From Dehalococcoidia bacterium (lineage in GTDB: Bacteria > Chloroflexota > Dehalococcoidia > CAUJGQ01), in the NCBI GenBank assembly GCA_035310145.1, contig DATGEL010000044.1:1-64000 (forward strand): a stretch of 64,000 nt of DNA. The letters are read 5' to 3'. This document shows, one piece after another, positions 1 through 64,000 of this stretch; within the stretch, counting starts at the first letter, position 1, and every line of letters begins with the position of its first letter. Position numbers and translations under genes: made by a program. The notes under the pieces were generated by a model, which worked only from the letters and a program-made list of their open reading frames with translations, was not told the DNA's origin and did no database searches.

Positions 1-41
1 GCCTGGCACAGGGGCTCGACCCGCGCGCGATGCGCGGCTAA
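1..41 (+). CDS. C-terminal end of a gene cut by the window edge
   Basis: Reading from base 3, the frame gives LAQGLDPRAMRG and then a TAA stop at 39-41. This is consistent with the tail of a plus-strand gene lying mostly outside the window. Thirteen codons are too few to recognise a family, and the frame could also be open by chance in such GC-rich DNA. Confidence 0.3.
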   Translation, partial: LAQGLDPRAMRG

Positions 42-241
42 GACGACGCCTCGAATCCGCCGGCGCCGCGGCCGCGTACTACTGATAGGGACGGCGGCCG
101 GCCTCTGAATCGTCGGGGTGCGTGCGCGGTGGGGAGGAGGAGCCGCCGTCCCTTACCCCCTCACCGTTCCTTCTGATGGGTTTCACCAGCAGCAATCGCC
201 CGGCGCTCGCGCACCGGACTGCGAGCCGTGCCCTGCCGCGC

Positions 242-1165
242 TCATGGTCGCGCGCCGAGCCGCGTGTCTGCGGTGAAGCTGAGGAAGCCTTCGACGCGCG
301 GCGGCGCCGCCACGCCGGGCAGCGGCACCACAAGCTGCGTGTCCAGGTGCGGCGCCAAGTCCGGCGTCGTGCGCCCCCCGCCGCCGATCACGTTGCCGTC
401 CGCCGCGTAGGCTACGACGCTGAGCCACGCGTTGCGGACCGGCACGGCGTTGTGATTGGTCAGCAGCAGCGTGGCGAGCGGCGGCGTCGCGTCCGTCACG
501 CCGGTGACGACGACGACGACGGCGGTGCTGCTCGAGTCCCCCGGAGGCAGCGGGCGGAGCATCACGTCCATCCGGGTAGGCGAGGCGGCCGCGGAGGCCG
601 GCAGCGCCTCCGCCCAGCCGGGGCGGCCGAGCGGCGCGATGTAGGGGATGACGAAGCTGCGCACCTTCGCCTGCCCCGGCGACGCGCCAGCGAAGCGCAC
701 CTCACCGCGTACGCCCACGGCGGCCGGCCCCGGATTCTCGACCACCATGGCGTAGCTGCCGCCGCTCGCATCGATATGAAAGCCCTGCGCGGCCACGCGC
801 GGCGCATCAGCAACAGCGGGCGCGGGTGGAGGGCTGGCGGCGGGCGTGCCGGCGGGTGCACGTAGCGCCGGCAGCGATGGCGTAGCGACCGCGAGCGTCG
901 AAGCCGGCGTGTCCATGGCGGCGGCCGTTGCCGGCGCGGGGCTGTTCACGGGCGCGACAACCCGCTCGCTTCCGGCGGCTGCGGCAGGGGGCGCGGCTGG
1001 ATTCGGGCGCGCCGCGCCCCCGCAGGCCACGCCCAGCAAGAGGCCCAACGCCACGTACGGCAGCGCGCCACGCGCGAAGGCAGCCGGCAGAGCTTGCCGC
1101 TGCCCTTTCGCTCGCTTGCCCACGCCCGTTCGTCTCTCTTGCGGCGAGGTCGCCTTTGCCCGCAC
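242..1165 (-). CDS. Putative lipoprotein with a C-terminal beta-sandwich-like domain
   Basis: This is a 307-residue protein. After a basic N-terminus comes a hydrophobic stretch ending LLLGVACGG (about residues 36-50), which looks like a lipobox with the lipidated Cys in VAC. A low-complexity Ala/Pro/Thr linker follows to about residue 125. The remaining 180 residues (starting near GFHIDASGGSYAMVVENPG) look like a beta-rich extracellular domain of the FxLYD/CARDB kind that often sits on such linkers; this is inferred from pattern only. It lies downstream of the duplicated-domain secreted gene on the same strand but behind a strong hairpin, so it is probably transcribed separately. No enzymatic motif is visible and the substrate or partner is unknown. 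Confidence 0.6.
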   Translation of the reverse strand: MRAKATSPQERRTGVGKRAKGQRQALPAAFARGALPYVALGLLLGVACGGAARPNPAAPPAAAAGSERVVAPVNSPAPATAAAMDTPASTLAVATPSLPALRAPAGTPAASPPPAPAVADAPRVAAQGFHIDASGGSYAMVVENPGPAAVGVRGEVRFAGASPGQAKVRSFVIPYIAPLGRPGWAEALPASAAASPTRMDVMLRPLPPGDSSSTAVVVVVTGVTDATPPLATLLLTNHNAVPVRNAWLSVVAYAADGNVIGGGGRTTPDLAPHLDTQLVVPLPGVAAPPRVEGFLSFTADTRLGARP

Positions 1166-1224
1166 GTACGCATCGTGCCGGCAGCGAACCGATCGTCGCG
1201 CCTGCCTGCCCGCTTCGGCGTGGC

Positions 1225-1257
1225 GGAGGCCGCCGGCCGGCCGAGCCGGCGGCCTCC
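1225..1257 (-). terminator. Perfect 13-bp GC hairpin after the duplicated-domain gene
   Basis: The arms at 1225-1237 and 1245-1257 are exactly complementary (GGAGGCCGCCGGC / GCCGGCGGCCTCC) with a 7-base loop. The hairpin starts 20 bases past the stop of the secreted-protein gene. No T-run follows on the minus strand, so it is either a non-canonical terminator or an mRNA 3' stabiliser. Confidence 0.55.
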
Positions 1258-1277
1258 ATGAAACCTGAGTCCCGATC

Positions 1278-2225
1278 TCAGCGGCCCGAGGAGCGGGCGC
1301 GCCGCCCGAACCAGCCGGCGCCGCCCAGCAGGAGCAGGCCGGCCGCGATCAGCAGTCCCACCAGCCAGCGGTCCGCGCCGTGGCCGTTCAGGTAGCCGCC
1401 GTTGCCGGAGCCCGGCAGCCCATTCGCCGCGGCCGGCGGCGCCCCGGCGGCGACCTGCCCCGCGCCGAACGTCGCGGTGATCGCGTTGGTGATGTCACCG
1501 GCGATCGGCGTGTGGTCGTTGTTGTGGAGTTGGACCTTGATCTCGTGCTGCCCCGGCGCGATCTGCGGCAGGGCGTCGTTGGGGATGGTGATCGAGTCGG
1601 AGACGCTCAGCCCCGCGTACTTGCCGTCGATATAGATATGCCAGTGGCCGACACCCGGCTGCGGCGGCGTGCCGATCTTGGTGCCGTCCAGCTTCAGGCC
1701 GGTGATCTGCACCTTGATCTCGTTCGGCCGCGTGGTGGAGAGCTGCGCCCCGTTTGCCGGCGAGATGATCTTGATCGAAGGGCTGCCGCCGGCGGGCGTG
1801 AACTTCACGTCCTGGGTGAAATTCACCATCGCCGTGGCGATGATGTCGCCTGCCACCGGCGTGTGGTCGTTGTTGTGCAGTTGCACCTTGATCTCGTGCT
1901 CGCCGGCGGGAATGTCGGTGAGCGCGTCGTTGGGCACGGTGACCACGTCGGAGACGCTCAGGCCCGCGTACTTCCCGTCGACGTAGACGTGCCAGTGTCC
2001 AATGCCGGGCTGGGGCGGCGTGCCGATCTTGGTGCCATCCATGTGAAAGTTGCTGACCTGCACGTGCACGTCCAGCGGCCCGGAATCCGACTGCCCCGCG
2101 CTGGGCGAGACGAGCTTGATGCCGGGCGACGCCTGGGCGTGAGTGTGCCGGGCCGCGGGTAGCAGCAGCGCCGCGGCGGCAAGCAGAAGGATTGCTGGGA
2201 AGCGGGTCAACGGGAGCCGGTGCAT
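1278..2225 (-). CDS. Secreted, membrane-anchored protein with two near-identical domains
   Basis: The ATG at 2225 is chosen because GGAGG sits six bases upstream; a longer frame exists but has no ribosome site. The product is about 315 residues. It has a signal peptide (hydrophobic to about residue 28, ending near HTHAQA) and two tandem domains of about 110 residues. Each domain contains IGTPPQPG(I/V)GHWH, DGKYAGLSVSD and IKVQLHNNDHTP(V/I)AGD. A Pro/Gly linker follows, then a C-terminal membrane segment (WLVGLLIAAGLLLL) and an Arg tail. The GHWHVYVDG pattern resembles the DUF4399/DUF6130 type of extracellular domains, whose function is not established. The domains are also nearly identical as DNA, which points to a recent duplication. 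Its closeness to the ECF sigma factor and cupredoxin suggests a cell-envelope role. Confidence 0.75.
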   Translation of the reverse strand: MHRLPLTRFPAILLLAAAALLLPAARHTHAQASPGIKLVSPSAGQSDSGPLDVHVQVSNFHMDGTKIGTPPQPGIGHWHVYVDGKYAGLSVSDVVTVPNDALTDIPAGEHEIKVQLHNNDHTPVAGDIIATAMVNFTQDVKFTPAGGSPSIKIISPANGAQLSTTRPNEIKVQITGLKLDGTKIGTPPQPGVGHWHIYIDGKYAGLSVSDSITIPNDALPQIAPGQHEIKVQLHNNDHTPIAGDITNAITATFGAGQVAAGAPPAAANGLPGSGNGGYLNGHGADRWLVGLLIAAGLLLLGGAGWFGRRARSSGR

Positions 2226-2282
2226 CGATACCTCCATCTCGTCGCGCACTATTGGGGCGAGCACCGCCGGCGGCGGGTGTGG

Positions 2283-2642
2283 CTACTCGCCGGCGGGTTC
2301 GCCGCGGTCGGTACCTGCCGCGCGCAGGGCGCGACCCGGGCATGGCCGGGCGTGAACCGGCGTCTGCCCGCCGGCGAAGAGGCGCAGCACCGCCCCCGCG
2401 TGCAGGCAGGGGCAGTGCATGCGCACCTGCCGCGGCAGCCGCTGCTCGGCGATGCAGAAGCGGTCGAACGGACAGTAGGCCCAGCCTTCGGGCAGGGGGC
2501 CCTCGCCGCGGCGGGGCGCCAGCCGCGCCGCCAGCTCGTGTTCCAGCCCCGCGCGGAAGCCGGCGTCTGTTGCAACAGGCGCTTCCAGATCGCCCAGCAG
2601 CTGCTCCACGTCGTCCGCGTGCTGGGGTTCAAATCCGTTCAT
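2283..2642 (-). CDS. Small Cys-rich protein overlapping the sigma-factor gene, probable anti-sigma or accessory regulator
   Basis: The product has 119 residues and starts at an ATG 14 bases inside the end of the sigma-factor gene, an overlap typical of translationally coupled sigma/anti-sigma pairs. The N-terminus (MNGFEPQHADDVEQLL...) is acidic and helical, and FRAGLEHELAARL resembles the helix found at the start of many anti-sigma factors. The middle has four cysteines and a histidine (C57, C63, C77, C79, H81; CPFDRFC and HCPCLH), which suggests metal binding or redox sensing. There is no membrane segment, so a cytoplasmic regulator is more likely than a transmembrane anti-sigma factor. The family was not recognised; the role rests on position and overlap. 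Confidence 0.65.
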   Translation of the reverse strand: MNGFEPQHADDVEQLLGDLEAPVATDAGFRAGLEHELAARLAPRRGEGPLPEGWAYCPFDRFCIAEQRLPRQVRMHCPCLHAGAVLRLFAGGQTPVHARPCPGRALRAAGTDRGEPAGE

Positions 2643-3249
2643 GGCTGCCGATCTCCCCGTTGATCGCGCCGCGATCGCCATAGGCGCGGCGGAAGGCATG
2701 CCGTGCCCGCGCCAGCAGCGACTCCGCGGCGTCCTCGGAAAGCTGCAACTGCCCGGCCAATTCGCGGCCGCTGAGCCGGTCAAGATACTTCAGTGTCAGC
2801 GCCTGCTGGTAGCGCGGGGGCAGGGCGCGCAGGGCAGCCAGCACCAGGCCGCGCCGTTCCTCGCGCTCGACCAGGTCACACGGATCGATCAGGTCGCGCG
2901 GCTCGGCCACGAAGGCGGAGCGGATCTCGCCCAGGCGTTGCAGGCGGCGGAAGTGGTCGGCTACTTTGTGGCGGGCGATGCCGCAGAGCCAGGTGAAGAC
3001 CTCGGCGCGGCCGTCGAACCGCTCCAGGGCGCCGAACGCCGCCACCAGGCTCTCTTGCGTCAGGTCCTCGGCGGTTTGCTGGTCGCCGCCGACGCGGAAG
3101 AAGACGAAGCGATAGAGACGGTCGAGATAGGCGCTGGTGAAGATCTCCAGTGCCATGGCGTCGCCGTGCCGCAACCGGCGGAGGAGATCACTCTCATGGT
3201 CCGGGTCTGGCGGCGCCGGTTTCACATCGGTCCTCCGCGGCGCGCTCAC
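2629..3249 (-). CDS. ECF-type RNA polymerase sigma factor
   Basis: This is a 206-residue sigma-70 family protein of extracytoplasmic-function size. Region 2 lies at about residues 25-95 (FTSAYLDRLYRFVFFRVGGDQQTAEDLTQESLVAAF, then FDGRAEVFTWLCGIARHKVADHFRR). Region 4 lies at about 135-190 (LPPRYQQALTLKYLDRLSGRELAGQLQLSEDAAESLLARARHAFRR), a clear helix-turn-helix. It would direct RNA polymerase to a small envelope or stress regulon. The next gene downstream overlaps it by 14 bases and is the likely regulator of its activity. The cupredoxin gene 81 bases upstream on the same strand may belong to the same transcript or be a target. Confidence 0.93.
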   Translation of the reverse strand: MSAPRRTDVKPAPPDPDHESDLLRRLRHGDAMALEIFTSAYLDRLYRFVFFRVGGDQQTAEDLTQESLVAAFGALERFDGRAEVFTWLCGIARHKVADHFRRLQRLGEIRSAFVAEPRDLIDPCDLVEREERRGLVLAALRALPPRYQQALTLKYLDRLSGRELAGQLQLSEDAAESLLARARHAFRRAYGDRGAINGEIGSHERI

Positions 3250-3330
3250 CGCATTCAGATCGTTCGTCGCAGCAGGCGGGAATTTCCGTCGCTCGCCATT
3301 GATCGCGCCTGGGCGCCTGGGCGCAGCGGC

Positions 3331-3882
3331 TCAGGGCACGACCTGCACCACGCCCTTCATCCACGGGTGCAGGCTGCAGTGATAGGGCACGCTGCCGGCC
3401 GCGGCGAAGCTATGGCTGAAGTGGTCGCCGGCGTTCAGCACGCCCGAATCAAAGCTCGAGCCGTCATCGGCGGTGACCGTGTGGATCTCGTTGCCGGCCG
3501 GGTTGGTCCAGGTCACGCTGCCGCCGGCCTTGACCGTCACCATCGCCGGCATGAAGCCCCAGCCGTGCGGGTCTCCCGGCGGCTGGTCGAGCGACACGGT
3601 GGCCGTCGCGGGCGCGGAAACTGCCACGGCCGTCGCCGGAGCGGGCGAGTGCGCGGCTGTTGCTGTCGGCGTAGCGACGGCTGTGGCGATCGAAGCGGTC
3701 GCCGGCGCCGACGCGGGTGTGGACGCGACCGCTTGTGGCGCTACGCTGGCCCCAACGGCTGCCGGCGCGGTTACGCTGGCGACGCCTTGCGTTCCCGCCG
3801 CCGGAGTGCTCTGGTTACTGCTGCAGGCGACCAGCCCGGCCGTGAGGCCCGCGAGCGCCAGCAGCCATCCCAACCTCTGCAC
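3331..3882 (-). CDS. Cupredoxin (plastocyanin/amicyanin-like) lipoprotein
   Basis: The product has 183 residues. A lipoprotein signal peptide ends in LVAC (Cys20), followed by about 85 residues of Ala/Thr/Val-rich linker. The cupredoxin domain is at about 105-183. The type 1 copper ligands can be read directly: His134 (NEIHTVT), Cys169, His172 and Met175 (YHCSLHPWM). The C-x2-H-x2-M spacing is that of amicyanin-like proteins. It probably carries electrons or copper on the outer face of the membrane. Its gene lies just upstream of the ECF sigma gene on the same strand. Confidence 0.9.
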   Translation of the reverse strand: MQRLGWLLALAGLTAGLVACSSNQSTPAAGTQGVASVTAPAAVGASVAPQAVASTPASAPATASIATAVATPTATAAHSPAPATAVAVSAPATATVSLDQPPGDPHGWGFMPAMVTVKAGGSVTWTNPAGNEIHTVTADDGSSFDSGVLNAGDHFSHSFAAAGSVPYHCSLHPWMKGVVQVVP

Positions 3883-4412
3883 GCTATCCCTCCACTGTGC
3901 GCTTCACGGCTTACAGATGGTTTCAAAACCGGCTCGATCGCCGTGTGCTGCGCGTGCACGACCACCCGGAACGCCGGTTTTAGAACCATGTCTTCGTCCT
4001 GCTGGTTAGTCGCCGGGGCGGCGGCTTTCCGTCGTGCCCGTGCCGGCCGGCAGCGGACCGGCGTCCTACCGCTGGTACGAGCCACTGCCGTGCAGCGGAT
4101 GCACGTGCTGGTGGCCGGTGCGCCCGCCGCTTACGCTTGACGCCCTTCCGAATGGTCTGCTAGCGTCGATCCAGCAGTCGGAGGCAGCGAGGAACCGTGT
4201 CGCAAACCGCACGCGTAGCGATGCCAGGCGCCGGCGCCGTCCTTATCGCGGCGATGCGTGCGCCCGTGCGTCGGCGCGGAGGCGGTCGGGCGGCATAGAA
4301 CGCCGCGGATCGGTCAACTCACAGACGCCACGGGCAGCAGGCCCGCGGCGTTTTCGTTTTGGTGCGGGTTCCTGCGCCGGGCTGGGGCAGGCACGCGGCG
4401 GGAGGCGTGGCG
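3883..4412. other. Intergenic region with one dispersed inverted repeat
   Basis: About 530 bases lie between the divergent cupredoxin and ABC ATPase genes. It holds copy A of the dispersed repeat described separately. No other coding, RNA or regulatory element stands out. Confidence 0.5.
3913..3992. repeat. Dispersed 80-bp inverted-repeat element, copy A
   Basis: Left arm ATGGTTTCAAAACCGGC at 3917-3933 pairs with right arm GCCGGTTTTAGAACCAT at 3973-3989 (15 of 17 positions). The 39 bases between them are unrelated to those in copy B at 18044-18123, while the arms and the flanking ACAG...GTC are conserved. The shape is that of a small non-autonomous element or a structured intergenic repeat. 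Confidence 0.7.
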
Positions 4413-5417
4413 ATGCAGACGATCGAGGTCGAGGCGCTGGAGAAGCGCTTCCGTGCCCGGCGTAAACAGCCGGGCCTCGGCGGCAGCGTGCGGGCGCTCT
4501 TCGCGCCGCAGTACAGCGAGGTGACCGCCGTCGATCGCCTCAGCTTCAGCATCGGTCGCGGTGAAATCGCCGGCTTTATCGGCCCGAACGGCGCCGGCAA
4601 GTCCACGACGCTGAAGATGCTCACCGGCATCCTGCATCCCAGCGGCGGCAGCGCCCGCGTGCTCGGCTTCGTGCCCTGGCGCGAGCGCAAACGGCTCACC
4701 TATCGGATCGCCTCGGTCTTCGGTCAGCGCTCGCAGCTTTGGTACCACCTGCCGCCGGCCGACAGCTTCAACCTGCTGGCACACGTCTACGAGCTGGAGC
4801 AGGGCGCGTACCGGGCGCGGCTGGCGCGGCTGGTGGAGCTGTTCGCGATTGCGCCCTACCTGCACGTGCCGGTGCGGCGGCTGAGCCTGGGCGAACGCAT
4901 GCGCTGCGAAATCGCCGCGGCGCTGCTGCACCGGCCCGAGCTGCTGCTGCTGGACGAGCCGACGATCGGCCTCGACGTCGTCGCCAAGGGCCAGATCCGT
5001 GCCTTCGTGCGGCAGCTTGCCGAGGAGGAGCAGGTCACGGTACTGCTCACCTCGCACGACGCGGGCGACATCGAGCAGGTCTGCCGCCGTGTGCTGGTAA
5101 TCAACCACGGCACGCTGATCTTCGACGACGCGCTGGAGCGGCTGAAGCGCGGCTTCCTGCGCCACAAGGTGATCGATCTGAAGTTGGCCGAGCCGGGTGA
5201 ACCGCAACCGGAGCCGGGCCTGCGCGTGCTCAGCGCCGATCCGTACCGGCTGCGGCTGGAGGTGGACAGCGACCGGCAGCCGATGGAGCGGGTGATCGCC
5301 GGCCTCGTCGGCCGTTACCGCATCGCCGACCTGACCGTGGAGGAGCCGCCGCTGGACGAAGTGATCGCGGCGATCTACGCCGCGGGCCGCCCGGTACTCA
5401 CCGCGCCGCAAGGCTGA
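4413..5417 (+). CDS. ABC-2 type transporter ATP-binding protein, no permease nearby
   Basis: The ATG at 4413 follows GGAGGCGTGGCG and gives 334 residues. Walker A is GPNGAGKST (about residues 66-74), the signature motif is LSLGERMR, and Walker B is LLLLDEPTIGLD, with a switch histidine in LTSHD. The C-terminal 90 residues resemble the extension of DrrA-like ATPases. The N-terminal EKRFRARRKQPG...APQYSEVTAVD is typical of the group normally followed by two ABC-2 permease genes. Here the next gene downstream is convergent and unrelated, so the partner must be encoded elsewhere or has been lost. The exported substrate cannot be predicted. Confidence 0.9.
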   Translation: MQTIEVEALEKRFRARRKQPGLGGSVRALFAPQYSEVTAVDRLSFSIGRGEIAGFIGPNGAGKSTTLKMLTGILHPSGGSARVLGFVPWRERKRLTYRIASVFGQRSQLWYHLPPADSFNLLAHVYELEQGAYRARLARLVELFAIAPYLHVPVRRLSLGERMRCEIAAALLHRPELLLLDEPTIGLDVVAKGQIRAFVRQLAEEEQVTVLLTSHDAGDIEQVCRRVLVINHGTLIFDDALERLKRGFLRHKVIDLKLAEPGEPQPEPGLRVLSADPYRLRLEVDSDRQPMERVIAGLVGRYRIADLTVEEPPLDEVIAAIYAAGRPVLTAPQG

Positions 5418-5503
5418 AGCCGGACCCGCGCGCAGCGGAAATTGGAGAGATGAGAGTGGACGGCGAGCTGCTCGCTACCCGTTCCGGCTTCCTCCCCTAT
5501 GCC

Positions 5504-6790
5504 CTACGCTCCACGCCCTGCGGCCTCGCCCTGGAGCGACCAGGGGCTGGTCTTCGTGATGCGGACCGAAACCAACTCGCCGATCGCCGCCGCGCCGTCG
5601 AAATGGACGAGCTTGTTGGTGCGGCTGCGGCCGGAGCGGCGGCCCTCGCGGATCTCTTCGACCAGCACGTCCTGCACGCTGCCCAGCAGCCGCGCGTTGA
5701 TCTCCGTGGCGATCCGTTCCTGCGCGTGCTCAACCGCCTGCAGGCGGCGCTTCTTTTCGTCGGCCGGCACATCGTCGGGCAGGCGGCGCCAGGCGATCGT
5801 GCCCGGCCGCGGCGAATAGGTGGCGACGTGGACCTTGTCGAAACGCAGCTCTTCGAGCAGCGCCAGCGAGTGCGCGAACTGCTCCTCCGTCTCGCCGGGG
5901 AAGCCGACGATCAGGTCGGTGGTGATGCTCGCGCCCGGCATCAGCTCGCGCACGCGCCGTACTTTGGCGCGGTACTCGCCCAGCGCGTAGCCGCGGCGCA
6001 TGGCGCCGAGCACGCCGTCGTCGCCGCTCTGCACGGGCAGGCTGAACGACTCGCACACCTTCGGCAGCTCGGCCACGGCCTGCATGATGCGTTCGGTCAT
6101 GTCACGCGGATACGAGGTGAGAAAGCGGATGCGCTCGAGTCCGGGCAGATCGTGGATCAGGCGCATCAGGTCGCCGAGATCGGGTTGATCGGGCAGGTCG
6201 TAGCCGTAGGCTTCGACCGTCTGGCCGAGCAGCGTCACCTCGCGCACGCCGCTGCGCACCAGCGTCGCGACCTCGTGCTGGATTTCGGCGGGCGGGCGGC
6301 TGCGCTCGCGGCCGCGGCGGTAGGGCACGATGCAGTAGGTGCAAAACTTGTTGCAGCCCTCGATCACCGGCACAAACGCCGTCGGACCGCCCGTCTGGCC
6401 CACGGCTTCCGGCCAGAACTCGCCGCCGAGGTCGTCGGTGTCAACGCCGAGGCCGTGCAGCACGTCGTCGAACGCCTGCGGCTGGGCGAAGATGTCGACG
6501 AAGGGGAAGCGGTGCTCGAGATCGGCGGTGCGCGGGCCGATCATGCAGCCCATCATCACGATCTTCAGCTCGCCGTGCCGCTGCTGCTTCAACCGCTTGA
6601 GCGTCGCCAGCTTGTTCACGGCGCGCTCTTCGGCGCCCTCGCGCACGGCGCAGGTGTTGACGACCACGACATCGGCCTCTTCCGGCCTCGCCACCGCGGC
6701 ATAGCCGACGCGGTCGAGGCCGGCGCCCAGCCGCGCGGAGTCGGCCTGGTTCACCTGGCAGCCGACGGTCCAGATGTGGTACCTGAGCAT
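5504..6790 (-). CDS. miaB: tRNA methylthiotransferase MiaB family (radical SAM)
   Basis: The product has 428 residues with the three-part layout of MiaB-type enzymes. The N-terminal domain carries the auxiliary cluster cysteines C11 (TVGCQVN), C47 (NTCAVR) and C82 (MGCMIG). The radical SAM core holds C146, C150 and C153 (GCNKFCTYC). A C-terminal TRAM domain starts near residue 365 (LLGSVQDVLVEE). MiaB adds a methylthio group at C2 of i6A37 in tRNAs reading UNN codons. The sequence fits MiaB better than RimO because of the CNKFCTYCIVPYRRGRERSR stretch. It is followed on the same strand by nothing; its end faces the ABC ATPase gene. Confidence 0.93.
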   Translation of the reverse strand: MLRYHIWTVGCQVNQADSARLGAGLDRVGYAAVARPEEADVVVVNTCAVREGAEERAVNKLATLKRLKQQRHGELKIVMMGCMIGPRTADLEHRFPFVDIFAQPQAFDDVLHGLGVDTDDLGGEFWPEAVGQTGGPTAFVPVIEGCNKFCTYCIVPYRRGRERSRPPAEIQHEVATLVRSGVREVTLLGQTVEAYGYDLPDQPDLGDLMRLIHDLPGLERIRFLTSYPRDMTERIMQAVAELPKVCESFSLPVQSGDDGVLGAMRRGYALGEYRAKVRRVRELMPGASITTDLIVGFPGETEEQFAHSLALLEELRFDKVHVATYSPRPGTIAWRRLPDDVPADEKKRRLQAVEHAQERIATEINARLLGSVQDVLVEEIREGRRSGRSRTNKLVHFDGAAAIGELVSVRITKTSPWSLQGEAAGRGA

Positions 6791-6881
6791 GGCCGTGGTC
6801 CTCGATCGGCGCCGAGCGAGCCGAGGCGCTAATCCTACACTGTCTTCGCCGCTTCGGCCCTCTCGGCCCTCAATGAAAAGA

Positions 6882-6897
6882 CCCCTGCGTGCAGGGG
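6882..6897 (-). terminator. Rho-independent terminator of tRNA-Ser
   Basis: The stem CCCCTG/CAGGGG has a CACG loop on the minus strand and is followed at once by TCTTTTC. It lies 12 bases beyond the CCA end of the tRNA gene, so it is the expected terminator of that transcript. Confidence 0.8.
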
Positions 6898-6908
6898 CCG
6901 GCTCTGCG

Positions 6909-6994
6909 TGGCGGAGGGGGAGGGATTCGAACCCTCGATCCCGAAGGATAACGGTTTAGCAAACCGCCGCACTAGGCCACTATGCGACCCCCCC
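6909..6994 (-). tRNA. tRNA-Ser (anticodon GCT)
   Basis: The minus strand reads a seven-G acceptor 5' strand (6988-6994) pairing with CCCCTCC (6913-6919, one G-U). The anticodon loop is TTGCTAA (anticodon GCT, decoding AGC/AGU) between GCGGT and ACCGT arms. The long variable arm (TTATCCTTCGGGATC) is diagnostic of tRNA-Ser. The T-loop GTTCGAATC is present, then discriminator G and an encoded CCA. A terminator follows. The Leu and Tyr classes also have long variable arms but are excluded by the anticodon. Confidence 0.95.
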
Positions 6995-7178
6995 CGAAAA
7001 CGCGAGCCTGGGCGAGCTTGCGCGAGGTTGATACCCCCGGCAACCGCCGCCCCGTCGCGTTGACGGTCTGACCACTGGCGAGTCTATCAGACCCGCCACC
7101 GCGTGGGAAGCCGCCACGCTCAAGCCTTCGCCGTCGAGCAACGGCGCCTGACGGGACGCGACAATCGGGGGCTGCGCG
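6995..7178. other. Short gap upstream of tRNA-Ser
   Basis: It lies between tRNA-Ser and the end of the BNR-repeat gene and should contain the tRNA promoter. No clear -35/-10 pair or other element was found. Confidence 0.4.
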
Positions 7179-8135
7179 CTACGCGTCGTCGGGGAGCGGC
7201 AGCAGCGCCTGGATCGGCGGCAGGCCAGATGCCTGCACCTGCCAGTGCTCGCCGCGGTCGTCGCTGCGATACACCGTGTCCGCGACCGCGGCGTACACCC
7301 GCTCCTCGCCCTCCGCCACCAGCGCCCCCACCATCCGCGCGAACGGCGCCGGCAGGCCCTGCTCCAGCCGCTGCCAGTGCGTGCCGCCGTCCTCACTGCG
7401 GTAGAGCACCACGTTGGCGCCGTTGCGCCAACCCGGCGGCGGCGTGGCCGCTGCGGCGGTGTACACCCGCTCGGGGGCGGCGGCACTTGCGGCAAACGTC
7501 ACCGTATAGCCCCGGTCCAGACCGTCGTCGTAGTGCTGCCAGCGGTCGCCGCCGTCATCGCTGCGGTAGAAGCCGCCGCCCGTCGTGGCGTAGAGGCGCG
7601 CCGTGGGCGTGGGCGTCACCGTGTGCACGTCCCAGTACAGCCCCTCGTTCAGGCTGAGCCAGCTGCGGCCGCCGTCGGGGCTGCGGAAGACGCCGCCCTC
7701 TTCGACACCGATGTAGATCCCGCCGGTCACTGCGGGGTCCGGCGCGATCGAGCGGATATGGGGAATGTGCGGCGGCGGCGGAAAGGTCCAGGTCTCGTAG
7801 CCGGGGATCTGCCGCACGGATTCGCAGGCCAGCCAGGTCACGCCGCCGTCGTCGCTGCGGTAAAGCATGGCGGGCGAAACGCCCAGGTAGAACCGGCCCG
7901 GCAGCCGCGGGTCGGCGGCGAAGGCCCAGACCTCCTCCTCCACGCTGCGCGGGTTGAGGCAGTCCCACTCGCCCTCCGCGCCGCGCCGCCAAACGGCGTT
8001 CTCCGCCGCAAGCGCGCAGACCGCCCGCGCGCCGCGCGCGAGGAAACGCGGCGCGGGCACCGTTCCCTCCGTTGTCGAGCGGTTCTCGGTCAAACAGAAG
8101 ATGCCATCGGCGGTGCCGGCAAGCAGGCGCGCCAT
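7179..8135 (-). CDS. BNR/sortilin-like beta-propeller repeat protein
   Basis: The ATG at 8135 follows GGAGGAGGG and gives 318 residues; the frame extends upstream but without a ribosome site. At least four Asp-box type repeats are visible: LYRSDDGGVTWLAC, VFRSPDGGRSWLSL, FYRSDDGGDRWQHY, LYRSEDGGTHWQRL and VYRSDDRGEHWQV. These mark a beta-propeller of the BNR/sialidase/Ycf48 group. There is no signal peptide, so it may be cytoplasmic. Without the sialidase Arg triad it is unlikely to be a glycosidase; related proteins are usually called 'exo-alpha-sialidase' by annotation pipelines without experimental support. A structural or binding role is the safest reading. Confidence 0.85.
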   Translation of the reverse strand: MARLLAGTADGIFCLTENRSTTEGTVPAPRFLARGARAVCALAAENAVWRRGAEGEWDCLNPRSVEEEVWAFAADPRLPGRFYLGVSPAMLYRSDDGGVTWLACESVRQIPGYETWTFPPPPHIPHIRSIAPDPAVTGGIYIGVEEGGVFRSPDGGRSWLSLNEGLYWDVHTVTPTPTARLYATTGGGFYRSDDGGDRWQHYDDGLDRGYTVTFAASAAAPERVYTAAAATPPPGWRNGANVVLYRSEDGGTHWQRLEQGLPAPFARMVGALVAEGEERVYAAVADTVYRSDDRGEHWQVQASGLPPIQALLPLPDDA

Positions 8136-8344
8136 TGGTTCCCTCCTCCAGACACGGCGGGGTGGCCGCGGGGACACGTCCATTCTACGCCCGCGGCGGA
8201 AGCACGGCAGCGCGTCCCGGTGATCGCATTGGCCCCGCGCCGGTGGCCAGAACTCCGCCGCGGTGGTACCGTGCGAGCGCGGGCGTATGAGCGCGTCCAC
8301 TCGCTTGCAACAGCGCGGCGACAGGGCGATACCGGAGGTGCAAC

Positions 8345-8635
8345 ATGGCGGAGACGGAAGGCAAGGCTCAGGTAGAGATCGCGTACTGCGTCACCTGACA
8401 GCTCTTCCCCACGGCCGCCTGGATGGCGACCGAGCTGTATGCGGCCTTTGGCAACGACCTTGCCCTGACCCTCACGCCCGCGGGCGGGGGCCGTTTCGAG
8501 GTCTACCTGAACGGTAAGAAGATCTGGGACCGCAAAGAGGCGCCGGGCCGGCCCTACCCCAGCCTGGCCGTGGTGCACGACCTGCACGACGTCGTCGCCG
8601 AGGCGATCGCGGCGGCCGAGGTGCCTGCCCGCTGA
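8345..8635 (+). CDS. SelW/Rdx family selenoprotein with in-frame TGA (Sec18)
   Basis: The ATG at 8345 follows GGAGGTGCAAC. Codon 18 is TGA (8396-8398), and the same frame then continues without interruption to a TGA stop at 8633-8635, giving 96 residues. The N-terminus reads VEIAYCVT-U, the CxxU redox motif of SelW, SelT and Rdx proteins. The rest (LTPAGGGRFEVYLNGKKIW, then GRPYPSLAVVHDLHDVVAEAI) matches that thioredoxin-fold family in order and length. A stem-loop of bacterial SECIS type lies directly after the TGA. The family is thought to act in thiol redox reactions; its substrate is unsettled. A start at 8423 would remove the active-site half, so reading TGA as selenocysteine is far more likely. 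The gene stands alone between minus-strand genes, and no selA, selB, selC or selD is present in the window. Confidence 0.88.
8399..8437 (+). promoter_or_regulatory. Bacterial SECIS-like hairpin after the TGA codon
   Basis: In the mRNA, CAGCUC (8399-8404) pairs with GAGCUG (8432-8437). Above an eight-base bulge, GG (8413-8414) pairs with CC (8430-8431), and CGCC (8416-8419) pairs with GGCG (8425-8428) around the loop UGGAU. Bacterial SelB recognises an apical hairpin about 15-25 bases after UGA; here the loop begins 21 bases after it. The fold was derived by eye. Confidence 0.7.
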
Positions 8636-8725
8636 GCCCGTGCGGCAAACGGTCGTCCTTCGCCGGCGCCCCACGGTCATGGCCTTCGCGCCTTCGCGCC
8701 TTCGCGCATGAAGCCTGGCCGCGGC

Positions 8726-9766
8726 TCAGCGCAGCAGCACCCGCGGCGTGCCCGGCTCCGCCGCGATTACAGCGCCCACCAGCCAGGCGCCGGGCAGGGC
8801 GCGCAGCAGCGGCTCGCACTGCTCGGGCGCGGCAGCGATCACCATGCCGACGCCCATGTTGAAGGTGCGGAACATCTCCATCTCCGGCACGTCGCCCGTG
8901 CGTTGGATGAAGCGGAAGAGCGTCGGCACGTCCCACGAGGAGCGCTCGAACTCGGCCGCCACGCCCTCGGGCAGGATGCGCGGCACATTCTCGTACAGCC
9001 CGCCGCCGGTGATGTGCGCCAGCGCCGTGATGCGCGGCAGGAGCGGCTGTAGCTCGTGCAGGTAGCCTCGGTGCGGCACCATCAGTGCCGCGCCGAGGCT
9101 GGTGTCCGTGCCCGGCACGATCTGCGCCAGCACCTCGCGATCGTGCTGCTCCGTCTCGGCGCCGCCCTGCGCGATCTGGAAGATCCGCCGTACCAGCGAG
9201 TAGCCGTTGGTGTGCAGGCCGTTCGACGGCAGCGCCAGCAGCGCGTCGCCGGGGCGGATGCGCGAGCCGTCCAGCAGGGCCTCGCGCTCGCAGACGCCGA
9301 CGATGAAGCCGGCGATGTCGAAGTCGCCGCGCTCGTAGACGCCGGGCATGTCGGCCGTTTCGCCGCCGATCAGCGAGCAGCCGGCCTCACGGCAGGCCTC
9401 GGCCATGCCCTCGACGATCGCTACTTTCTGGTCTTCGCTCAGGCCGTTGTTGGCAAGGTAGTCGAGGAAGAAGAGCGGCGCGGCGCCGGCGGTGAAGATA
9501 TCGTTGACGCAGTGGTTGACCAGGTCGCGGCCGACCGTGTCGTAGCGGTCCAGCACGCGCGCCAGCTTGACCTTGGTGCCCACGCCGTCGGTGCTGGAGA
9601 CGAGCACCGGCTCGCGGTACGCGCCCAGCTTCCACAGCGCGGCGAACGGCCCGATGCCGGCCAGGACTTCGGGCCGCGCCGTGCCCGCCGCCAGCCGCTT
9701 CATACGCTCGACGGCGCGGTTGGTCGCGTCGATATCCACGCCCGCCGCGGCGTAGGCGTCAGTCAC
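8726..9766 (-). CDS. purM: Phosphoribosylformylglycinamidine cyclo-ligase
   Basis: The product has 346 residues, the normal length for PurM (AIR synthetase), which closes FGAM to aminoimidazole ribotide with ATP in purine synthesis. Family blocks are evident: YAAAGVDIDATNRAVERMK at the N-terminus, LVSSTDGVGTKVKLA, NDIFTAGAAPLFFLDYLA, SLIGGETADMPGVY, PSNGLHTNGYSLVR, ITGGGLYENVPRILPEG and MFRTFNMGVGMV. It lies 110 bases downstream of purF on the same strand and is probably co-transcribed with it. Confidence 0.97.
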   Translation of the reverse strand: MTDAYAAAGVDIDATNRAVERMKRLAAGTARPEVLAGIGPFAALWKLGAYREPVLVSSTDGVGTKVKLARVLDRYDTVGRDLVNHCVNDIFTAGAAPLFFLDYLANNGLSEDQKVAIVEGMAEACREAGCSLIGGETADMPGVYERGDFDIAGFIVGVCEREALLDGSRIRPGDALLALPSNGLHTNGYSLVRRIFQIAQGGAETEQHDREVLAQIVPGTDTSLGAALMVPHRGYLHELQPLLPRITALAHITGGGLYENVPRILPEGVAAEFERSSWDVPTLFRFIQRTGDVPEMEMFRTFNMGVGMVIAAAPEQCEPLLRALPGAWLVGAVIAAEPGTPRVLLR

Positions 9767-9876
9767 GGCCAGCAGCCGTGCGGATGACAGGTGACAATGG
9801 AGTCAGCAGCCGACGGCCCGGCCAGGCTCAGCGCTAACCGCCCCATCTGTACCCTGAAACCAGTCACCGTAACCCC

Positions 9877-11466
9877 TCACCGTACCCCGTCGTGCGGGTG
9901 GTCGGCGTCGCCGGCGGCGACGAGCGCGGGCTGGCGGTAGTCTGTGCCTTCCAGCGTGAGCTTGTCGAACTCGAGCTGCACGGGCACCGGGTAGTGGCCG
10001 GTGAAGCAGGCGAGGCAGAAGCTCTCGCGCGGCATGCCCGTGGCGTGGATCAGGCCGTCCAGGCTCAGATAGCCGAGGCTGTCGGCGCCGCTCACGCGCT
10101 CGATCTCCTCGACGGAAATGCGCGCCGCCAAAAGCTCCTTACGTGTGGCCATGTCCACGCCGAAGTGGCAGGGATGGCGGATCGGCGGGGCGCAGATGCG
10201 GAGGTGGATCTCGCGGGCGCCGGCGTCGCGGATCATCTTCACCACGCGCGGCGTGGTCGTGCCGCGCACGATCGAGTCGTCCACCACCACCACGCGCTGG
10301 CCCTCCAGCACTTCGCGCACCGGGTTGAACTTCAGGTGCACGCCCGTCTCGCGCAGCCGCTGGTCGGGCTGGATGAAGGTGCGGCCCACGTAGCGGTTCT
10401 TCATCAGCCCCTCGGCGAAGGGGATGCCGGAGGCACGGGCATAGCCCACGGCGGCGGCCGTGGCCGAGTCGGGCACGCCGATCACGATATCGGCGTCCAC
10501 CGGGTACTCGTTCGCCAGCTCGGCGCCCATCGCCATGCGCATCGGGTAGATGCGGCGGTCGCGGATGATGCTGTCGGGCCGCGAGAAATAGATGTACTCG
10601 AAGACGCAGAAGGCGTCCTGCTTCGACTCCACCGCCTGCTCGGCGTGCATCCCGTCGGCGTCGAGGATCACAACCTCGCCCGGCTCGACCTCGCGCACGT
10701 ACTCGGCGCCCAGGTGATCGAGGGCGCAGGTTTCCGAGGCGATGCACCAGCCGCCGCCCAGCCGGCCGATGCAGAGCGGGCGGTTGCCCATCGGGTCGCG
10801 CACGCCGATCACTTTGTCCGGCGTGAGAATCGTGAGGCAGTAGGCGCCCTCGATGCGGCGCATGACGTGGCGCAGCCGCTCCACCCAGGTGAAGCCGGGC
10901 GCCATGCTCAGCATGCGGGCGATCAGCTCCGAGTCGGTGGAGGTGGTCAGCTCGTGCCCTTGCTCTTCGAGCTGGCGACGCAAAATCGGCGCGTTGACGA
11001 GGTTGCCGTTGTGCGCCAGGGCGATCTCCCCGCGTTGGCCGATGGTGTGGATCGGCTGGGCGTTGGCGATGCGGCTGGAGCCGGTGGTCGAGTAGCGCGT
11101 GTGGCCGATGCCCAGGTGGCCGGGCAGGTGCGCCAGGTCTTCCTCTTCGAAGACCTGCGCCACGAGGCCCATGCCCGTGCGCACGTGCAGGCTGCCCTTG
11201 TCCGCCGTGGCGATGCCGGCGCTCTCCTGCCCGCGGTGTTGCAGGGCGAAGAGGCCGTAAAAGGTGAGGCGGGCGACCTGCTCTTCCGGCAGATAGACGC
11301 CGAAGACACCGCAGGCCTCTTTGAGCTCGTCGGTTGCCGCCGCCGGGGCGAGCGCCAGGTCGGCCGGCAGTGGCCGCGAGCCAAGCGCGGGCATAGCCGG
11401 CAAGGTGCGCACCGCGGCGCCGGCAGAGGACCGATCGACGGGCGTGCCATCATGCTGCTGCATCAT
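9877..11466 (-). CDS. purF: Amidophosphoribosyltransferase
   Basis: The product has 529 residues. PurF transfers ammonia from glutamine to PRPP in the first committed step of purine synthesis. The glutaminase nucleophile is Cys52 in KEACGVFGVY; the preceding 51 residues would form an unusually long propeptide, so the true start may be a later ATG such as that of MPALGSRPL. Other family blocks are ALQHRGQESAGIA, GIGHTRYSTTG, ALAHNGNLVN and STDSE. The phosphoribosyltransferase motif is VVVVDDSIVRGTTT. Cysteines near the C-terminus (RICAPPIRHPCHFG, SFCLACFTGHYP) suggest the 4Fe-4S-containing B. subtilis type. It heads the purF-purM unit. Confidence 0.96.
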   Translation of the reverse strand: MMQQHDGTPVDRSSAGAAVRTLPAMPALGSRPLPADLALAPAAATDELKEACGVFGVYLPEEQVARLTFYGLFALQHRGQESAGIATADKGSLHVRTGMGLVAQVFEEEDLAHLPGHLGIGHTRYSTTGSSRIANAQPIHTIGQRGEIALAHNGNLVNAPILRRQLEEQGHELTTSTDSELIARMLSMAPGFTWVERLRHVMRRIEGAYCLTILTPDKVIGVRDPMGNRPLCIGRLGGGWCIASETCALDHLGAEYVREVEPGEVVILDADGMHAEQAVESKQDAFCVFEYIYFSRPDSIIRDRRIYPMRMAMGAELANEYPVDADIVIGVPDSATAAAVGYARASGIPFAEGLMKNRYVGRTFIQPDQRLRETGVHLKFNPVREVLEGQRVVVVDDSIVRGTTTPRVVKMIRDAGAREIHLRICAPPIRHPCHFGVDMATRKELLAARISVEEIERVSGADSLGYLSLDGLIHATGMPRESFCLACFTGHYPVPVQLEFDKLTLEGTDYRQPALVAAGDADHPHDGVR

Positions 11467-11597
11467 CAGCCTGCCTGCGGGTACACGCCAGTACGGTGGA
11501 AACGGTGCGCGGGAACGCGGGCAACGGCCATTCGCTCAAGTTCGTCTCTGCTTCCGCAGCGAGAGGGGACGCGTCCCTGCGGCGAACTGACACCTTT

Positions 11598-11627
11598 ATG
11601 GTACGGCCCGCCCCGCCGAAGGGTCAA
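11598..11627 (-). promoter_or_regulatory. Candidate sigma-70 promoter for purF-purM
   Basis: On the minus strand TTGACC (11622-11627) is separated by 18 bases from TACCAT (11598-11603). This would give a leader of about 125 bases before the purF ATG. No purine riboswitch core was recognised in that leader. Confidence 0.4.
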
Positions 11628-11727
11628 ACCCGCCGCACGACGTAACAACGCGCCGCGGCGACCCGCGCCTCGCCCGTGCTCGGTGAACGCACGCAACAAC
11701 GAACCGCGCAGCGCCGCACCCGGCGGC

Positions 11728-11770
11728 TTGACAGCCCGCGCGCGATGGCCCATCGTTCAAACAGATGTTT
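11728..11770 (+). promoter_or_regulatory. Promoter/operator overlapping the TetR start codon
   Basis: A perfect TTGACA lies at 11728-11733, with a weak -10 (CATCGT, 11751-11756) 17 bases later. That places transcription start within a few bases of the TetR ATG at 11765. The imperfect palindrome TTCAAACAGATGTTTAAG (AAACA-GA-TGTTT core, 11758-11769) covers the start codon. No ribosome site precedes the ATG, so a leaderless, autorepressed transcript is plausible. Confidence 0.45.
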
Positions 11771-12370
11771 AAGTCTCAACGGGATGGAGATGCCGATGCC
11801 CGCGACCGCATCCTGCGCGCCGCCGCGGAGGAGATCGCGGCCAGCGGCTGGGGCGGCGTGCGCATCCGCGCCGTGGCCGAGCGCGCCGGGGTCAACGTCG
11901 CCATGCCGCACTACTACTTCGGCTCGCGCGAGGCGCTGCTCAAGGCCGCCACGCTGGCGCTGCTCGAGGCCGAGTTTCGCGAGCCGGGCGAGCTGCTGCT
12001 GCGCGCCCGCAGCCTGCAGGAGGCGGTGCAAGGGATGATCGGCTGGATCGGCCGCTACGACCCGGCCGCGCCGGCGCACCGAGTCTTCGGGGAGGCGTTG
12101 CTCGAAGTCGTGCGCGACGAAGCGCTGCGGGTGCAGCTCGGCCCGATCCTCGCCGGCTTCCGCGCACGGTTGACCGAGCTGGCAGCGTCCGGGTCCTTGC
12201 CGCCGGGCGCCGAGCCGGCCGGCGCGGCCGCAGTGCTCGCCGCCACGATGGACGGCCTGCTGCTGCACCGCGTCTCCGACCCGGCGACCGATCTGGCCGC
12301 GGCGGCACGGACGCTGGCGGCCCTGCTCGACGGGCGGCGGCCAGCGGGCGACGGGGGAGATACGCGATGA
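11765..12370 (+). CDS. TetR/AcrR family transcriptional regulator
   Basis: The product has 201 residues. The N-terminal DNA-binding domain (about residues 14-60) is clear: RDRILRAAAEEIAASGWGGVRIRAVAERAGVNVAMPHYYFGSREALLKAA, with the typical YYFGSRE turn. The remaining helices form the ligand and dimer domain, which is variable and gives no clue to the effector. The stop codon overlaps the ATG of the ABC ATPase (ATGA), so it is the first gene of a three-gene transcript and probably represses its own transporter operon. Confidence 0.92.
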   Translation: MFKSQRDGDADARDRILRAAAEEIAASGWGGVRIRAVAERAGVNVAMPHYYFGSREALLKAATLALLEAEFREPGELLLRARSLQEAVQGMIGWIGRYDPAAPAHRVFGEALLEVVRDEALRVQLGPILAGFRARLTELAASGSLPPGAEPAGAAAVLAATMDGLLLHRVSDPATDLAAAARTLAALLDGRRPAGDGGDTR

Positions 12371-12987
12371 CCGCGGCAACTGAGCCGGTGCTCGAAGCGC
12401 GCGATCTGCGCCGCACCTACGGACGCCACAAGGTGCTCAACGGCGTCAGCTTCGCCGTGCGGCCGGGCGAGCTGGTGGGCATCGTCGGCGAGAACGGCGC
12501 CGGCAAGTCGACGCTGCTCAAGATCCTGGCGGGCGAGCTGCGGCCGGACACCGGCGACGTGCTGCTGCGCGGCGGCGCCGGCTACTGTCCACAGTTGCCT
12601 GTCTTGAACGAGGCGCTGAGCGTGCAGCAGCACCTCGACTACTTTGCCGCCGCCTACGCGCTGCACGATCTTTCCTATGCCGACGCGCTGGTGCAGAAGC
12701 TGGCTTTTAGTCAGTACCGCGCCGCGCGCGTCGGCGCCCTGAGCGGCGGCACGCGGCAGAAGCTGAACCTGACGCTGGCGCTGATGCACCGCCCCGGCCT
12801 GCTGCTGCTCGATGAGCCCTATCAAGGCTTCGACTGGGAGACGTATTTGCGCTTCTGGGACCTGGCGCTCGACTGCCGTGCCCAGGGCGTGGCCGTGCTG
12901 GTGATCTCGCACCTGCTGTTCGAGCGCGAGCGCTTCGACCGCATCGCGCACCTGCGCGGCGGCCGCATCGAGGAGTACAGGCCATGA
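12367..12987 (+). CDS. ABC transporter ATP-binding protein
   Basis: The product has 206 residues and is compact. Walker A is GENGAGKST (about residues 42-50), the Q-loop is YCPQLPVLNE, the signature is LSGGTRQK, Walker B is LLLLDEPYQGFD, and the switch histidine is in VISHLL. It is shorter than average and has no C-terminal extension. It is coupled by ATGA overlaps to the TetR gene before it and to the permease gene after it, forming a self-contained regulator-exporter operon. Confidence 0.93.
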   Translation: MTAATEPVLEARDLRRTYGRHKVLNGVSFAVRPGELVGIVGENGAGKSTLLKILAGELRPDTGDVLLRGGAGYCPQLPVLNEALSVQQHLDYFAAAYALHDLSYADALVQKLAFSQYRAARVGALSGGTRQKLNLTLALMHRPGLLLLDEPYQGFDWETYLRFWDLALDCRAQGVAVLVISHLLFERERFDRIAHLRGGRIEEYRP

Positions 12988-13874
12988 GGGCGAGCGCGCT
13001 GCGCGGTCTGCTGCCCGGTCACGCGGTGAGCGCCGCGGCGCCCGTGGAGGCAACGGCCGCCACGAGCGGGACACGCGTCGCCGGCCGCTACCGCACGGCG
13101 CTGAAGGCGCTGCTGATTGAGCAGGGCCGTAACCACACGGCGTTGCTGCTGCTCGTCGGCTTCGTGCCGCTCTGGTACGGGTTGATGGTGGTGCTGGTGC
13201 CGGCCGACGCCGTGGCCTTCCGCTTCCGCGTCACCGGCCAGTTCCTGCAGGTGAACGGCCAGCAACTCTCGCTGATCACCGCCGGGTTGAACGCGATCAC
13301 ACTGATCGTCGGCTTCGTGCTGTTCAGCGCCACGCGCCGCGGCATGGCCTTCGACCGGCGCCTGGCGCTGGCGGGCTATCCGCGCGGCACCTTGCTCTGG
13401 GCGAAGCTGACGGCGCTGACGCTCGTCTCCGCCGCCGTCGCGCTCTACGCCAGCGTGGTCCTGCTCGCCTTCTGGCGACCAGGCGGGCTGTTGTTGATCT
13501 TCGCCGGCTGCTTCTGCGCGGCGCTGACCTACGGCGCCTTCGGTTTCCTGCTGGGCGTGCTGGTGCGCGGCGAGCTGGAAGGCTTCTTCCTGGTGATCAT
13601 GCTCAGCCTGATGGACGCGTTCTTGCAGAACCCGATCGGCAATCCGGCCGCGAACAAGGACCTGCTCGCCTACTTCCCGACCTTTGCGCCCACGCAGCTC
13701 GCCGTCGCCGGGGGGTTCACGTCTGCCTTCCCCGACCGCTACATCGGGCTTGCGCTCGCCTGGGCCGCCGCCTTCGCCCTGCTCGGCTCCCTGATCTTCG
13801 CCGTCCGCACGCGCATCGCCGGCCGACGCACCGCAAACGCTCGCCCTCCGGCAGCCATCAACCTCGGCGGCTGA
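12984..13874 (+). CDS. ABC-2 type transporter permease
   Basis: The product has 296 residues with about six hydrophobic segments: HTALLLLVGFVPLWYGLMVVL, LITAGLNAITLIVGFVLF, LTALTLVSAAVALYASVVLLAF, GLLLIFAGCFCAALTYGAFGFLLGVL, FFLVIMLSLMDAFL and LALAWAAAFALLGSLIFAV. The layout and the phrase 'RRGMAFDRRLALAGYPRG' between segments fit ABC-2 exporters. Its ATG overlaps the stop of the ATPase gene. With the ATPase it should form a membrane exporter under control of the TetR gene; the substrate is unknown. Confidence 0.88.
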   Translation: MRASALRGLLPGHAVSAAAPVEATAATSGTRVAGRYRTALKALLIEQGRNHTALLLLVGFVPLWYGLMVVLVPADAVAFRFRVTGQFLQVNGQQLSLITAGLNAITLIVGFVLFSATRRGMAFDRRLALAGYPRGTLLWAKLTALTLVSAAVALYASVVLLAFWRPGGLLLIFAGCFCAALTYGAFGFLLGVLVRGELEGFFLVIMLSLMDAFLQNPIGNPAANKDLLAYFPTFAPTQLAVAGGFTSAFPDRYIGLALAWAAAFALLGSLIFAVRTRIAGRRTANARPPAAINLGG

Positions 13875-13896
13875 GCGACTCGCCGGGGCGCGCCGG

Positions 13897-15218
13897 TCAG
13901 GAGCCGATGCGGACGATCTCCCGTCCGTGCGCGGCGGTGATGGCGATTCCCGAGAGGTCTGGCCCGCCGTCGCGCAGGTGAACGGCGTCTGAGCGGTTGC
14001 CGGCGGCGAAGATGCCGCCACCAACCTTGAGCTGGTCGACCTCGCCCTCGATCTCCACACTCACCACGTCGTCGCCGGCGGTCAGGACCTTGCCGCCGAT
14101 GTGGACGGCGCCGACCTTGCCGCCGGGCTTGACGCTGAAGGCGATCGCCTTGAGCGAGACCTGAACGCCCTTGACCAGGCTTTGGCCCTCGCCGCCCTCC
14201 GTGCTCAGGTCCCCGGCGATCTCCAGCAGCGGCAGCGGCTTGCTGATCTGGACCCCTACCGAGCCGTCACCGTGAGTGGCGATCGAGCCGAACGAGGCAT
14301 GCCGCAGCGACCCGTCGTACAGGTTGAAGCCGCGGGCGCCCGCGCCGAAGGTCTGGATCGGCGCCGGCACCTCCAGCCGGTCGATCTGACCGAAGTTGAC
14401 AAAGCCGATCCCACTGGGGCCGAGGGATGTCACGGCCGCGGTCGCGGTCCAGGTGGACACCGCGCCCCAGTTATCGAGCACCATGTCGTTCTGCCCGTTC
14501 GTCGTCACCGGCCCGGCGTTGACGACCCGGTCCACGACCGCGCCGGAGATGACAAACACACCACCGGAGATCAGATCGGGGGTGCCGGCGGGGATCCCGC
14601 CGTCGGTGTGGATCTCCCCGGTTCGCAGGATCGAGACCCGGACGGTCCCGCCATCAGCGACGCCGTCCCAGTTGCCATGGCCGCCCACAAACACGCGCTA
14701 CCGCGTACCGGCGACTCGCGGCTGCCCGCCGCAATGTCGAGCAGCTCCGCCGTGATGGTCACGCCTGCATCGGGCTGTCGATTCCAGAGGGTGAAGGCGC
14801 CCTGGAGCGCTTCCACACCGAAGCCATGCGGCCGCTCGGCGCGCCCGCGCACGTCGGCGCTGGCGATCATCAACCCTTCTACGCGTACGTGACCGGAACG
14901 CACGTTGTCCGCGGCGAGCAGCAGCACCTGTCCCGTCGCGCGCACGCTTCGCAGGCTCAGCGTGCCAAGGTCCTCAACACTGGTGTCATTGAGGATCGCG
15001 ACCTCATCGTCGGCGGTCAGGATGGTGACACCATCCAGTTCGTTGTTCCGCGTCAGCCGCACACCCTTGGCGCCGAAGCGTAGTGTGCCCCCGCGCAGGC
15101 GCACGCCGGGGCCGAGGGTGATCATCGGCATGCCGCCGAGACTGCCGCGCACCTCGATCTCGCCGGTCGAGGACTCCACAGCCGCGAGCAGCTCCTGCGC
15201 CGTCGTCACGATAGTCAT
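13897..15218 (-). pseudogene. Right-handed beta-helix-like protein gene split by one frameshift
   Basis: Reading starts at an ATG at 15218 (GAGGA upstream) as MTIVTTAQELLAAVESSTGE and runs to about 14720. There the coherent reading moves to another frame near RVFVGGHGNWDGVADGG and continues to the stop at 13897. Together the halves make about 440 residues of regularly spaced short beta-strand repeats (for example VRLRGGTLRFGAKGVRLTRN, and later GRVVNAG/GIGFVNFGQIDRL types), as in parallel beta-helix proteins. Past the shift the first frame continues into compositionally poor sequence, which supports a real single-base indel at about 14695-14720. Whether this is a mutation or an assembly error cannot be told here. 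The first ATG overlaps the stop of the YbjN-like gene (ATGA). Confidence 0.65.
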
Positions 15219-16168
15219 GGCCGTCGTCCTCCTGGCCTCGGTGCAATTGAGCAATCGAGTAATGCCGGATCCGGCCGGCACTCGTCCCCGTGAAGCGACA
15301 CGAACGCAGCGGCGCCTGCAAGGTCGAACAAGCATAGTCCCGCGATCTCGTGCGCGCATAACCCAAGTCCGAGGCTGGTCGCTAGCGGCTGAGGGCGCCG
15401 CACGGTCACGCCAAGGCGGTCAGGGATCGCGCTCCCTTGCAGGCGCATCCGGCGCTTCGCCTGCCGCCCCGCGCCGCGCCCGGATCGCCTCCGCGGCGGC
15501 GGCGCTGAAAGGGTCGGAGGGGTGTACTCTCGGAGGAAGGCGGCGTCGATGCGGTCGATCGCCTCCGGGTCCAGCACCGCGGCTTCGAGCTTCGGCCCGT
15601 CTTCCGGGCCGCCGGGGCCGCCGTCGTCGGGACCGCCGTCGCCGTCAGGACCGTTGTCGCCGTGGTCGAAGCCGGCCTGGTAGCGGGCCAGCGCCTCCTC
15701 GGCCGAAAGGCCGCCCCAGAGCACCGCCTGCAGGAGCGGATAGCAGCGATCGACCTCGGCGCAGACGCAGGAGACGGCCTGCATGATCTGCGCGAAGCTC
15801 AGCTCGGCCGCGCCGGTGGGCAGCACCGTGCCGAAGGAGAGGCTGTGGCCGCCGAAGCGGTAGAGCATGAACGCGCCGAACAGCATGGCGCCGTTGAGGA
15901 GCAGCGCCAGGCGGCAGGCCTCGCCCAGCCGCGCCGGCTCGGCCAGCGCCGGGGCGAAGAGACCGATGTCGTGCTGGTAGATCGCGCAGTAGCCCAGCTC
16001 GGGCGAGACGGTCAGCCGCAACTCGTGCGGCACGCGATCGCAGCCGTGGCGCAGGTAGAGCGAAGGCTCCCCCTCGGCGCGGTCGTAGCAGACGCCCGCG
16101 GCGTCGAACAGCGCTTCCAGGCGCTCGATCGTGAACTGGCTGAGCGGCTGGGACACGGACTCGGACAC
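15215..16168 (-). CDS. YbjN-like domain protein with low-complexity C-terminus
   Basis: The GTG at 16168 is chosen because GGAGGT lies eight bases upstream, giving 317 residues; a longer upstream frame has no such site. Residues 10-160 (FTIERLEALFDAAGVCYDRAEG..., LLLNGAMLFGAFML, LSFGTVLPTGAAELSFAQIMQAV) resemble the YbjN/type III secretion chaperone-like fold. A Gly/Asp/Pro-rich linker follows, then about 90 residues rich in Arg with no recognisable fold. That region may be out of the ancestral frame. YbjN proteins are described as putative sensory regulators without a defined activity. The stop overlaps the ATG of the beta-helix gene. Confidence 0.65.
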   Translation of the reverse strand: MSESVSQPLSQFTIERLEALFDAAGVCYDRAEGEPSLYLRHGCDRVPHELRLTVSPELGYCAIYQHDIGLFAPALAEPARLGEACRLALLLNGAMLFGAFMLYRFGGHSLSFGTVLPTGAAELSFAQIMQAVSCVCAEVDRCYPLLQAVLWGGLSAEEALARYQAGFDHGDNGPDGDGGPDDGGPGGPEDGPKLEAAVLDPEAIDRIDAAFLREYTPPTLSAPPPRRRSGRGAGRQAKRRMRLQGSAIPDRLGVTVRRPQPLATSLGLGLCAHEIAGLCLFDLAGAAAFVSLHGDECRPDPALLDCSIAPRPGGRRP

Positions 16169-16727
16169 GGGCGCCACCTCCACGAAGCTTCCTGCACGGC
16201 CGGGCACACAGCGCGCCGGCCGCCACGATTCCTGCCTGCTGTTCCGCGCGAGCGCGCGAACTGCGACGCGCGCCGGGCCGAAGGCGGCAGGCAAGCCGGA
16301 GCCAGCCGCGCGCAGACAGGGCCGCGGGGCTCCGTCAGCAGGAGATCTGGAGGGGGATCAGGTAACGGCTGAACGCATGACGCCACCTCGCATCTGCTGG
16401 CGAGCGGGCGTCTGTTCAGCCGCCGCGCTCTCGGAGAGGCCCCATGAACCGGTACGCACCGATTCCAGCACCTTGGCCGAGCGCCGAAAGCTCCGCTCGG
16501 GTCGGTTGCTGCGCCGGTGATGCGCGTTCCGCGCACCCCGGTGCTCTGCATGGGGGAGGCTGACTGAGCATCCTCACCCTCAGGATACCCGATTGCGAAA
16601 CGTTTGTGCGAATTTCCGCATCGCGAACGTGTTGCAGCTTCACCGTTCGGCAACCCAAACACCGTGCCGCTTGACGGCCCGGCCGTGGCGGCGCTCAATA
16701 GCGGCACGGCAACAAGGGGGTGAGACG
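16169..16727. other. Divergent intergenic region, YbjN-like gene to P450
   Basis: About 560 bases should hold promoters for both flanking genes. The imperfect direct repeat GCGAAACGTTTG / GCGAACGTGTTG around 16595-16640 could be a regulator site. No coding or RNA gene was recognised. Confidence 0.35.
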
Positions 16728-17990
16728 ATGACCACGCTGAGTGAAAGCACCCGCTCCGAATCCAGCCCCGAGTTCGATCCGTTCTCCGCGGCGTTTCTCA
16801 GCGACCCGTACCCCTGGTTCGCCCGTTACCGCGCCGAGGCGCCGGTGTTTTACAGCCCGGCGCTCGACTACTGGGTGCTCTCACGCTACGAAGATGTGCG
16901 CGCCGCCTTCCGCGACACGGCCACCTACTCCGCCGCCAATGCCCTGTCCCCGATCCAGCCGCCCTGCCCGCGCGCCGCCGCGGCCCTGCGCGACGGCGGC
17001 TTCCGCTCCGTGCCCACGCTGACGAACACCGACCCGCCCGTGCACACCCGCGCCCGCCGCATTGCCAACGCCGCCTTCACGCCGCGGCTCGTGGCGCGCA
17101 TGGAGCCCTTCGTGCGCGAGCTGGCCGGCCGCATGATCGAGGAGCGGCTGTGGGGCGGCCGCAGCGACATCGTGCGGGCACTCACCTGGGAGCTGCCGGC
17201 GCTGGTGATCTTCAAGGTGCTGGGCGTGCCCGACGAAGATGTGCCCCGCGTGAAAGAGGGCTCCTCCAACCGGCTGCTGTTCATGTTCGGCCGCTCGGAG
17301 GAGGAGCAGCAGGTGCAGATCGCCGAGGGCATGGCCGCCTTCTGGCGCTACACCGAAGAACTGGCGTCCAGCCGGCGCGAGCAGCCGCGCGACGACTTCA
17401 CCAGCGAGCTGGTACACACGCTCGACCTCGAAGGCAAGCCGCTCTCGCAGCAGGAGGCGGCGACGGTGCTCTTCGGCCTGCTGCTCGCCGGGCACGAAAC
17501 GACGACGAATCTGCTCTCCAACGGTCTGCGCCGCTTCCTCGAACGGCGTGTGATCTGGGAAGAGCTGTGCGCCGAGCCGGCGTTGATTCCCAATGCGGTG
17601 GAAGAGGTGCTGCGCTACGATCCGTCGGTCGTGATCTGGCGGCGCAAGATGAGGGCCGCCTCGCGCATCCGCGGCGTCGATGTGCCGGCGGACGCCAACC
17701 TGCTGTTGCTCGTTGGCTCGGCCAACCGCGACGAGGAGGTGTTTGAAGACCCGGACGTGCTCGACATCCGCCGCGCCAACGCCCGCGAGCATCTGGCCTT
17801 CGGCCTCGGCAACCACCTCTGCCTGGGCGCGCCGCTGGCGCGGCTGGAGGCGCGCGTCGTCTTCGAGGAGCTGGCGCGGCGGCGGCCGGGCCTGCGCCTC
17901 GTGTCCGGCCAGCCGTTGACGTTCCATCCGAACATCTCCTTCCGCGGCCCTGCCTCGCTGCTGGTGGAGTGGGACACGGCGCCGTCGTAG
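16728..17990 (+). CDS. Cytochrome P450
   Basis: The ATG at 16728 (AGGGGGTGAGACG upstream) gives 420 residues, the usual bacterial class I length. The oxygen-activation motif AGHETT is at about residues 254-259 of helix I, the ExxR pair is E293/R296 in EEVLRYDP, and the haem loop FGLGNHLCLGAPLAR has the axial Cys365. The protein is soluble, with no membrane anchor, and would need ferredoxin and a reductase. None is adjacent; a ferredoxin-reductase-like gene lies 34 kb away in the window. Regular features such as DPYPWFARYRAEAPV place it with the CYP107-like group, but the substrate cannot be read from sequence. Confidence 0.96.
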   Translation: MTTLSESTRSESSPEFDPFSAAFLSDPYPWFARYRAEAPVFYSPALDYWVLSRYEDVRAAFRDTATYSAANALSPIQPPCPRAAAALRDGGFRSVPTLTNTDPPVHTRARRIANAAFTPRLVARMEPFVRELAGRMIEERLWGGRSDIVRALTWELPALVIFKVLGVPDEDVPRVKEGSSNRLLFMFGRSEEEQQVQIAEGMAAFWRYTEELASSRREQPRDDFTSELVHTLDLEGKPLSQQEAATVLFGLLLAGHETTTNLLSNGLRRFLERRVIWEELCAEPALIPNAVEEVLRYDPSVVIWRRKMRAASRIRGVDVPADANLLLLVGSANRDEEVFEDPDVLDIRRANAREHLAFGLGNHLCLGAPLARLEARVVFEELARRRPGLRLVSGQPLTFHPNISFRGPASLLVEWDTAPS

Positions 17991-18043
17991 CCGGGGTCGC
18001 CACGGCGAAACGCAGCGCCGCCAGCGGCGACTTCGCTGCACGT

Positions 18044-18123
18044 ACAGATGGTTTCAAAACCGGCTCGGGTTCCCGCTTGAAGGTGTGCGATCGCGCGTGA
18101 ACGCCGGTTGTGAAACCATGTCC
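18044..18123. repeat. Dispersed 80-bp inverted-repeat element, copy B
   Basis: Left arm ATGGTTTCAAAACCGGC at 18048-18064 is identical to that of copy A (3913-3992). The right arm GCCGGTTGTGAAACCAT at 18103-18119 pairs with it at 16 of 17 positions. The interior differs from copy A. It lies between the P450 stop and the YCII gene. Confidence 0.7.
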
Positions 18124-18195
18124 TAGGCGGCGGCCCGCGCGGCGGGCGCATGGTAGCGTGGATGGCGAGACCACGCCGCCGAGGAGCGTGCCGCC

Positions 18196-18519
18196 ATGCC
18201 CGATGCGCAATTCTACGCCTACCGCATTCAGCCCACACGGCCCGCCATGCTGACTGAGGGCCTGAGCCCCGCCGAGCTGGACAGCTTCCAGCGCCACAGC
18301 GCCTACCTGCAAACGCTTGTGGACGACGGCATCGCCTGCTTCATCGGCCGCACGCTGAACCGCGACGCCAGCGGCTGGGCGGCAACCGTGTTCAAAGCCG
18401 AGTCGGAAGCGGCGGCCCGCGCCGTGATGAACGCCGACCCCTTCGTGCGGGACGGCGTGATGCGCGCCGAGTTGTTCCCCTTCCGCATCGTCGCCATCAA
18501 GGAAGCGAACGCCTCCTGA
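18196..18519 (+). CDS. YCII-related domain protein
   Basis: The product has 107 residues and fits the YCII fold (ferredoxin-like dimeric alpha/beta barrel): FYAYRIQPTRPAMLTEGLSPAELDSFQRHSAYLQTLVDDGIACFIGRT, then AARAVMNADPFVRDGVMRAELFPFRIV. The latter is the family's conserved DPF block. YCII proteins are small enzymes or ligand-binding proteins related to muconolactone isomerase and the dechlorinase TftG, but most have no assigned reaction. It stands alone in the plus direction behind a dispersed repeat. Confidence 0.87.
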   Translation: MPDAQFYAYRIQPTRPAMLTEGLSPAELDSFQRHSAYLQTLVDDGIACFIGRTLNRDASGWAATVFKAESEAAARAVMNADPFVRDGVMRAELFPFRIVAIKEANAS

Positions 18520-18582
18520 CGTCCGGCTCTTTCCGTGCTCGTTTTCGCGCCGGAGATCCGTCTTTAGCTCAGCTGCGGCCAT

Positions 18583-18903
18583 GTGATGCCGACGTTCGAA
18601 GCCAACGATCGATTTGAACAGGACTACAGGCGCCTGCGACCCGATCAGCGGGCGCAGTTCAAGCGGGCGCTGCGTGAGTTCATCGGCGTGCTGCGAGACT
18701 GGGAGCGGGAGCAACGGCCAGGATTCCCACGATTCCCGGCGCACCTGGGCGTCAAGCCGATGGCGAACCAGCGGACGCTGCTTATGGAGTTCCGCTGCTC
18801 GCCCGACGGGCGCTGCACCTGGCAATACGGAAGGCCGCGCCAGCGCCGCTATCACATCATCTGGCGAAGGATGGGCACGCACGCGATCCACGAGGATCCG
18901 TAG
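18583..18903 (+). CDS. Small basic RelE-like protein, possible toxin
   Basis: The product has 106 residues (GTG or the next ATG as start). The pattern FEANDRFEQDYRRLRPDQRAQFKRALREFI, then FPRFPAHLGVKPMANQRTLLMEFRC, then RYHIIWRRMGTHAIHEDP recalls the RelE/ParE fold: an N-terminal helical pair, then beta-strands ending in a catalytic-type HIIWRRIGTH segment. It has no antitoxin upstream in the usual order. Instead a HicB-like gene converges on it, with stops only three bases apart. Toxin activity is an inference. Confidence 0.7.
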   Translation: MMPTFEANDRFEQDYRRLRPDQRAQFKRALREFIGVLRDWEREQRPGFPRFPAHLGVKPMANQRTLLMEFRCSPDGRCTWQYGRPRQRRYHIIWRRMGTHAIHEDP

Positions 18904-18906
18904 CAA

Positions 18907-19263
18907 TCAGCTATCGCGCTCCCAGCGGGACAGGACGGCCTGCAGTTGAGCCTCATCCTCGAAATACCGCTTCGGCCGGGTGGGAGCGGTTGGCGTATGT
19001 TGCGCACCCGGCGGCTGTATATTCTCGGGGCTCAGAGCGATGCCGTCGATGACCGGAAGTGTCTCCCCGTCGGCAAGGCTGCCGCGCACCCAATCTTCCA
19101 GTTGCGCCCGCAGATCGTCGAGGCAGTCCTGCTCGGTGGCGCCCAGCGCTACGAGCCCGAAAGCCTCGGGAACCGTCGCTGCAACCACGTCGTCCACGCA
19201 TTCAAGGCGCGCGTGCTGCATCGCGGCGCGGATATAGGCATCGATGACTGCCGGATGTGGCAA
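18907..19263 (-). CDS. HicB-like antitoxin-family protein
   Basis: The TTG at 19263 with AAGGAGA upstream gives 118 residues; a longer frame to 19368 is open but lacks a good ribosome site. The core YIRAAMQHARLECVDDVVAATVPEAFGLVALGATEQDCLDDLRAQLEDWVRGSLADGETLPVIDGI matches the HicB/DUF1902 fold. In HicAB systems this fold neutralises the mRNA-cleaving HicA. No HicA is adjacent; the neighbours are an ANT-type nucleotidyltransferase upstream on the same strand and a convergent RelE-like gene. Many solitary HicB-like proteins exist, so toxin-antitoxin function is uncertain. Confidence 0.75.
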   Translation of the reverse strand: MPHPAVIDAYIRAAMQHARLECVDDVVAATVPEAFGLVALGATEQDCLDDLRAQLEDWVRGSLADGETLPVIDGIALSPENIQPPGAQHTPTAPTRPKRYFEDEAQLQAVLSRWERDS

Positions 19264-19383
19264 AGCCGTTCCCTCTCCTTCAGTATGCAGCACCTCTGGT
19301 GAGCCAACAACGCCGATATCTGCCAATCCCATGGGTGGGTGAGTGCCCAGGGGCACGATTCCCAACAACGACGCATGGGTCCG

Positions 19384-19992
19384 CTACGCCGATTCCAGCC
19401 GCGCAAGCCAGGGATGCTCGGGCTTGTAGCGGCGCAGCGCTGCGGCCAGCCAGGCCCGGCGTTCGGCGTCGAGCCGCGGCAGCACGGTGGTAAAGTCGGC
19501 TTCGTCTCTCGGCCGCGGCGCATCCGTCGCCTTGTAGAGCAGCTGCACTGCGGGCGCGAGGAAGGGGATGCCGTCTGCCGTGCGACAGGTGAGCTGCGCC
19601 AGCGGCCCGCCGATCGACGGCTCACGGCGGAAGCTCCAGCGGCCGGCCTCGGCGTTGGCGAGCATGAGCTGCACCGCCCACGGCGCCTCCGGCCCGCGCC
19701 GGCACCAGAGATCGTGGATCGGCTCGTCGAGCCATTCCCCCCGGCGCCACGGCCGCAGGCTGCCGGGCGGGTCGGCGGCGTACAGATCCCAGCCGGCCAG
19801 AGCCGCCCGCACCACGAGTTGATCTTGCCGCAGCACCAGCACATCGGTGTCACCGTGCTCGCGCGTTTGCCGGCCGAGAAACAGGTCGAGCGCCCAGCCG
19901 CCCGAGATCCACCATGGCACGGAGAGCCCGGCGAACAGCACCGCCACCTCGCCTACGCTCAACGGCTGCCACGGGCCGAGCGAGTCCGGCAC
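19384..19992 (-). CDS. Aminoglycoside-type nucleotidyltransferase (ANT(2'')-like fold)
   Basis: The GTG at 19992 follows GGAGG by five bases and gives 202 residues, the usual size. The nucleotidyltransferase motif is clear: WWISGGWALDLFLGRQTREHGDTDVLVLR, with Gly-Gly and the paired metal-binding Asp in HGDTDV. The middle has WDLYAADPPGSLRPWRRGEWLDEPIHDLWCRR, seen in the AadB-like family. Such enzymes transfer AMP to aminoglycosides, but many chromosomal relatives have unknown substrates, so resistance should not be assumed. Confidence 0.82.
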   Translation of the reverse strand: MPDSLGPWQPLSVGEVAVLFAGLSVPWWISGGWALDLFLGRQTREHGDTDVLVLRQDQLVVRAALAGWDLYAADPPGSLRPWRRGEWLDEPIHDLWCRRGPEAPWAVQLMLANAEAGRWSFRREPSIGGPLAQLTCRTADGIPFLAPAVQLLYKATDAPRPRDEADFTTVLPRLDAERRAWLAAALRRYKPEHPWLARLESA

Positions 19993-20197
19993 ATTCACCT
20001 CCCGGCGCCGACAGGCTGGGAGTCGATTGCGTTTCCCTGCCCAATCCGCTGGCGCGACCTCGGCGCGACGGAGCCGTTGCGAACCGATCATCTCACGCGA
20101 CGTGGCCAGGCGCTCCAGCGCGGGGTGGGTACGGTCTCTGCTGGAAGCCCGCCGGTACGCAGGCTGGGAAGGGCGGTGCGGCGGGCTACAACGATCT

Positions 20198-20211
20198 TCG
20201 GAAATTTCCGA
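20198..20211. promoter_or_regulatory. ArsR-type operator palindrome 1
   Basis: TCGGAAATTTCCGA is a perfect 14-base palindrome. It is followed by TGAAAGG as in the site at 20610 and lies about 70 bases upstream of the arsR start. It is one of three related sites in this locus. Confidence 0.65.
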
Positions 20212-20230
20212 TGAAAGGCGTCTCAGACGG

Positions 20231-20265
20231 TTGACATGGCCGATCGGGCATCGTAAATTACCGAT
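20231..20265 (+). promoter_or_regulatory. arsR promoter with embedded operator 2
   Basis: TTGACA (20231-20236) and TAAATT (20254-20259) are spaced by 17 bases. The palindrome ATCGTAAATTACCGAT (20250-20265) covers the -10 box. Bound repressor would block RNA polymerase directly, giving classic autorepression. The GTG start of arsR is 15 bases further on. Confidence 0.75.
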
Positions 20266-20279
20266 GAGAGGGCAACGGC

Positions 20280-20585
20280 GTGAAGCAGCTGGAGCAGACG
20301 GAGCAGGAGACGCGGGCAGTGCGCATGCTGCGCGCCATGGCCAACCCCGTTCGCTTCCGCATCGTGCGGCTGTTGGCCGAGCGCGACACCTGCGTCTGCG
20401 GCGAGCTGGTCGAGGCGCTGCCACTGGCGCAAAGCACGGTCTCGGAGCACCTGAAGGTGCTCAAGGACGCGGGCATCGTGCGCGGCACGATCGGCGGGCC
20501 GAACACCTGCTACTGCCTGGACCCGCAGGCGCTGCGCTTTCTCGGCGGCGTTTTTGGCGCACTGGAGCAGCAGGCGTGCTGCTGA
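20280..20585 (+). CDS. arsR: ArsR family metalloregulator
   Basis: The product has 101 residues with a GTG start. The winged helix-turn-helix is at about residues 15-85 (AMANPVRFRIVRLLAERDTCVCGELVEALPLAQSTVSEHLKVLKDAGIVRG). The Cys38/Cys40 pair CVCGELV in the DNA-binding helix region is the site that binds As(III) in ArsR proteins, and a terminal Cys-Cys pair (QQACC) may add a third ligand. Binding of arsenite releases the protein from DNA. Three matching palindromes around the gene and a downstream arsM support autorepression and control of arsenic methylation. Confidence 0.94.
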   Translation: MKQLEQTEQETRAVRMLRAMANPVRFRIVRLLAERDTCVCGELVEALPLAQSTVSEHLKVLKDAGIVRGTIGGPNTCYCLDPQALRFLGGVFGALEQQACC

Positions 20586-20758
20586 GCGCCGGATCGCTGT
20601 AGGCACGATATCGGAAAAGTCCGATGAAAGGAGGACGTAACGGTCAGCAACTTCGAGGCCTTTCGGCCGGGGCTGCGGCGTCTTGCGGCCGGCCCATCCT
20701 CCAGCTAGCGATCGCCGGCAGCCTCTGGAACCATCCACACGGATGAAGGAGCACGATC
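20586..20758 (+). promoter_or_regulatory. arsR-arsM spacer with operator 3 and long leader
   Basis: ATCGGAAAAGTCCGAT (20610-20625) repeats the operator seen before arsR. A 39-codon frame starting at ATG 20624 just after it looks non-coding. The arsM ATG has AAGGAGC at about ten bases. A second regulated promoter for arsM is likely here, but no confident -35/-10 pair was found. Confidence 0.6.
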
Positions 20759-21634
20759 ATGGCACAGCGAACGGCGGACGAGATCCGGCAGGCGGTGAGC
20801 GCGGCCTACGGCGCGCGCGCCAAAGACGTGGCTGCCGGCGATACCAGCGGCTGCTGCGGCGACGACTGCTGCGGCGAGGCGCGCGCGGGCGGCGTCAAGG
20901 CGCAGTACTACAGTGAAACACAGACCGACGGGTTGCCGGAAACAGCAGTCTCCTACGGCTGCGGTAACCCCGTGGCGATCGGCAGCCTGCAGGCCGGCGA
21001 AACCGTGCTTGACCTCGGCTCCGGCGCCGGACTCGACTGCTTCCTCGCCGCGCGGCAGGTCGGCCCCGCCGGCCGCGTGATCGGCCTGGACATGACCGAC
21101 GAGATGCTGGCGCTAGCCGCGCAGAACCAGGCCAAAATCGCCGCCGAAAACGTCGAGTTCCGCAAGGGCGTGATGGAGGCGATGCCGGTCGAGAGCGCCT
21201 CGGTCGATGTGATCATCTCCAACTGCGTGATCAACCTTTCGCCCGACAAGGACGCCGTCTTCCGCGAGGCGTTCCGCGTGCTGCGCCCCGGCGGCCGGCT
21301 GCACGTCTCCGACGTCGTGCTGCTGCACCCGCTCTCGGCGGCCGAGCAGGAGGACATGAGCCTCTGGGCCGGCTGCATCGCCGGCGCGCTGGAGCGCACG
21401 GATTATGCCGTCCGCCTGCACGCCGCCGGCTTCACCGATGTCGTCGTCACGCTCAAAGACGGCGAGGACGCGCAGCCCTGGCGCAGCGCCCTGATCGACG
21501 CCTGGAAGCCGGGCGGCAGCGGCCGGCCGCGCCCGGTCGCCCGCCTGGAGCCGATCGAGCCGATTGCCGTGCCCGGCCTGCAAACCGGCGCCTGCTGCAC
21601 GACCGACGCCGACGGCAACACGCGCTGCTGCTGA
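20759..21634 (+). CDS. arsM: Arsenite S-adenosylmethyltransferase
   Basis: The product has 291 residues. ArsM methylates As(III) with SAM to volatile or less toxic species in the cytoplasm. The SAM-binding motif VLDLGSGAGLDCFLAARQVGPAGRVIGLDMTDEML is at about 83-117. The three conserved arsenic-binding cysteines are present: Cys68 (SYGCGNP), Cys156 (ISNCVINL) and Cys206 (WAGCIAGAL). Extra Cys pairs near the N-terminus (GCCGDDCCGE) and at the C-terminus (ACCTTDADGNTRCC) probably help capture arsenic. An ArsR operator upstream places it under arsenite control. No efflux pump (ArsB, Acr3, ArsP) is near. Confidence 0.96.
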   Translation: MAQRTADEIRQAVSAAYGARAKDVAAGDTSGCCGDDCCGEARAGGVKAQYYSETQTDGLPETAVSYGCGNPVAIGSLQAGETVLDLGSGAGLDCFLAARQVGPAGRVIGLDMTDEMLALAAQNQAKIAAENVEFRKGVMEAMPVESASVDVIISNCVINLSPDKDAVFREAFRVLRPGGRLHVSDVVLLHPLSAAEQEDMSLWAGCIAGALERTDYAVRLHAAGFTDVVVTLKDGEDAQPWRSALIDAWKPGGSGRPRPVARLEPIEPIAVPGLQTGACCTTDADGNTRCC

Positions 21635-21639
21635 GCGCC

Positions 21640-22197
21640 ATGCCTGCCATAGTCAGCGTCGAGGTCACGTCCGCCGCCCTGCACGAGAAGACCGTGCTGC
21701 GACACCTGCTGGAGCTGTACAAGTACGACTTCAGCGAGTTCACGGGCGAGGACGTAGACGCCCATGGCCTCTTCGGCTACCGCTACCTGGACCATTACTG
21801 GACGGAGCCGGCGCGCTGGCCCTTCCTCTTCAAAGTACGTCCGGCCGCGGCCGGTTCTGGAGCCGAGGGCCGGCTCGCCGGCTTTGCCCTGGTCAGCGAT
21901 CGCACCATCCTGCCCGAAAACGCCGGCGGCTTCGACCTGGCCGAGTTCTTCGTGTTGCGCCGGCACCGCCGGCAGGGGATCGGCGTTGCAGCGGCCGGGC
22001 AGCTCTTCGATCGCTTTCCCGGCCGCTGGGAGGTGCGCGCGCTGGCGGAGAACACGGGCACCGTCGCCTTCTGGCGCCGCGCGATCGGCGCCTGCACCGG
22101 CGGCGCGTTTCAGGAGGTCATACTGGACAACGACGCCTGGCGCGGCCCGGTGCAGTCCTTCGTTGCGGCTGGCCCCGGCGCTCGGGCGCGGAATTGA
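21640..22197 (+). CDS. GNAT family N-acetyltransferase
   Basis: The product has 185 residues, starting five bases after the arsM stop, so it is probably translated from the same message. The acetyl-CoA motif is visible as FVLRRHRRQGIGVAAAGQLFDRFPGRWEVRALAENTGTVAFWRRAI (about 107-150), with the RRQGIG phosphate loop. The N-terminus LLELYKYDFSEFTGEDVD is common to a group of uncharacterised GNATs. ArsN-type GNATs occur in other ars operons, but this sequence is not obviously ArsN and the substrate is open. Confidence 0.85.
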   Translation: MPAIVSVEVTSAALHEKTVLRHLLELYKYDFSEFTGEDVDAHGLFGYRYLDHYWTEPARWPFLFKVRPAAAGSGAEGRLAGFALVSDRTILPENAGGFDLAEFFVLRRHRRQGIGVAAAGQLFDRFPGRWEVRALAENTGTVAFWRRAIGACTGGAFQEVILDNDAWRGPVQSFVAAGPGARARN

Positions 22198-22368
22198 CGC
22201 ACCGGCAGTATGTGCTGGCGATGGCGCCTTGCGGTTATAGTATTACAGATATGCCGGGAACAGGCGGCGCCACGCGCTGATTTCGCCGCCGCCAGGTAGC
22301 GTTGCCCGGGCGCGTCTCGCGGCGCCGTCGCGTGGTAACCTTTGGCGAACGACGCGAGAGGTGGTGGG

Positions 22369-25300
22369 ATGACGCGGCGGAATCGGCGGTGGTCTGATCG
22401 AACGGCTGGCAGCAGCCGTCTTCTTTTGCGCTGGCCACTGCTCGCGGCGCTGCTTGCCGTGATCGCGGCCGGCCTGCCCGGCCTCAGCGGCTCGCGTCCG
22501 GCGCTGGCCTTGACGGCGAACGCCTGCAGCCAGGATGAGAGCCTCACCCAGACGACGCAGGTCAACACGGCCTTTCCCCAGGGGGTCGCCGTCACCACGG
22601 TGAACCAAAACGGCACGAACTTCACCGTCGTGCCCAATGTCCCCGTCACGTTTACCGCGATACCGGCGGCGAACGGCGCCAGCGGCACCTTCGACAACGG
22701 CACCGCGACGAAGACGGTGACTTCCAGCGGGACGGGGCTGGCCGACCCAGGCACCTTCAAGGCGAACGGCATCGCCAGCACGACCAGTACGGACTTCTAC
22801 CAGGTCACGGCGACGCTGGTAGGCAGTACAAACCAATGCTCAACCTATTTCATGAACAATTCCGGCACGAGCGTCGTCGGCCAGGTCGCGACGCTGAGCG
22901 TGCAGTCGCCTCAATTTCAGCACACGCTCGTCGGCACAACCTTTCCCTCCGCATTCTCTGTTGTCGCGCTCGACAGCTCTGCCAGAACGCTGGCAGGCGC
23001 GACCATCACGGCGACCGCGCCGACCAGCGGCGCCAGCGGCACCTTCGCCGGCGGCCTCATCGTGGTGACGGCCGTGACCGGCTCGACCGGCATCGCGACG
23101 TTCCCCGCCTTCACAGCGAACCTGATCGCCGGCTTCTACAGCGTGCAGTTTACCGCGGGCATTGCCATACCGCAGGCCGAATCGCTGACAAACGACGGCT
23201 TTCCCACAACCACTACGCTGACCTCGTCGCCCAGCGGCACGGCGATGTTTGGTCAGCCCATAACCTTGACCGCCTCCGTGACGCACAGCCAGGGGACAAC
23301 TGTTCCCCCCGGCGCCGTGCAGTTCGACCTGGACGGCAGCCCGATCGCCGCCTGCTCCGCGGCTACGCTGGTCAACGCCGCGGCAACCTGCACGCTCGGC
23401 ACGTTGGCCGTGGGCGCCCACAGCTTCCAGGCGGTCTACGCCGGCGGCGGTTCGTACAACGGCAGCACTTCGGCCACACTGCCGCTGACCGTGATCCAGG
23501 CAGCGACCGCCACCACCCTGACGTCGAGTCCCAGTACGACGGTCTTCGGCCAGGCCGTCACCTTCACGGCTACGGTGACGGCCGCGACGTCCGGCGCCGT
23601 CGCGCCGACCGGCAACGTGAGCTTCTCCGAAGGCGCCGTGCTGCTCGGCTCGGGAACGGTGGCAAACGGCACGGCCACGTTCACGACGAGCGCGCTCAGC
23701 GCGGGCACCCACACAATCACCGCAACCTACAGCGGCGACACGAACTTCTTGACAAGCACCGTCAACTTCGCGCAGACCGTCGGCCAAGCCAGCACGGCTG
23801 TGGCGCTGAGCACCAGCGGCAGCCCATCGCTTTTCGGCCAGACGGTGACCTTCACAGCCACCGTGACGCCGGTGGCGCCGGGCGCAGGAACGCCGACCGG
23901 CTCCGTGAGCTTCAGCGACGGCACGACACCGCTCGGGACGGGAACGGTGGCCAACGGCGTGGCCACGTTCACGACGAGCACGCTCACGGCGGGTTCTCAT
24001 CCGATCACCGCGGTCTACAACGGCGACGCCAGCTTCGCCGGCAGCACTTCGAGCGCGCTGACGCAGCAGATTACGAGTCCCCCCGCGGTCGTGAGCGTCA
24101 GCAGCAGCCTCAGTCCCTCCGTCTTCGGCCAGAACGTCACCCTCACCGCGACACTATCGCCCGGTGCGGGGGGACTACCCACACCCACGGGCAGCGTGAC
24201 GTTCGCCGAGGGCAGCACGGTGCTGGCGGCGAACGTGCCCTTGGTGAACGGCGTGGCGACCTTCACCACCAGCGCCCTGGCCGCCGGCCAGCACACGATC
24301 ACCGTGACGTACGGCGGGGACGCCAGCAACGGCGCCGCCAGCGGCAGTGTTGTCCAAACGGTGGCCCAGGCAGGCACGGCGCTCGCGCTCGCCTCATCAG
24401 CGAACGGCCCATCGCCGTTCGGCCAGAGCGTGACCTTCACGGCGACCGTAACGCTGGTCGCCCCCGGCGCGGGCACGCCGACGGGCAGCGTCACGTTCAC
24501 GTCGAGCGACGGCACGCCGCTGAACGGCGGCGCGCCGGTGGCGCTGGCGGCGAACGGCCGGGCGAGCGTCTCGACCACGGCGCTGCAGATCGGCACGGCG
24601 ACGATCACCGCGACCTACGGTGGCGACACGAACTTCACCGGCAGCTCCGGCTCACTGGCGCAGGTCGTTACGCGCCCGCCAGCCGTCGTGACCGTCGCCA
24701 CCGGCGGCAGCCCCTCCGTGTTCGGCCAGGACGTGATCTTCACCGCGACGCTGGCGCCCGGCGTGGCGGGCCTGCCCACACCTTCTGGCAACGTGACATT
24801 CTTGGACGGCAGCACGGTGCTGGCGGCAAACGTTGCGCTGCAGAACGGCGTCGCCACGACTAGCACCAGCGCACTGGCCGTCGGTTCGCACACGATCACG
24901 GTGTCGTACGCAGGCGACGCCAGCAATGGCGCCGCCAGCGGCGGCGTGGCACAGACCGTGGCGCAGGCCGCCACGACGCTCGCGCTCAGCTCCTCGGCGA
25001 ACGGCTCACCGCCGTTCGGCCAGAGTGTCACCTTCACGGCGACGGTGAGCGTGGTGGCGCCCGGCGCCGGCACGCCCACCGGCACGGTGACGTTCATGGA
25101 TGGGAGCACCGTCCTGGCGGCGAACGTGCCGCTGCAAAACGGCGCGGCCGCCACGACCACCAGCACGCTGACCGTCGGTGTTCATGCCATCACCGCGACC
25201 TACAGCGGCGACGCCGGCTTCGCGGGCAGCTCCGGCTCGCTGAACCAGGCGGTCGGCGTGATCACGACGACGGTCCTGCTCCAGGTTCGTCCGTCGCCGG

Positions 25301-26175
25301 CCTTCGCCGGCCAGGAGGTGACGCTGGGCGTCACGGTAGGTGACACAGGAGGGGCGACCGCACTCAGCTACCGCGGCAGCATGACGCCAAGTTCAACGAC
25401 ATCGCTCGCGGGCGCGACGCCGGCGGGCAGCGTCACCTTCAGCGACAACGGCACGCCGATCGCCACGGTGCCGCTGACCAACGGAGCGGCGGTGACGACC
25501 ACGACCTCGCTGGCGATCGGCAGCCACAGCCTCACAGCCGCCTACTCCGGCGACAGCACGCACGCGCCCGCCACGTCGGCGGCAGTTGCCCTTACCATCG
25601 TGCAGCCGCCGGTCGCGCTTGGCGGTCCAGTGCCGCCAGCCGGCGCCCCACCGGGAGGCGGCGGAACCGGCACCAGCGGCAGCGGCACAACCACCGGCAG
25701 CGGAGGGACGGCGCCGGCGGGTACCGGCGGCAACAGCGGCGGGAACCAGGCCGGGCCGCCGACGGTGACGGTGACCTACGCCGCGGGCTGGAACCTGGTC
25801 AGCGGACCGGACGGGCAGATCTTCAGCGGCAGCGACAACCCCTTGTATGCCTTCCAGCCCGGCGATACGGCATACGAAGTGCTCCCAGCCGGCAGCCCGA
25901 CACACGCGGGTGTGGGCTACTGGGTCTACTTCCCAGCGCAAACCACCGTGACGCTCAACGCGAGCACGGCAACCTCGCTCACGATCACGCTGCCGGCGGG
26001 CCAGTGGGTGCTGATCGGCAACCCGAGCCAGCAGACGCTGCAACTACACGGCGCGGACGAAGCGCAGACCTGGGACACGGCGAGCGGCACCTATCTTTCG
26101 GTTACGAGCATCGGGGCGGGGCAAGGCGTGTGGGTGTACAGCCAGAACGGCGGCGAACTCACGCTCAGCCCATAA
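22369..26175 (+). CDS. Very large secreted Ig-like repeat protein with C-terminal 'GWNLVS' domain
   Basis: The ATG at 22369 (GAGAGGTGG upstream) gives 1268 residues. An Arg-rich N-terminus and a hydrophobic stretch (LLLRWPLLAALLAVIAAGLPGL) form a signal peptide. About eight to ten Big_3-type immunoglobulin-like repeats of some 95 residues follow. Their markers are SVFGQ.VTFTATV, TPTGSVTF.DG, LGTGTVANGVATFTTS.L and GSHTITATYSGD. A Gly/Ser/Thr-rich linker is at about 1090-1140. The last 130 residues form a separate domain, starting VTVTYAAGWNLVSGPDG and including GVGYWVYFPA and GAGQGVWVYS, also found in the protein at 38692-39555. Such proteins are surface adhesins or scaffold components. No LPXTG or membrane anchor is seen, so the terminal domain may do the anchoring. 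The repeats are highly similar at DNA level and prone to assembly collapse. Confidence 0.9.
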   Translation: MTRRNRRWSDRTAGSSRLLLRWPLLAALLAVIAAGLPGLSGSRPALALTANACSQDESLTQTTQVNTAFPQGVAVTTVNQNGTNFTVVPNVPVTFTAIPAANGASGTFDNGTATKTVTSSGTGLADPGTFKANGIASTTSTDFYQVTATLVGSTNQCSTYFMNNSGTSVVGQVATLSVQSPQFQHTLVGTTFPSAFSVVALDSSARTLAGATITATAPTSGASGTFAGGLIVVTAVTGSTGIATFPAFTANLIAGFYSVQFTAGIAIPQAESLTNDGFPTTTTLTSSPSGTAMFGQPITLTASVTHSQGTTVPPGAVQFDLDGSPIAACSAATLVNAAATCTLGTLAVGAHSFQAVYAGGGSYNGSTSATLPLTVIQAATATTLTSSPSTTVFGQAVTFTATVTAATSGAVAPTGNVSFSEGAVLLGSGTVANGTATFTTSALSAGTHTITATYSGDTNFLTSTVNFAQTVGQASTAVALSTSGSPSLFGQTVTFTATVTPVAPGAGTPTGSVSFSDGTTPLGTGTVANGVATFTTSTLTAGSHPITAVYNGDASFAGSTSSALTQQITSPPAVVSVSSSLSPSVFGQNVTLTATLSPGAGGLPTPTGSVTFAEGSTVLAANVPLVNGVATFTTSALAAGQHTITVTYGGDASNGAASGSVVQTVAQAGTALALASSANGPSPFGQSVTFTATVTLVAPGAGTPTGSVTFTSSDGTPLNGGAPVALAANGRASVSTTALQIGTATITATYGGDTNFTGSSGSLAQVVTRPPAVVTVATGGSPSVFGQDVIFTATLAPGVAGLPTPSGNVTFLDGSTVLAANVALQNGVATTSTSALAVGSHTITVSYAGDASNGAASGGVAQTVAQAATTLALSSSANGSPPFGQSVTFTATVSVVAPGAGTPTGTVTFMDGSTVLAANVPLQNGAAATTTSTLTVGVHAITATYSGDAGFAGSSGSLNQAVGVITTTVLLQVRPSPAFAGQEVTLGVTVGDTGGATALSYRGSMTPSSTTSLAGATPAGSVTFSDNGTPIATVPLTNGAAVTTTTSLAIGSHSLTAAYSGDSTHAPATSAAVALTIVQPPVALGGPVPPAGAPPGGGGTGTSGSGTTTGSGGTAPAGTGGNSGGNQAGPPTVTVTYAAGWNLVSGPDGQIFSGSDNPLYAFQPGDTAYEVLPAGSPTHAGVGYWVYFPAQTTVTLNASTATSLTITLPAGQWVLIGNPSQQTLQLHGADEAQTWDTASGTYLSVTSIGAGQGVWVYSQNGGELTLSP

Positions 26176-26188
26176 GGCCCTGGCTCAT

Positions 26189-26230
26189 TGCAACGCGTGG
26201 GGTGCAACGCGTGGGGTGCAACGCGTGGGG
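26189..26230. repeat. Three tandem 14-bp repeats
   Basis: TGCAACGCGTGGGG occurs three times head to tail without mismatch, directly after the Ig-repeat gene. It may be a replication-slippage product or a protein-binding array before tldD. It has no CRISPR spacing. Confidence 0.9.
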
Positions 26231-26396
26231 TTTCGGGGCCAGAGAGTTAGCGCAAGCCGTCCGGCCGACACCGGCGCGCGTACTCGCCGGTTCGCCATGC
26301 ATCGCGAATCCGGGGCTTGCCGCCTGCGCGCGATATACTGCTGCTAACCATCCTTCCCGGGGCGCTCGGTCCCGGCCAGAAAGCAGGCGGCTTCCC

Positions 26397-27874
<1,478 letters not shown>

Positions 27875-27878
<4 letters not shown>

Positions 27879-29236
27879 GCGAAGGCTTCCATGAAGACTA
27901 CCGGTCGCTGGCCGAGCAGGTGGTGCGCCGTGCCCTGGCGAAGGGCGCCGACGACGCCGAGGCCGTGATCAACGCCGGCAGCGAGTTCACCGTCTCCGTG
28001 CGCAAGGGCGAAATCGAGAAGCTGATCGAGGCCGGCTCGCGCACGCTCGGCCTGCGCCTCTACCGCGACGGCCGCGCCTCCGCGACCTACACCTCCGACC
28101 TGAGCCCGGAGGGCATCGAGGAGTTCATCGACCGGGCGCTGGACCTGGTGCTGATCGCCGATCCGGACGAGTTCCGCAGCCTGCCCGACTTCGATGCGCA
28201 GCCCGCGCTGCCCGACCTGGACCTCTACGACGAGGCGATCGCACGGCTCACGCCGGCAGAGCAGATCGACTGGGCGAAGCGCTGCGAGGCGGCGCTGTTC
28301 GCCACCGACCCGCGCATCACCAACTCCGACGGCGCCGAGTTCTCCAGCGAGACCGGCACGATCGCCTTCGCCAACAGCCGCGGCTTCTCGGGCTCGTATC
28401 CCACCAGTGCCGCCTCGCTGCAGGTCGAGGCGATCGTGGACGACACCGACCAGAAGAAGCGCACCGACTACTGGTACACGGTCGAGCGTTCACTGGTGCG
28501 GCTGCAGTCGCCGGAGGAAGTCGCGCGCGTCGCCGCCGAGCGCGTGCTGCGCAAGCTGGGGCCGCGCAAGGTCAGCACACGCGAGGTACCCGTCGTCTTC
28601 GAGCCTGGCATGACGCGCGCCCTGCTGCGCGAGCTGTCGTCTGCCGTGATGGGCACGGCGCTCTACCGCCGCTCGAGCTTCCTGATCGGCCGTGAGGGCG
28701 AGCAGGTCGCCTCGCCGCTGGTGACGATCGTAGACGATCCGACGCTGCCGGGCGGCGTGGGCAGCCGCCCGTTTGACGCCGAAGGCGTGCCCACGCGGCG
28801 CAACGTGCTCTTCGACAAGGGCGTGTTCAAGCAGTTCCTCTTCGACAGCTACACGGCGAACCGCACCGGCCACCAGAGCACGGGCAGCGCCGGCGGCGGC
28901 ATCGGCTCGATGCCGACGGTGCGCACGACGAACCTGGTGCTGGTGGCGGGGCCGCACACGCCGGAGCAGATCCTCGCTTCGGTTGCGGACGGCCTCTATC
29001 TGACCGAGTTGATGGGCTTCGGCGTGAATCTGACCACGGGCGACCTCTCGCAGGGCGCCGCCGGCTACTGGATCGAGAACGGCAAGCTCAGCTATCCGGT
29101 GAGCGAGATCAACATAGCCGGCAACCTCAAAGCGCTGCTGCTGGACATCGAGATGGTGGGCAACGACGTACAGACGCTCGGCGCCACCGCCGCGCCCACG
29201 ATCAAAGTCAGCAAGCTGATGGTGAGCGGCCTCTGA
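27875..29236 (+). CDS. pmbA: TldE/PmbA, inactive partner subunit of TldD
   Basis: The product has 453 residues, starting in an ATGA overlap with tldD. It shows the TldD/E fold (EAVINAGSEFTVSVRKGEIEKLIEAGSRTLGLRLYRDGRASATYTSDLS) and the end block MVGNDVQTLGATAAPTIKVSKLMVSG. It lacks the HExxxH motif, having TRALLRELSSAVMGTALYRRSSFL at that place, as expected for the non-catalytic subunit. With TldD it forms the sieve-like protease heterodimer. Confidence 0.95.
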
Positions 29237-29323
29237 CTGCACGCGGGCATGCAAGCGACCACCCCGGACAACGCCTGAGACGCGCTGGCTGCTGGTTCAT
29301 CTGTCTGCATGCATGCAGCCGGC

Positions 29324-29710
29324 TCAGCGCACCAGCTCGATCGCTACGCCGAGTTGCAGCCCCGCCCAGCCGCGGTCCGCGGTGAGCGCGGGCAGGCCAA
29401 GCCGCGCCGCCAGCGCCAGGCAGGCGCGGTCGCCCAGCGAGAGGCCGCGGTGTTGCGTCACCGGGAGCAAGATTCCGGTCTGATACGCGAGCGCCTTCTC
29501 GAAGGGGATGATCTCCAGGCTGAGACGATCGACCAGCATACGGATCTCGTTTTCGCTCAGCCCTTCGCGCGCCAGTCTCGCGACGACCTCGCTGAGGTTC
29601 ACTGCTCCGAGCGCTGCTCCTTCCTCTCGTGCCTGCTCCACACGATCCTTGCCAGGCTCATCCCGCAGGTAGGCCAGCACGGCGGAGGCGTCGAGCACCG
29701 AGCTACTCAC
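29324..29710 (-). CDS. VapC-like PIN-domain ribonuclease toxin
   Basis: The GTG at 29710 gives 128 residues and overlaps the vapB stop by eight bases. The PIN acidic residues are visible: Asp in VLDASAVLAYLRDEPG, Glu in AVNLSEVVARLAREGLSE, Asp in LSLGDRACLALAARLGLPALTADRGW. PIN toxins cut tRNA or rRNA and are held inactive by the upstream antitoxin. There is nothing unusual in the domain; length and order are those of VapBC modules. Confidence 0.92.
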   Translation of the reverse strand: MSSSVLDASAVLAYLRDEPGKDRVEQAREEGAALGAVNLSEVVARLAREGLSENEIRMLVDRLSLEIIPFEKALAYQTGILLPVTQHRGLSLGDRACLALAARLGLPALTADRGWAGLQLGVAIELVR

Positions 29711-29951
29711 GCGCAGCCTCAGCGCGGCGCTCCGCGATGAGTTCATCGGCCAGCGAGCGCCCCTCAGGCACGTGCCTCTGTACAATCGCCCGGGCTTGGC
29801 GGGCTGCTTCGGCCGGCGTCACCACCGTGACTCCGCCGTTTTCGAGAATCAATAGAACCTGATCCCCGACGCAGAGTCCAAGAGCCTTGCGAAACTCCGC
29901 AGGAATGACGATTCTGCCTCCGTCGGTAAGCCTGGTGCGCACCGAGGCCAT
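29703..29951 (-). CDS. VapB-like antitoxin, AbrB/SpoVT domain
   Basis: The product has 82 residues. The swapped-hairpin DNA-binding domain MASVRTRLTDGGRIVIPAEFRKALGLCVGDQVLLILENGGVTVVTP is typical. The C-terminal helix (AIVQRHVPEGRSLADELIAERRAEAARE) would wrap the PIN toxin. The ATG at 29951 has GAGGTGGAGT before it. A strong inverted repeat about 40-85 bases upstream is the likely site of autoregulation. Confidence 0.9.
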   Translation of the reverse strand: MASVRTRLTDGGRIVIPAEFRKALGLCVGDQVLLILENGGVTVVTPAEAARQARAIVQRHVPEGRSLADELIAERRAEAARE

Positions 29952-29989
29952 ACTCCACCTCGCACGAACTGATCCAAATCTCAGAATAG

Positions 29990-30035
29990 TTGCCACAGTT
30001 GACCATATCATGCCATAGAGTGGTCAATTGTGACA
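29990..30035. promoter_or_regulatory. Inverted repeat between amidohydrolase and vapBC
   Basis: The left arm TTGCCACAGTTGACCA (29990-30005) and right arm TGGTCAATTGTGACA (30021-30035) pair with two mismatches over a 15-base loop. It sits just after the amidohydrolase stop and upstream of vapB, so it can act as the VapBC operator, a terminator stem, or both. Confidence 0.6.
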
Positions 30036-30036
30036 C

Positions 30037-31662
30037 CTATCCAGGAAACATTCTCCGCCCATCGACCAGCGTCTCTTCCACCGCGATCTCCGTAATCGCC
30101 GCCGCGGGCACGGCCAGCGGATCGGCGCTGAGCACGACGAGGTCGGCCAGCTTGCCCGGCTCGAGCGAGCCGCGGCGCCCCTCGTCGAACGAAAGCCAGG
30201 CGCTGCCGCGCGTGTACCAGGCCAGCGCCTCGGCCGGAGCGATCGCCTGTGCGGAGCCGAGCACGCCGGCGAGCTGCGTCTCGCGCGTGGCGCTGCTCCA
30301 GATGCCGAGCAACGGTTGATACGGCGTCACCGGCGAGTCGGAGCCGCCGCCCACCGGCAACCCGCTCTCGGCGAACTCGCGCAGCGGCATGGCGGCGGCG
30401 GCGCGTTCTGAACCCCAGTACTTCACCCAGCCAGCACCGAGCGCGTAGATCAGCGGCTGCTGCGCGGCGACGCAGAGGCCGAGCCGCCGCGCGGTCTCAA
30501 AATGCTCGGGCCGCGCCAGGATCATGTGGATCAGCGTCCAGCGCAGATCGCGGATACTCGCCGCCTGATGCGCCGCCTCGAAGGCCGCCAGCACCAGGTC
30601 GATCGCCGCGTCGCCCACGCAGTGCACGCCCACCTGCCAGCCAAGCTTCGCCGCCTCGCCGCAGACGGCAGCAAGGTTCGCTTCGCTGACCTGCGGCTTG
30701 CCACGCGGGCTTTCCAGGTCGTCGGCGTGGGCGTAGGGTTCACGCAGGTAGTTCGTCTCCACGCCGCCGTCGGCCACGATCTTGATGCCGCCGATGCGCA
30801 GCCAATCATCGCCAAGACCTGTGAGCAGCGGCGACGTCTTCAGGTCGCTCAGCGCCCGCTTCAACATCTCCTCATCGGTACCCGGCGCGAGGCGCGGCAT
30901 CAGGACCGTGCGCAGGTTGAGCACGCCCGTCCGCCGCGCCTGCTGATAGGCGCGCAGTTCGGCGGCGCCGAGACCCGGCTCGATCACGCCCGTGATTCCC
31001 GCGGTGGTGTACAGCCGGCAGGCCCGCGCGATCGCCGCAATCATTTGCTCCTCGGACGGGTCGGGCAGCAGGCGCGTGAGCCGCTCGTAGGCCGGCCGGC
31101 CGATCACGTGGCCGCTGAGCCTGCCGGCGGCGTCGCGCACGAACGTGCCGCCGCGCGGGTTCGGTGTTTCGTCGCCGATGCCCGCCCGCGCCAGCGCCGC
31201 GCTGCTGGCGACGACGTTGTGGCCGCCGCGGCGCAGTAGCACGGTCCGGCCGTCTGTCACGGCGTCCAGCTCGACCCGCGTGGGGAATCGCTGCTCCTCG
31301 AGCTGCGACTCGTGCCAGCGCGAGGAGCTGATCACCCAGCCTCCCGGCTCCGTCCGCGCCGCTCGCGCGCCGATCGCGTCGAGCACGTCGCGCACGCTGC
31401 GCGTTTCGGCCAGGTCGACGTGCTCGGCGTTGAGTCCGGTTTGCAGCAGGTGGTTGTGCGAGTCGATCAGCCCCGGCACGACCGTGCGGCCCTGCAGATC
31501 GCTGAGCACGGCGTTCGGCGCGGCGAGCTCGCACATCGCCGCGTCGCCGCCGGTCGCCAGCACGCGCCCGCCAGCGAGCGCGATCGCGCTGGCGGTACTG
31601 CGCCGCCCGTCGAGCGTATGCACCGTGCCGTTGAAGAAGACGCGCGTGGCCGTGCCGGACAT
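30037..31662 (-). CDS. YtcJ-like amidohydrolase
   Basis: The product has 541 residues of the Amidohydro_3 family. An N-terminal metal motif VVPGLIDSHNHLLQTGLN is at about 62-80, a middle part carries GIKIVADGGVETNYLREPYA, and later motifs are VGVHCVGDAAIDLVL (metal His) and LPVGGGSDSPVTPYQPLLGI (metal Asp). It ends GSLEPGKLADLVVLSADPL, the standard C-terminal beta-sandwich. These are zinc-dependent hydrolases of C-N bonds in small molecules, often predicted as N-substituted formamide deformylases; the actual substrate is unknown. It is soluble, with no signal peptide. Confidence 0.92.
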   Translation of the reverse strand: MSGTATRVFFNGTVHTLDGRRSTASAIALAGGRVLATGGDAAMCELAAPNAVLSDLQGRTVVPGLIDSHNHLLQTGLNAEHVDLAETRSVRDVLDAIGARAARTEPGGWVISSSRWHESQLEEQRFPTRVELDAVTDGRTVLLRRGGHNVVASSAALARAGIGDETPNPRGGTFVRDAAGRLSGHVIGRPAYERLTRLLPDPSEEQMIAAIARACRLYTTAGITGVIEPGLGAAELRAYQQARRTGVLNLRTVLMPRLAPGTDEEMLKRALSDLKTSPLLTGLGDDWLRIGGIKIVADGGVETNYLREPYAHADDLESPRGKPQVSEANLAAVCGEAAKLGWQVGVHCVGDAAIDLVLAAFEAAHQAASIRDLRWTLIHMILARPEHFETARRLGLCVAAQQPLIYALGAGWVKYWGSERAAAAMPLREFAESGLPVGGGSDSPVTPYQPLLGIWSSATRETQLAGVLGSAQAIAPAEALAWYTRGSAWLSFDEGRRGSLEPGKLADLVVLSADPLAVPAAAITEIAVEETLVDGRRMFPG

Positions 31663-31716
31663 CTGCCTGCCTCCGTGTAGTGCTTTCCGGACGGTAGCAG
31701 ATGCGGCGGCCGCAGT

Positions 31717-32349
31717 TCAGGCGGGGAGGGCGATCACCGCCGCCACGAGCCTGAAGCCGTCACCACCGAACGGCTCGCCCAGGCTGACCGTGAGAAAGAT
31801 GCGCGCGTTTGCGCCACAGTCCATCACCTCGCGCGGGTGACGGCCGGGCGGCAGCAGGGCGAGCCGAAGCTCGAGATCCAGGTCCGTGACGGCGAGGTTG
31901 CAGGCTGTTCCTCGCAGCGTGGAAGCCGCCCGCGTGCGCCGCTGGCCGCCCGCGGGCGGCTCGATCAGCCAGGTAAAGTTCGCCGGCTCGACCACGGCGA
32001 GCGACGCCGCGGCCGGATGTGCGGCGAACCGCGCCGCGGGGACGCGATCGCCGCCGCGGCCCAGCAGCTCCGGCCCGGCCGTGGCGAGGCTCGCGAGCGC
32101 GCTCACCGCATCGCGGGCCGCGAGCGTGCGCCGCCGCTGCCAGAAGCCGGGCGCCAGCAGCGAGTTCTCCGGCTGGTGCTCGCGCGGCTCCGTGCCATCG
32201 CTGCAAACGCGGTCGCGGCGCTCCTGCGTGCCGGTAGCCGTGTCGCTCACCGGGCGCTGCCAGCGCTGTCCGGCGAGGTCGTAGCCGGCGACGCAGCGTT
32301 CGCCGTACTTGCGCGAGTTAGCCAGACAGACGATCTCCACCTGTGGCAT
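31717..32349 (-). CDS. Dual OB-domain protein
   Basis: The ATG at 32349 sits in a TGATG overlap with the DUF488 gene, with GGAG eight bases upstream; 210 residues. The opening VEIVCLANSRKYGERCVAGYDLAGQRWQRPVSDTATG is characteristic of the dual-OB family. The second half (LDLELRLALLPPGRHPREVMDCGANARIFLTVSLGEPFGGDGFRLVAAVI) is another beta-barrel-like segment. OB folds usually bind nucleic acid. The tight coupling to two DUF488 genes suggests that the three products work together. The function is otherwise unknown. Confidence 0.72.
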   Translation of the reverse strand: MPQVEIVCLANSRKYGERCVAGYDLAGQRWQRPVSDTATGTQERRDRVCSDGTEPREHQPENSLLAPGFWQRRRTLAARDAVSALASLATAGPELLGRGGDRVPAARFAAHPAAASLAVVEPANFTWLIEPPAGGQRRTRAASTLRGTACNLAVTDLDLELRLALLPPGRHPREVMDCGANARIFLTVSLGEPFGGDGFRLVAAVIALPA

Positions 32350-32804
32350 CAACCGTCTCCGCCCGGCTGCAAGTGCCGGATCTGGAAGCCGCCCCAGCGC
32401 TCACGCAGATACTCCGCCACGAGCCGGCGGTGGCAGTGCTCGGCGGTCGCTTCGGAACAGAGCAAGACGCTGGGCGTGGCGAACAGGTCGCGCGGGAGCC
32501 GCTCCTCTACGCGCCGCTCGCTCATCAGCGCCAGGAAGGCGCGCTCGTACGCGGGCCAGCCGCCCTTCTGCATGCGGTAGCCGTCCAACAACTCCTGCAT
32601 GAGCGCCAGCAACAGCTCGTGCCGATAGCCGGCGCCGCAGATCTCGCGCAGGAAGACGGCGAGATCATCGCGCTTGGAGAAGCCGGCAAGCTGCGAGACG
32701 TTGTTCAGGCGAACGTCAATCAACTGGCGGCTGCCTGCCTGCCTCAACGCCCCGAAGAAGGCGGCGGCGGATCACTGCGTAAAACCGATCGTACCGACGT
32801 CCAT
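32349..32804 (-). CDS. DUF488 family protein with an in-frame TGA at codon 11
   Basis: The natural start is ATG at 32804, preceded by AAGGAGATGC. It reads MDVGTIGFTQ, then TGA (32772-32774), then SAAAFFGALRQAGSRQLIDVRLNN and on to a stop at 32349-32351. Both parts match the DUF488 family continuously (TIGFT..SA..FF..L...G...LIDVRLNN, later CSEATAEHCHRRLVAEYL). So the TGA is a single changed codon, not a frame error. The family normally has a variable polar or basic residue there, so a CGA-to-TGA change would suffice. Alternatives are selenocysteine recoding, a nonsense mutation, or a TTG restart at 32747, which lacks a ribosome site and would lose the first beta-strand. No convincing SECIS was seen. 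The intact remainder and the overlap with the dual-OB gene argue for recent change or real readthrough. Confidence 0.7.
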
Positions 32805-33388
32805 GCATCTCCTTCCGGCAAGGCGCTGAACAGTGCGAGCTGCCCGGCCGCGCCCCCGGCAGCCGTGATGAGCTCCGCCTCCGTCTCCAGCCGCCCGTCG
32901 CCGCGGATGTGCAGCACGGCGCCGCCACGCGACGCGAGCACCCGCGCGATCAGCAGGTGCCGGTGACAGCCGCGCGGGTCTTCCTCGCTGCACAGCAGGG
33001 CGGTGCGCCGCTTCGCCCGCGCCTGCTCGATCTGCGCGATGCCATGCAAGAACGGCTCCGACGCCGCCAGCCGGCCGTAGAGCACGCGGCCATCGGCGTC
33101 GTAGAACTGCTCGTCGCGCGGCCTGCCGCCCAGCTCCACGCCCATGAAGGCGTAGCGAAGGCCGGCCGCCGCCAGCGTTGCCCGCAGCGCGTCCCGCTCG
33201 AACTGCGACGCATAGCGCGAGCGGGGCATGCTGCGCACATCCACCAGCGCCGCGATCTGGTGCCGCCGCAGCAGCGCGATCAGCGCCTCGACCGGCTGGT
33301 TCGAGTGACCGACGGTGTACAGCGCCGGGCCGGCGAGGGCGTCCGCCGCGGCAAGCCGTCCTGCGCGTGGATTGATCGCCGCAGCCAT
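32744..33388 (-). CDS. DUF488 family protein, first of a pair
   Basis: The ATG at 33388 (GGGAGCGGC upstream) gives 214 residues. The family core is clear: ALYTVGHSNQPVEALIALLRRHQIAALVDVRSMPRSRYASQFERDAL, GVELGGRP, and ALLCSEEDPRGCHRHLLIARVLASRGG with the conserved Cys and His. After GQLALFSALPEG the last 25 residues are Ser/Pro-rich and overlap the beginning of the next gene by about 60 bases. The original stop may therefore have been lost through a small indel. DUF488 has no established activity; it is usually soluble and cytoplasmic. Confidence 0.85.
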   Translation of the reverse strand: MAAAINPRAGRLAAADALAGPALYTVGHSNQPVEALIALLRRHQIAALVDVRSMPRSRYASQFERDALRATLAAAGLRYAFMGVELGGRPRDEQFYDADGRVLYGRLAASEPFLHGIAQIEQARAKRRTALLCSEEDPRGCHRHLLIARVLASRGGAVLHIRGDGRLETEAELITAAGGAAGQLALFSALPEGDAWTSVRSVLRSDPPPPSSGR

Positions 33389-33560
33389 GCCGCTCCCGCC
33401 GCCCGCCCCGGACGTGCACGGGCGGCGCCAGTATGGCACGTTCGGCACGCGGCCGGCGCGGCCGGCACGGGCAGGTTCCGAAAGCCTGTGCCGAACGGGT
33501 ACGCTGGAAGCGGGACGGGCGCCGGCCATCCGGCGCTTCAGCGCCTCAGTGGAGTACGCC

Positions 33561-34472
33561 GTGAACGTGGTGCTCTGGCTCGCGCTGGGCGCGGGGCTGC
33601 TGCTGTTCGTGCTCTTCGCCATCGGGCTGGGCATGACCCTGTGGGCCTACCGCGCCGCCACACACCCGAGCCACGGCGTGTTCGACGCGCCGCGGCTCGG
33701 CGATGGGCTGCCGCGCGAGCCCGTCTCGCTCACCAGCCGCGACGGCACCAGGCTTTCCGCCTGGTTCATTCCCGGCACGCGGCGGCAGGCCGTCCTGCTG
33801 CTGCACGGCTACACGGCCTGTAAAGACGACATGCTCTCGCATGCCGCCTTCCTGCACGAGGCCGGCTACAGCCTCTTTCTGCTCGACCTGCGCGCCTGCG
33901 GGGAGTCGGCCGGCAGCGTGGTGACGCTGGGCGGTCACGAGCGCGACGATGTGCGTGCGGCGCTCACGTACCTGCAGTCGCGCAAGGACATCGACGCCGA
34001 CGGTCTCGGTGTGCTCGGCCTTTCGCTGGGCGCCGCCCTCGCCCTGCTCGCTGCTTGCGACTCACCCGCCGTGCGCGCCGTCGTCGCCGAATCGGCCTTC
34101 CGCTCGGTGCGCAGCGCCATCCGCCAGAACTTCCGCCGCTTCACGCATCTGCCCAGCTTCCCCTGGGCCGAGCTGACGATGCGCCTGGCCGAATGGCGCC
34201 AGCATGTCAGCGTGCATCTCGTTGCACCGGAGCTGGAGGTCGGCAGACTTGGCCGCTGCGCCGTGCTGCTGATCCACGCGGCCGACGATCGGGTGATCTC
34301 GATTCGCGACAGCCAGGCGATCTTCGCCCGCGCCGGCGGCCCGAAGGCGTTCTGGCGCATTCCCAGCGCCCCGCACGCGCTCGCCTACAACTGCCTGCGC
34401 GAAGAGTACGCCGCGCGCGTGGTCGCCTTCTTCGATCGCTGGCTGACGGACGGCGGCAGAACCGGGGCGTAG
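33561..34472 (+). CDS. Membrane-anchored alpha/beta hydrolase
   Basis: The GTG at 33561 (GGAG six bases before) gives 303 residues. A single N-terminal membrane segment (VVLWLALGAGLLLFVLFAIGLGMTLWAY) is followed by an alpha/beta hydrolase fold: VLLLHGYTACKDDML (oxyanion loop), GLSLGAALALLAA (nucleophile elbow with Ser), VLLIHAADDRVISI (acid Asp) and PSAPHALAY (catalytic His). It resembles the BAAT/dienelactone-hydrolase-type peptidases that face outwards from the membrane. The substrate is unknown. A bidirectional hairpin follows the stop. Confidence 0.88.
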   Translation: MNVVLWLALGAGLLLFVLFAIGLGMTLWAYRAATHPSHGVFDAPRLGDGLPREPVSLTSRDGTRLSAWFIPGTRRQAVLLLHGYTACKDDMLSHAAFLHEAGYSLFLLDLRACGESAGSVVTLGGHERDDVRAALTYLQSRKDIDADGLGVLGLSLGAALALLAACDSPAVRAVVAESAFRSVRSAIRQNFRRFTHLPSFPWAELTMRLAEWRQHVSVHLVAPELEVGRLGRCAVLLIHAADDRVISIRDSQAIFARAGGPKAFWRIPSAPHALAYNCLREEYAARVVAFFDRWLTDGGRTGA

Positions 34473-34541
34473 CGCCGCGGCCGTACACCCGAGCGCTGCC
34501 CGGGCCACCGGGCTGCGACGGCGCCGCGGGAATACAACCAA

Positions 34542-34565
34542 AGCCGGACCGATCAGGATCCGGCT
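34542..34565. terminator. Bidirectional hairpin between convergent genes
   Basis: AGCCGGA (34542-34548) pairs with TCCGGCT (34559-34565) over a ten-base loop, midway between the hydrolase stop and the zinc-ribbon stop. It can serve as terminator for both, although neither side has a long T-run. Confidence 0.55.
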
Positions 34566-34590
34566 CTGCTGATCGCCTGGGAGCGGCAGC

Positions 34591-34947
34591 CTACCAGCGC
34601 TCGCGCCGTCCGCCGCCCGACGAGCGAGCGCCGCCGCCCTGGCTGCGGAAGCAGTCCGAGCAGTAGACCGGCTTGTCGCCACGTGGCTCGAAGGGCACGC
34701 GCGCCTCTTTGCCGCAGCTCGCGCAGGTGGCGCTGAACATCTCGCGCTGGCCACCGGAGCCGCCGCCCGAGTTGGAGCCGCCGGAACCGTAGCTGTCACG
34801 GCCAGCGCGTCGCGCCGCGCGGCATTCCGGGCAACGCCGCGGCTCGTTGGTGAACCCCTTCTGAGCGTGGAACTCCTGTTCGCCCGCCGTGAAGGTAAAG
34901 GAGGCGCCGCAATCGGCGCAGGTCAAGGTCTTGTCGGTGTACGTCAC
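34591..34947 (-). CDS. Two-zinc-ribbon protein with Gly-rich linker
   Basis: The GTG at 34947 (AAAGGG upstream) gives 118 residues. The first CxxC pairs are LTCADCGASFTFTAGEQEFHAQKGFTNEPRRCPECRAARR, the probable zinc-ribbon of the CxxC_CXXC_SSSS type. A Gly/Ser linker follows, then a second ribbon FSATCASCGKEARVPFEPRGDKPVYCSDCFRSQ. The Arg/Gly-rich tail suggests nucleic-acid binding. Similar proteins are widespread in Chloroflexota and candidate phyla, with no known role. Confidence 0.85.
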   Translation of the reverse strand: MTYTDKTLTCADCGASFTFTAGEQEFHAQKGFTNEPRRCPECRAARRAGRDSYGSGGSNSGGGSGGQREMFSATCASCGKEARVPFEPRGDKPVYCSDCFRSQGGGARSSGGGRRERW

Positions 34948-35169
34948 CCGCTGACCCTTTCGTGGAATGCGGGTCGGCTTCGGTCATCGAGCGCGGAGCG
35001 AGGCACACGGTGCGACGGACGCGGCGCATGAAGGAAGAGTTCCCCAATTACTATGATACACCATCCAGGCGCCGCGGTAGAGAGCCTGGCGCCCCGGTTG
35101 CACCCCGGCGCTGGGCCACAGTAGCGTGGGCGCACGGGCCCGCGCCGGGGCAGCGGGCAGGGGGAGTGG

Positions 35170-36357
35170 ATGGGCGCACTGGACGGCTTCCGCGTGCTGG
35201 ATCTCTCGCAGATCGTGCAGGGGCCGCAGGCCGGCGCCTTGCTGGCCGATCTCGGCGCCGACGTGGTCAAGATCGAGCTGCCCCGCCTGGGCGATATCTC
35301 CCGCTGGATCCCGATCTCGAGCGCGGACCGTCGCTCCGCCTACTTCTTCGCCTGCAACCGCGGCAAGCGCTCGGTCACGCTCGACCTGCACGTGCCGGAG
35401 GCGCGCGCGGCGTTGCTGCGGCTCTGCGAGACGGCCGACGTGCTGATGCACTCCTTCACGCCCGGCGTGATGGAACGCTGGGAACTGGGCTACGAGCAGA
35501 TCGCGCCGCGCCTGCCGCGCCTCGTCTACGCCACGGCCAGCGCCTTCGGGCCGGCCGGTCCGGACGCGGAGCGCGAGGGCGCCGACCTGGCCGGACAGGC
35601 CGCCGGCGGCCTGATCCGCGCCACGGGCGAGGACGGCGACTTCCCCTCGCCCGTCGGCGCCGTGGTGGCCGACCACTGCGGTTCGCAGAACCTGGTGGCG
35701 GGCATTCTCGCCGCGCTGCTGGCGCGCGAACGCACGGGCCGCGGTCAGCGCGTCGATGTCTCGCTGCTCGGCGGCCAGGTCTGGGCACAGGCCAGCGAGA
35801 TCACGCACTATCTGCTCTCCGGCAGTCTGCCCGGCCGCGCCAACCGCGGCCACGGCCTGTTGCCCACGCTCTACCGCATCTTCGCCACCGCCGACGGCCA
35901 TCTCGCCATCGTCGGCGCAGGCGGCGCCCTCTGGCCCGGCTTCTGCCGCGCACTCGACCGCCCGGACCTGATCGACGATTCGCGTTTCGCAGACGAGGCT
36001 GAGCGCGGCCGGCATCTGCCCGAACTGGTCGCCGCGGTCGCAGAGCAGCTCGCCACGCGCACGACGGCGGCATGGTGCGATCGCCTGCGCGCCGAGCAGC
36101 AGCGCTACGCTCCTGTGCGTGACTACGCCGAGCTGGCGGCCGACCCGCAGCTCTGGGCGAACGGCTATCTGGTGGAGGTCGAGCATCCGCAGTTCGGCCG
36201 TCAGCGCATCGTCGGCACGCCCGTGCGGTTCAGCGATACCCCCTCGCGGCCGGGCACGGCGGCGCCGGAGCTGGGCCAGCACACCGAGGCCGTCCTGCTC
36301 GACGCGGGCTTCACCTGGGACGAGATCGCCGCCCTGCGCGAAGAAGGCGCCTGGTAG
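35170..36357 (+). CDS. CoA-transferase family III (CaiB/BaiF type), gene 1
   Basis: The product has 395 residues. Typical blocks are LDGFRVLDLSQIVQGPQAGALLADLGADVVKIELP at the N-terminus, RGKRSVTLDLHVPEARAALLRL and GADLAGQAAGGL (catalytic Asp region). GRGQRVDVSLL and the terminal PELGQHTEAVLLDAGFTWDEIAAL complete the pattern. These enzymes move CoA between carboxylic acids via an Asp-acyl intermediate. Substrates range from carnitine to bile acids and aromatics, and cannot be told here. It has two relatives in the window (47902-49125 and 63841 onward), which differ strongly and are not recent duplicates. Confidence 0.94.
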   Translation: MGALDGFRVLDLSQIVQGPQAGALLADLGADVVKIELPRLGDISRWIPISSADRRSAYFFACNRGKRSVTLDLHVPEARAALLRLCETADVLMHSFTPGVMERWELGYEQIAPRLPRLVYATASAFGPAGPDAEREGADLAGQAAGGLIRATGEDGDFPSPVGAVVADHCGSQNLVAGILAALLARERTGRGQRVDVSLLGGQVWAQASEITHYLLSGSLPGRANRGHGLLPTLYRIFATADGHLAIVGAGGALWPGFCRALDRPDLIDDSRFADEAERGRHLPELVAAVAEQLATRTTAAWCDRLRAEQQRYAPVRDYAELAADPQLWANGYLVEVEHPQFGRQRIVGTPVRFSDTPSRPGTAAPELGQHTEAVLLDAGFTWDEIAALREEGAW

Positions 36358-36471
36358 CCCGGCGCGCAACTCGCTTGCCGTACCCGCCAAGCCGGCATCG
36401 CGCCCCGCGCTCGTACAGGTGGCCGCGGCGCCTCGCCTTCAGCCGCAACCGTCCCGCAATAGATCTCCCTA

Positions 36472-36486
36472 TCCCTAGTATTGGGG
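36472..36486. repeat. Palindromic CCCTAGTATTGGGG repeat, copy 1
   Basis: It forms the last codons of the histidine kinase gene on the minus strand (CCC CAA TAC TAG), supplying its stop. The same core is present at 57486-57515 at the end of an unrelated gene. Confidence 0.7.
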
Positions 36487-38394
36487 GCCAGGAGATGAAC
36501 CGGGGGATGCGGGCCGCCGCGAGATAGCCGCCAGCGCCTCGCGCAGTTGCGGGGCGCTGAACGGCTTCGGCAGCACCGCCTGCGCCCCGGCGGCCTCCAT
36601 GTCGTCTCCCGCCAGCTCGATGCCCCAACCGGTGACGAGCACGCAGGCGCTCTCATAGCCGGCGGCGCGCATCGCCGCCAGCAGTTGCATGCCGTTCATC
36701 CCCGGCATGCCCAGGTCGGTCAGCACCACGTCGTAGCACCGCGGCCCTGCGGCGAGCAGCGCCAGCGCCTCGGCGCCGCCGCCGGCCGGCGTCACCGTGT
36801 GGCCGTCTACTTCCAGCATCAGCCGCGTGGTGGTCAATATCTGCGGCTCGTCGTCCACCAGCAGAATGCGCAGGGGACCGCCGGCAACCGGCTCCGGGAC
36901 TGGCTCGGCCTGTTCGGCGCGACGGAAGGGAAAGATGATCGTGAAGGCCGTGCCCCGCCCCGGCGCGCTGTCCACCTCGATGCGCCCACCCAGCCGCGCC
37001 ACGATGCCGTAGGACATGCTCAGCCCGAGGCCGGCGCCGCGTGTGCCCTTCGTGCTGAAAAACGGGTCGAACACGCGCCGCCGCACCTCGTCCGTCATGC
37101 CGGTGCCCGTGTCGGCCACCTGCACCTGCACCGTGTCGCCCACCTGCCGCGCCCGCAGGGTGATCGCGCCGCCGTGCGGCAGCGCGTCCACCGCGTTGAA
37201 GACCATGTTGACCAGCACCTCGCGCAGCTCGGAGGGATTGCCCACGAGCGGCGGCAGTGGCTCGTCGTCCACGCTCACGTCGATCGTCACGCCGGTCTGC
37301 TGGGCGCGGTCGCGCCAGCGGGGCCGCGTGAACTCCAGCACGTCGCGCAGCACGACACCCACCTCCATGGCACCGATGGAGGGTCGGCGGCTGATGCCGG
37401 AGAAGGTTTGCAGCCTCTTCACCGTCTCCTCGCCGTCGCGTGCCGCCTGCCGCACGACTTCGAGGTGTGGCGCGAGGCGCGGCGCCACGTCGAGGCCGGA
37501 CATCAGCCCTAGCAGCAGCTCGCAGCGGCCGAGGATGATCGCCAGCATGTTGTTGAAGTCGTGGGCGATGCCGCTGGCCATCTCGCCCAGCGCCCGCAGC
37601 CGCTCGCTCTCTTCCACCCGCTCACGCGCGCGTCGCATCTCCGTTACGTCGCGCAGAATCAGCGTGGTCGTGCCGCCGGAGGCGTCGTTGGCGTACGAGA
37701 TCGACGCTTCCACCGGAAACTCCTGGCCGTCGGAGCGGCGCGCCTGCATCGCGCGCGGCGCGACGTGACCGGCCGGCCCGGCATCGAAAGGCAGGCGCTC
37801 CCGCTCCCCAGTCCACGCGGGGAGAAAGCGGTCGATCGGTTGCCCCAGCGCTTCCGCGGCCATGCACTGGAACGATTGCTCGGCGGCACGGTTGAAGAGG
37901 GTGATAGATTCGGCGCAGTCGAAGGAGACGATCGCGTCCATCGCCGAAGCGACGATGCCCGCCAGCCGTTCGGCGGTGGCCTGCAGCGCCGCCTCGGCCT
38001 GGCGCCGGGCGGCGCGCTGCGCCCGCTGCTCCAGCGCGCTTTCCACCACCTGGCCGAGCCGCGCCAGCCGGTCCTTGAGCAGGTAGTCCGTGGCGCCGGC
38101 CTTCATGCACTCCAGCGCATCTTCTTCGATGTAGCCGGTGACGACGACGAAGGGCACGTCCAGCCCGCGTTGCTGCAGCAGGTGCAGGGCGGCCATTGCA
38201 TCGAACCCGGGCAGGCGGAAGTCGGCGAAAATAATCTGCGGCGGCGTGTCTGTAGTCAGGGCCGCGAGGTAGTCGGCCTCGCCGGCCGCCATCTGCCATT
38301 CGGGCGCGAAGCCGGCCCGCCGCAGCTCATGGATCACGAGCTCGGCGTCGGCACGCACGTCTTCCAGGATCAGCACGCGCAACGACCTCGCCAT
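36475..38394 (-). CDS. Hybrid histidine kinase, REC-PAS-kinase-REC
   Basis: The ATG at 38394 (GAGGG upstream) gives 639 residues. An N-terminal receiver (Asp58 in IIFADFRLPG) is followed by a PAS domain at about 145-255 and by HisKA with the phosphorylated His278 in GEMASGIAHDFNNMLAI. The HATPase region has NMVFNAVDALPHGG, VADTGTGM and GAGLGLSMSYGIV. A C-terminal receiver (DVVLTDLGMPGMNG) completes it. There is no membrane segment, so it senses a cytoplasmic signal through PAS. It is a phosphorelay protein rather than a simple pair and has no separate regulator next to it. The final residues PQY come from a dispersed repeat. Confidence 0.94.
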   Translation of the reverse strand: MARSLRVLILEDVRADAELVIHELRRAGFAPEWQMAAGEADYLAALTTDTPPQIIFADFRLPGFDAMAALHLLQQRGLDVPFVVVTGYIEEDALECMKAGATDYLLKDRLARLGQVVESALEQRAQRAARRQAEAALQATAERLAGIVASAMDAIVSFDCAESITLFNRAAEQSFQCMAAEALGQPIDRFLPAWTGERERLPFDAGPAGHVAPRAMQARRSDGQEFPVEASISYANDASGGTTTLILRDVTEMRRARERVEESERLRALGEMASGIAHDFNNMLAIILGRCELLLGLMSGLDVAPRLAPHLEVVRQAARDGEETVKRLQTFSGISRRPSIGAMEVGVVLRDVLEFTRPRWRDRAQQTGVTIDVSVDDEPLPPLVGNPSELREVLVNMVFNAVDALPHGGAITLRARQVGDTVQVQVADTGTGMTDEVRRRVFDPFFSTKGTRGAGLGLSMSYGIVARLGGRIEVDSAPGRGTAFTIIFPFRRAEQAEPVPEPVAGGPLRILLVDDEPQILTTTRLMLEVDGHTVTPAGGGAEALALLAAGPRCYDVVLTDLGMPGMNGMQLLAAMRAAGYESACVLVTGWGIELAGDDMEAAGAQAVLPKPFSAPQLREALAAISRRPASPGSSPGPQY

Positions 38395-38691
38395 GATGCC
38401 CTCACTGCAGCGCTGCGCGGGTGCCGTCACCCGTGTCCCCTACTATAAACGCCGGGCGGCGCGGATTCTGTCGACCCAAATCGTCCGTGCAACGGTTATC
38501 TGGCAACCTCGGCGCCGTGGCGGAGATCGAAGCGACACGGCTGTGCTGCGCAGCGCGGCGCTCCTGTCTCAGGATCGGTTCACGGCCTCGGGGGTTTGAG
38601 CGGCTGCCCACGCGTTGAGTGGGCAACACGGCGCAACGTCTCACGCGGCGCCCGCGTCCACTGCATAAGGAAGCGGCAGGGAGGCAAGACG
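38395..38691. other. Divergent intergenic region
   Basis: About 300 bases lie between the hybrid kinase and the secreted-protein gene. No coding, RNA or clear promoter element was found beyond the GGGAGG ribosome site at its right end. Confidence 0.4.
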
Positions 38692-39555
38692 ATGGCCGAC
38701 AAGGTTTGCAAGCTGGCGGGCGCCCGCCTCGTGGCGGGTGTGCTGACAGCAGCAGCGCTGGCACTGCTGGCGGCGTTCGCCCCCGCGAACCGCGGCGGCA
38801 CGCCCGCCGCACACGCGCATCGCGCCCAGGCCACGCCGTCCGCCGCCGGGCAAGAGCACAGCTTCGCGGTCAGCGACACCGGCACGACGCTGACCGTCGG
38901 CGTGGGCGACCTGATCGCCCTGCGCTTCGGCGCCGTGCGCGGGCTGAGCCTCAGCGGTCCAGACCCCGCCGTGCTCTCGCCCCTGCCCGGCCCCAGCAGC
39001 GACACCGCGCTCTTCGCGGCGGCCGCTCCTGGCAGCACGACGATCGACGCCACCGGCGGCCCGCCCTGTCCGGGGCCGATCTGCCCGGCGATCGCCTTCG
39101 TCTTCAAGGTGACGATCGTGGTCATGGTGACGCCGCCACCCGCGCTGACGGTCACGTATCAGCCGGGCTGGAACCTCGTCTCCATGCCGCCGACCGGCCG
39201 GCTGCCGGTGGACGCCTTCGCCTGGGATGCCGATAAGGGGGCGTACACACGCGTCGCCGCCGGCGATCCGCTGCTGCCCGGCCACGGCTACTGGGCCACG
39301 TTCGATCGGCAGACCACGCTGGCCTTGCCCGACGCCACGCACGACGTGGTGCAGCTCGGCGGGCCGGCGGGCGCCTGGCTGCTGGCCGGCGATCCGGACG
39401 GCGTCGCGCCAGCGGCGATCAGCGGCGACGGCGGCGCCTTCGCCTGGGACGCCGCGGCTCAGCGCTACGTCAGCACGAGCAGCATCCAGCCGGGCACCGG
39501 CGCCTGGGTGCTGGCTGAGAGCGGTCTTGTGAGCGTCGGCGGACCCCGCCGTTAG
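38692..39555 (+). CDS. Secreted protein sharing the 'GWNLVS' C-terminal domain
   Basis: The ATG at 38692 (GGGAGGCAAGACG upstream) gives 287 residues. A signal peptide (LVAGVLTAAALALLAAFA) is cut near AAHA. The middle region (HSFAVSDTGTTLTVGVGDLIALRFG..., ending ICPAIAFVFKVTIVVMVTPPP) is a beta-rich domain, with a Cys pair in GGPPCPGPICPAI. The last 135 residues (TVTYQPGWNLVSMPPTG, ...GHGYWATFDRQTTLALP..., GTGAWVLAESGLV) repeat the terminal domain of the large Ig-repeat protein. Its function is unknown, but the shared domain suggests a common surface-attachment or sorting role. Confidence 0.82.
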   Translation: MADKVCKLAGARLVAGVLTAAALALLAAFAPANRGGTPAAHAHRAQATPSAAGQEHSFAVSDTGTTLTVGVGDLIALRFGAVRGLSLSGPDPAVLSPLPGPSSDTALFAAAAPGSTTIDATGGPPCPGPICPAIAFVFKVTIVVMVTPPPALTVTYQPGWNLVSMPPTGRLPVDAFAWDADKGAYTRVAAGDPLLPGHGYWATFDRQTTLALPDATHDVVQLGGPAGAWLLAGDPDGVAPAAISGDGGAFAWDAAAQRYVSTSSIQPGTGAWVLAESGLVSVGGPRR

Positions 39556-39577
39556 CCGGGCGCCGGGCAGGCGTGCG

Positions 39578-41212
39578 TTACGGGCCAAGTCGGATCAGCA
39601 GTACGCCGCCGGCGTGGTCCTTCGCCTGCGATACGGAGCCGACCGCGTAGCGCAGCTTGCCGAGCGCCTGCCAGGGCACGTCGCCGCCGCCGTCGCCGCC
39701 GGCCGCCTGCTGCGCCAGCGCGACGATGCGTTTCACGTTCACGTACCAGGTGAGGGCGCGATCCTTCGGCAGTTGCGTCAGCGCGTCCCTGAAGTCTGCG
39801 TCGTCGGCCAGCGCGTGCGCCGGGGCCAATGCGCCTTGCAGGACGCCGTTGCCGAAACCCGCGAGCAACTCATCGCCCGCCACCGTGACCGCCGCGTTTT
39901 CGTCCGGGTTGTCGGGGTTGGCGATCTGGTACAGCCGCGCGCCGGCCACGCTGATCGTCGTGGCGGGCGTGCCCTGCTGCGCGGCGAAGTCGGCGATCTT
40001 GTCCAGCGCCTGCTGCACCGCCGCCGGATCGTCCGCAATCGCGCCGGCCAGCGCCCAGAGGCCGTTCGTCGAGGCGCCGCTCGCCCCCAGCGCAAAGCCG
40101 TACTCGCCGGTGAGGTGCGCCAGCAGGTCCTTCTCCGCGTCGAAGCCCAGCTGCTGCGAGAGCTGGTTGAGAGTGTCGTTGAACTGGGCGACGCTGCCGG
40201 CCGCATCGGGGCTGCTGCCGTACTGCTGCAGCGCCCGGCGGATGCCCTTAATGTAACTGTCGTACAGATCGTTACCGGCGAAGAAGAAGAGGGCGTCGGC
40301 CGGCGCCTGGTGCGCGAGATGACTGTCGGCGGGCGCGGCGCGCAGCGTCACCGCACTCTTCGCCGGGTCGATGTCGACGGTCTGGAACTCGAAGCGCACG
40401 CCGTCGCTCTCGGACGAGAAGGCGAAGGCCTCGGCGGCCTTGTCCAGGCCGGCCGACTGCAGCAGATCCTGAGTGGACTGGCTGCCGGCCTGCGCGGGCG
40501 CCAGCGAGGCGGCGAGATCGCCCAGCCGCGCGAGATTCAGGTAGACGAAGGCGAGCGGATCGGCGGAGACGGCGGCGCGCGCGTCCCGGTATCCCTTCGT
40601 GCTGGCAAGCGCCTTGCCCTTGCCGCCGTTCAGGTCGAGCACGGTTTGCGCCAGGTCGGTGCTGCTGGCGAGCATCAGGTAGCGGCCCTGGTGCGTCACG
40701 GCCAGCGGGCTGCCAGCGCCCGCGGCGGGATAGGTGCGAATCGTCAGACCACGGTAGCTGCTGTCGCTCCCCGGCGCACCGCTCTCCTGGGCCAGTTCAT
40801 CCAGCTTGCTCGTGGCGTGCTGCCAGGCTTTATCGCCATCCGTGACCGAAAGCACGGCCAGGCCGCCAGGCTGGGAGCCGTCGAGACTGGTGATGGCCAG
40901 CGTCGCCTCGCCGCCGAGATACGGCGCCACGTCCTTGTCCCAGTCGAGGCCGGCCTGCGTGAGGCCGTCGTTGCGGCCGCTGCGCGCCTGCTTGTCGAGG
41001 CCGAGTCGTTGCATCAGCGCCGCGAGCTGCAGCCACTGGCGTGAGCTGGCGTCGGTGTTCACCGTGGCGTACAGCGCCACGTCATCCGGCACCAGCCGGG
41101 CGGTGTCGCCCGTGCCCGACTGGCCGCTCATCGCACGAATCACCACGACCGAGCCGCCGGCGACGAGCGCTGCGGCAATGATTAATCCGATCAGGGGCAA
41201 CTTCAGCCGCAT
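39578..41212 (-). CDS. DUF3352 family exported protein
   Basis: The product has 544 residues. The N-terminal signal anchor is LPLIGLIIAAALVAGGSVVVIRAM. The rest (LVPDDVALYATVNTD, VLSVTDGDKAWQHATSKLDEL, YRGLTIRTYPA, VTHQGRYLMLASSTDLAQTVLDL, and ALFFFAGNDLYDSYI later) fits DUF3352, in which two halves resemble each other. Such proteins lie outside the membrane in Chloroflexota and Cyanobacteria and have no known activity. It overlaps nothing and lies convergent to the secreted 'GWNLVS' protein gene, 22 bases away. Confidence 0.88.
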   Translation of the reverse strand: MRLKLPLIGLIIAAALVAGGSVVVIRAMSGQSGTGDTARLVPDDVALYATVNTDASSRQWLQLAALMQRLGLDKQARSGRNDGLTQAGLDWDKDVAPYLGGEATLAITSLDGSQPGGLAVLSVTDGDKAWQHATSKLDELAQESGAPGSDSSYRGLTIRTYPAAGAGSPLAVTHQGRYLMLASSTDLAQTVLDLNGGKGKALASTKGYRDARAAVSADPLAFVYLNLARLGDLAASLAPAQAGSQSTQDLLQSAGLDKAAEAFAFSSESDGVRFEFQTVDIDPAKSAVTLRAAPADSHLAHQAPADALFFFAGNDLYDSYIKGIRRALQQYGSSPDAAGSVAQFNDTLNQLSQQLGFDAEKDLLAHLTGEYGFALGASGASTNGLWALAGAIADDPAAVQQALDKIADFAAQQGTPATTISVAGARLYQIANPDNPDENAAVTVAGDELLAGFGNGVLQGALAPAHALADDADFRDALTQLPKDRALTWYVNVKRIVALAQQAAGGDGGGDVPWQALGKLRYAVGSVSQAKDHAGGVLLIRLGP

Positions 41213-41561
41213 ACTTCCTGCTTTCGCCGCCGGCGCCGTCTACGTCGCACGGCCGGCCCAGGCGGCACGATCCGCGCGGCCACGCCGCTGCGGCCAAGCG
41301 GCCGTTCTCCCTGTTCCCAGATTCCTGTTCTATGGATCATCGTCCGCCCACGGTCCGTCCGATAGAGGCTGCGGCGGAAAACCGTTGCGCCCGTGCGCGG
41401 TGCACTCCGACGGCTGCGCTGCGGCGAAATGAACGGCGCCGTCCAAGTCTGATGCGGCGGGGCCAGCCAGGCGTCCGCCGCGTCGGCAGCTTCACAGATC
41501 GCGGGTCGGCTTCTTCACCGAGCCCGCGCCGTTCTGCGCGAATACTTGGGTCAGTGCATCA
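41213..41561. other. Gap upstream of the DUF3352 gene
   Basis: About 350 bases with no recognisable gene. It should hold the promoter of the minus-strand DUF3352 gene. No clear elements. Confidence 0.35.
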
Positions 41562-41726
41562 ATGGCCACCCTAACCATATCCGTGGCGGAAGGAGACGGC
41601 GCCGGCAAAATGGAGATCAAGAGCCTCGTGCGGATTGCGATGATGGCCACGCGCTTGCTGCGCGTCGCCCGGTTCCGCGGGCGGCGGGACATGGTTCCCG
41701 CCATCCAGTCACTTGCGGTGCGGTGA
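41562..41726 (+). CDS. Possible 54-residue small protein before the FHA gene
   Basis: The frame reads MATLTISVAEGDGAGKMEIKS and continues with an amphipathic basic stretch (RIAMMATRLLRVARFRGRRD) to a TGA 18 bases before the FHA gene. No strong ribosome site or homology is recognised. It is listed only because of its spacing and composition and may be chance. Confidence 0.25.
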   Translation: MATLTISVAEGDGAGKMEIKSLVRIAMMATRLLRVARFRGRRDMVPAIQSLAVR

Positions 41727-41744
41727 CATGCGATCGGGGATGCG

Positions 41745-42443
41745 ATGACGCGGGCTGCTCTGGTCTGGGCCGATGCTGAGCGCATGCGCATGGCGCCGCT
41801 GGCCGAGGATGCGGCGGCGATCATCGGCCGCGCCGAAGACGCGACGGTTCGCCTATCCGCGCGCACGGTCTCACGCTACCAGGCAGCCGTGACCTGCACC
41901 GCCGGCATCTTCGCCGTGCGGCAGCTGGGCGCCAGCAACCCCACCCTGGTGGACGGCACGGCGCTCTCGCCGCAGCAGGCGCCCATTGCCCTGCGCGACG
42001 GCGCCGCGATCGACGTGCCCGAGGTGCGGCTTACCTTTCACGACCTGGCGTCGGCCGACCGCGTTGAGTACCAGCTGCGCTGCGGCTTCTGCGCCCGTGT
42101 GGTGCAGCCGCGGGACCTGGCCTGCTGGTATTGCGGAACGTCGATCGACAGCGCGCCGAGCATTTACGCGGTGCAGCGCCGGGTTCGTTGCCGGCTGGTG
42201 GCGCGGGACGGCGCGGTCTTCGATCTGTGCCCGGGCGAGAGCCTGGCCTTCCGCGGCGCCGGCACGCCGGATCTCTGGCGCCAGGGCAGCCGGCCGCAGG
42301 TGCCGTCCGTGCTGGCGCGGGAGGACGGCGCCTGGCTGGTGCTGCCGCCGGACGCGGGAACGCCGCAGGGCAGCTGCCGCCCGCTGCGCTGCGGCACGGA
42401 GCTGCACACCGGCGCCGGCGCCTTCCTCGTGATCGTGCGCTGA
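41745..42443 (+). CDS. FHA domain protein with internal zinc ribbon
   Basis: The product has 232 residues. An N-terminal FHA-like domain (residues about 5-100: AAIIGRAEDATVRLSARTVSRYQAAV, then LRDGAAIDVPEVRLTF) would bind phosphothreonine. It is followed by a Cys4 zinc ribbon (LRCGFCARVVQPRDLACWYCGTS) and a C-terminal beta-rich segment. Such combinations act as adaptors in Ser/Thr-kinase signalling or secretion; no kinase is adjacent. The FHA Gly-Arg and Ser motifs are partly kept (IGRAED, SRYQA). Confidence 0.75.
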   Translation: MTRAALVWADAERMRMAPLAEDAAAIIGRAEDATVRLSARTVSRYQAAVTCTAGIFAVRQLGASNPTLVDGTALSPQQAPIALRDGAAIDVPEVRLTFHDLASADRVEYQLRCGFCARVVQPRDLACWYCGTSIDSAPSIYAVQRRVRCRLVARDGAVFDLCPGESLAFRGAGTPDLWRQGSRPQVPSVLAREDGAWLVLPPDAGTPQGSCRPLRCGTELHTGAGAFLVIVR

Positions 42444-42582
42444 ACTGGCGAGGGCTGGGAGATGCCGTGTGCAGGGCGCCAGCGGCACGCCGTGTGGCGG
42501 ATTCTCAACCCGCTCGTCTGCCGGGTCCCCACTGCAACTCCGGTTCAGCCGATGCACCGGAAATCCACCTCGCCGCGCGCCG

Positions 42583-43953
42583 TTACCGTGCGGCGCCGGC
42601 CGCCTTCTGCTCGTTTTGTTCCCTGAAGAACTCGACGAAGCGGAAGGCGGCACCGTGGGTGAGCTGGCCGTAGCTGCCGAACTGCGCCGTGTCCAGCGCC
42701 GGGTCGTCCAGCGGCTCCAGCTCCGCCGGCTCCGCGTGGAAGACGCGGCGGATGCCGTAGAGCGTGCTGCGCTCGGCCGGCAGCCGGCCCAGGTCGCGGG
42801 CGATGCGGCGCAGCTCGGCCGGCCGCACGAGCTGGCCGTTACCGGCGCCCGCCGCCGTGCTGATGCTCTCGTTGATCAGCGTGCCGCCCACGTCGTTGCC
42901 GCCCGCCGTCAGGCCGATCTGCGCCAGCCGCGTGCCTTCTTTCACCCACGAGACCTGGATGTTGGGGATGAAGCCGTTCAGCATCAGGCGCGAAACGGCG
43001 TACATCTTGATCACGTCCTGCCCGGTGGGGCCGGGGCGCAGGCCGCCGACGAGCTGCTTCTGGTACATCGGCGCCTCGCTGTGCACGAACGAAAGCGGCA
43101 CGAACTCGGTGAAGCCGCCCGTCTCCCGCTGAATCTCGCGCAGCGTGGCGATGTGCGCGGCGCGGTGCCGGTTCGTCTCCAGGTGGCCGTACATGATCGT
43201 CGACGTCGTGGGGATGCCGACGTGGTGCGCCTCGCTGATCACCTCGATCCACTGCGCTTTCGTGATCCGCCCGGGCGCGATGCGGTCGCGCACCTTCTGG
43301 TCGAGGATCTCAGCCGAGGTGCCCGGCAGCGAGCCGACGCCGGCTTCTTTGAGCCAGCCCAGATACTCGCGGATCGAGACGCGCGAGCGGATCGAGCCAT
43401 AGAGCACTTCTTCCGGCGAGAAGCCGTGGATGTGCAGGTCCGGCAGCGCCTTTTTCAGTTCGAGCGTGAGATCGACGTAGAGGCGGCCATCCATCTTCGG
43501 CGGCAGCCCCGCCTGCACGCAGACCTCGGTCGCGCCCAGGTCCCACGCCTGCTGCGCCCGCCTCACGATCTCCGAGGCGGGCAGGAAGTAGCCTTCTTCG
43601 GTGCGGTGGTCGCGGCTGAAGGCGCAGAAGCCGCAGTGCTTGATGCAGACGTTGGTGAAGTTGATGTTGCGGTTGAGCACGTAGGTCACGGTCTCGCCCA
43701 CGGCAGCGGCGCGCAGCTCGTCGGCGGCGATCACCAGCGCCTGGTAGTCGATGCCCGTGACGCCGAACAGCCGCTCGCCCTCATCGACCGAGACCTCTTC
43801 GCCGCCGAGGGCGCGTTCCAGCGTGTGCGCCACATCGGGCGAGAGCAGCGGCAACAGGCGCGCGGCAGCGCCGTGTTCCGCGCGGGCGGGCGAGAGGCGC
43901 AGCGGCCAGTCAAGCTGCCGGCCGGGAACGGGAACGCTGGTGAGATCGGTCAT
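42583..43953 (-). CDS. cofH: 7,8-didemethyl-8-hydroxy-5-deazariboflavin synthase, CofH subunit
   Basis: The ATG at 43953, in an ATGA overlap with cofG, gives 456 residues; the open frame continues upstream but belongs to the shadow of cofG. The radical SAM cluster cysteines are C103, C107 and C110 (NVCIKHCGFCAF). The family blocks are EGYFLPASEIVRRAQQAWDLGATEVCVQAGLPP, LHIHGFSPEEVLYG and TAGGNDVGGTLINESIS. CofH joins a tyrosine-derived fragment to 5-amino-6-ribitylamino-uracil, and CofG then forms the Fo chromophore of coenzyme F420. Confidence 0.96.
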   Translation of the reverse strand: MTDLTSVPVPGRQLDWPLRLSPARAEHGAAARLLPLLSPDVAHTLERALGGEEVSVDEGERLFGVTGIDYQALVIAADELRAAAVGETVTYVLNRNINFTNVCIKHCGFCAFSRDHRTEEGYFLPASEIVRRAQQAWDLGATEVCVQAGLPPKMDGRLYVDLTLELKKALPDLHIHGFSPEEVLYGSIRSRVSIREYLGWLKEAGVGSLPGTSAEILDQKVRDRIAPGRITKAQWIEVISEAHHVGIPTTSTIMYGHLETNRHRAAHIATLREIQRETGGFTEFVPLSFVHSEAPMYQKQLVGGLRPGPTGQDVIKMYAVSRLMLNGFIPNIQVSWVKEGTRLAQIGLTAGGNDVGGTLINESISTAAGAGNGQLVRPAELRRIARDLGRLPAERSTLYGIRRVFHAEPAELEPLDDPALDTAQFGSYGQLTHGAAFRFVEFFREQNEQKAAGAAR

Positions 43954-45269
43954 GATTGCGCCTCCTGCGCCGCGCCGGCGGCGGGGAACTCTCGGAGAAT
44001 CAGCGGTGCGGGGCCCTCGCGGCGCACGGGCCGGCCGCGGCGCGCGGCTGGCGCCCCCAGCGTGCTGCCCTGCAGCTCCGGCCGCACGTAGCCGCTCTCG
44101 TCGGTCAGCGCGGCCACGCGGCTCGCGAACGGCTCGCGGATGGTCGCGGGGTTCCGGCCGAAGCGCGGATAGATCGCCAGCCGCTCGCGCAGGCTGAAGC
44201 CCGCCTCTTCGGAGACCTCGCGCAGCTCCTCGATCTTCGGCCAGGGCGCCTCGGGGTTGATATGGTCCGCCGTCACCGGCGAGATGCCGCCCCAGTCGTT
44301 GATACCGGCCAGCAGGTAGAAACCGTAGGCGTCGGGCGAGAGGTTCGGCGGCGCCTGCACGCTCATCTCCGGCCCAAGCACGAGGCGGGCGATCGCGATC
44401 GTGCGCGCCATCTCGATCGCCGTCGGCTCGCCCTCGTTGCGCATCGGCGTATCGTCCTTGGCGCGGAAGTTCTGCACGATCACTTCCTGCACGTTGCCGC
44501 TGCGCGCCTGCATGTCGCGAACGGCGAAGATCGAGTCGATCCGTTCCTCCAGCGTCTCGCCGATGCCGATCAGGATGCCCGTGGTGAAGGGAATGCCGAG
44601 CCGGCCGGCGTCCTCGATCGTCTTGATGCGCAGCGCCGGCTCCTTGCCCGGCGAGCCGGCGTGCGCCAGGCCGGGGCCGAGCAGCCGTTCCGAGATGTTT
44701 TCCAGCATCAGGCCCATGCTCACGTTCCAGGGACGCAGCAGCTCCAGCTCGCACGGGTCCAGCACGCCGCAGTTGGCGTGCGGCATGAGGCCCGTCTCTT
44801 CGAACACGAGCCGGCACATGGCGGCGAGGTATTCAGTAGTCGTGGCATAGCCCAGGGCGCGCAGTTCATTGCGCGAGCGCTCGTAGATCTCTTCCGGCCG
44901 CTCGCCCAGGCTGAACAGCGCCTCCTTGCAGCCGGCCGCGGCGCCAGCGCGGGCGATCAGCAGCACGTCGTCCGGCGTCAGCGTGCGCGCGGCGGGGCTG
45001 TTCGGCGCCTGGGCGAAGGTGCAGTAGCGGCAGCGGTCGCGGCAGAGGTTGGTGAGCGGGATGAAGACCTTGCGCGAGTAAGTGACGGTGCGACCCCAGC
45101 CGCGCTCGCGCAACTCGGAAGCGGCGGCAAAGAGCGCGGCGAGATCCGTGGCCTGCGCCCGCGCCAGGGCGTATGCTTCCTCTCGGGACGGCGTCTCGCC
45201 CGCGACGGCGCGGCGCAGGATCGGGCGCAGGTTTCCGGCCACGGCGGGCCGCGTGTGCAGGCTGGTCAT
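43950..45269 (-). CDS. cofG: 7,8-didemethyl-8-hydroxy-5-deazariboflavin synthase, CofG subunit
   Basis: The product has 439 residues. The radical SAM motif is C76, C80, C83 in LTNLCRDRCRYCTFAQ. Other blocks are GYATTTEYLAAMCRLVFEETGLMPHANCGVL, SMGLMLENISERLLGPGLAHAGSPGK, PFTTGILIGIGET and VQEVIVQNFRAKDDTPM. It cyclises the CofH product to Fo. The upstream HxlR regulator gene is divergent, with a shared intergenic region holding a palindrome. CofC, CofD and CofE, needed to complete F420, are not in the window. Confidence 0.96.
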   Translation of the reverse strand: MTSLHTRPAVAGNLRPILRRAVAGETPSREEAYALARAQATDLAALFAAASELRERGWGRTVTYSRKVFIPLTNLCRDRCRYCTFAQAPNSPAARTLTPDDVLLIARAGAAAGCKEALFSLGERPEEIYERSRNELRALGYATTTEYLAAMCRLVFEETGLMPHANCGVLDPCELELLRPWNVSMGLMLENISERLLGPGLAHAGSPGKEPALRIKTIEDAGRLGIPFTTGILIGIGETLEERIDSIFAVRDMQARSGNVQEVIVQNFRAKDDTPMRNEGEPTAIEMARTIAIARLVLGPEMSVQAPPNLSPDAYGFYLLAGINDWGGISPVTADHINPEAPWPKIEELREVSEEAGFSLRERLAIYPRFGRNPATIREPFASRVAALTDESGYVRPELQGSTLGAPAARRGRPVRREGPAPLILREFPAAGAAQEAQS

Positions 45270-45314
45270 GGACTCGCCGCCGCTCCCACGGATGCCGGAC
45301 GGGCATCCGAGATT

Positions 45315-45343
45315 GTTTACTATCCTATAGTGAGTCTTATAAT
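45315..45343 (+). promoter_or_regulatory. Promoter and palindrome upstream of the HxlR-type regulator
   Basis: A perfect -10 box TATAAT at 45338-45343 follows a weak -35 (TTTACT, 45316-45321). The palindrome ACTATCCTATAGT at 45319-45331 lies between them, the position expected for an autorepressor. TATAGTGA recurs inside the regulator gene near 45680. Confidence 0.55.
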
Positions 45344-45394
45344 GCTACTAACCCAGCCGCGTCAAGTAAGGGCGGCTGGCAGTCTTTGGGCAGG

Positions 45395-45973
45395 ATGATG
45401 ACCAGCGTTCTGGACGGTGGCGCTGAAACAGCAGGAGCGGCCGAGCCGCGCCGCACGACGCGCCGCCGCCTACCCGCGCTCGACCAGCGCGCCCGCTGCG
45501 CCATCGCCGGCACGCTGCAGATCGTCGGCGACCAGTGGACGCTGGTGATCATCCGCGACCTGCTGCGCGGGCAGACGAAGTTCGCCGAGCTGGCCGCCGC
45601 GCCGGAGGGGATCGCCCGCAGCGTGCTCTCCGAGCGGCTGAAGCTGCTCGAAGCCGAGGGCATCGTCGAGCGCAGTTTTTATAGTGACCATCCGCCGCGC
45701 GCCGAGTATCGGCTGACGCCGAAAGGGCGTGATCTCGGCCCGGCGCTGGGGGCGCTGGCGCGCTGGGGCGTGCGCTATCTGGAGCACGACACGGCGATCG
45801 TCTCCGCGGTTTGCGGCCACGAGCTGCGCGTGGCCTTCGAGTGCGCCGAGTGCGCACGCCGCGTGCCCGCCAGCGAGGCGCGCTTGGCCCGCCTGGGCGA
45901 GGCGGATGCCGGCGCCCCGGCAACACAGCTCGCTTCCGCTGCCCAGGCTGCTGCCCGCGCCGTGGGTGGCTGA
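45395..45973 (+). CDS. HxlR family transcriptional regulator
   Basis: The product has 192 residues, with a tandem ATGATG start. The winged-helix core CAIAGTLQIVGDQWTLVIIRDLLRGQTKFAELAAAPEGIARSVLSERLKLLEAEGIVERSFYSDHPPRAEYRLTPKG is typical of HxlR. A C-terminal part with CGHELRVAFECAECARRVPA adds a Cys-rich segment that could bind metal or react with oxidants. It is divergent from cofG and may regulate F420 synthesis as well as itself. Confidence 0.9.
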   Translation: MMTSVLDGGAETAGAAEPRRTTRRRLPALDQRARCAIAGTLQIVGDQWTLVIIRDLLRGQTKFAELAAAPEGIARSVLSERLKLLEAEGIVERSFYSDHPPRAEYRLTPKGRDLGPALGALARWGVRYLEHDTAIVSAVCGHELRVAFECAECARRVPASEARLARLGEADAGAPATQLASAAQAAARAVGG

Positions 45974-46401
45974 GCAAACGGCTTGGCCGCGTGCGGCGCC
46001 GCAGCCGGCGTCGTGCGCGCTTCCTTCGGGGTCGACTACCGGCGGTCGCGGACGATCTCGGCCCTGCCGCGGGGGCTTCGCGACTTGAGCCCGCGGCCTG
46101 CTTGCGCCTCGCATGGTGAAGCCGGCGCCGAGCATCGCTGCCCGCTCCGCGCGAGACACTTGGACGCTGCACGCTCCTGGCAGCGTCAGAATCCAGCAAT
46201 TCGGCGATTGAGCGGCGCGGCGTCCGGCAATCCACCGCAGGTGGCCGCTGAGCGCAGCGCAACCGCCGTGCACTCGGCTGCATTCTGCAAGATCGGTGCG
46301 ATACACTTCCGCCGGTCTTCGAGGGAATTGTTATATGCGGACTGCTCTCTCGTGATAGACGTGGCAGCCGATCCGGCTCAGAACCAGCCAAAAGGTGGTG
46401 C
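45974..46401. other. Intergenic region upstream of the GH26 gene
   Basis: About 430 bases with no supported gene. TTATAT at 46331 may be the -10 box for the glycoside hydrolase gene. AAAGGTGGTGC is its ribosome site. Confidence 0.35.
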
Positions 46402-47421
46402 ATGGAAGCGCAGCACATCGTTGGCCCCGCCCTGCGACGCCCGACCCGGCTCCTGGCGCTCAGCCTTCTGGCGCTGGCGGTGTTGGCCTTTGCCGGCCGC
46501 ACGCGTTCCGTCGGCGCGGCCACCGGCGTCTACTTCGGCGTCTCGATCAGCAACGTGCCCGACGCGCTGGCGGCGCTCGACCGCTACGAAGCGGACGCGG
46601 GCAAGCACGCCGCGATCGTCAACTTCTGGCGCGACTTCGGCTCGGCCAACAACAGCATCCCCGCCTTCTATCTGCAGAACCTCGACGCCCACGGCAGCGT
46701 GCCGATGGTCACCTGGGTGCCGGTCAACTGGAACGGCGGCGACCAGTCCTCCTACAGCCTCGCGGCCATCGCCGGCGGCAGCCAGGACGGCTACCTGCGC
46801 ACGTGGGCGCAGCAGCTCGCCGCCTACGGCAAGCCGATCTTGCTGCGCTTCGCCCATGAGATGAACGGGACGTGGTATCCGCAGTGGAGCGGCAACTCCG
46901 GCGCCTACATCGCCGCCTGGCGGCACATCCATGACCTGTTCGTGCAAAACGGCGCCACAAACGTGCAGTGGGTCTGGGCGCCCAACATCTGGTACCAGGT
47001 CTCGCTCGCCACGGATGGCCGACCCTACTACCCTGGCGACGGCTACGTGGACTGGGTGGCGCTGGACGGCTACAACAACACGGCGAACAGCTGGCAGAGC
47101 TTCACCACGCTGTTCGGCTACGCCTATAACCAGCTCACGGCCATGACGAGCAAGCCGATCATGATCGCGGAGACCTCCAGCGGCGAGGCCACGCCCGAGC
47201 AGGCCGCGCAGAACTACAGCAAGGCGCGGTGGATCGCCAGCGCCCTCTGCTGCGAGGTGCCGTTCACCTTCCCCCGCATCAGGGCCATTATCTGGATGAA
47301 CGACAACCTGACGGCCGCGGAGGGTTGCTGCGACTGGAGCGTCGAGTCCTCGGCCGACACGCTCACCGCCGCCAAAAATTACATCGGCGGTGAGTGGTAC
47401 TACCTGGGCTACTATCCCTGA
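46402..47421 (+). CDS. Secreted GH26-type glycoside hydrolase (beta-mannanase-like)
   Basis: The product has 339 residues. A signal peptide (LLALSLLALAVLAFAGRTRSVGAA) is followed by a single catalytic barrel. The GH26 acid/base Glu153 lies in LLRFAHEMNGTWYPQ and the nucleophile Glu257 in KPIMIAETSS. Another family mark is VQWVWAPNIWY. GH26 enzymes cleave beta-1,4-mannan or mixed glucans outside the cell. Cysteines at SALCCEVPF and EGCCDWS may form disulfides. No carbohydrate-binding module is present and no transporter or other polysaccharide gene lies nearby. Confidence 0.93.
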   Translation: MEAQHIVGPALRRPTRLLALSLLALAVLAFAGRTRSVGAATGVYFGVSISNVPDALAALDRYEADAGKHAAIVNFWRDFGSANNSIPAFYLQNLDAHGSVPMVTWVPVNWNGGDQSSYSLAAIAGGSQDGYLRTWAQQLAAYGKPILLRFAHEMNGTWYPQWSGNSGAYIAAWRHIHDLFVQNGATNVQWVWAPNIWYQVSLATDGRPYYPGDGYVDWVALDGYNNTANSWQSFTTLFGYAYNQLTAMTSKPIMIAETSSGEATPEQAAQNYSKARWIASALCCEVPFTFPRIRAIIWMNDNLTAAEGCCDWSVESSADTLTAAKNYIGGEWYYLGYYP

Positions 47422-47571
47422 GCCGCCCGGGCGCCGACGGCTACGGCTCTTCGAAGGCGGTGCGCGCCGGATCGTCGCTACCGCCATGCTTCGGCGCCTG
47501 CCAGCGCACGCTGAGCGAGCCGTCGCGGTGGCGCGTCATGGGGAGGGTGTCCATGGCGTGCCGCGCCGCCT
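47422..47571. other. Spacer downstream of the GH26 gene
   Basis: On the minus strand a 37-codon frame (MDTLPMTRHRDGSLSVRW...) ends at 47441. It might be a small protein or the frame-shifted tail of the gene above it. The evidence is too weak to call it. Confidence 0.3.
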
Positions 47572-47751
47572 TCAGAGCAGGGCGGCCCCGGCGGCCGCTG
47601 TGTTCGGGAGAGGTACGGTCGCCGCCGGCCCGCCGACGCCGGCGTGAACGCCCGCCGCCTGCACCACGGCCGACGGCGGCAGCGCCATGCTCAGCAGCCA
47701 GATGCCGGCCGCCAGCACAAAATAGGAACACTCACGCAGCCACGGTTTCAC
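47572..47751 (-). CDS. Possible 59-residue exported peptide
   Basis: The GTG at 47751 has GGAGG seven bases upstream, which is convincing. The product starts with a basic tip (KPWLRE) and a hydrophobic run (CSYFVLAAGIWLLSMALPP), then SAVVQAAGVHAG, a plausible signal peptide with cleavage after VQA. Only about 25 residues would remain after cleavage. It could be a small secreted peptide, a membrane miniprotein, or the truncated front of a larger gene. Confidence 0.4.
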   Translation of the reverse strand: MKPWLRECSYFVLAAGIWLLSMALPPSAVVQAAGVHAGVGGPAATVPLPNTAAAGAALL

Positions 47752-47901
47752 CCAGTGCCTCCGGAACTCACAGGACGCCGACGGCCTCGACCGTCGTTGC
47801 AAAGTCCTGTCACAATGGAGATCGTGCGATGGCCGCCGCTGTTCCTCTGGATTCGGATACGATCGGGTAACAGCCGCCGAGGCGCCCGGCGATTCCCCGG
47901 C

Positions 47902-49125
47902 TCAGCCGAGGACGCGGCGCCCACGCAACGCGCCGATCTGCTCCCAGCTCAGCCCAGCCTCCAGCAAGACCGCTTCCGTGTGCTGCCCCAGCTCCGGCGC
48001 CGAACCGCGCGGGCGAATCTCCGCGCCGGCGATCTGGAAGGGCGCCCGCACCACGGGCAGCGGCCCAGCCGGCGTGTGCACCGTGTGCAGCGTGGCCTGC
48101 GCCGCCGTCTGCTCGCGCGCCACCGCTTCGCGCACGGTCGAGACCGGCGCATAGATGATCGCTTCGGCGTCAAGCCGCCGGGACCAATCGGCGCGGGTGC
48201 GCCGCGCGATCTCCTCGCTGATCGCGGCGGTCAGCGTACGCGAATCCGTCGCGCGGCCGACCGTGCTGGACCACACTTCGCAGTCCAGCCAGTCTTCACG
48301 GCCCAGGGCGCGGCAGAAGCGCTGCCAGTAGGCATCGGGCTGGATCATCGTCAGCAGCAGCCAGGCGCCATCGGCGCAGCGATACGTGTTCCAGAGCGGG
48401 TTGAGCGGCTGCTCGCGCTCGTGCAGCGGCGGCTCGTTACCCGTGGAGGCGGCGGTGACCAGGTCGGCGCCGTTCACCCAGTGGCTGACGCTGAACAGCG
48501 ACAGCTCACAGACCTGGCCCTCGCCGGTCTGGTCGCGCAGGCGCAGGGCAGCGAGCGTGGCCGTGAGGTTGGTGAGGCCGGTAGTGTGGTCGCCTAGGGC
48601 CGGACGCGAGAGCGGCGGATTCTGCCCCGGCGGCACCAGCCGGCTCATGATGCCGCTGCTGGCCCAGAAGGCGGAGTAATCGAAGCCGGGGCGGTCGGCG
48701 TCGGGGCCGTCCGGCCCGTAGCCGGTGACGCCCACGTAGATCAGGCGGGGGTTGCGGGCGAGCAGGCCAGCCGGCTCGAAGCCGAGCCTGGCGCGGCGTC
48801 GCGGCAGCAGGTTGGTGAGAAAGACGTCGGCACGGTCGATCAGCAGGCGGGCCATCTCCGCGCCGGCCGCATTCGTAATGTCCAGCACGATCGAGCGCTT
48901 GCCGCGGTTGTCGTGGTTGAACTGCGGCGAGAGCGGCGCCCCGGCGACGTCGAGGTCTTCCGGCTTGCCGGCGAAGGCGGGGCGACCGCGCCAGCCGTCG
49001 CCCGCGGGCGGCTCGATCTTGACCACGTCGGCGCCCATGTCGGCCATCAATGCCGAGCCAGCCGGCGCCGCCACGTAGTTCGCCAGCTCGATCACCCGCA
49101 CGCCGTCCAGCGGCCCGATACCCAT
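47902..49125 (-). CDS. CoA-transferase family III (CaiB/BaiF type), gene 2
   Basis: The ATG at 49125 gives 407 residues. Family blocks are [66 protein letters not shown] (catalytic Asp) and QVCELSLFSVSHWVNGADL. The ending PELGQHTEAVLLEAGLSWEQIGAL is close to that of gene 1. It is probably cytosolic and transfers CoA to or from an organic acid of unknown identity. It stands alone on the minus strand. Confidence 0.93.
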   Translation of the reverse strand: MGIGPLDGVRVIELANYVAAPAGSALMADMGADVVKIEPPAGDGWRGRPAFAGKPEDLDVAGAPLSPQFNHDNRGKRSIVLDITNAAGAEMARLLIDRADVFLTNLLPRRRARLGFEPAGLLARNPRLIYVGVTGYGPDGPDADRPGFDYSAFWASSGIMSRLVPPGQNPPLSRPALGDHTTGLTNLTATLAALRLRDQTGEGQVCELSLFSVSHWVNGADLVTAASTGNEPPLHEREQPLNPLWNTYRCADGAWLLLTMIQPDAYWQRFCRALGREDWLDCEVWSSTVGRATDSRTLTAAISEEIARRTRADWSRRLDAEAIIYAPVSTVREAVAREQTAAQATLHTVHTPAGPLPVVRAPFQIAGAEIRPRGSAPELGQHTEAVLLEAGLSWEQIGALRGRRVLG

Positions 49126-49209
49126 CCTTTGCCCTCGCAGCGTTTGTTCAGCGTCTAGCAGATGCTGCGGGCGCAGGTGAGCCGCTGTCAAAGATCGACC
49201 GCTCGTGTT

Positions 49210-49228
49210 GTACGGCAATATGCCGTAC
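49210..49228. promoter_or_regulatory. Operator palindrome of the TacA-TacT pair
   Basis: GTACGGCA-ATA-TGCCGTAC is a perfect inverted repeat about 25 bases upstream of the antitoxin ATG. It lies between a possible -35 (TTGTAC, 49208) and -10 (TCTTTA, 49231), as expected for autoregulation by a ribbon-helix-helix antitoxin. Confidence 0.75.
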
Positions 49229-49252
49229 GATCTTTAATGGAGGGAGATAACC

Positions 49253-49546
49253 ATGCCAACGCTACGCGCCGCATCGCGTTCGCAACGTGGGCGGCTTGAC
49301 ATGCGGCTCGATGAGGAGCAGAAGGCGTTGCTGGAACGCGCTGCCGAATTGAGCGGCCAGACGTTGACCGCCTTCGTGCTGGACAGCGCCCGCCGCGCCG
49401 CCGAACAGACCGTTCGCCACCATAGCCTTATTGCACTTTCCGCACGCGATGCCGAGGCGTTCGTCGAGGCGCTGCTGAACCCGCCGCCGCCGGCGCCGCG
49501 GCTCGCGCGCTCCCTGCGCCGCCAGCGCCGCCTGCCCACCCAGTAG
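49253..49546 (+). CDS. TacA-like antitoxin, DUF1778 ribbon-helix-helix
   Basis: The product has 97 residues. The ribbon-helix-helix part is RGRLDMRLDEEQKALLERAAELSGQTLTAFVLDSARRAAEQTV (about 11-55), diagnostic of DUF1778. The rest wraps the toxin. It is followed after 14 bases by a GNAT gene, the standard order of TacAT modules. GGAGGGAGA precedes the start. Confidence 0.92.
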   Translation: MPTLRAASRSQRGRLDMRLDEEQKALLERAAELSGQTLTAFVLDSARRAAEQTVRHHSLIALSARDAEAFVEALLNPPPPAPRLARSLRRQRRLPTQ

Positions 49547-49560
49547 GCGGCCGGCGCGCG

Positions 49561-50049
49561 ATGTCTCTGGTAATCGAGCCGTTGCACGGGCGCCATAGAC
49601 GCGAGCGCTTCAATAGCGGTGAGGAGGAACTGGATCGCTACCTGCGCGAGCAGGCGGGCCAAGATGTGCGCCGCCGTGCCGCCAGTTGCCATGTGCTGCG
49701 CGCGGTCGAGAACCTCGACGTGATCGGCTACTACACGCTGAGCATGAACCGCATCGACCCGAGTGTATTTCCGGAAGTGGCGCGGCGCCGTCTGCCACGC
49801 TATCCGGACCTACCGGCGGCGTTGCTGGGCAGGCTGGCCATTGATACAGGCGTCCGCGGGCAACGTCTTGGGGATCTCTTGCTCACCGACGCGATCGAGC
49901 GCGTGCTCAACAATCCCGTGGCAGCGCTGGCGCTTATTGTGGACGCCCTGCATGAACGCGCCGCCGGATTCTACGAGCACTTCGGCTTCGCACGCTTCCC
50001 AGACGATGCGCACCGCCTATTTCTGCCGTTGAGCAACATCAAACTCTGA
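49561..50049 (+). CDS. TacT-like GNAT toxin
   Basis: The product has 162 residues. TacT toxins acetylate the amino acid on charged tRNAs and so stop translation. Family marks are FNSGEEELDRYLREQAGQDVRRRAASCHVL, IGYYTLSMNRID, LLGRLAIDTGVRGQRLGDLLLTDAIERV (acetyl-CoA site) and FYEHFGFARFPDDAHRLFLPL, whose Tyr is important in studied members. It is co-transcribed with the antitoxin just before it. Confidence 0.92.
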   Translation: MSLVIEPLHGRHRRERFNSGEEELDRYLREQAGQDVRRRAASCHVLRAVENLDVIGYYTLSMNRIDPSVFPEVARRRLPRYPDLPAALLGRLAIDTGVRGQRLGDLLLTDAIERVLNNPVAALALIVDALHERAAGFYEHFGFARFPDDAHRLFLPLSNIKL

Positions 50050-50082
50050 AAGCTGTGTGCGGGAACCTGCAGCCCGTGCCTC

Positions 50083-50718
50083 TCAGCCCGGCGAGCGCTG
50101 GGAAGATTCGGCCAGCGTGGCGTCGAGTCCTTCGTGCGTGCGGGCCGTTTCCGGCTGGGGCGAGTCCTGCTGCGCGCCGGCTTCGCCGCCTGGCTCGGCT
50201 TCAAAACCCTCCGCCTGCTCCTCGCGCGCCTGCTGCGCGTCCATGTGCAGCTTCATGCCGTAGCCGATACCCGCCGCCGTGCCCAGGAGCGCCAGCAACG
50301 TCAGCGCCTTCGGTACGCGGATGCCGAGCAGACCGTCGAGCGAGAGCTTGCCAGGGCCGGTGAGAGCCAGCGCCGCGGCCGCGGCCATGTTGCTGACGGG
50401 CAGCTCGGCGCCGCCTTCGGTCACCCAGATTGGCTTGCCCCGGTGCACGGTGCCCGTCGCCATCGCCATCGGCGCGATCGTCGTGATCGGGCCGATCGGG
50501 CTGAGCAGGCCGAGCGCGGTAAGCAGCCCGCCGCCGAATTCGCTGCCGCCGGCCAGCAGCGCCCAGCGCTGGCCGGGCTTCATGCCCAGCGACTCCAGCC
50601 AGCCGCCCGTGCCTTCCAGGCCCGGTCCGTTGAACTTGCCGAACAACTTCTGGGAGCCGTGCCCCATCAGCAGCCCGCCCGTCGTCAGCCGCAGCGCCAG
50701 CAGTCCAAGGTCCTTCAT
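50083..50718 (-). CDS. DoxX family membrane protein
   Basis: The ATG at 50718 (GGAGGAAGAGACG upstream) gives 211 residues. Four hydrophobic segments carry the DoxX pattern: LALRLTTGGLLMGHGSQKLFGKFNGPGL, WALLAGGSEFGGGLLTALGL, ITTIAPMAMATG and AAAAALALTGPGKLSLD. The last 40 residues form a charged Glu/Gln-rich tail without predicted fold. DoxX proteins appear in oxidative-stress and thiol-related membrane complexes. It lies behind YceI, SnoaL-like and ferredoxin-reductase-like genes on the same strand. Confidence 0.88.
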   Translation of the reverse strand: MKDLGLLALRLTTGGLLMGHGSQKLFGKFNGPGLEGTGGWLESLGMKPGQRWALLAGGSEFGGGLLTALGLLSPIGPITTIAPMAMATGTVHRGKPIWVTEGGAELPVSNMAAAAALALTGPGKLSLDGLLGIRVPKALTLLALLGTAAGIGYGMKLHMDAQQAREEQAEGFEAEPGGEAGAQQDSPQPETARTHEGLDATLAESSQRSPG

Positions 50719-50835
50719 CGTCTCTTCCTCCGTCAGGCACGACGGTAGGCGGCGCTGCCGTACGTGGCAATGCCCGTTTCGAGTGATCTGATCGGCGCAC
50801 ACCGCCTCTGTGCCGTCAGCCGGGCGCTCAACAGA

Positions 50836-51405
50836 TCAGGGCCGCTCTTCGTCGGAGCGGATCGCCTCGGCATGGATCTCGACGCTGATGTCGCGTCCCA
50901 ACAGGAAGCCGCCGGACTCCCGCTCCAGCTCCGCCGTCAACCCGAACTCCTTGCGGCTGAAGGCGGCGCTCGCCTGGAAGGCGAGTCGCGCGCGCTCTGA
51001 CGGATCGAGGATCGCGCCGATGAAGCCGCCCTCCAGTGCGACCGGCCGCGTAACATCGCGCAGCGTGGGCTCGCCCGCCGCCGTCCAGCCGCCGCCGCGA
51101 TAGGTCATGCGCGGAAATGCCGCCACGTCGAGAAAGCGACTGCTGCGCAGATCCTCGTCCCGCGTCTCGTTCTGCGTGCTGACGCTCGCCGTCTCGATTT
51201 GCACCCCGACCGTCGAGGCCCGCGGATCGTCCGCGATCGTGATCGTCCCGTTCAGCGTGTGGAAGCGTCCGCGCATCCGGCCCACCACCAGGTGTGGCAC
51301 AGAGAAGAACGCGAAGGTGTGCGGCCGATCGAGCGTATGCCTTCCGGCGGCGGGAGTGGCGATGCCGTCGAACAGGCGGGTGATCGGCGCGGGTGCTGCC
51401 GCCAT
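50836..51405 (-). CDS. YceI-like lipid-binding protein
   Basis: The product has 189 residues, with AGGAGG nine bases before the ATG. YceI blocks are HTLDRPHTFAFFSVPHLVVGRMRGRFHTLNGTITIADDPRASTVGVQIETASVSTQNETRDEDLRSSRFLDVAAFPRMTYRG and FGLTAELERESGGFLLGRDISVEIHAEAI. The fold is a beta-barrel that binds isoprenoid-like molecules such as polyprenyl quinones. There is no signal peptide, unlike most proteobacterial members, so it is probably cytoplasmic. Confidence 0.93.
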   Translation of the reverse strand: MAAAPAPITRLFDGIATPAAGRHTLDRPHTFAFFSVPHLVVGRMRGRFHTLNGTITIADDPRASTVGVQIETASVSTQNETRDEDLRSSRFLDVAAFPRMTYRGGGWTAAGEPTLRDVTRPVALEGGFIGAILDPSERARLAFQASAAFSRKEFGLTAELERESGGFLLGRDISVEIHAEAIRSDEERP

Positions 51406-51447
51406 GCCGGCCGGCCTCCTGCGCGTCTGTCACGAGAAGCGGACTCG

Positions 51448-51879
51448 CTACATCACGCCGATCTGCTTGAGGAAGCCGACCTGGTCGTAGAACAGGTTCT
51501 CCTCCACGATCTCCCCGTCCTTCCAGCGGGCGACGGTGCAGAACTCCAGCTCGAAGCTCTTGCCCGTCGGTTGATGGACTTTGCCGTCTGGGCCGGTCAG
51601 CGGCCCGATCATGCGCCCCTTCCACTTCGCGATCGTGCAGGTCCAGTCGCCCGAGGCGAACATCACTTTGTACGGGTTGTTTTCCAGGCTGTTCTCGATC
51701 GACTTGAAGAACGCCTCCGATTCCTGTTGGTGCGCTTCGCGGCCGCGCGTCGGGTCTGGCTGTCCAGGCCAGTAGACGGCAGTGTTCGCGGCATGGCGCT
51801 TTTTGAACAGCTCCCAGTCCTGCGCGTTCCACGAGTCATCCAGTGTCTTCATCAGCTGCAGGTTGTCCTCACCGGCCAC
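51448..51879 (-). CDS. SnoaL-like ester cyclase family protein
   Basis: The GTG at 51879 (GGAGGAACGTC upstream) gives 143 residues with the NTF2-like cone fold: LMKTLDDSWNAQDWELFKKRHAANTAVYWPGQPDPTRGREAHQQES and FELEFCTVARWKDGEIVEENLFYDQVGFLKQIGVM. SnoaL relatives include polyketide cyclases, but many members are of unknown function. It lies between the ferredoxin-reductase-like gene and the YceI gene, and is probably in the same transcript. Confidence 0.9.
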   Translation of the reverse strand: MAGEDNLQLMKTLDDSWNAQDWELFKKRHAANTAVYWPGQPDPTRGREAHQQESEAFFKSIENSLENNPYKVMFASGDWTCTIAKWKGRMIGPLTGPDGKVHQPTGKSFELEFCTVARWKDGEIVEENLFYDQVGFLKQIGVM

Positions 51880-52041
51880 GACGTTCCTCCTGCGTGCGCT
51901 TCAACGAGTCCCGCCGAATTCGTGTACCGCCGCTGGCGAGACGACCAGCGAACGGGCCTATGCCCACCGCGCGAGCGGCAAAGTTCTACACTTCTGCCCG
52001 TGCCGCACCACGCCGGCTTCCGGCCACGTTGTCCGGCGCCG

Positions 52042-53268
52042 CTATGGTTCCTCCAGCGGGCGCTGATCGTTCTGCACCCGGCCGGCATCGACCGGCGTGC
52101 GATCGGCGATCCAGCGCTGCGCCGCGTCGCGCTCGTCGTCGGGGCGGTTCATCGCGAAGGCGGCGAGCAGCCGCGTTCCCGCCAGCCACCAGGCGCTGAA
52201 GCTGCTCGTGGTCACATCGCCGCGATACACGACCCGCTCGGCGTCCGCCGTGTCGCCCCACAGCTCGTAGGAGAGGTCGAAATCGTCGGAGAAGAAGTAG
52301 GGAACGTGCACAAAGGGCACGCGCTCGCCCAGCAAGAGGCGCGCTGCATGCTTACCCTGCTCGACGGCGTTGTCCCAGTGCTCGACGCGCCGCGTCTTCT
52401 CGAAGAGCACATCGCGGTAGTGGGCCACGTCGCCGGCGGCGTAGACGCCGGGCACGTTCGTCTCAAGATATTCGTTGACGACGATGCCGTTGTCGAGGAC
52501 GAGGCCGCTCTGTTCGAACAGCCCGGTGACTGGGCGCACGCCGATCCCCGCCACCACCAGGTCCGCGGGCAGGCGGCGGCCGCTCGCGGTGATCGCGACT
52601 GCCTGGCGCTCGCCCTGGCCAGGCTCAAAGGCCGTGACGCGTTCGCCGGCGGCCAGTGTGACGCCGCGCTCCCGGTAATACCGCTGGAAGAAGGCCGACA
52701 TCTCGGGCGTGAAGAAGCGCGCCCAGACGCGCTGCTCGGGAAAGGCGAGGGTGGTCGCCACGCCCTGCTGCGCGAGCACCGCGGCCACTTCCATGCCGAT
52801 GAAGCCGCCGCCGATCACCAGCGCCTGGCGGACAGCCGGAATACGTGCCTTGATGCTCCGAGAATCGTCGAGCGAGCGCAGATAGTGGATGTTCGCCTGC
52901 TCTGCACCCGGCACGTTGAACGTGCGAGGCTGGGCGCCGGTGGCGATCAGCAGCGACTCGAAGCCGATCGCCTCGCCGCCGCTCGTGTGCAGCCGCTTCG
53001 CGCCGAGGTCGATGCCGATCACCGTGGCCCCGATCCGCAGCTCGATGCCGTGCTCGCGATAGAAGGCGGCGTCGCTGATGAAGACGCTCGCCTCCGTGTC
53101 CTTGCCGGCAAGAAAGCCCTTGGAGAGCGGCGGGCGCTCGTAGGGCAGCGCCGAATCGGCAGAGACGATCGCCAGGTCGCCCGCCGCAAGGCCGCGCTCG
53201 GCCATCGCCTGCGCCGCGTAGCCGGCGACCATGCCGCCGCCGAGAATCAGGTACCGGAAGCTGGGCAC
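52042..53268 (-). CDS. FAD-dependent NAD(P)H oxidoreductase, ferredoxin-reductase type
   Basis: The GTG at 53268 (GGAGGGAGAT upstream) gives 408 residues. The FAD motif YLILGGGMVAGYAAQAMAERG is at the N-terminus. The NAD(P)-binding motif ALVIGGGFIGMEVAAVLAQQG is in the middle, followed by GVYAAGDVAHYRD, the second FAD motif. SDDFDLSYELWG near the C-terminus matches BphA4/rubredoxin-reductase-like enzymes. It could pass electrons to a ferredoxin serving the P450 elsewhere in the window; this is speculative. It follows the TIGR03084-like gene after 159 bases. Confidence 0.94.
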   Translation of the reverse strand: MPSFRYLILGGGMVAGYAAQAMAERGLAAGDLAIVSADSALPYERPPLSKGFLAGKDTEASVFISDAAFYREHGIELRIGATVIGIDLGAKRLHTSGGEAIGFESLLIATGAQPRTFNVPGAEQANIHYLRSLDDSRSIKARIPAVRQALVIGGGFIGMEVAAVLAQQGVATTLAFPEQRVWARFFTPEMSAFFQRYYRERGVTLAAGERVTAFEPGQGERQAVAITASGRRLPADLVVAGIGVRPVTGLFEQSGLVLDNGIVVNEYLETNVPGVYAAGDVAHYRDVLFEKTRRVEHWDNAVEQGKHAARLLLGERVPFVHVPYFFSDDFDLSYELWGDTADAERVVYRGDVTTSSFSAWWLAGTRLLAAFAMNRPDDERDAAQRWIADRTPVDAGRVQNDQRPLEEP

Positions 53269-53427
53269 ATCTCCCTCCAGCGCGGCCTGCGCTCATGCCC
53301 GATACGAGCGTGCGCCCGCCGCGGATGCACAACAGCACGGGCTGCCGCGGGATGGGATAGCCCGAAGGAGGGAGAAACGACGGAATCTTGCTGTTTGGCG
53401 CGGACCGATGCAGCGGCCGCACGGTGG

Positions 53428-54210
53428 CTATGTTGCGTCTCCGATCCGCTTTTTCGGCGGGCGGCCGCGGCCGGGCGGGCCGGCAAAGGCCTGGGCCACG
53501 CGCAGGAACTCGGCAGCCGCTTCGCCCTCCGTCTTGAGGTCCGCGTCGCGCCAGTGCAGCCGCTGGGTGACGACGCGGCAAAAATCGCCGGCGGGGCCGG
53601 AGACGCGGTCGCGCGCGTCCGCCCGTCCCCACGTCCAGGCGGCGCCGGACGGGGCGGTCAGCTCCAGGTAGAGCGGCGTGGACGGCGGCTCAAGGCCGCG
53701 GGTGCGGTAGGCGAACTCCCGCGTCACGTAGCCGAGGTGCGCGACGTGCTTCAGCCGGTCGGTGTCCACCGGCGCCACGCCTGCGGCGTCGTGGATGTCG
53801 AGTCCGTGCGACCAGGCCTCCATCAGCCGCGCCGTGGCGAAGCTGCGGGCGCTCATCGCCGGTCCAGCCCAGGGCAGCCGCTCCTTGGGGTCGAGCGGCA
53901 GCAGCGCCGCGGCCAGCTTCTCGCGAGCATCGCGCCAGTAGGCGAGCAACTGCGCCGTGCTCCAGCCGCGCATCTCCGCCTGGCCCGCGCTCAGTGCGTC
54001 GTCGCGGCGGGCGCCGGCGCGCACCGCGAACTCGCGCGTCTCGATCACCCGCGCGGCGCTCTCGTCGAACTCGGCCAGGTGCGCCACGCAGTCGCGCAGC
54101 AGCCAGCCCTCGGCCGGACTCGGCGTCTCCCAGCGCTCGGTGGAGAGGCCGGCGACGATCGCATCCAGCACCGCCTGCTCGGCGACGAGGTCATTGACGA
54201 GGTCACGCAT
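53428..54210 (-). CDS. TIGR03084-type maleylpyruvate isomerase/DinB-like metal-binding protein
   Basis: The product has 260 residues. The N-terminal DinB-like four-helix domain (VNDLVAEQAVLDAIVAGLSTERWETPSPAEGWLLRDCVAHLAEFDE) has the metal His in VAHLAEF. SARSFATARLMEAWSHGLDIHDAAGV supplies further His ligands, and a C-terminal small domain follows. Members of this superfamily use mycothiol or bacillithiol in Actinobacteria. In Chloroflexota the thiol partner and reaction are unknown. It is divergent from the dehalogenase pair. Confidence 0.88.
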   Translation of the reverse strand: MRDLVNDLVAEQAVLDAIVAGLSTERWETPSPAEGWLLRDCVAHLAEFDESAARVIETREFAVRAGARRDDALSAGQAEMRGWSTAQLLAYWRDAREKLAAALLPLDPKERLPWAGPAMSARSFATARLMEAWSHGLDIHDAAGVAPVDTDRLKHVAHLGYVTREFAYRTRGLEPPSTPLYLELTAPSGAAWTWGRADARDRVSGPAGDFCRVVTQRLHWRDADLKTEGEAAAEFLRVAQAFAGPPGRGRPPKKRIGDAT

Positions 54211-54296
54211 GGCCGTCTCGCTCCGCGGGCCGTTTCCGCTATGATACCGCCGGTGCGCCGGGCCGTAGCCGGGCCGGCCGCTCAGCGAGGCGAACG

Positions 54297-55217
54297 ATGC
54301 TCCGAGCGAAGCCCGACTGGCTCGCGCCGCTCTTTCCCTGGGAACAGCAGGCGCTCGCTGTCAACGGCCGCACGATGGCGTATATCGACGAGGGCGACCG
54401 GGACGGCCGGCCGGTCCTGCTGCTCTCCGGCAACCCCACCTGGGGCTTTCTCTACCGCGACTTCATCGGCCCGCTCACGGCGGCGGGCTACCGGGCGATC
54501 GCGCCGGATTGGATCGGCGCCGGCTACTCCGACCATCCGCGCATCGACGCGCAACTCACGCTGGCGCACCACATCGCCGACCTCGTCTCGCTGATCGACC
54601 AACTCGCGCTGCGCGGCTTCGTGATCGTCGGGCAGGACTGGGGCGGGCCGCAAGGCGTGGGCGCGGCGCTGCAACGGGTCGAGCGGCTGGGCGGGCTGGT
54701 GCTGATGTCCACCTGGCTGTTCAACGGCTATGTCGGCCGCTTTCACCAGTCGCCGCGGCCGTGGACCACCTGGCACGCGCCGCTGATCGGGCAGCTTTTC
54801 ATGAAGCGTGAAAAGCTGCTCTCGCAGCACGGCCCCTCCGCGATCTCGAAGCGCGGCATGAGCGGGCTTGAGGCCCGCGCCTATCATCACGTCTTCGACG
54901 AGCCGGAGTCGGACGCCGTGGTGCTCACCTGGCCGCGCACGATTCCGTTGCGCGAGGGCGACCGCGGCTACGCCGACATGGCCGCGATCGAGCGCCGCCT
55001 GCCGGAGCTGCGCGACGTGCCAACGCTGCTGCTTTGGGGCCGGCAGGACAGCGTCTTCGGCGAGCGCTACGCCAACCGGCTCAAAGAGCTGCTGCCCAAC
55101 GCCGAGGGGCCGCAGGCGATCGAGAACGCCGACCACTTCATGCAGGACGACGCCGGGCCGGAGATCGCCGGCCGCATCGTCGAGTTCCTGGATCGGCGGC
55201 TGGGAGCGAGGCCGTGA
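54297..55217 (+). CDS. Haloalkane dehalogenase-like alpha/beta hydrolase, first of tandem pair
   Basis: The product has 306 residues, with GCGAGGCGAACG before the ATG. The nucleophile Asp114 and the halide-binding Trp115 lie in IVGQDWGGPQG. The oxyanion and halide Asn46 is in LLSGNPTWGFLY, and the catalytic His is in ENADHFMQDD. These features fit the haloalkane dehalogenase family, probably subgroup III. Such enzymes hydrolyse C-halogen bonds to alcohols, though many relatives have other substrates. The second dehalogenase gene starts inside its stop codon. Confidence 0.9.
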   Translation: MLRAKPDWLAPLFPWEQQALAVNGRTMAYIDEGDRDGRPVLLLSGNPTWGFLYRDFIGPLTAAGYRAIAPDWIGAGYSDHPRIDAQLTLAHHIADLVSLIDQLALRGFVIVGQDWGGPQGVGAALQRVERLGGLVLMSTWLFNGYVGRFHQSPRPWTTWHAPLIGQLFMKREKLLSQHGPSAISKRGMSGLEARAYHHVFDEPESDAVVLTWPRTIPLREGDRGYADMAAIERRLPELRDVPTLLLWGRQDSVFGERYANRLKELLPNAEGPQAIENADHFMQDDAGPEIAGRIVEFLDRRLGARP

Positions 55218-56470
55218 ACTTCAGCCAGCCGGCCGCGGAAGAGCTTTCCTTCCTGCGCCCCGACCCCCTGCTCTGGGAGCAGGAGCTGGACGTGCGGCCC
55301 GATGTAGCCGAGGCAATCGAGCGGGCGGCGGGCATTCGCGCCGGCCGCGTCTACTGGCGCTCGGCGCATGACCACCTGTACGCGTTGGAGCTGGCCGACC
55401 TGGGCCGCGGCCGCCCCTCGATGGCCACGGTGCTGGGCCACTGGGACCGCTTCGAGCCGCGCCCGCCCGAGCACGAGATCACGGCCGATCTGCTCGACTT
55501 TTCGCTTTGGATTGCCGCAATCAGCGGCAGCATCCGGCCGGAGGACGTGGCGCAGGTGGCCAGCTTCGCCCGCGTGCAGACGAGCTGGCCGGAGGGCTCA
55601 GTTCTGCGCACGCCGGAGGAGCGCTTCGCCGCCCTGCCCGACTTTCCCTATGAGCCGCGCTACGTTGAGATCGAGGGGCTGCGCATGGCCTACGTCGAGA
55701 CGGGCGCCGGCGATCCGATCCTCTGCCTGCACGGCGAGCCGACCTGGAGTTTCCTCTACCGGCGCATGCTTCCCACGCTCGCCAGTGCCGGCCGCGTGAT
55801 CGCGCCCGACCTGGTCGGCTTCGGCCGCTCCGACAAGCCGGTGGCCGACTACGCCTACTCGTACAAAGCGCACGTGCGCTGGCTGCGGCAGTTCGTGGAG
55901 GCGCTGGACCTGCAACGCATCACGCTCGTCTGCCAGGACTGGGGCGGGCTGCTCGGCCTGCGGCTTTTGGCGCAGCAGCCGCAGCGGTTCGCGCGGCTGG
56001 TGGCGATGAATACGGGCATCCCCGACGGCGGCGATTCCGGCGAGCCGTTCCTGCGCTGGCGCCGCTTCGCCCAGCAGCAGCGCGAGCTGGACGTGCCGGC
56101 GATGCTGCGCCGCGCCGTGCGCTCCCGCCAGCTTTCCGACGCCGAGGCCGCAGCCTACGGCGCACCGTTTCCGAGCGCCGCCTACCAGACCGGCGCCCTC
56201 GTCTTTCCTCGCCTGGTGCCCACACGGCCGGACCACCCCGGCGCCTACGACAACCGCGTGGCGATCGAAAGCCTGAAGACGCTCGAACTGCCCGTGCTGC
56301 TGCCCTGGGCCGACGGCGACCCGATCACCGGCCACTGGGAGCCACACCTGCGCGCCATCTTCAAGCACGTCGCGCCACCGCTGGTAATCCAGGGCGCCGG
56401 CCACTTCCTGCAAGAAGATAAGGGCGAGGAGATCGCCACACAGATCGTGCAGTGGATGGCGAAGACCTGA
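55214..56470 (+). CDS. Haloalkane dehalogenase-like hydrolase with extra N-terminal domain
   Basis: The GTG at 55214 overlaps the previous stop (GTGA) and has GGGAGCGAGGCC upstream; 418 residues, about 110-120 more than the family. Residues 1-128 (NFSQPAAEELSFLRPDPLLWEQELDVRPDV..., DLLDFSLWIAAISGSIRPEDVAQV) form an unrecognised, helix-rich extra domain. The true dehalogenase starts near residue 130 with LRTPEERFAALPDFPYEPRYVEIEG, the normal N-terminus of family I enzymes. The nucleophile is Asp242 with Trp243 (VCQDWGGLLG), HGEPTWSFLY supplies the second halide site (DhlA-like), and GHFLQED has the catalytic His. It is translationally coupled to its neighbour, so the two may act together. Confidence 0.92.
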   Translation: MNFSQPAAEELSFLRPDPLLWEQELDVRPDVAEAIERAAGIRAGRVYWRSAHDHLYALELADLGRGRPSMATVLGHWDRFEPRPPEHEITADLLDFSLWIAAISGSIRPEDVAQVASFARVQTSWPEGSVLRTPEERFAALPDFPYEPRYVEIEGLRMAYVETGAGDPILCLHGEPTWSFLYRRMLPTLASAGRVIAPDLVGFGRSDKPVADYAYSYKAHVRWLRQFVEALDLQRITLVCQDWGGLLGLRLLAQQPQRFARLVAMNTGIPDGGDSGEPFLRWRRFAQQQRELDVPAMLRRAVRSRQLSDAEAAAYGAPFPSAAYQTGALVFPRLVPTRPDHPGAYDNRVAIESLKTLELPVLLPWADGDPITGHWEPHLRAIFKHVAPPLVIQGAGHFLQEDKGEEIATQIVQWMAKT

Positions 56471-56495
56471 AGCGGCGCGGTTCGCCGGCGCTTGC

Positions 56496-57287
56496 TCAGG
56501 GCAGCTCGGTCCAGCGCGGCGGGCGCTTCTCGGCGAAGGCGGTCATTCCTTCAAGCGCCTCGGGGCTGGCGAACATGCGCGGGTTTAGCTCCGCCGCCAG
56601 CTCAAAGCCCGCATCCAGCGAGAGCGCGGGCACGTCGCGCACCAGTTGCTTGCAGAGCGCGAGCGCCTGCGGCCCGCCCTGCAGCAGCATGCCGGTGTAG
56701 CGCTCGACCGCCGCATCCAGCAGATCGGCGCTGGTCACGGCGTTGAGCATGCCCAGGCGCACCGCTTCAGCCGCGGGAATGTTTTCCCCGGTGAGCACGT
56801 ACTCCATGCCCCTGGTCAGGCCGATCTTGCGCAGCGCCAGCACGGAGATGACCGCCGGAACAAGCCCCAGCCGCACCTCGCTGAAGCCGAAGGTCGCCGC
56901 CTCGCTGGCCACCGTGATGTCGCAGGCGCAGACCAGGCCGATGCCGCCCGCCCGCGCGTGGCCGTTGATCCGCCCCACCACTGGCTTGGGCGAGAACCAG
57001 ATCGACTTGAAGATGCCGATCAGCCGCTGGGCGCTGGCCACCATCGCCGCGCTGTCGCCGGCGGCGTTCGCCTCGCGCTGCTCCTTCAGGTCGGCGCCGG
57101 CGCAGAAGGTGTTGCCCGTGCCGGTGAGCACGATCACGCGCACGCGCGCATCGGCCAGCGCGGCGTCGAGCTGTTCGCGCAGGCCCTCCACCAGCACCCG
57201 CGAGAGCGCGTTGCGGTTCGCTGGCGAGTCCAGCGTAATCGTGCCGACGCCGCCGGCGACGTCGAGTCGTACAGGGGTTTCACTCAC
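56496..57287 (-). CDS. Enoyl-CoA hydratase/isomerase family protein
   Basis: The GTG at 57287 (GGAGGCTCACG upstream) gives 263 residues. Crotonase marks are VRVIVLTGTGNTFCAGADLKEQ (oxyanion loop), GHARAGGIGLVCACDITVASEAATFGFSEVRLGLVPAVIS (second oxyanion site; Glu in SEVRLGLVPA is the catalytic-type acid) and GLTRGMEYVLTGENIPAAEAVRLGML. It probably takes part in fatty-acid or aromatic beta-oxidation. The exact reaction (hydratase, isomerase or methylglutaconyl-type) is open. No partner beta-oxidation gene is adjacent. Confidence 0.94.
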   Translation of the reverse strand: MSETPVRLDVAGGVGTITLDSPANRNALSRVLVEGLREQLDAALADARVRVIVLTGTGNTFCAGADLKEQREANAAGDSAAMVASAQRLIGIFKSIWFSPKPVVGRINGHARAGGIGLVCACDITVASEAATFGFSEVRLGLVPAVISVLALRKIGLTRGMEYVLTGENIPAAEAVRLGMLNAVTSADLLDAAVERYTGMLLQGGPQALALCKQLVRDVPALSLDAGFELAAELNPRMFASPEALEGMTAFAEKRPPRWTELP

Positions 57288-57485
57288 CGTGAGCCTCCGT
57301 AATCGGATCGTGGCGTCTGCCGACAGCGTACCCGGGGCAAGGATGAACCGTATTCAGCCGCTCCCAATCCATGAGCATGGTAGACGCTCCCATTTTTGAC
57401 CCGCGGAGCCGGACGGGTTGATAAAGCCCGGCCAAGCGCCCGCCGGGTAACCCGACGCCCTTCGGGATCTCCCGACGCCCGATCG

Positions 57486-57515
57486 CCCCTTTCCCCTAGT
57501 ATTGGGGGAAAGGGG
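57486..57515. repeat. Palindromic CCCTAGTATTGGGG repeat, copy 2, 11-bp stem
   Basis: CCCCTTTCCCC (57486-57496) pairs perfectly with GGGGAAAGGGG (57505-57515) around TAGTATTG. It contains the TAG stop of the LLM oxidoreductase on the minus strand and its last codons. It would also act as a 3' hairpin for that mRNA. Confidence 0.75.
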
Positions 57516-58527
57516 ACGGGGGATAGGGGGCCAGCGGCGGCAGCACGGCCTCGCCGAGTGTGCGCAGCAAGGCGGCGCGGTCGCGCACGAAGCCGGTGAA
57601 GAGCACGTTTGGCACGCCGGCCTCGGCTACGGCCCGCAACTTTGCCACGCACGCCTCCGCTGGGCCGACCACGGCGAAGCGCTCCGCCAGGTAGCGCAGC
57701 AACACCGGATCTTGCATCAGCTCGGCGTTGGCGCCGGCCGCCTGTTCGTGCTGCGCCGGCTGGTAGCCGCGCTGCACGCGCAGGATCGCCTCCGCCAGCT
57801 CGGCCGGCACCTGCTTGCCTTCGAGCGTGAAGCGGAAGACGTGGTGGGCGCAGGAGGCCAGCTCCATGCGGATCGCGTCGATGCCCGCCTCTACGTCGTC
57901 GGTGATGTTCACGCGCGCGAAGGCCCAGAGGTCGAGGTCCGCCAGCCGGCGCCCCGCCCGCGCCGCGCCGGCGGCCAGGTGCGCCAGCGCCTCGCGCAGC
58001 AATGCCGGCTGCAGGCCCACGCCGATGATCACACCGTCGGCGACTTCACCCGCCAGCTCCAGCGTGCGCGGTCCTTCCGCGGCGAGGTACAGCGGCACCG
58101 CCCGTTGCGGCCAGCCGAGGTGCACACCTTTGCCCCGGTACTCCGTATCCTGCCGGCGCAGCAACGCGCGTACCGTCTGCAGGTATTCGCGCAGGCGGGT
58201 TAGCGACACCGGCCGCTCCCCCAGGTTCAGCACGGCGCTGTCGCCGGTGCCGATGCCGCAGAAGGCGCGTCCGCCGCTGATCTCGTCAAGGGTGGCGACG
58301 GCCGAAGCGGTCACCGCAGGATGGCGCGTGATCGGGTTGGTGACCGCCGGACCGATGCGGATGCGGCTCGTGGCCGCGGCGCAGAGCGCGGCCGTGCCGT
58401 ACAGCTCGCGGAAGACCGACTGGCTGTCGGCCACGCCCAGCCAGTGGAAGCCGGCTGCTTCGGCCCGCTTCGCGTCCTCAACGGCCTCGCCCGCCGTATG
58501 CGGCAACGCGATCACGCCGAACTGCAT
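57496..58527 (-). CDS. LLM-class (F420/FMN) oxidoreductase
   Basis: The ATG at 58527 (GGAGG seven bases upstream) gives 343 residues. The bacterial luciferase-like barrel has MQFGVIALPHTAGEAVEDAKRAEAAGFHWLGVADSQSVFRELYGTAALCAAATSRIRIGPAVTNPITRHPAVTASAVATLDEISGGRAFCGIGTGDS, the pattern of F420-dependent members (methylenetetrahydromethanopterin-reductase-like). The nearby cofG-cofH pair shows that F420 is made. The substrate is unknown. The final residues PPSPFPQY are written by the dispersed palindromic repeat, so the native C-terminus may have been replaced. Confidence 0.93.
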   Translation of the reverse strand: MQFGVIALPHTAGEAVEDAKRAEAAGFHWLGVADSQSVFRELYGTAALCAAATSRIRIGPAVTNPITRHPAVTASAVATLDEISGGRAFCGIGTGDSAVLNLGERPVSLTRLREYLQTVRALLRRQDTEYRGKGVHLGWPQRAVPLYLAAEGPRTLELAGEVADGVIIGVGLQPALLREALAHLAAGAARAGRRLADLDLWAFARVNITDDVEAGIDAIRMELASCAHHVFRFTLEGKQVPAELAEAILRVQRGYQPAQHEQAAGANAELMQDPVLLRYLAERFAVVGPAEACVAKLRAVAEAGVPNVLFTGFVRDRAALLRTLGEAVLPPLAPYPPSPFPQY

Positions 58528-58638
58528 GCCGGAGCCTCCGTGTACGATCACGAGAAGTGGTGGCGACGAGGACCGGGCGGAATTTGCACGGCCGGCGGCT
58601 CGCGCGCCGTTTCATCCGTTTCAGCCGGTTCAGCCGTT

Positions 58639-58887
58639 TCACACCGCGCGCGGGGACGAAGAGAGCCGCGGGCCGCTCATCGTCGCCCGTGCCGGATCCC
58701 AGGCGAGCGCCAGCCAGGCGAGCGTGCGGCGCGCGCGGCGACGCAGGCGGCGGCCGCGCAGCGTGCTCATCGGTGTGAGGCCGCTATGGCGGTTGTGGCC
58801 GTCGTAGCCCTCGCGCTGCCAATCGCGGTGCTGGCCACGCAGGCTGTGCGTGCGCTCGTCGGCGGTCAGGGGTTCCATTGCCGTCAT
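58639..58887 (-). CDS. Small basic protein of 82 residues
   Basis: The ATG at 58887 has AAGGAGC about nine bases before it. The product MTAMEPLTADERTHSLRGQH and onward is rich in Arg and Trp, with an amphipathic C-terminal stretch (RRLRRRARRTLAWLALAWDPARA). No family was recognised. The good ribosome site and position between two genes favour a real small gene, perhaps nucleic-acid or membrane associated. Confidence 0.45.
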   Translation of the reverse strand: MTAMEPLTADERTHSLRGQHRDWQREGYDGHNRHSGLTPMSTLRGRRLRRRARRTLAWLALAWDPARATMSGPRLSSSPRAV

Positions 58888-59084
58888 CGCCGGCGCTCCT
58901 TCCGCTGAGGCTGTGGGCCTGCCTTCACCAGAAGTTCCCGTGGCGGAAGCGAAGTGCGACAACCGGGGCGCGACCATTTCGCTGCAAGCCTGCACGACCG
59001 CGGCACAAGCGTCAATCTCTCTAACGCCGCCGCGTCCGTGGCGTTACCATGGCGGCGGGACGATCGCTGCGAGGAGCTGGGACA

Positions 59085-59621
59085 GTGACGGCAGACGGGC
59101 GCATCTTCCAGCTCAACGTCTCGCGCGGGGGCGTGCCGAAACATCCCGTGACCGAGGCGCACGTCGATGCCGGCGGCATGGAGGGCGACCGCCAGGCCGA
59201 CCGCCGCATCCACGGCGGGCTGCAGCGCGCCCTTTGCCTGTTCGCCGTCGAGCAGCTCGCGACGCTGCGGGCGGAGGGCCATCCAATCGCGCCCGGCTGC
59301 ACCGGCGAGAACATCACCACGGAAGGCCTCGACTGGCGACGCGTGGTGCCCGGTGTGCGCCTGCGGCTGGGCGCCGAGGCGCTGATCGAAATCACGAGCT
59401 ACACCACACCCTGCTGGAAGAACGCGCGCTGGTTCCGCGACGGCAATCCCAATCGCATGAGCCAGGACGACCACCCCGGCGAAAGCCGCGTCTACGCCCG
59501 CGTGCTGCAGCCCGGCCTGCTGCGCACCGGCGAACCGATCGAGCTGATTGAGGAGACAGCGGCGCGGCGCGTGCGCCGCCAGCAGCCCCGAACCTTCCGC
59601 TGGCCGCGCGACTTCGCCTGA
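59085..59621 (+). CDS. MOSC domain protein
   Basis: The GTG at 59085 has GGAG about eight bases upstream; the ATG at 59049 lacks one. It has 178 residues. MOSC blocks are FQLNVSRGGVPKHPVTEAHVDAGGMEGDRQADRRIHGGLQRALCLF, PGCTGENITTEGLDW and the conserved Cys region SYTTPCWKNARWF. MOSC domains carry sulfur or molybdenum cofactor-linked chemistry as in YiiM, which reduces N-hydroxylated compounds. It is a single gene without moco genes next to it. Confidence 0.92.
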   Translation: MTADGRIFQLNVSRGGVPKHPVTEAHVDAGGMEGDRQADRRIHGGLQRALCLFAVEQLATLRAEGHPIAPGCTGENITTEGLDWRRVVPGVRLRLGAEALIEITSYTTPCWKNARWFRDGNPNRMSQDDHPGESRVYARVLQPGLLRTGEPIELIEETAARRVRRQQPRTFRWPRDFA

Positions 59622-59745
59622 GCACGGCCCGCGGTCACGGTTCGGCCGGTGCAGCAGTTCCGTGTCAGCGATATACTCCCTCCACGGCGCGGCGGGCACG
59701 GCGGGCAATCGAGCCGTGCTGCCGGCGGCGGTCGATGGGGGAACG

Positions 59746-60954
59746 ATGAGCAGCGCGGACGCTCCAGGCTCGACTATCGAACCGCACGATGTGGCTCTCG
59801 CCGAAGACGCGGCCGCGGCGCTGCGCCGCGCAAGCGAGGCGGAGTTCCGCTATCTCTTCATCAATCACCCGCACCCGATGTGGATCTACGACCTCAAAAC
59901 GCTCGCCTTTCTCGAGGTGAACGACGCGGCAGTCGAGCACTATGGCTACAGCCGCGAGGAGTTCCTGCACCTGCGCATCAGCGACATCCGCCCGCGGGAG
60001 GACGTGACCGCGCTGCGCCGGCACATGGCGTCGCAGCGGCCAGGGCTACAGAAGTCGGGCCACTGGCGCCACCGGCGCAAAGACGGGCGGCTGATCGACG
60101 TCGAGATCACCTCGCACAGCATTCGCTTCGGCGGCCGCGCCGCGATCGTCGTCTCGGCGCAGGACATCACCGACCGCCTGCGGACCGAGGAAGAGATCCG
60201 CCGGCTCAACGTCGAACTGGAACGGCGCGTCGCGGAGCGCACGGCGCAGCTCGAGGCGGTCAACCGCGAACTGGAGGCGTTCACCTACTCCGTCTCGCAC
60301 GACCTGCGGGCGCCGCTGCGCAGCGTCAACGGCTTCGCGCAGGTGTTACTCGAAGACCACGCCGATGCTCTATCGGATGAAGCGCGGCGCCACCTGCAGC
60401 GCGTGCAGGACGGCGCCCGCCGCATGGGCCAGCTGATCGACGATCTGCTCGCCTTTTCACGCCTGGGGCGGCAGCCGCTCGGCCTGCGCGGCGTCTCGCC
60501 GGCCGCGATCGCCCGGCAGGCGCTGGAGACGCTGGAGGCGGAGCACCGGGGTCGCCACGTAGCGGTCACGATCGACGAGTTGCCCGACTGCCGGGCCGAT
60601 CCGGCGCTGCTGCTCCAGGTGTACGTCAACCTGCTTGCCAACGCGCTCAAGTTCACACGCCCGCGCGACCCTGCCGTGATTCGCGTGGGCGCGCGGGCGG
60701 AGCCGACGGCCGGCGGAACGGAGCGAACCGTGTACTTCGTGCGCGACAACGGCGTGGGCTTCGATCCGCGCTACGCCGACAAGCTGTTCGGCGTCTTCCA
60801 GCGGCTGCACGCGGCCCGCGAGTACGAGGGCACGGGCGTCGGCCTGGCAACGGTGCAGCGCATCGTGCAGCGGCACGGCGGCACGGTCTGGGCCGAGGCG
60901 CAGCCGGAGCAAGGGGCGGCCTTCTTCTTCACCCTGGGAGCGGCGGATGCTTGA
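59746..60954 (+). CDS. PAS-domain histidine kinase
   Basis: The ATG at 59746 (GGGGGAACG upstream) gives 402 residues. A PAS domain at about 35-145 ([41 protein letters not shown]) is followed by a coiled coil ([28 protein letters not shown]). HisKA has the phosphorylated His185 in [17 protein letters not shown]. The HATPase N, G1 and G2 boxes are [21 protein letters not shown] and [13 protein letters not shown]. It is soluble. It resembles bacteriophytochrome-type kinases that pair with short response regulators, and such a regulator overlaps its 3' end by eight bases. Confidence 0.94.
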
Positions 60955-61390
60955 GCATGAGGTTGAGATCCTGCTGGTGGAAGACAATCCCGACGACGAG
61001 GAGCTGACCCTGCGCGTGCTGCGCAAGCACCACCTCGCCAACCACATCCAGGTCGTGCGCGACGGCGCGGAGGCGCTCGACTTCATCTTCGGCCGCGGCG
61101 CCTTCGCCATGCGCGATGTGCAGAAGGCGCCGCGGGTTGTGCTGCTCGACCTCAAGCTGCCCAAAGTCGACGGCGTCGACGTGCTGCGCCAGATGCGGGC
61201 GGACGAGCGCACGCGCACCTATCCGGTGGTGGTGATGACCTCTTCGAAAGAAGAGCGGGACATCATCGAGACCTACGAGCTCGGCATCAACAGCTACATC
61301 GTCAAGCCGGTGGACTTCGAGCAGTTCGCCGAGGCCGTGCGCCAGGTCGGCTACTACTGGCTGCTGCTCAACCAGCCGCCGATCCAGTGA
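60947..61390 (+). CDS. Single-domain response regulator, Rcp1-like
   Basis: The product has 147 residues and one receiver domain only. The acidic pocket is VEDNPDDEE with the phosphorylated Asp68 in [13 protein letters not shown], the Thr in [11 protein letters not shown] and Lys in [11 protein letters not shown]. It overlaps the end of the kinase gene. Single-domain regulators of this kind relay phosphate or change protein interactions without binding DNA. Confidence 0.93.
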
Positions 61391-61655
61391 GACGGCCTGC
61401 CCGCCGGCGCAGCCCGCAGCGATGCGCCATGGCGCGATCGTGTCAGCCGAGCCGGCCGCGGGTGCTGTGCGAGAGGCGAGTACTACCTCGACGAAGACGT
61501 GGAGATCGACGCGGCAGCGGTGATGCGGTCGCTCGGGTTCTACGTGCCTACCAGGCGCGACGCCGGCCGCCAACGAACTTCCGCCGAAACGCCGTTGGGC
61601 TTCGCCGCCTCGCTCGGCCGCGTGCTCGTCACACGCGACCGCGACTGCATGGACC
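61391..61655 (+). pseudogene. Remnant of a DUF5615/PIN-like gene
   Basis: A plus-strand frame from about 61478 reads EYYLDEDVEIDAAAVMRSLG, then FYVPTRRDAGRQRTSAETPL, then [20 protein letters not shown]. This follows the DUF5615 pattern (YLDEDV, DAG, FA...GRVLVT..RD). No start codon with a ribosome site precedes it, and the C-terminal third is missing where the hydantoinase gene ends. It is most likely a truncated toxin-like gene. Confidence 0.6.
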
Positions 61656-63713
61656 CTACCCTCCGACCCGCACGATCAGGTTTCCGCGCGCGTCCACGTG
61701 GGCGCGGTCGCCGGGGCGCAGCACCGTGGTCGTGTCGAGCTGGTCGACGGCGAGTGGGCCGGCGAGCGCGTGGCCGGGGCGAAGCGCCTCGCGGGTGTAA
61801 AGCGGCGTGTCGAGCCAGCCGTGCGCGGCGCCGAAATAGATCTGCCGCGCGCCGGCGGGTGCGGGCGGTTCGCCGGGCGCTGGGGACGTGGCGGGCGCAG
61901 ATTCCGCATGCGGCAACAGGCCCGTGGCAGCCACGCGCAGGTTCACCAGCTCCACCGTCTGGCCGCGCAGGGCGTAGGTGTAGAGACGCTCGTGCTCGCG
62001 GTGGAACGCCTCCTCGATCTCGGCCAGCGCCGCGGCTGTGAGGGCGCGGTCCGGCAGATCGACGCTCAGCTCGGCGTTCTGGTGCCGATAGCGCAGGTCC
62101 GCCGCCGGGCGCAGCAGGCGCCGCTGCAAGGGCACGCCCTCGCGCTCGAGATCGGCGTTCGCCTGCGCGAACAAGGCATTGAGCACGGTGTTGAGGCCGG
62201 CGACGTCGTACAGCGGGCCGGTTTGTGTGCAGGTGCGCACGTAGTCGTTGCGCAGGTCTGTGCGCAGCAGCCCCTCGGTCGAGAGCACGCCGGGGCGCGG
62301 CGGAATCACGATCGTCTCGATGCCCAGTGCGCTCGCCAGCGCCGGCGCATGCAGCGGCCCAGCGCCGCCGAAGGCGATCAGCGCATAGCCGCGCGGATCG
62401 AGGCCGCGGGCGATCGAGATCGTACGGATTGCGCCCAGCATGGCGTTGTCGGCGATGGCGAGGATGCCTTCCGCCGCCTCGATCGCGCTCAGACCGAGCG
62501 GCGCCGCGATCGTCGTCTCAATCGCCCGCCGCGCCGCCTCCGCGTCCAGCGCCAGCTCGCCGCCCAGCAGGTACGCGGGCAGGCGGCCGAGCAGCAGGTT
62601 CGCGTCGGTCACGGTCGGCTCCGTACCGCCACGGCCGTAGCAGGCGGGGCCCGGCTCGGCGCCGGCGCTGCGCGGCCCGACGGCCAGCCCCCCGGCGCTC
62701 GTCAGCCAGGCGATGCTGCCGCCGCCGGCGCCGATTGTCTGCACGTCCAGCATCGGCACTTCCATGGGAAAGCCGCCGACCCGGCCCTCTGTGGTGGTTT
62801 CCGGCCAGCCGCCGCGCGTCAGGCAGACATCGGCGCTGGTGCCGCCCACGTCGATCGAGATCACGTCGACGTAGCCCGCCGCCCGCGCCGCCGCAACGGC
62901 GCCGATCACGCCCGCCGCCGGACCGGAAACGGCCGTGTGAATCGCCTGCCGCGCCGCCGCGGCCGCGCTCACCACGCCGCCGTTTGACTTCATGATCAGC
63001 AGCGACGCCTCGCAGCCGCGCTCGCGCAACCGTCGTTCGAGATCGCCCAGGTAGCGGCCGACGTGCGGCGCGACGTAGGCGTTGAGCACGGTCGTCATCG
63101 TGCGCTCGAACTCGCGGAAGCGCGGCAGCACCTCGCAGGAGAGCGAGACCAGCGCACCGGGCTGCTCCTCGGCGAGCAGCTCACGCAGGCGCAGCTCGTG
63201 CGCCGGGTTCAGGAACGAGTAGAGCAGCGAGACGGCGTAGGACTCGACGCCGAGGTCGCGCAGGCTGCGGATCGCCTTGCGCGCCTCGTCGTCGTCCAGC
63301 GCACGCAGCACGCGGCCCTCGCAGTCGATGCGTTCGGACACTTCGCGGATCAGGTCGGCCTTCACCGGCCGCTCCGGCTTGCTCCAGCCGAAGTAGTTGG
63401 CGTCGCGCGGAATGTCGTGGCGGCCGATCTCCAGCACGGAGGCGAAGCCGGCGGTCGTGAGCAAGCCGAGCCGTGTCTCGCTGCGCTGCAGGATGGCGTT
63501 GGTGGCGACGGTGGTGCCGTGAAAGCAGCGCTCGATCGCGGAGAGCGGCACGCCGGCCAGCTTCGCGGCCTTCTCCAGTCCGGCCACGAAGCCGAGCGAT
63601 TGATCCCGCGGCGTGGAGGGCGTCTTCACCGCCCAGGCACGCCCGCTCTCGGTCTGGACCAGCGTCACGTCGGTGAAGGTGCCGCCCACGTCCACGCCGG
63701 CGGTGTAGGCCAT
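61656..63713 (-). CDS. hyuA: Hydantoinase/oxoprolinase A-subunit family (HyuA)
   Basis: The product has 685 residues. N-terminal blocks [48 protein letters not shown] and [37 protein letters not shown] are diagnostic. Later ones are [45 protein letters not shown] and [18 protein letters not shown]. The protein is an ATP-grasp-independent, ATP-using amidohydrolase acting on hydantoins, 5-oxoproline or acetone-like substrates. The matching HyuB subunit would be expected next to it but is absent; a plus-strand CoA-transferase begins upstream. Confidence 0.93.
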
Positions 63714-63840
63714 CGTCGCTCCTCCCGGCTCGCTCTGCCGGCCAGTGTACAGGGTTGGGCAGAGCGGACCTTTGAACGGTAGCCCCCCTTTCGGACATGC
63801 TGCAGGTGAAAACGAATCGAGCGATAAACGGGGGCAGGTC

Positions 63841-64000
63841 GTGGCGGGTGCGCTTGAAGGAGTTCACGTTCTCGACTGCAGCCAGATCATCGCCGGGCCG
63901 GTCTGCTCGTCGCTGCTGGCGGACATGGGCGCCGACGTGGTCAAGGTCGAACCGATCGAGGGCGAGCCCTGGCGCTTGCAGTCGGAGTTCATGCCCAAGG
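63841..64000 (+). CDS. CoA-transferase family III, gene 3, N-terminal part
   Basis: The GTG at 63841 (GGGGGCAGGTC upstream) begins [20 protein letters not shown], then [29 protein letters not shown], the family's N-terminal block. The gene runs off the window after about 53 residues. It is divergent from the hydantoinase gene and is the third CaiB/BaiF member here. Confidence 0.88.

Follow-up and report, generated by a model that had tools for sequence, protein, structure and literature searches.

In the 64,000-nucleotide stretch of DNA analysed here (the window), which comes from an uncultured Dehalococcoidia bacterium, positions 8345-8635 of the forward strand hold a reading frame of 96 amino acids with one internal stop, the TGA at 8396-8398, and a terminal stop, also TGA, at 8633-8635. 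The ATG at 8345 is preceded, with a spacing of 6 nt, by a GGAGG ribosome-binding site at 8334-8338. When the internal TGA is written as selenocysteine (Sec, U), the read-through product is MAETEGKAQVEIAYCVTUQLFPTAAWMATELYAAFGNDLALTLTPAGGGRFEVYLNGKKIWDRKEAPGRPYPSLAVVHDLHDVVAEAIAAAEVPAR. Residues 14-18 read YCVTU, so that the TGA occupies the second position of a CxxC motif and the redox motif becomes C15-V-T-U18 (CxxU, 8387-8398), with the putative Sec as residue 18. Standard ORF calling keeps the part from ATG 8423 to 8635 alone, with a 70-aa product that has no CxxU motif. The initial annotation of this stretch had described a ribosome site and ATG opening the frame, a TGA at the second position of CxxC/CxxU and the loss of the active site in ordinary gene calling from 8423 onward, and on all three points our analysis agrees with it. 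Neither a sigma-70-like promoter nor a terminator could be identified in the vicinity of the gene.

Family and predicted fold

The assignment of the gene to the SelW/Rdx family, also proposed in the initial annotation, is borne out by two curated profiles. The read-through protein matches the Pfam family Rdx (PF10262) with 63.7 bits against a cut-off of 22.6 (E 1.9e-17), over residues 9 to 70 and thus through the TGA, and the NCBIfam model TIGR02174 (CXXU_selWTH) with 46.9 bits (cut-off 34.2, E 2.5e-12). A profile built from the protein and its relatives retrieved from the PDB the structures 2fa8 (1.9e-23), 2p0g (2.1e-19) and mouse SelW, 2npb (3.2e-5). Frame, motif position and homology, taken together, are far beyond chance.

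The AlphaFold2 model of the protein (mean pLDDT 86.6) shows a strand at residues 8-15, a helix at 21-38, three further strands and a C-terminal helix, with C15 and U18 in the loop where strand 1 gives way to helix 1. This is the thioredoxin-like SelW fold; the best PDB matches to the model are the bacterial SelW-related proteins 2obk, 2fa8 and 2p0g (E 3e-8 to 3e-7), followed by mouse SelW 2npb (1.7e-4) and MIEN1. In the fold alignment the window protein, which shares both fold and family with these structures, is 31-38% identical to the three bacterial proteins and 22% identical to mouse SelW.

The motif and the model also bear on the possibility that translation takes place only past the TGA, from ATG 8423, yielding a shortened protein without the redox motif. 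An ATG is available there, 24 nt downstream of the TGA, and no further stop interrupts the frame before its end. Against a start at 8423 stand the loss of strand 1 and of the entire CxxU motif from its product, the good ribosome site ahead of ATG 8345, and the conservation among relatives of the residues leading up to the TGA (VEIAYC). We regard such a truncated product as hardly credible.

Selenocysteine machinery in the host genome

The genome from which the window comes is a draft of 5.32 Mb in 148 contigs, 99.8% complete and with 3.63% contamination. A lack of selenocysteine machinery, which the initial annotation had named as the result that would speak against its reading, is not what this genome displays: selA (519.6 bits), selB (325.2 bits), selD (365.5 bits) and tRNA-Sec (74.4 bits, anticodon loop CUUCAAA, i.e. 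anticodon UCA) are all present. These genes sit on contigs other than that of the SelW-like gene. Contamination is nevertheless an unlikely source for them, because the GC content of the tRNA-Sec, selD and selB loci (0.69-0.71) matches that of the window and because the only other genome of the host's family carries a selA 57% identical to that of the host.

The selD gene has its own in-frame TGA at the active-site position, CGG-U-ASKV (positions 1209-1211 of locus L011, on contig C119). SelD is a listed selenoprotein with the motif UxxK (PMC13188914), the TGA corresponds to its known Sec position, and the SelD of this genome is thus, judged from its sequence, a probable selenoprotein itself. 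The formate dehydrogenase of the genome was considered as a further Sec gene and rejected, as it contains no TGA.

Sec and Cys copies across the class

We compared the gene with its counterparts in 393 genomes of the class Dehalococcoidia. An Rdx match was present in 157 of them, and at least 42 of the 393 carry an Rdx copy with one internal TGA. In the TGA copies that could be read in frame, the TGA stands at the second Cys of CxxC, the same codon as in the window gene, and in the alignments this position is occupied in class relatives by either TGA or Cys. Of the 42 TGA-bearing genomes counted in this way, 38 have a strong selA, against 253 of the 393 overall (Fisher p 5.7e-5); in the other four, all of them incomplete drafts, a full selA was not detected.

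A query with the single protein against genome contigs found no relative, and a query with the alignment returned named relatives, most of them Chloroflexota that carry the label Dehalococcoidia or SAR202. In a tree of 72 Rdx rows the window copy falls within a group with support 100/96 that comprises 11 Sec rows and 3 Cys rows, and the tree as a whole requires about 6 changes between Sec and Cys; its deep forks are weak because the alignment has only 88 columns. The window protein is at best 51% identical to the rows of this tree and at best 57% identical to those of a 32-row alignment.

This comparison weighs on two further explanations. The first is that the gene is a pseudogene, or that a sequencing or assembly error turned a TGC or TGT into TGA. 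A single base change would suffice, and in this fragmented draft assembly the frame of a DUF488 gene is interrupted as well. Against it stand the one TGA in the Rdx copies of at least 42 class genomes, at this very codon wherever the copy reads in frame, the intact and conserved remainder of the gene, and a full Sec machinery in the same genome, which argues against a dead or misread gene; we hold this explanation to be very unlikely. The second is that UGA codes for an ordinary amino acid here, through a change of the code to Trp or Gly, or is subject to non-specific readthrough. The frame would be open under any such altered code. The gene itself, however, terminates at TGA, tRNA-Sec and SelB are present, and aligned relatives alternate with Cys at the UGA position, not with Trp or Gly, so that this explanation deserves almost no weight.

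Selenocysteine decoding of UGA by this organism, as the initial annotation had proposed, is supported both by the machinery and by the conservation of TGA or Cys at the site throughout the class.

In SAR202/Dehalococcoidia, tandem Rdx/SelW genes are recurrent and occur in many of the named relatives, with an upstream Cys copy followed directly by a Sec (TGA) copy (loci L127, L128, L130-L142, L144 and L150, at about 2640-3280, and also L060, L069, L085 and L086). Such tandem genes could be a Cys/Sec redox pair. Tandem pairs of this kind, e.g. that of Ca. Lucifugimonas marina (CP046147.1, L140), include the nearest Sec relatives of the window gene in the tree; in the window genome, by contrast, the Sec copy is the only Rdx gene and has no Cys copy beside it. 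At another locus (L064 of genome G381, at about 1547-1747) the copy that comes after a Sec SelW copy has SLSD in place of CxxC and retains no redox residues.

The hairpin downstream of the UGA

The published model of the bacterial SECIS element (bSECIS) has a loop of 3-9 nt with a G in its first two positions, a stem of 4-16 bp, a location 16-37 nt after the UGA and an MFE of at most -7.5 (PMC13188914 Fig. 2A). A stem-loop following the TGA had been noted in the initial annotation, and there is indeed a predicted hairpin compatible with this model at 8398-8438, starting at the TGA, with an MFE of -16.3 to -19.2 kcal/mol (z about -1.8). It consists of a 4-bp closing stem plus an extension, and its apical loop UGGAU (8420-8424) begins 21 nt after the UGA, so that loop position (+21) and MFE (-16.3) both lie within the bSECIS constraints. 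By energy alone it is unremarkable: about 10% of synonymous variants of the gene fold as well and 68% reach a 4-bp stem, and the window hairpin by itself is not statistically exceptional. An Rfam scan of window positions 8000-9000 gave no match reaching the gathering score.

Across the class, TGA and Cys copies could not be told apart by raw hairpin energy (mean -13.3 and -16.4 kcal/mol, respectively), nor by a loose bSECIS scan, which passed 41 of 42 TGA copies and 27 of 32 Cys copies. In the window gene the best hairpin of this loose scan is another one, with its loop at +28, so that the one at 8398-8438 is a candidate for the functional hairpin. After the loose scan had failed to separate the two groups, we designed a stem test at fixed positions, which asks for a G-bearing loop located between +16 and +23 and closed by a stem of 4 bp or more. 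Such a structure is found in 26 of 27 distinct TGA copies, where 17.7 are expected from synonymous shuffles, and in 24 of 45 Cys Rdx copies, where 24.6 are expected. The mean stem of the TGA copies is 5.5, against 3.9 expected from the shuffles, and TGA and Cys copies differ in this test with a Mann-Whitney p of 1.4e-6, a value to be read with the reservation that related sequences are not independent. These results show that synonymous sites of the TGA copies, but not of the Cys copies, are under selection for a hairpin whose apical loop contains a G and lies about 16-23 nt past the UGA. The position of the UGGAU loop of the window gene, at +21, is shared with the loops of many TGA relatives.

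Proposed decoding and known selenoproteins

We conclude, with a probability of about 0.95, that the gene at 8345-8635 encodes a SelW-like Rdx selenoprotein of thioredoxin-like fold with Sec from the in-frame UGA. Insertion of Sec at residue 18 is what we infer from the computed frame, family, fold, TGA position, machinery, Sec/Cys exchange and group hairpin signal. The ribosome would start at ATG 8345 and meet the UGA at codon 18, where SelB and Sec-tRNA(UCA), recruited by the hairpin at 8398-8438, would insert selenocysteine; the outcome would be a C15-x-x-U18 redox centre in the loop that links strand 1 to helix 1. The product probably serves as a small cytosolic thiol/selenol oxidoreductase.

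SELENOW-like proteins of PF10262 with CxxU are a high-confidence prokaryotic selenoprotein family (PMC13188914 Table 1); with 48 members they were the most abundant prokaryotic selenoprotein family in Sargasso Sea data (PMC1088965), and they are known from several bacterial phyla (PMC1794560). The window gene has in common with them the Pfam family, CxxU, the Sec position and a hairpin of bacterial SECIS type, and since such proteins are already catalogued in prokaryotes, it adds a member to a known family. Our literature search found no paper joining selenoprotein W with Dehalococcoidia, or a selenoprotein with SAR202.

The present results indicate that UGA is decoded as Sec in a large-genome lineage of Dehalococcoidia, in which SelD and the SelW-like protein, at the least, are likely selenoproteins; automatic annotation would truncate the gene of the SelW-like protein and drop its active site. 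The Sec and Cys copies found class-wide, tandem pairs included, are useful for the study of Sec/Cys exchange and of bacterial SECIS structure.

Other features of the window

The second of two adjacent DUF488 genes (minus strand, 32804-32349) is interrupted early in its frame by a TGA at 32774-32772 (TIGFTQ-U-SA), and the initial annotation had suggested that Sec decoding might bear on this gene as well. This did not hold: in 29 class homologs the position is occupied by K, S, T, R or H, and by neither Cys nor TGA in any of them, so that DUF488 was rejected as a Sec gene. The stops of the homologs are at the normal C-terminus, the fold downstream of the DUF488 TGA is no better than shuffles (z 0.75), and our literature search found no paper joining DUF488 and selenocysteine. 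These comparisons favour a nonsense mutation or a sequence error as the origin of the TGA; that it too encodes Sec, which would make DUF488 a selenoprotein family with Sec at a site without Cys in any relative, is highly improbable.

Finally, ARAGORN calls a tmRNA at 6909-7329 (minus strand) that overlaps a tRNA-Ser(GCT) at 6909-6994, and given this overlap the tmRNA call looks spurious.
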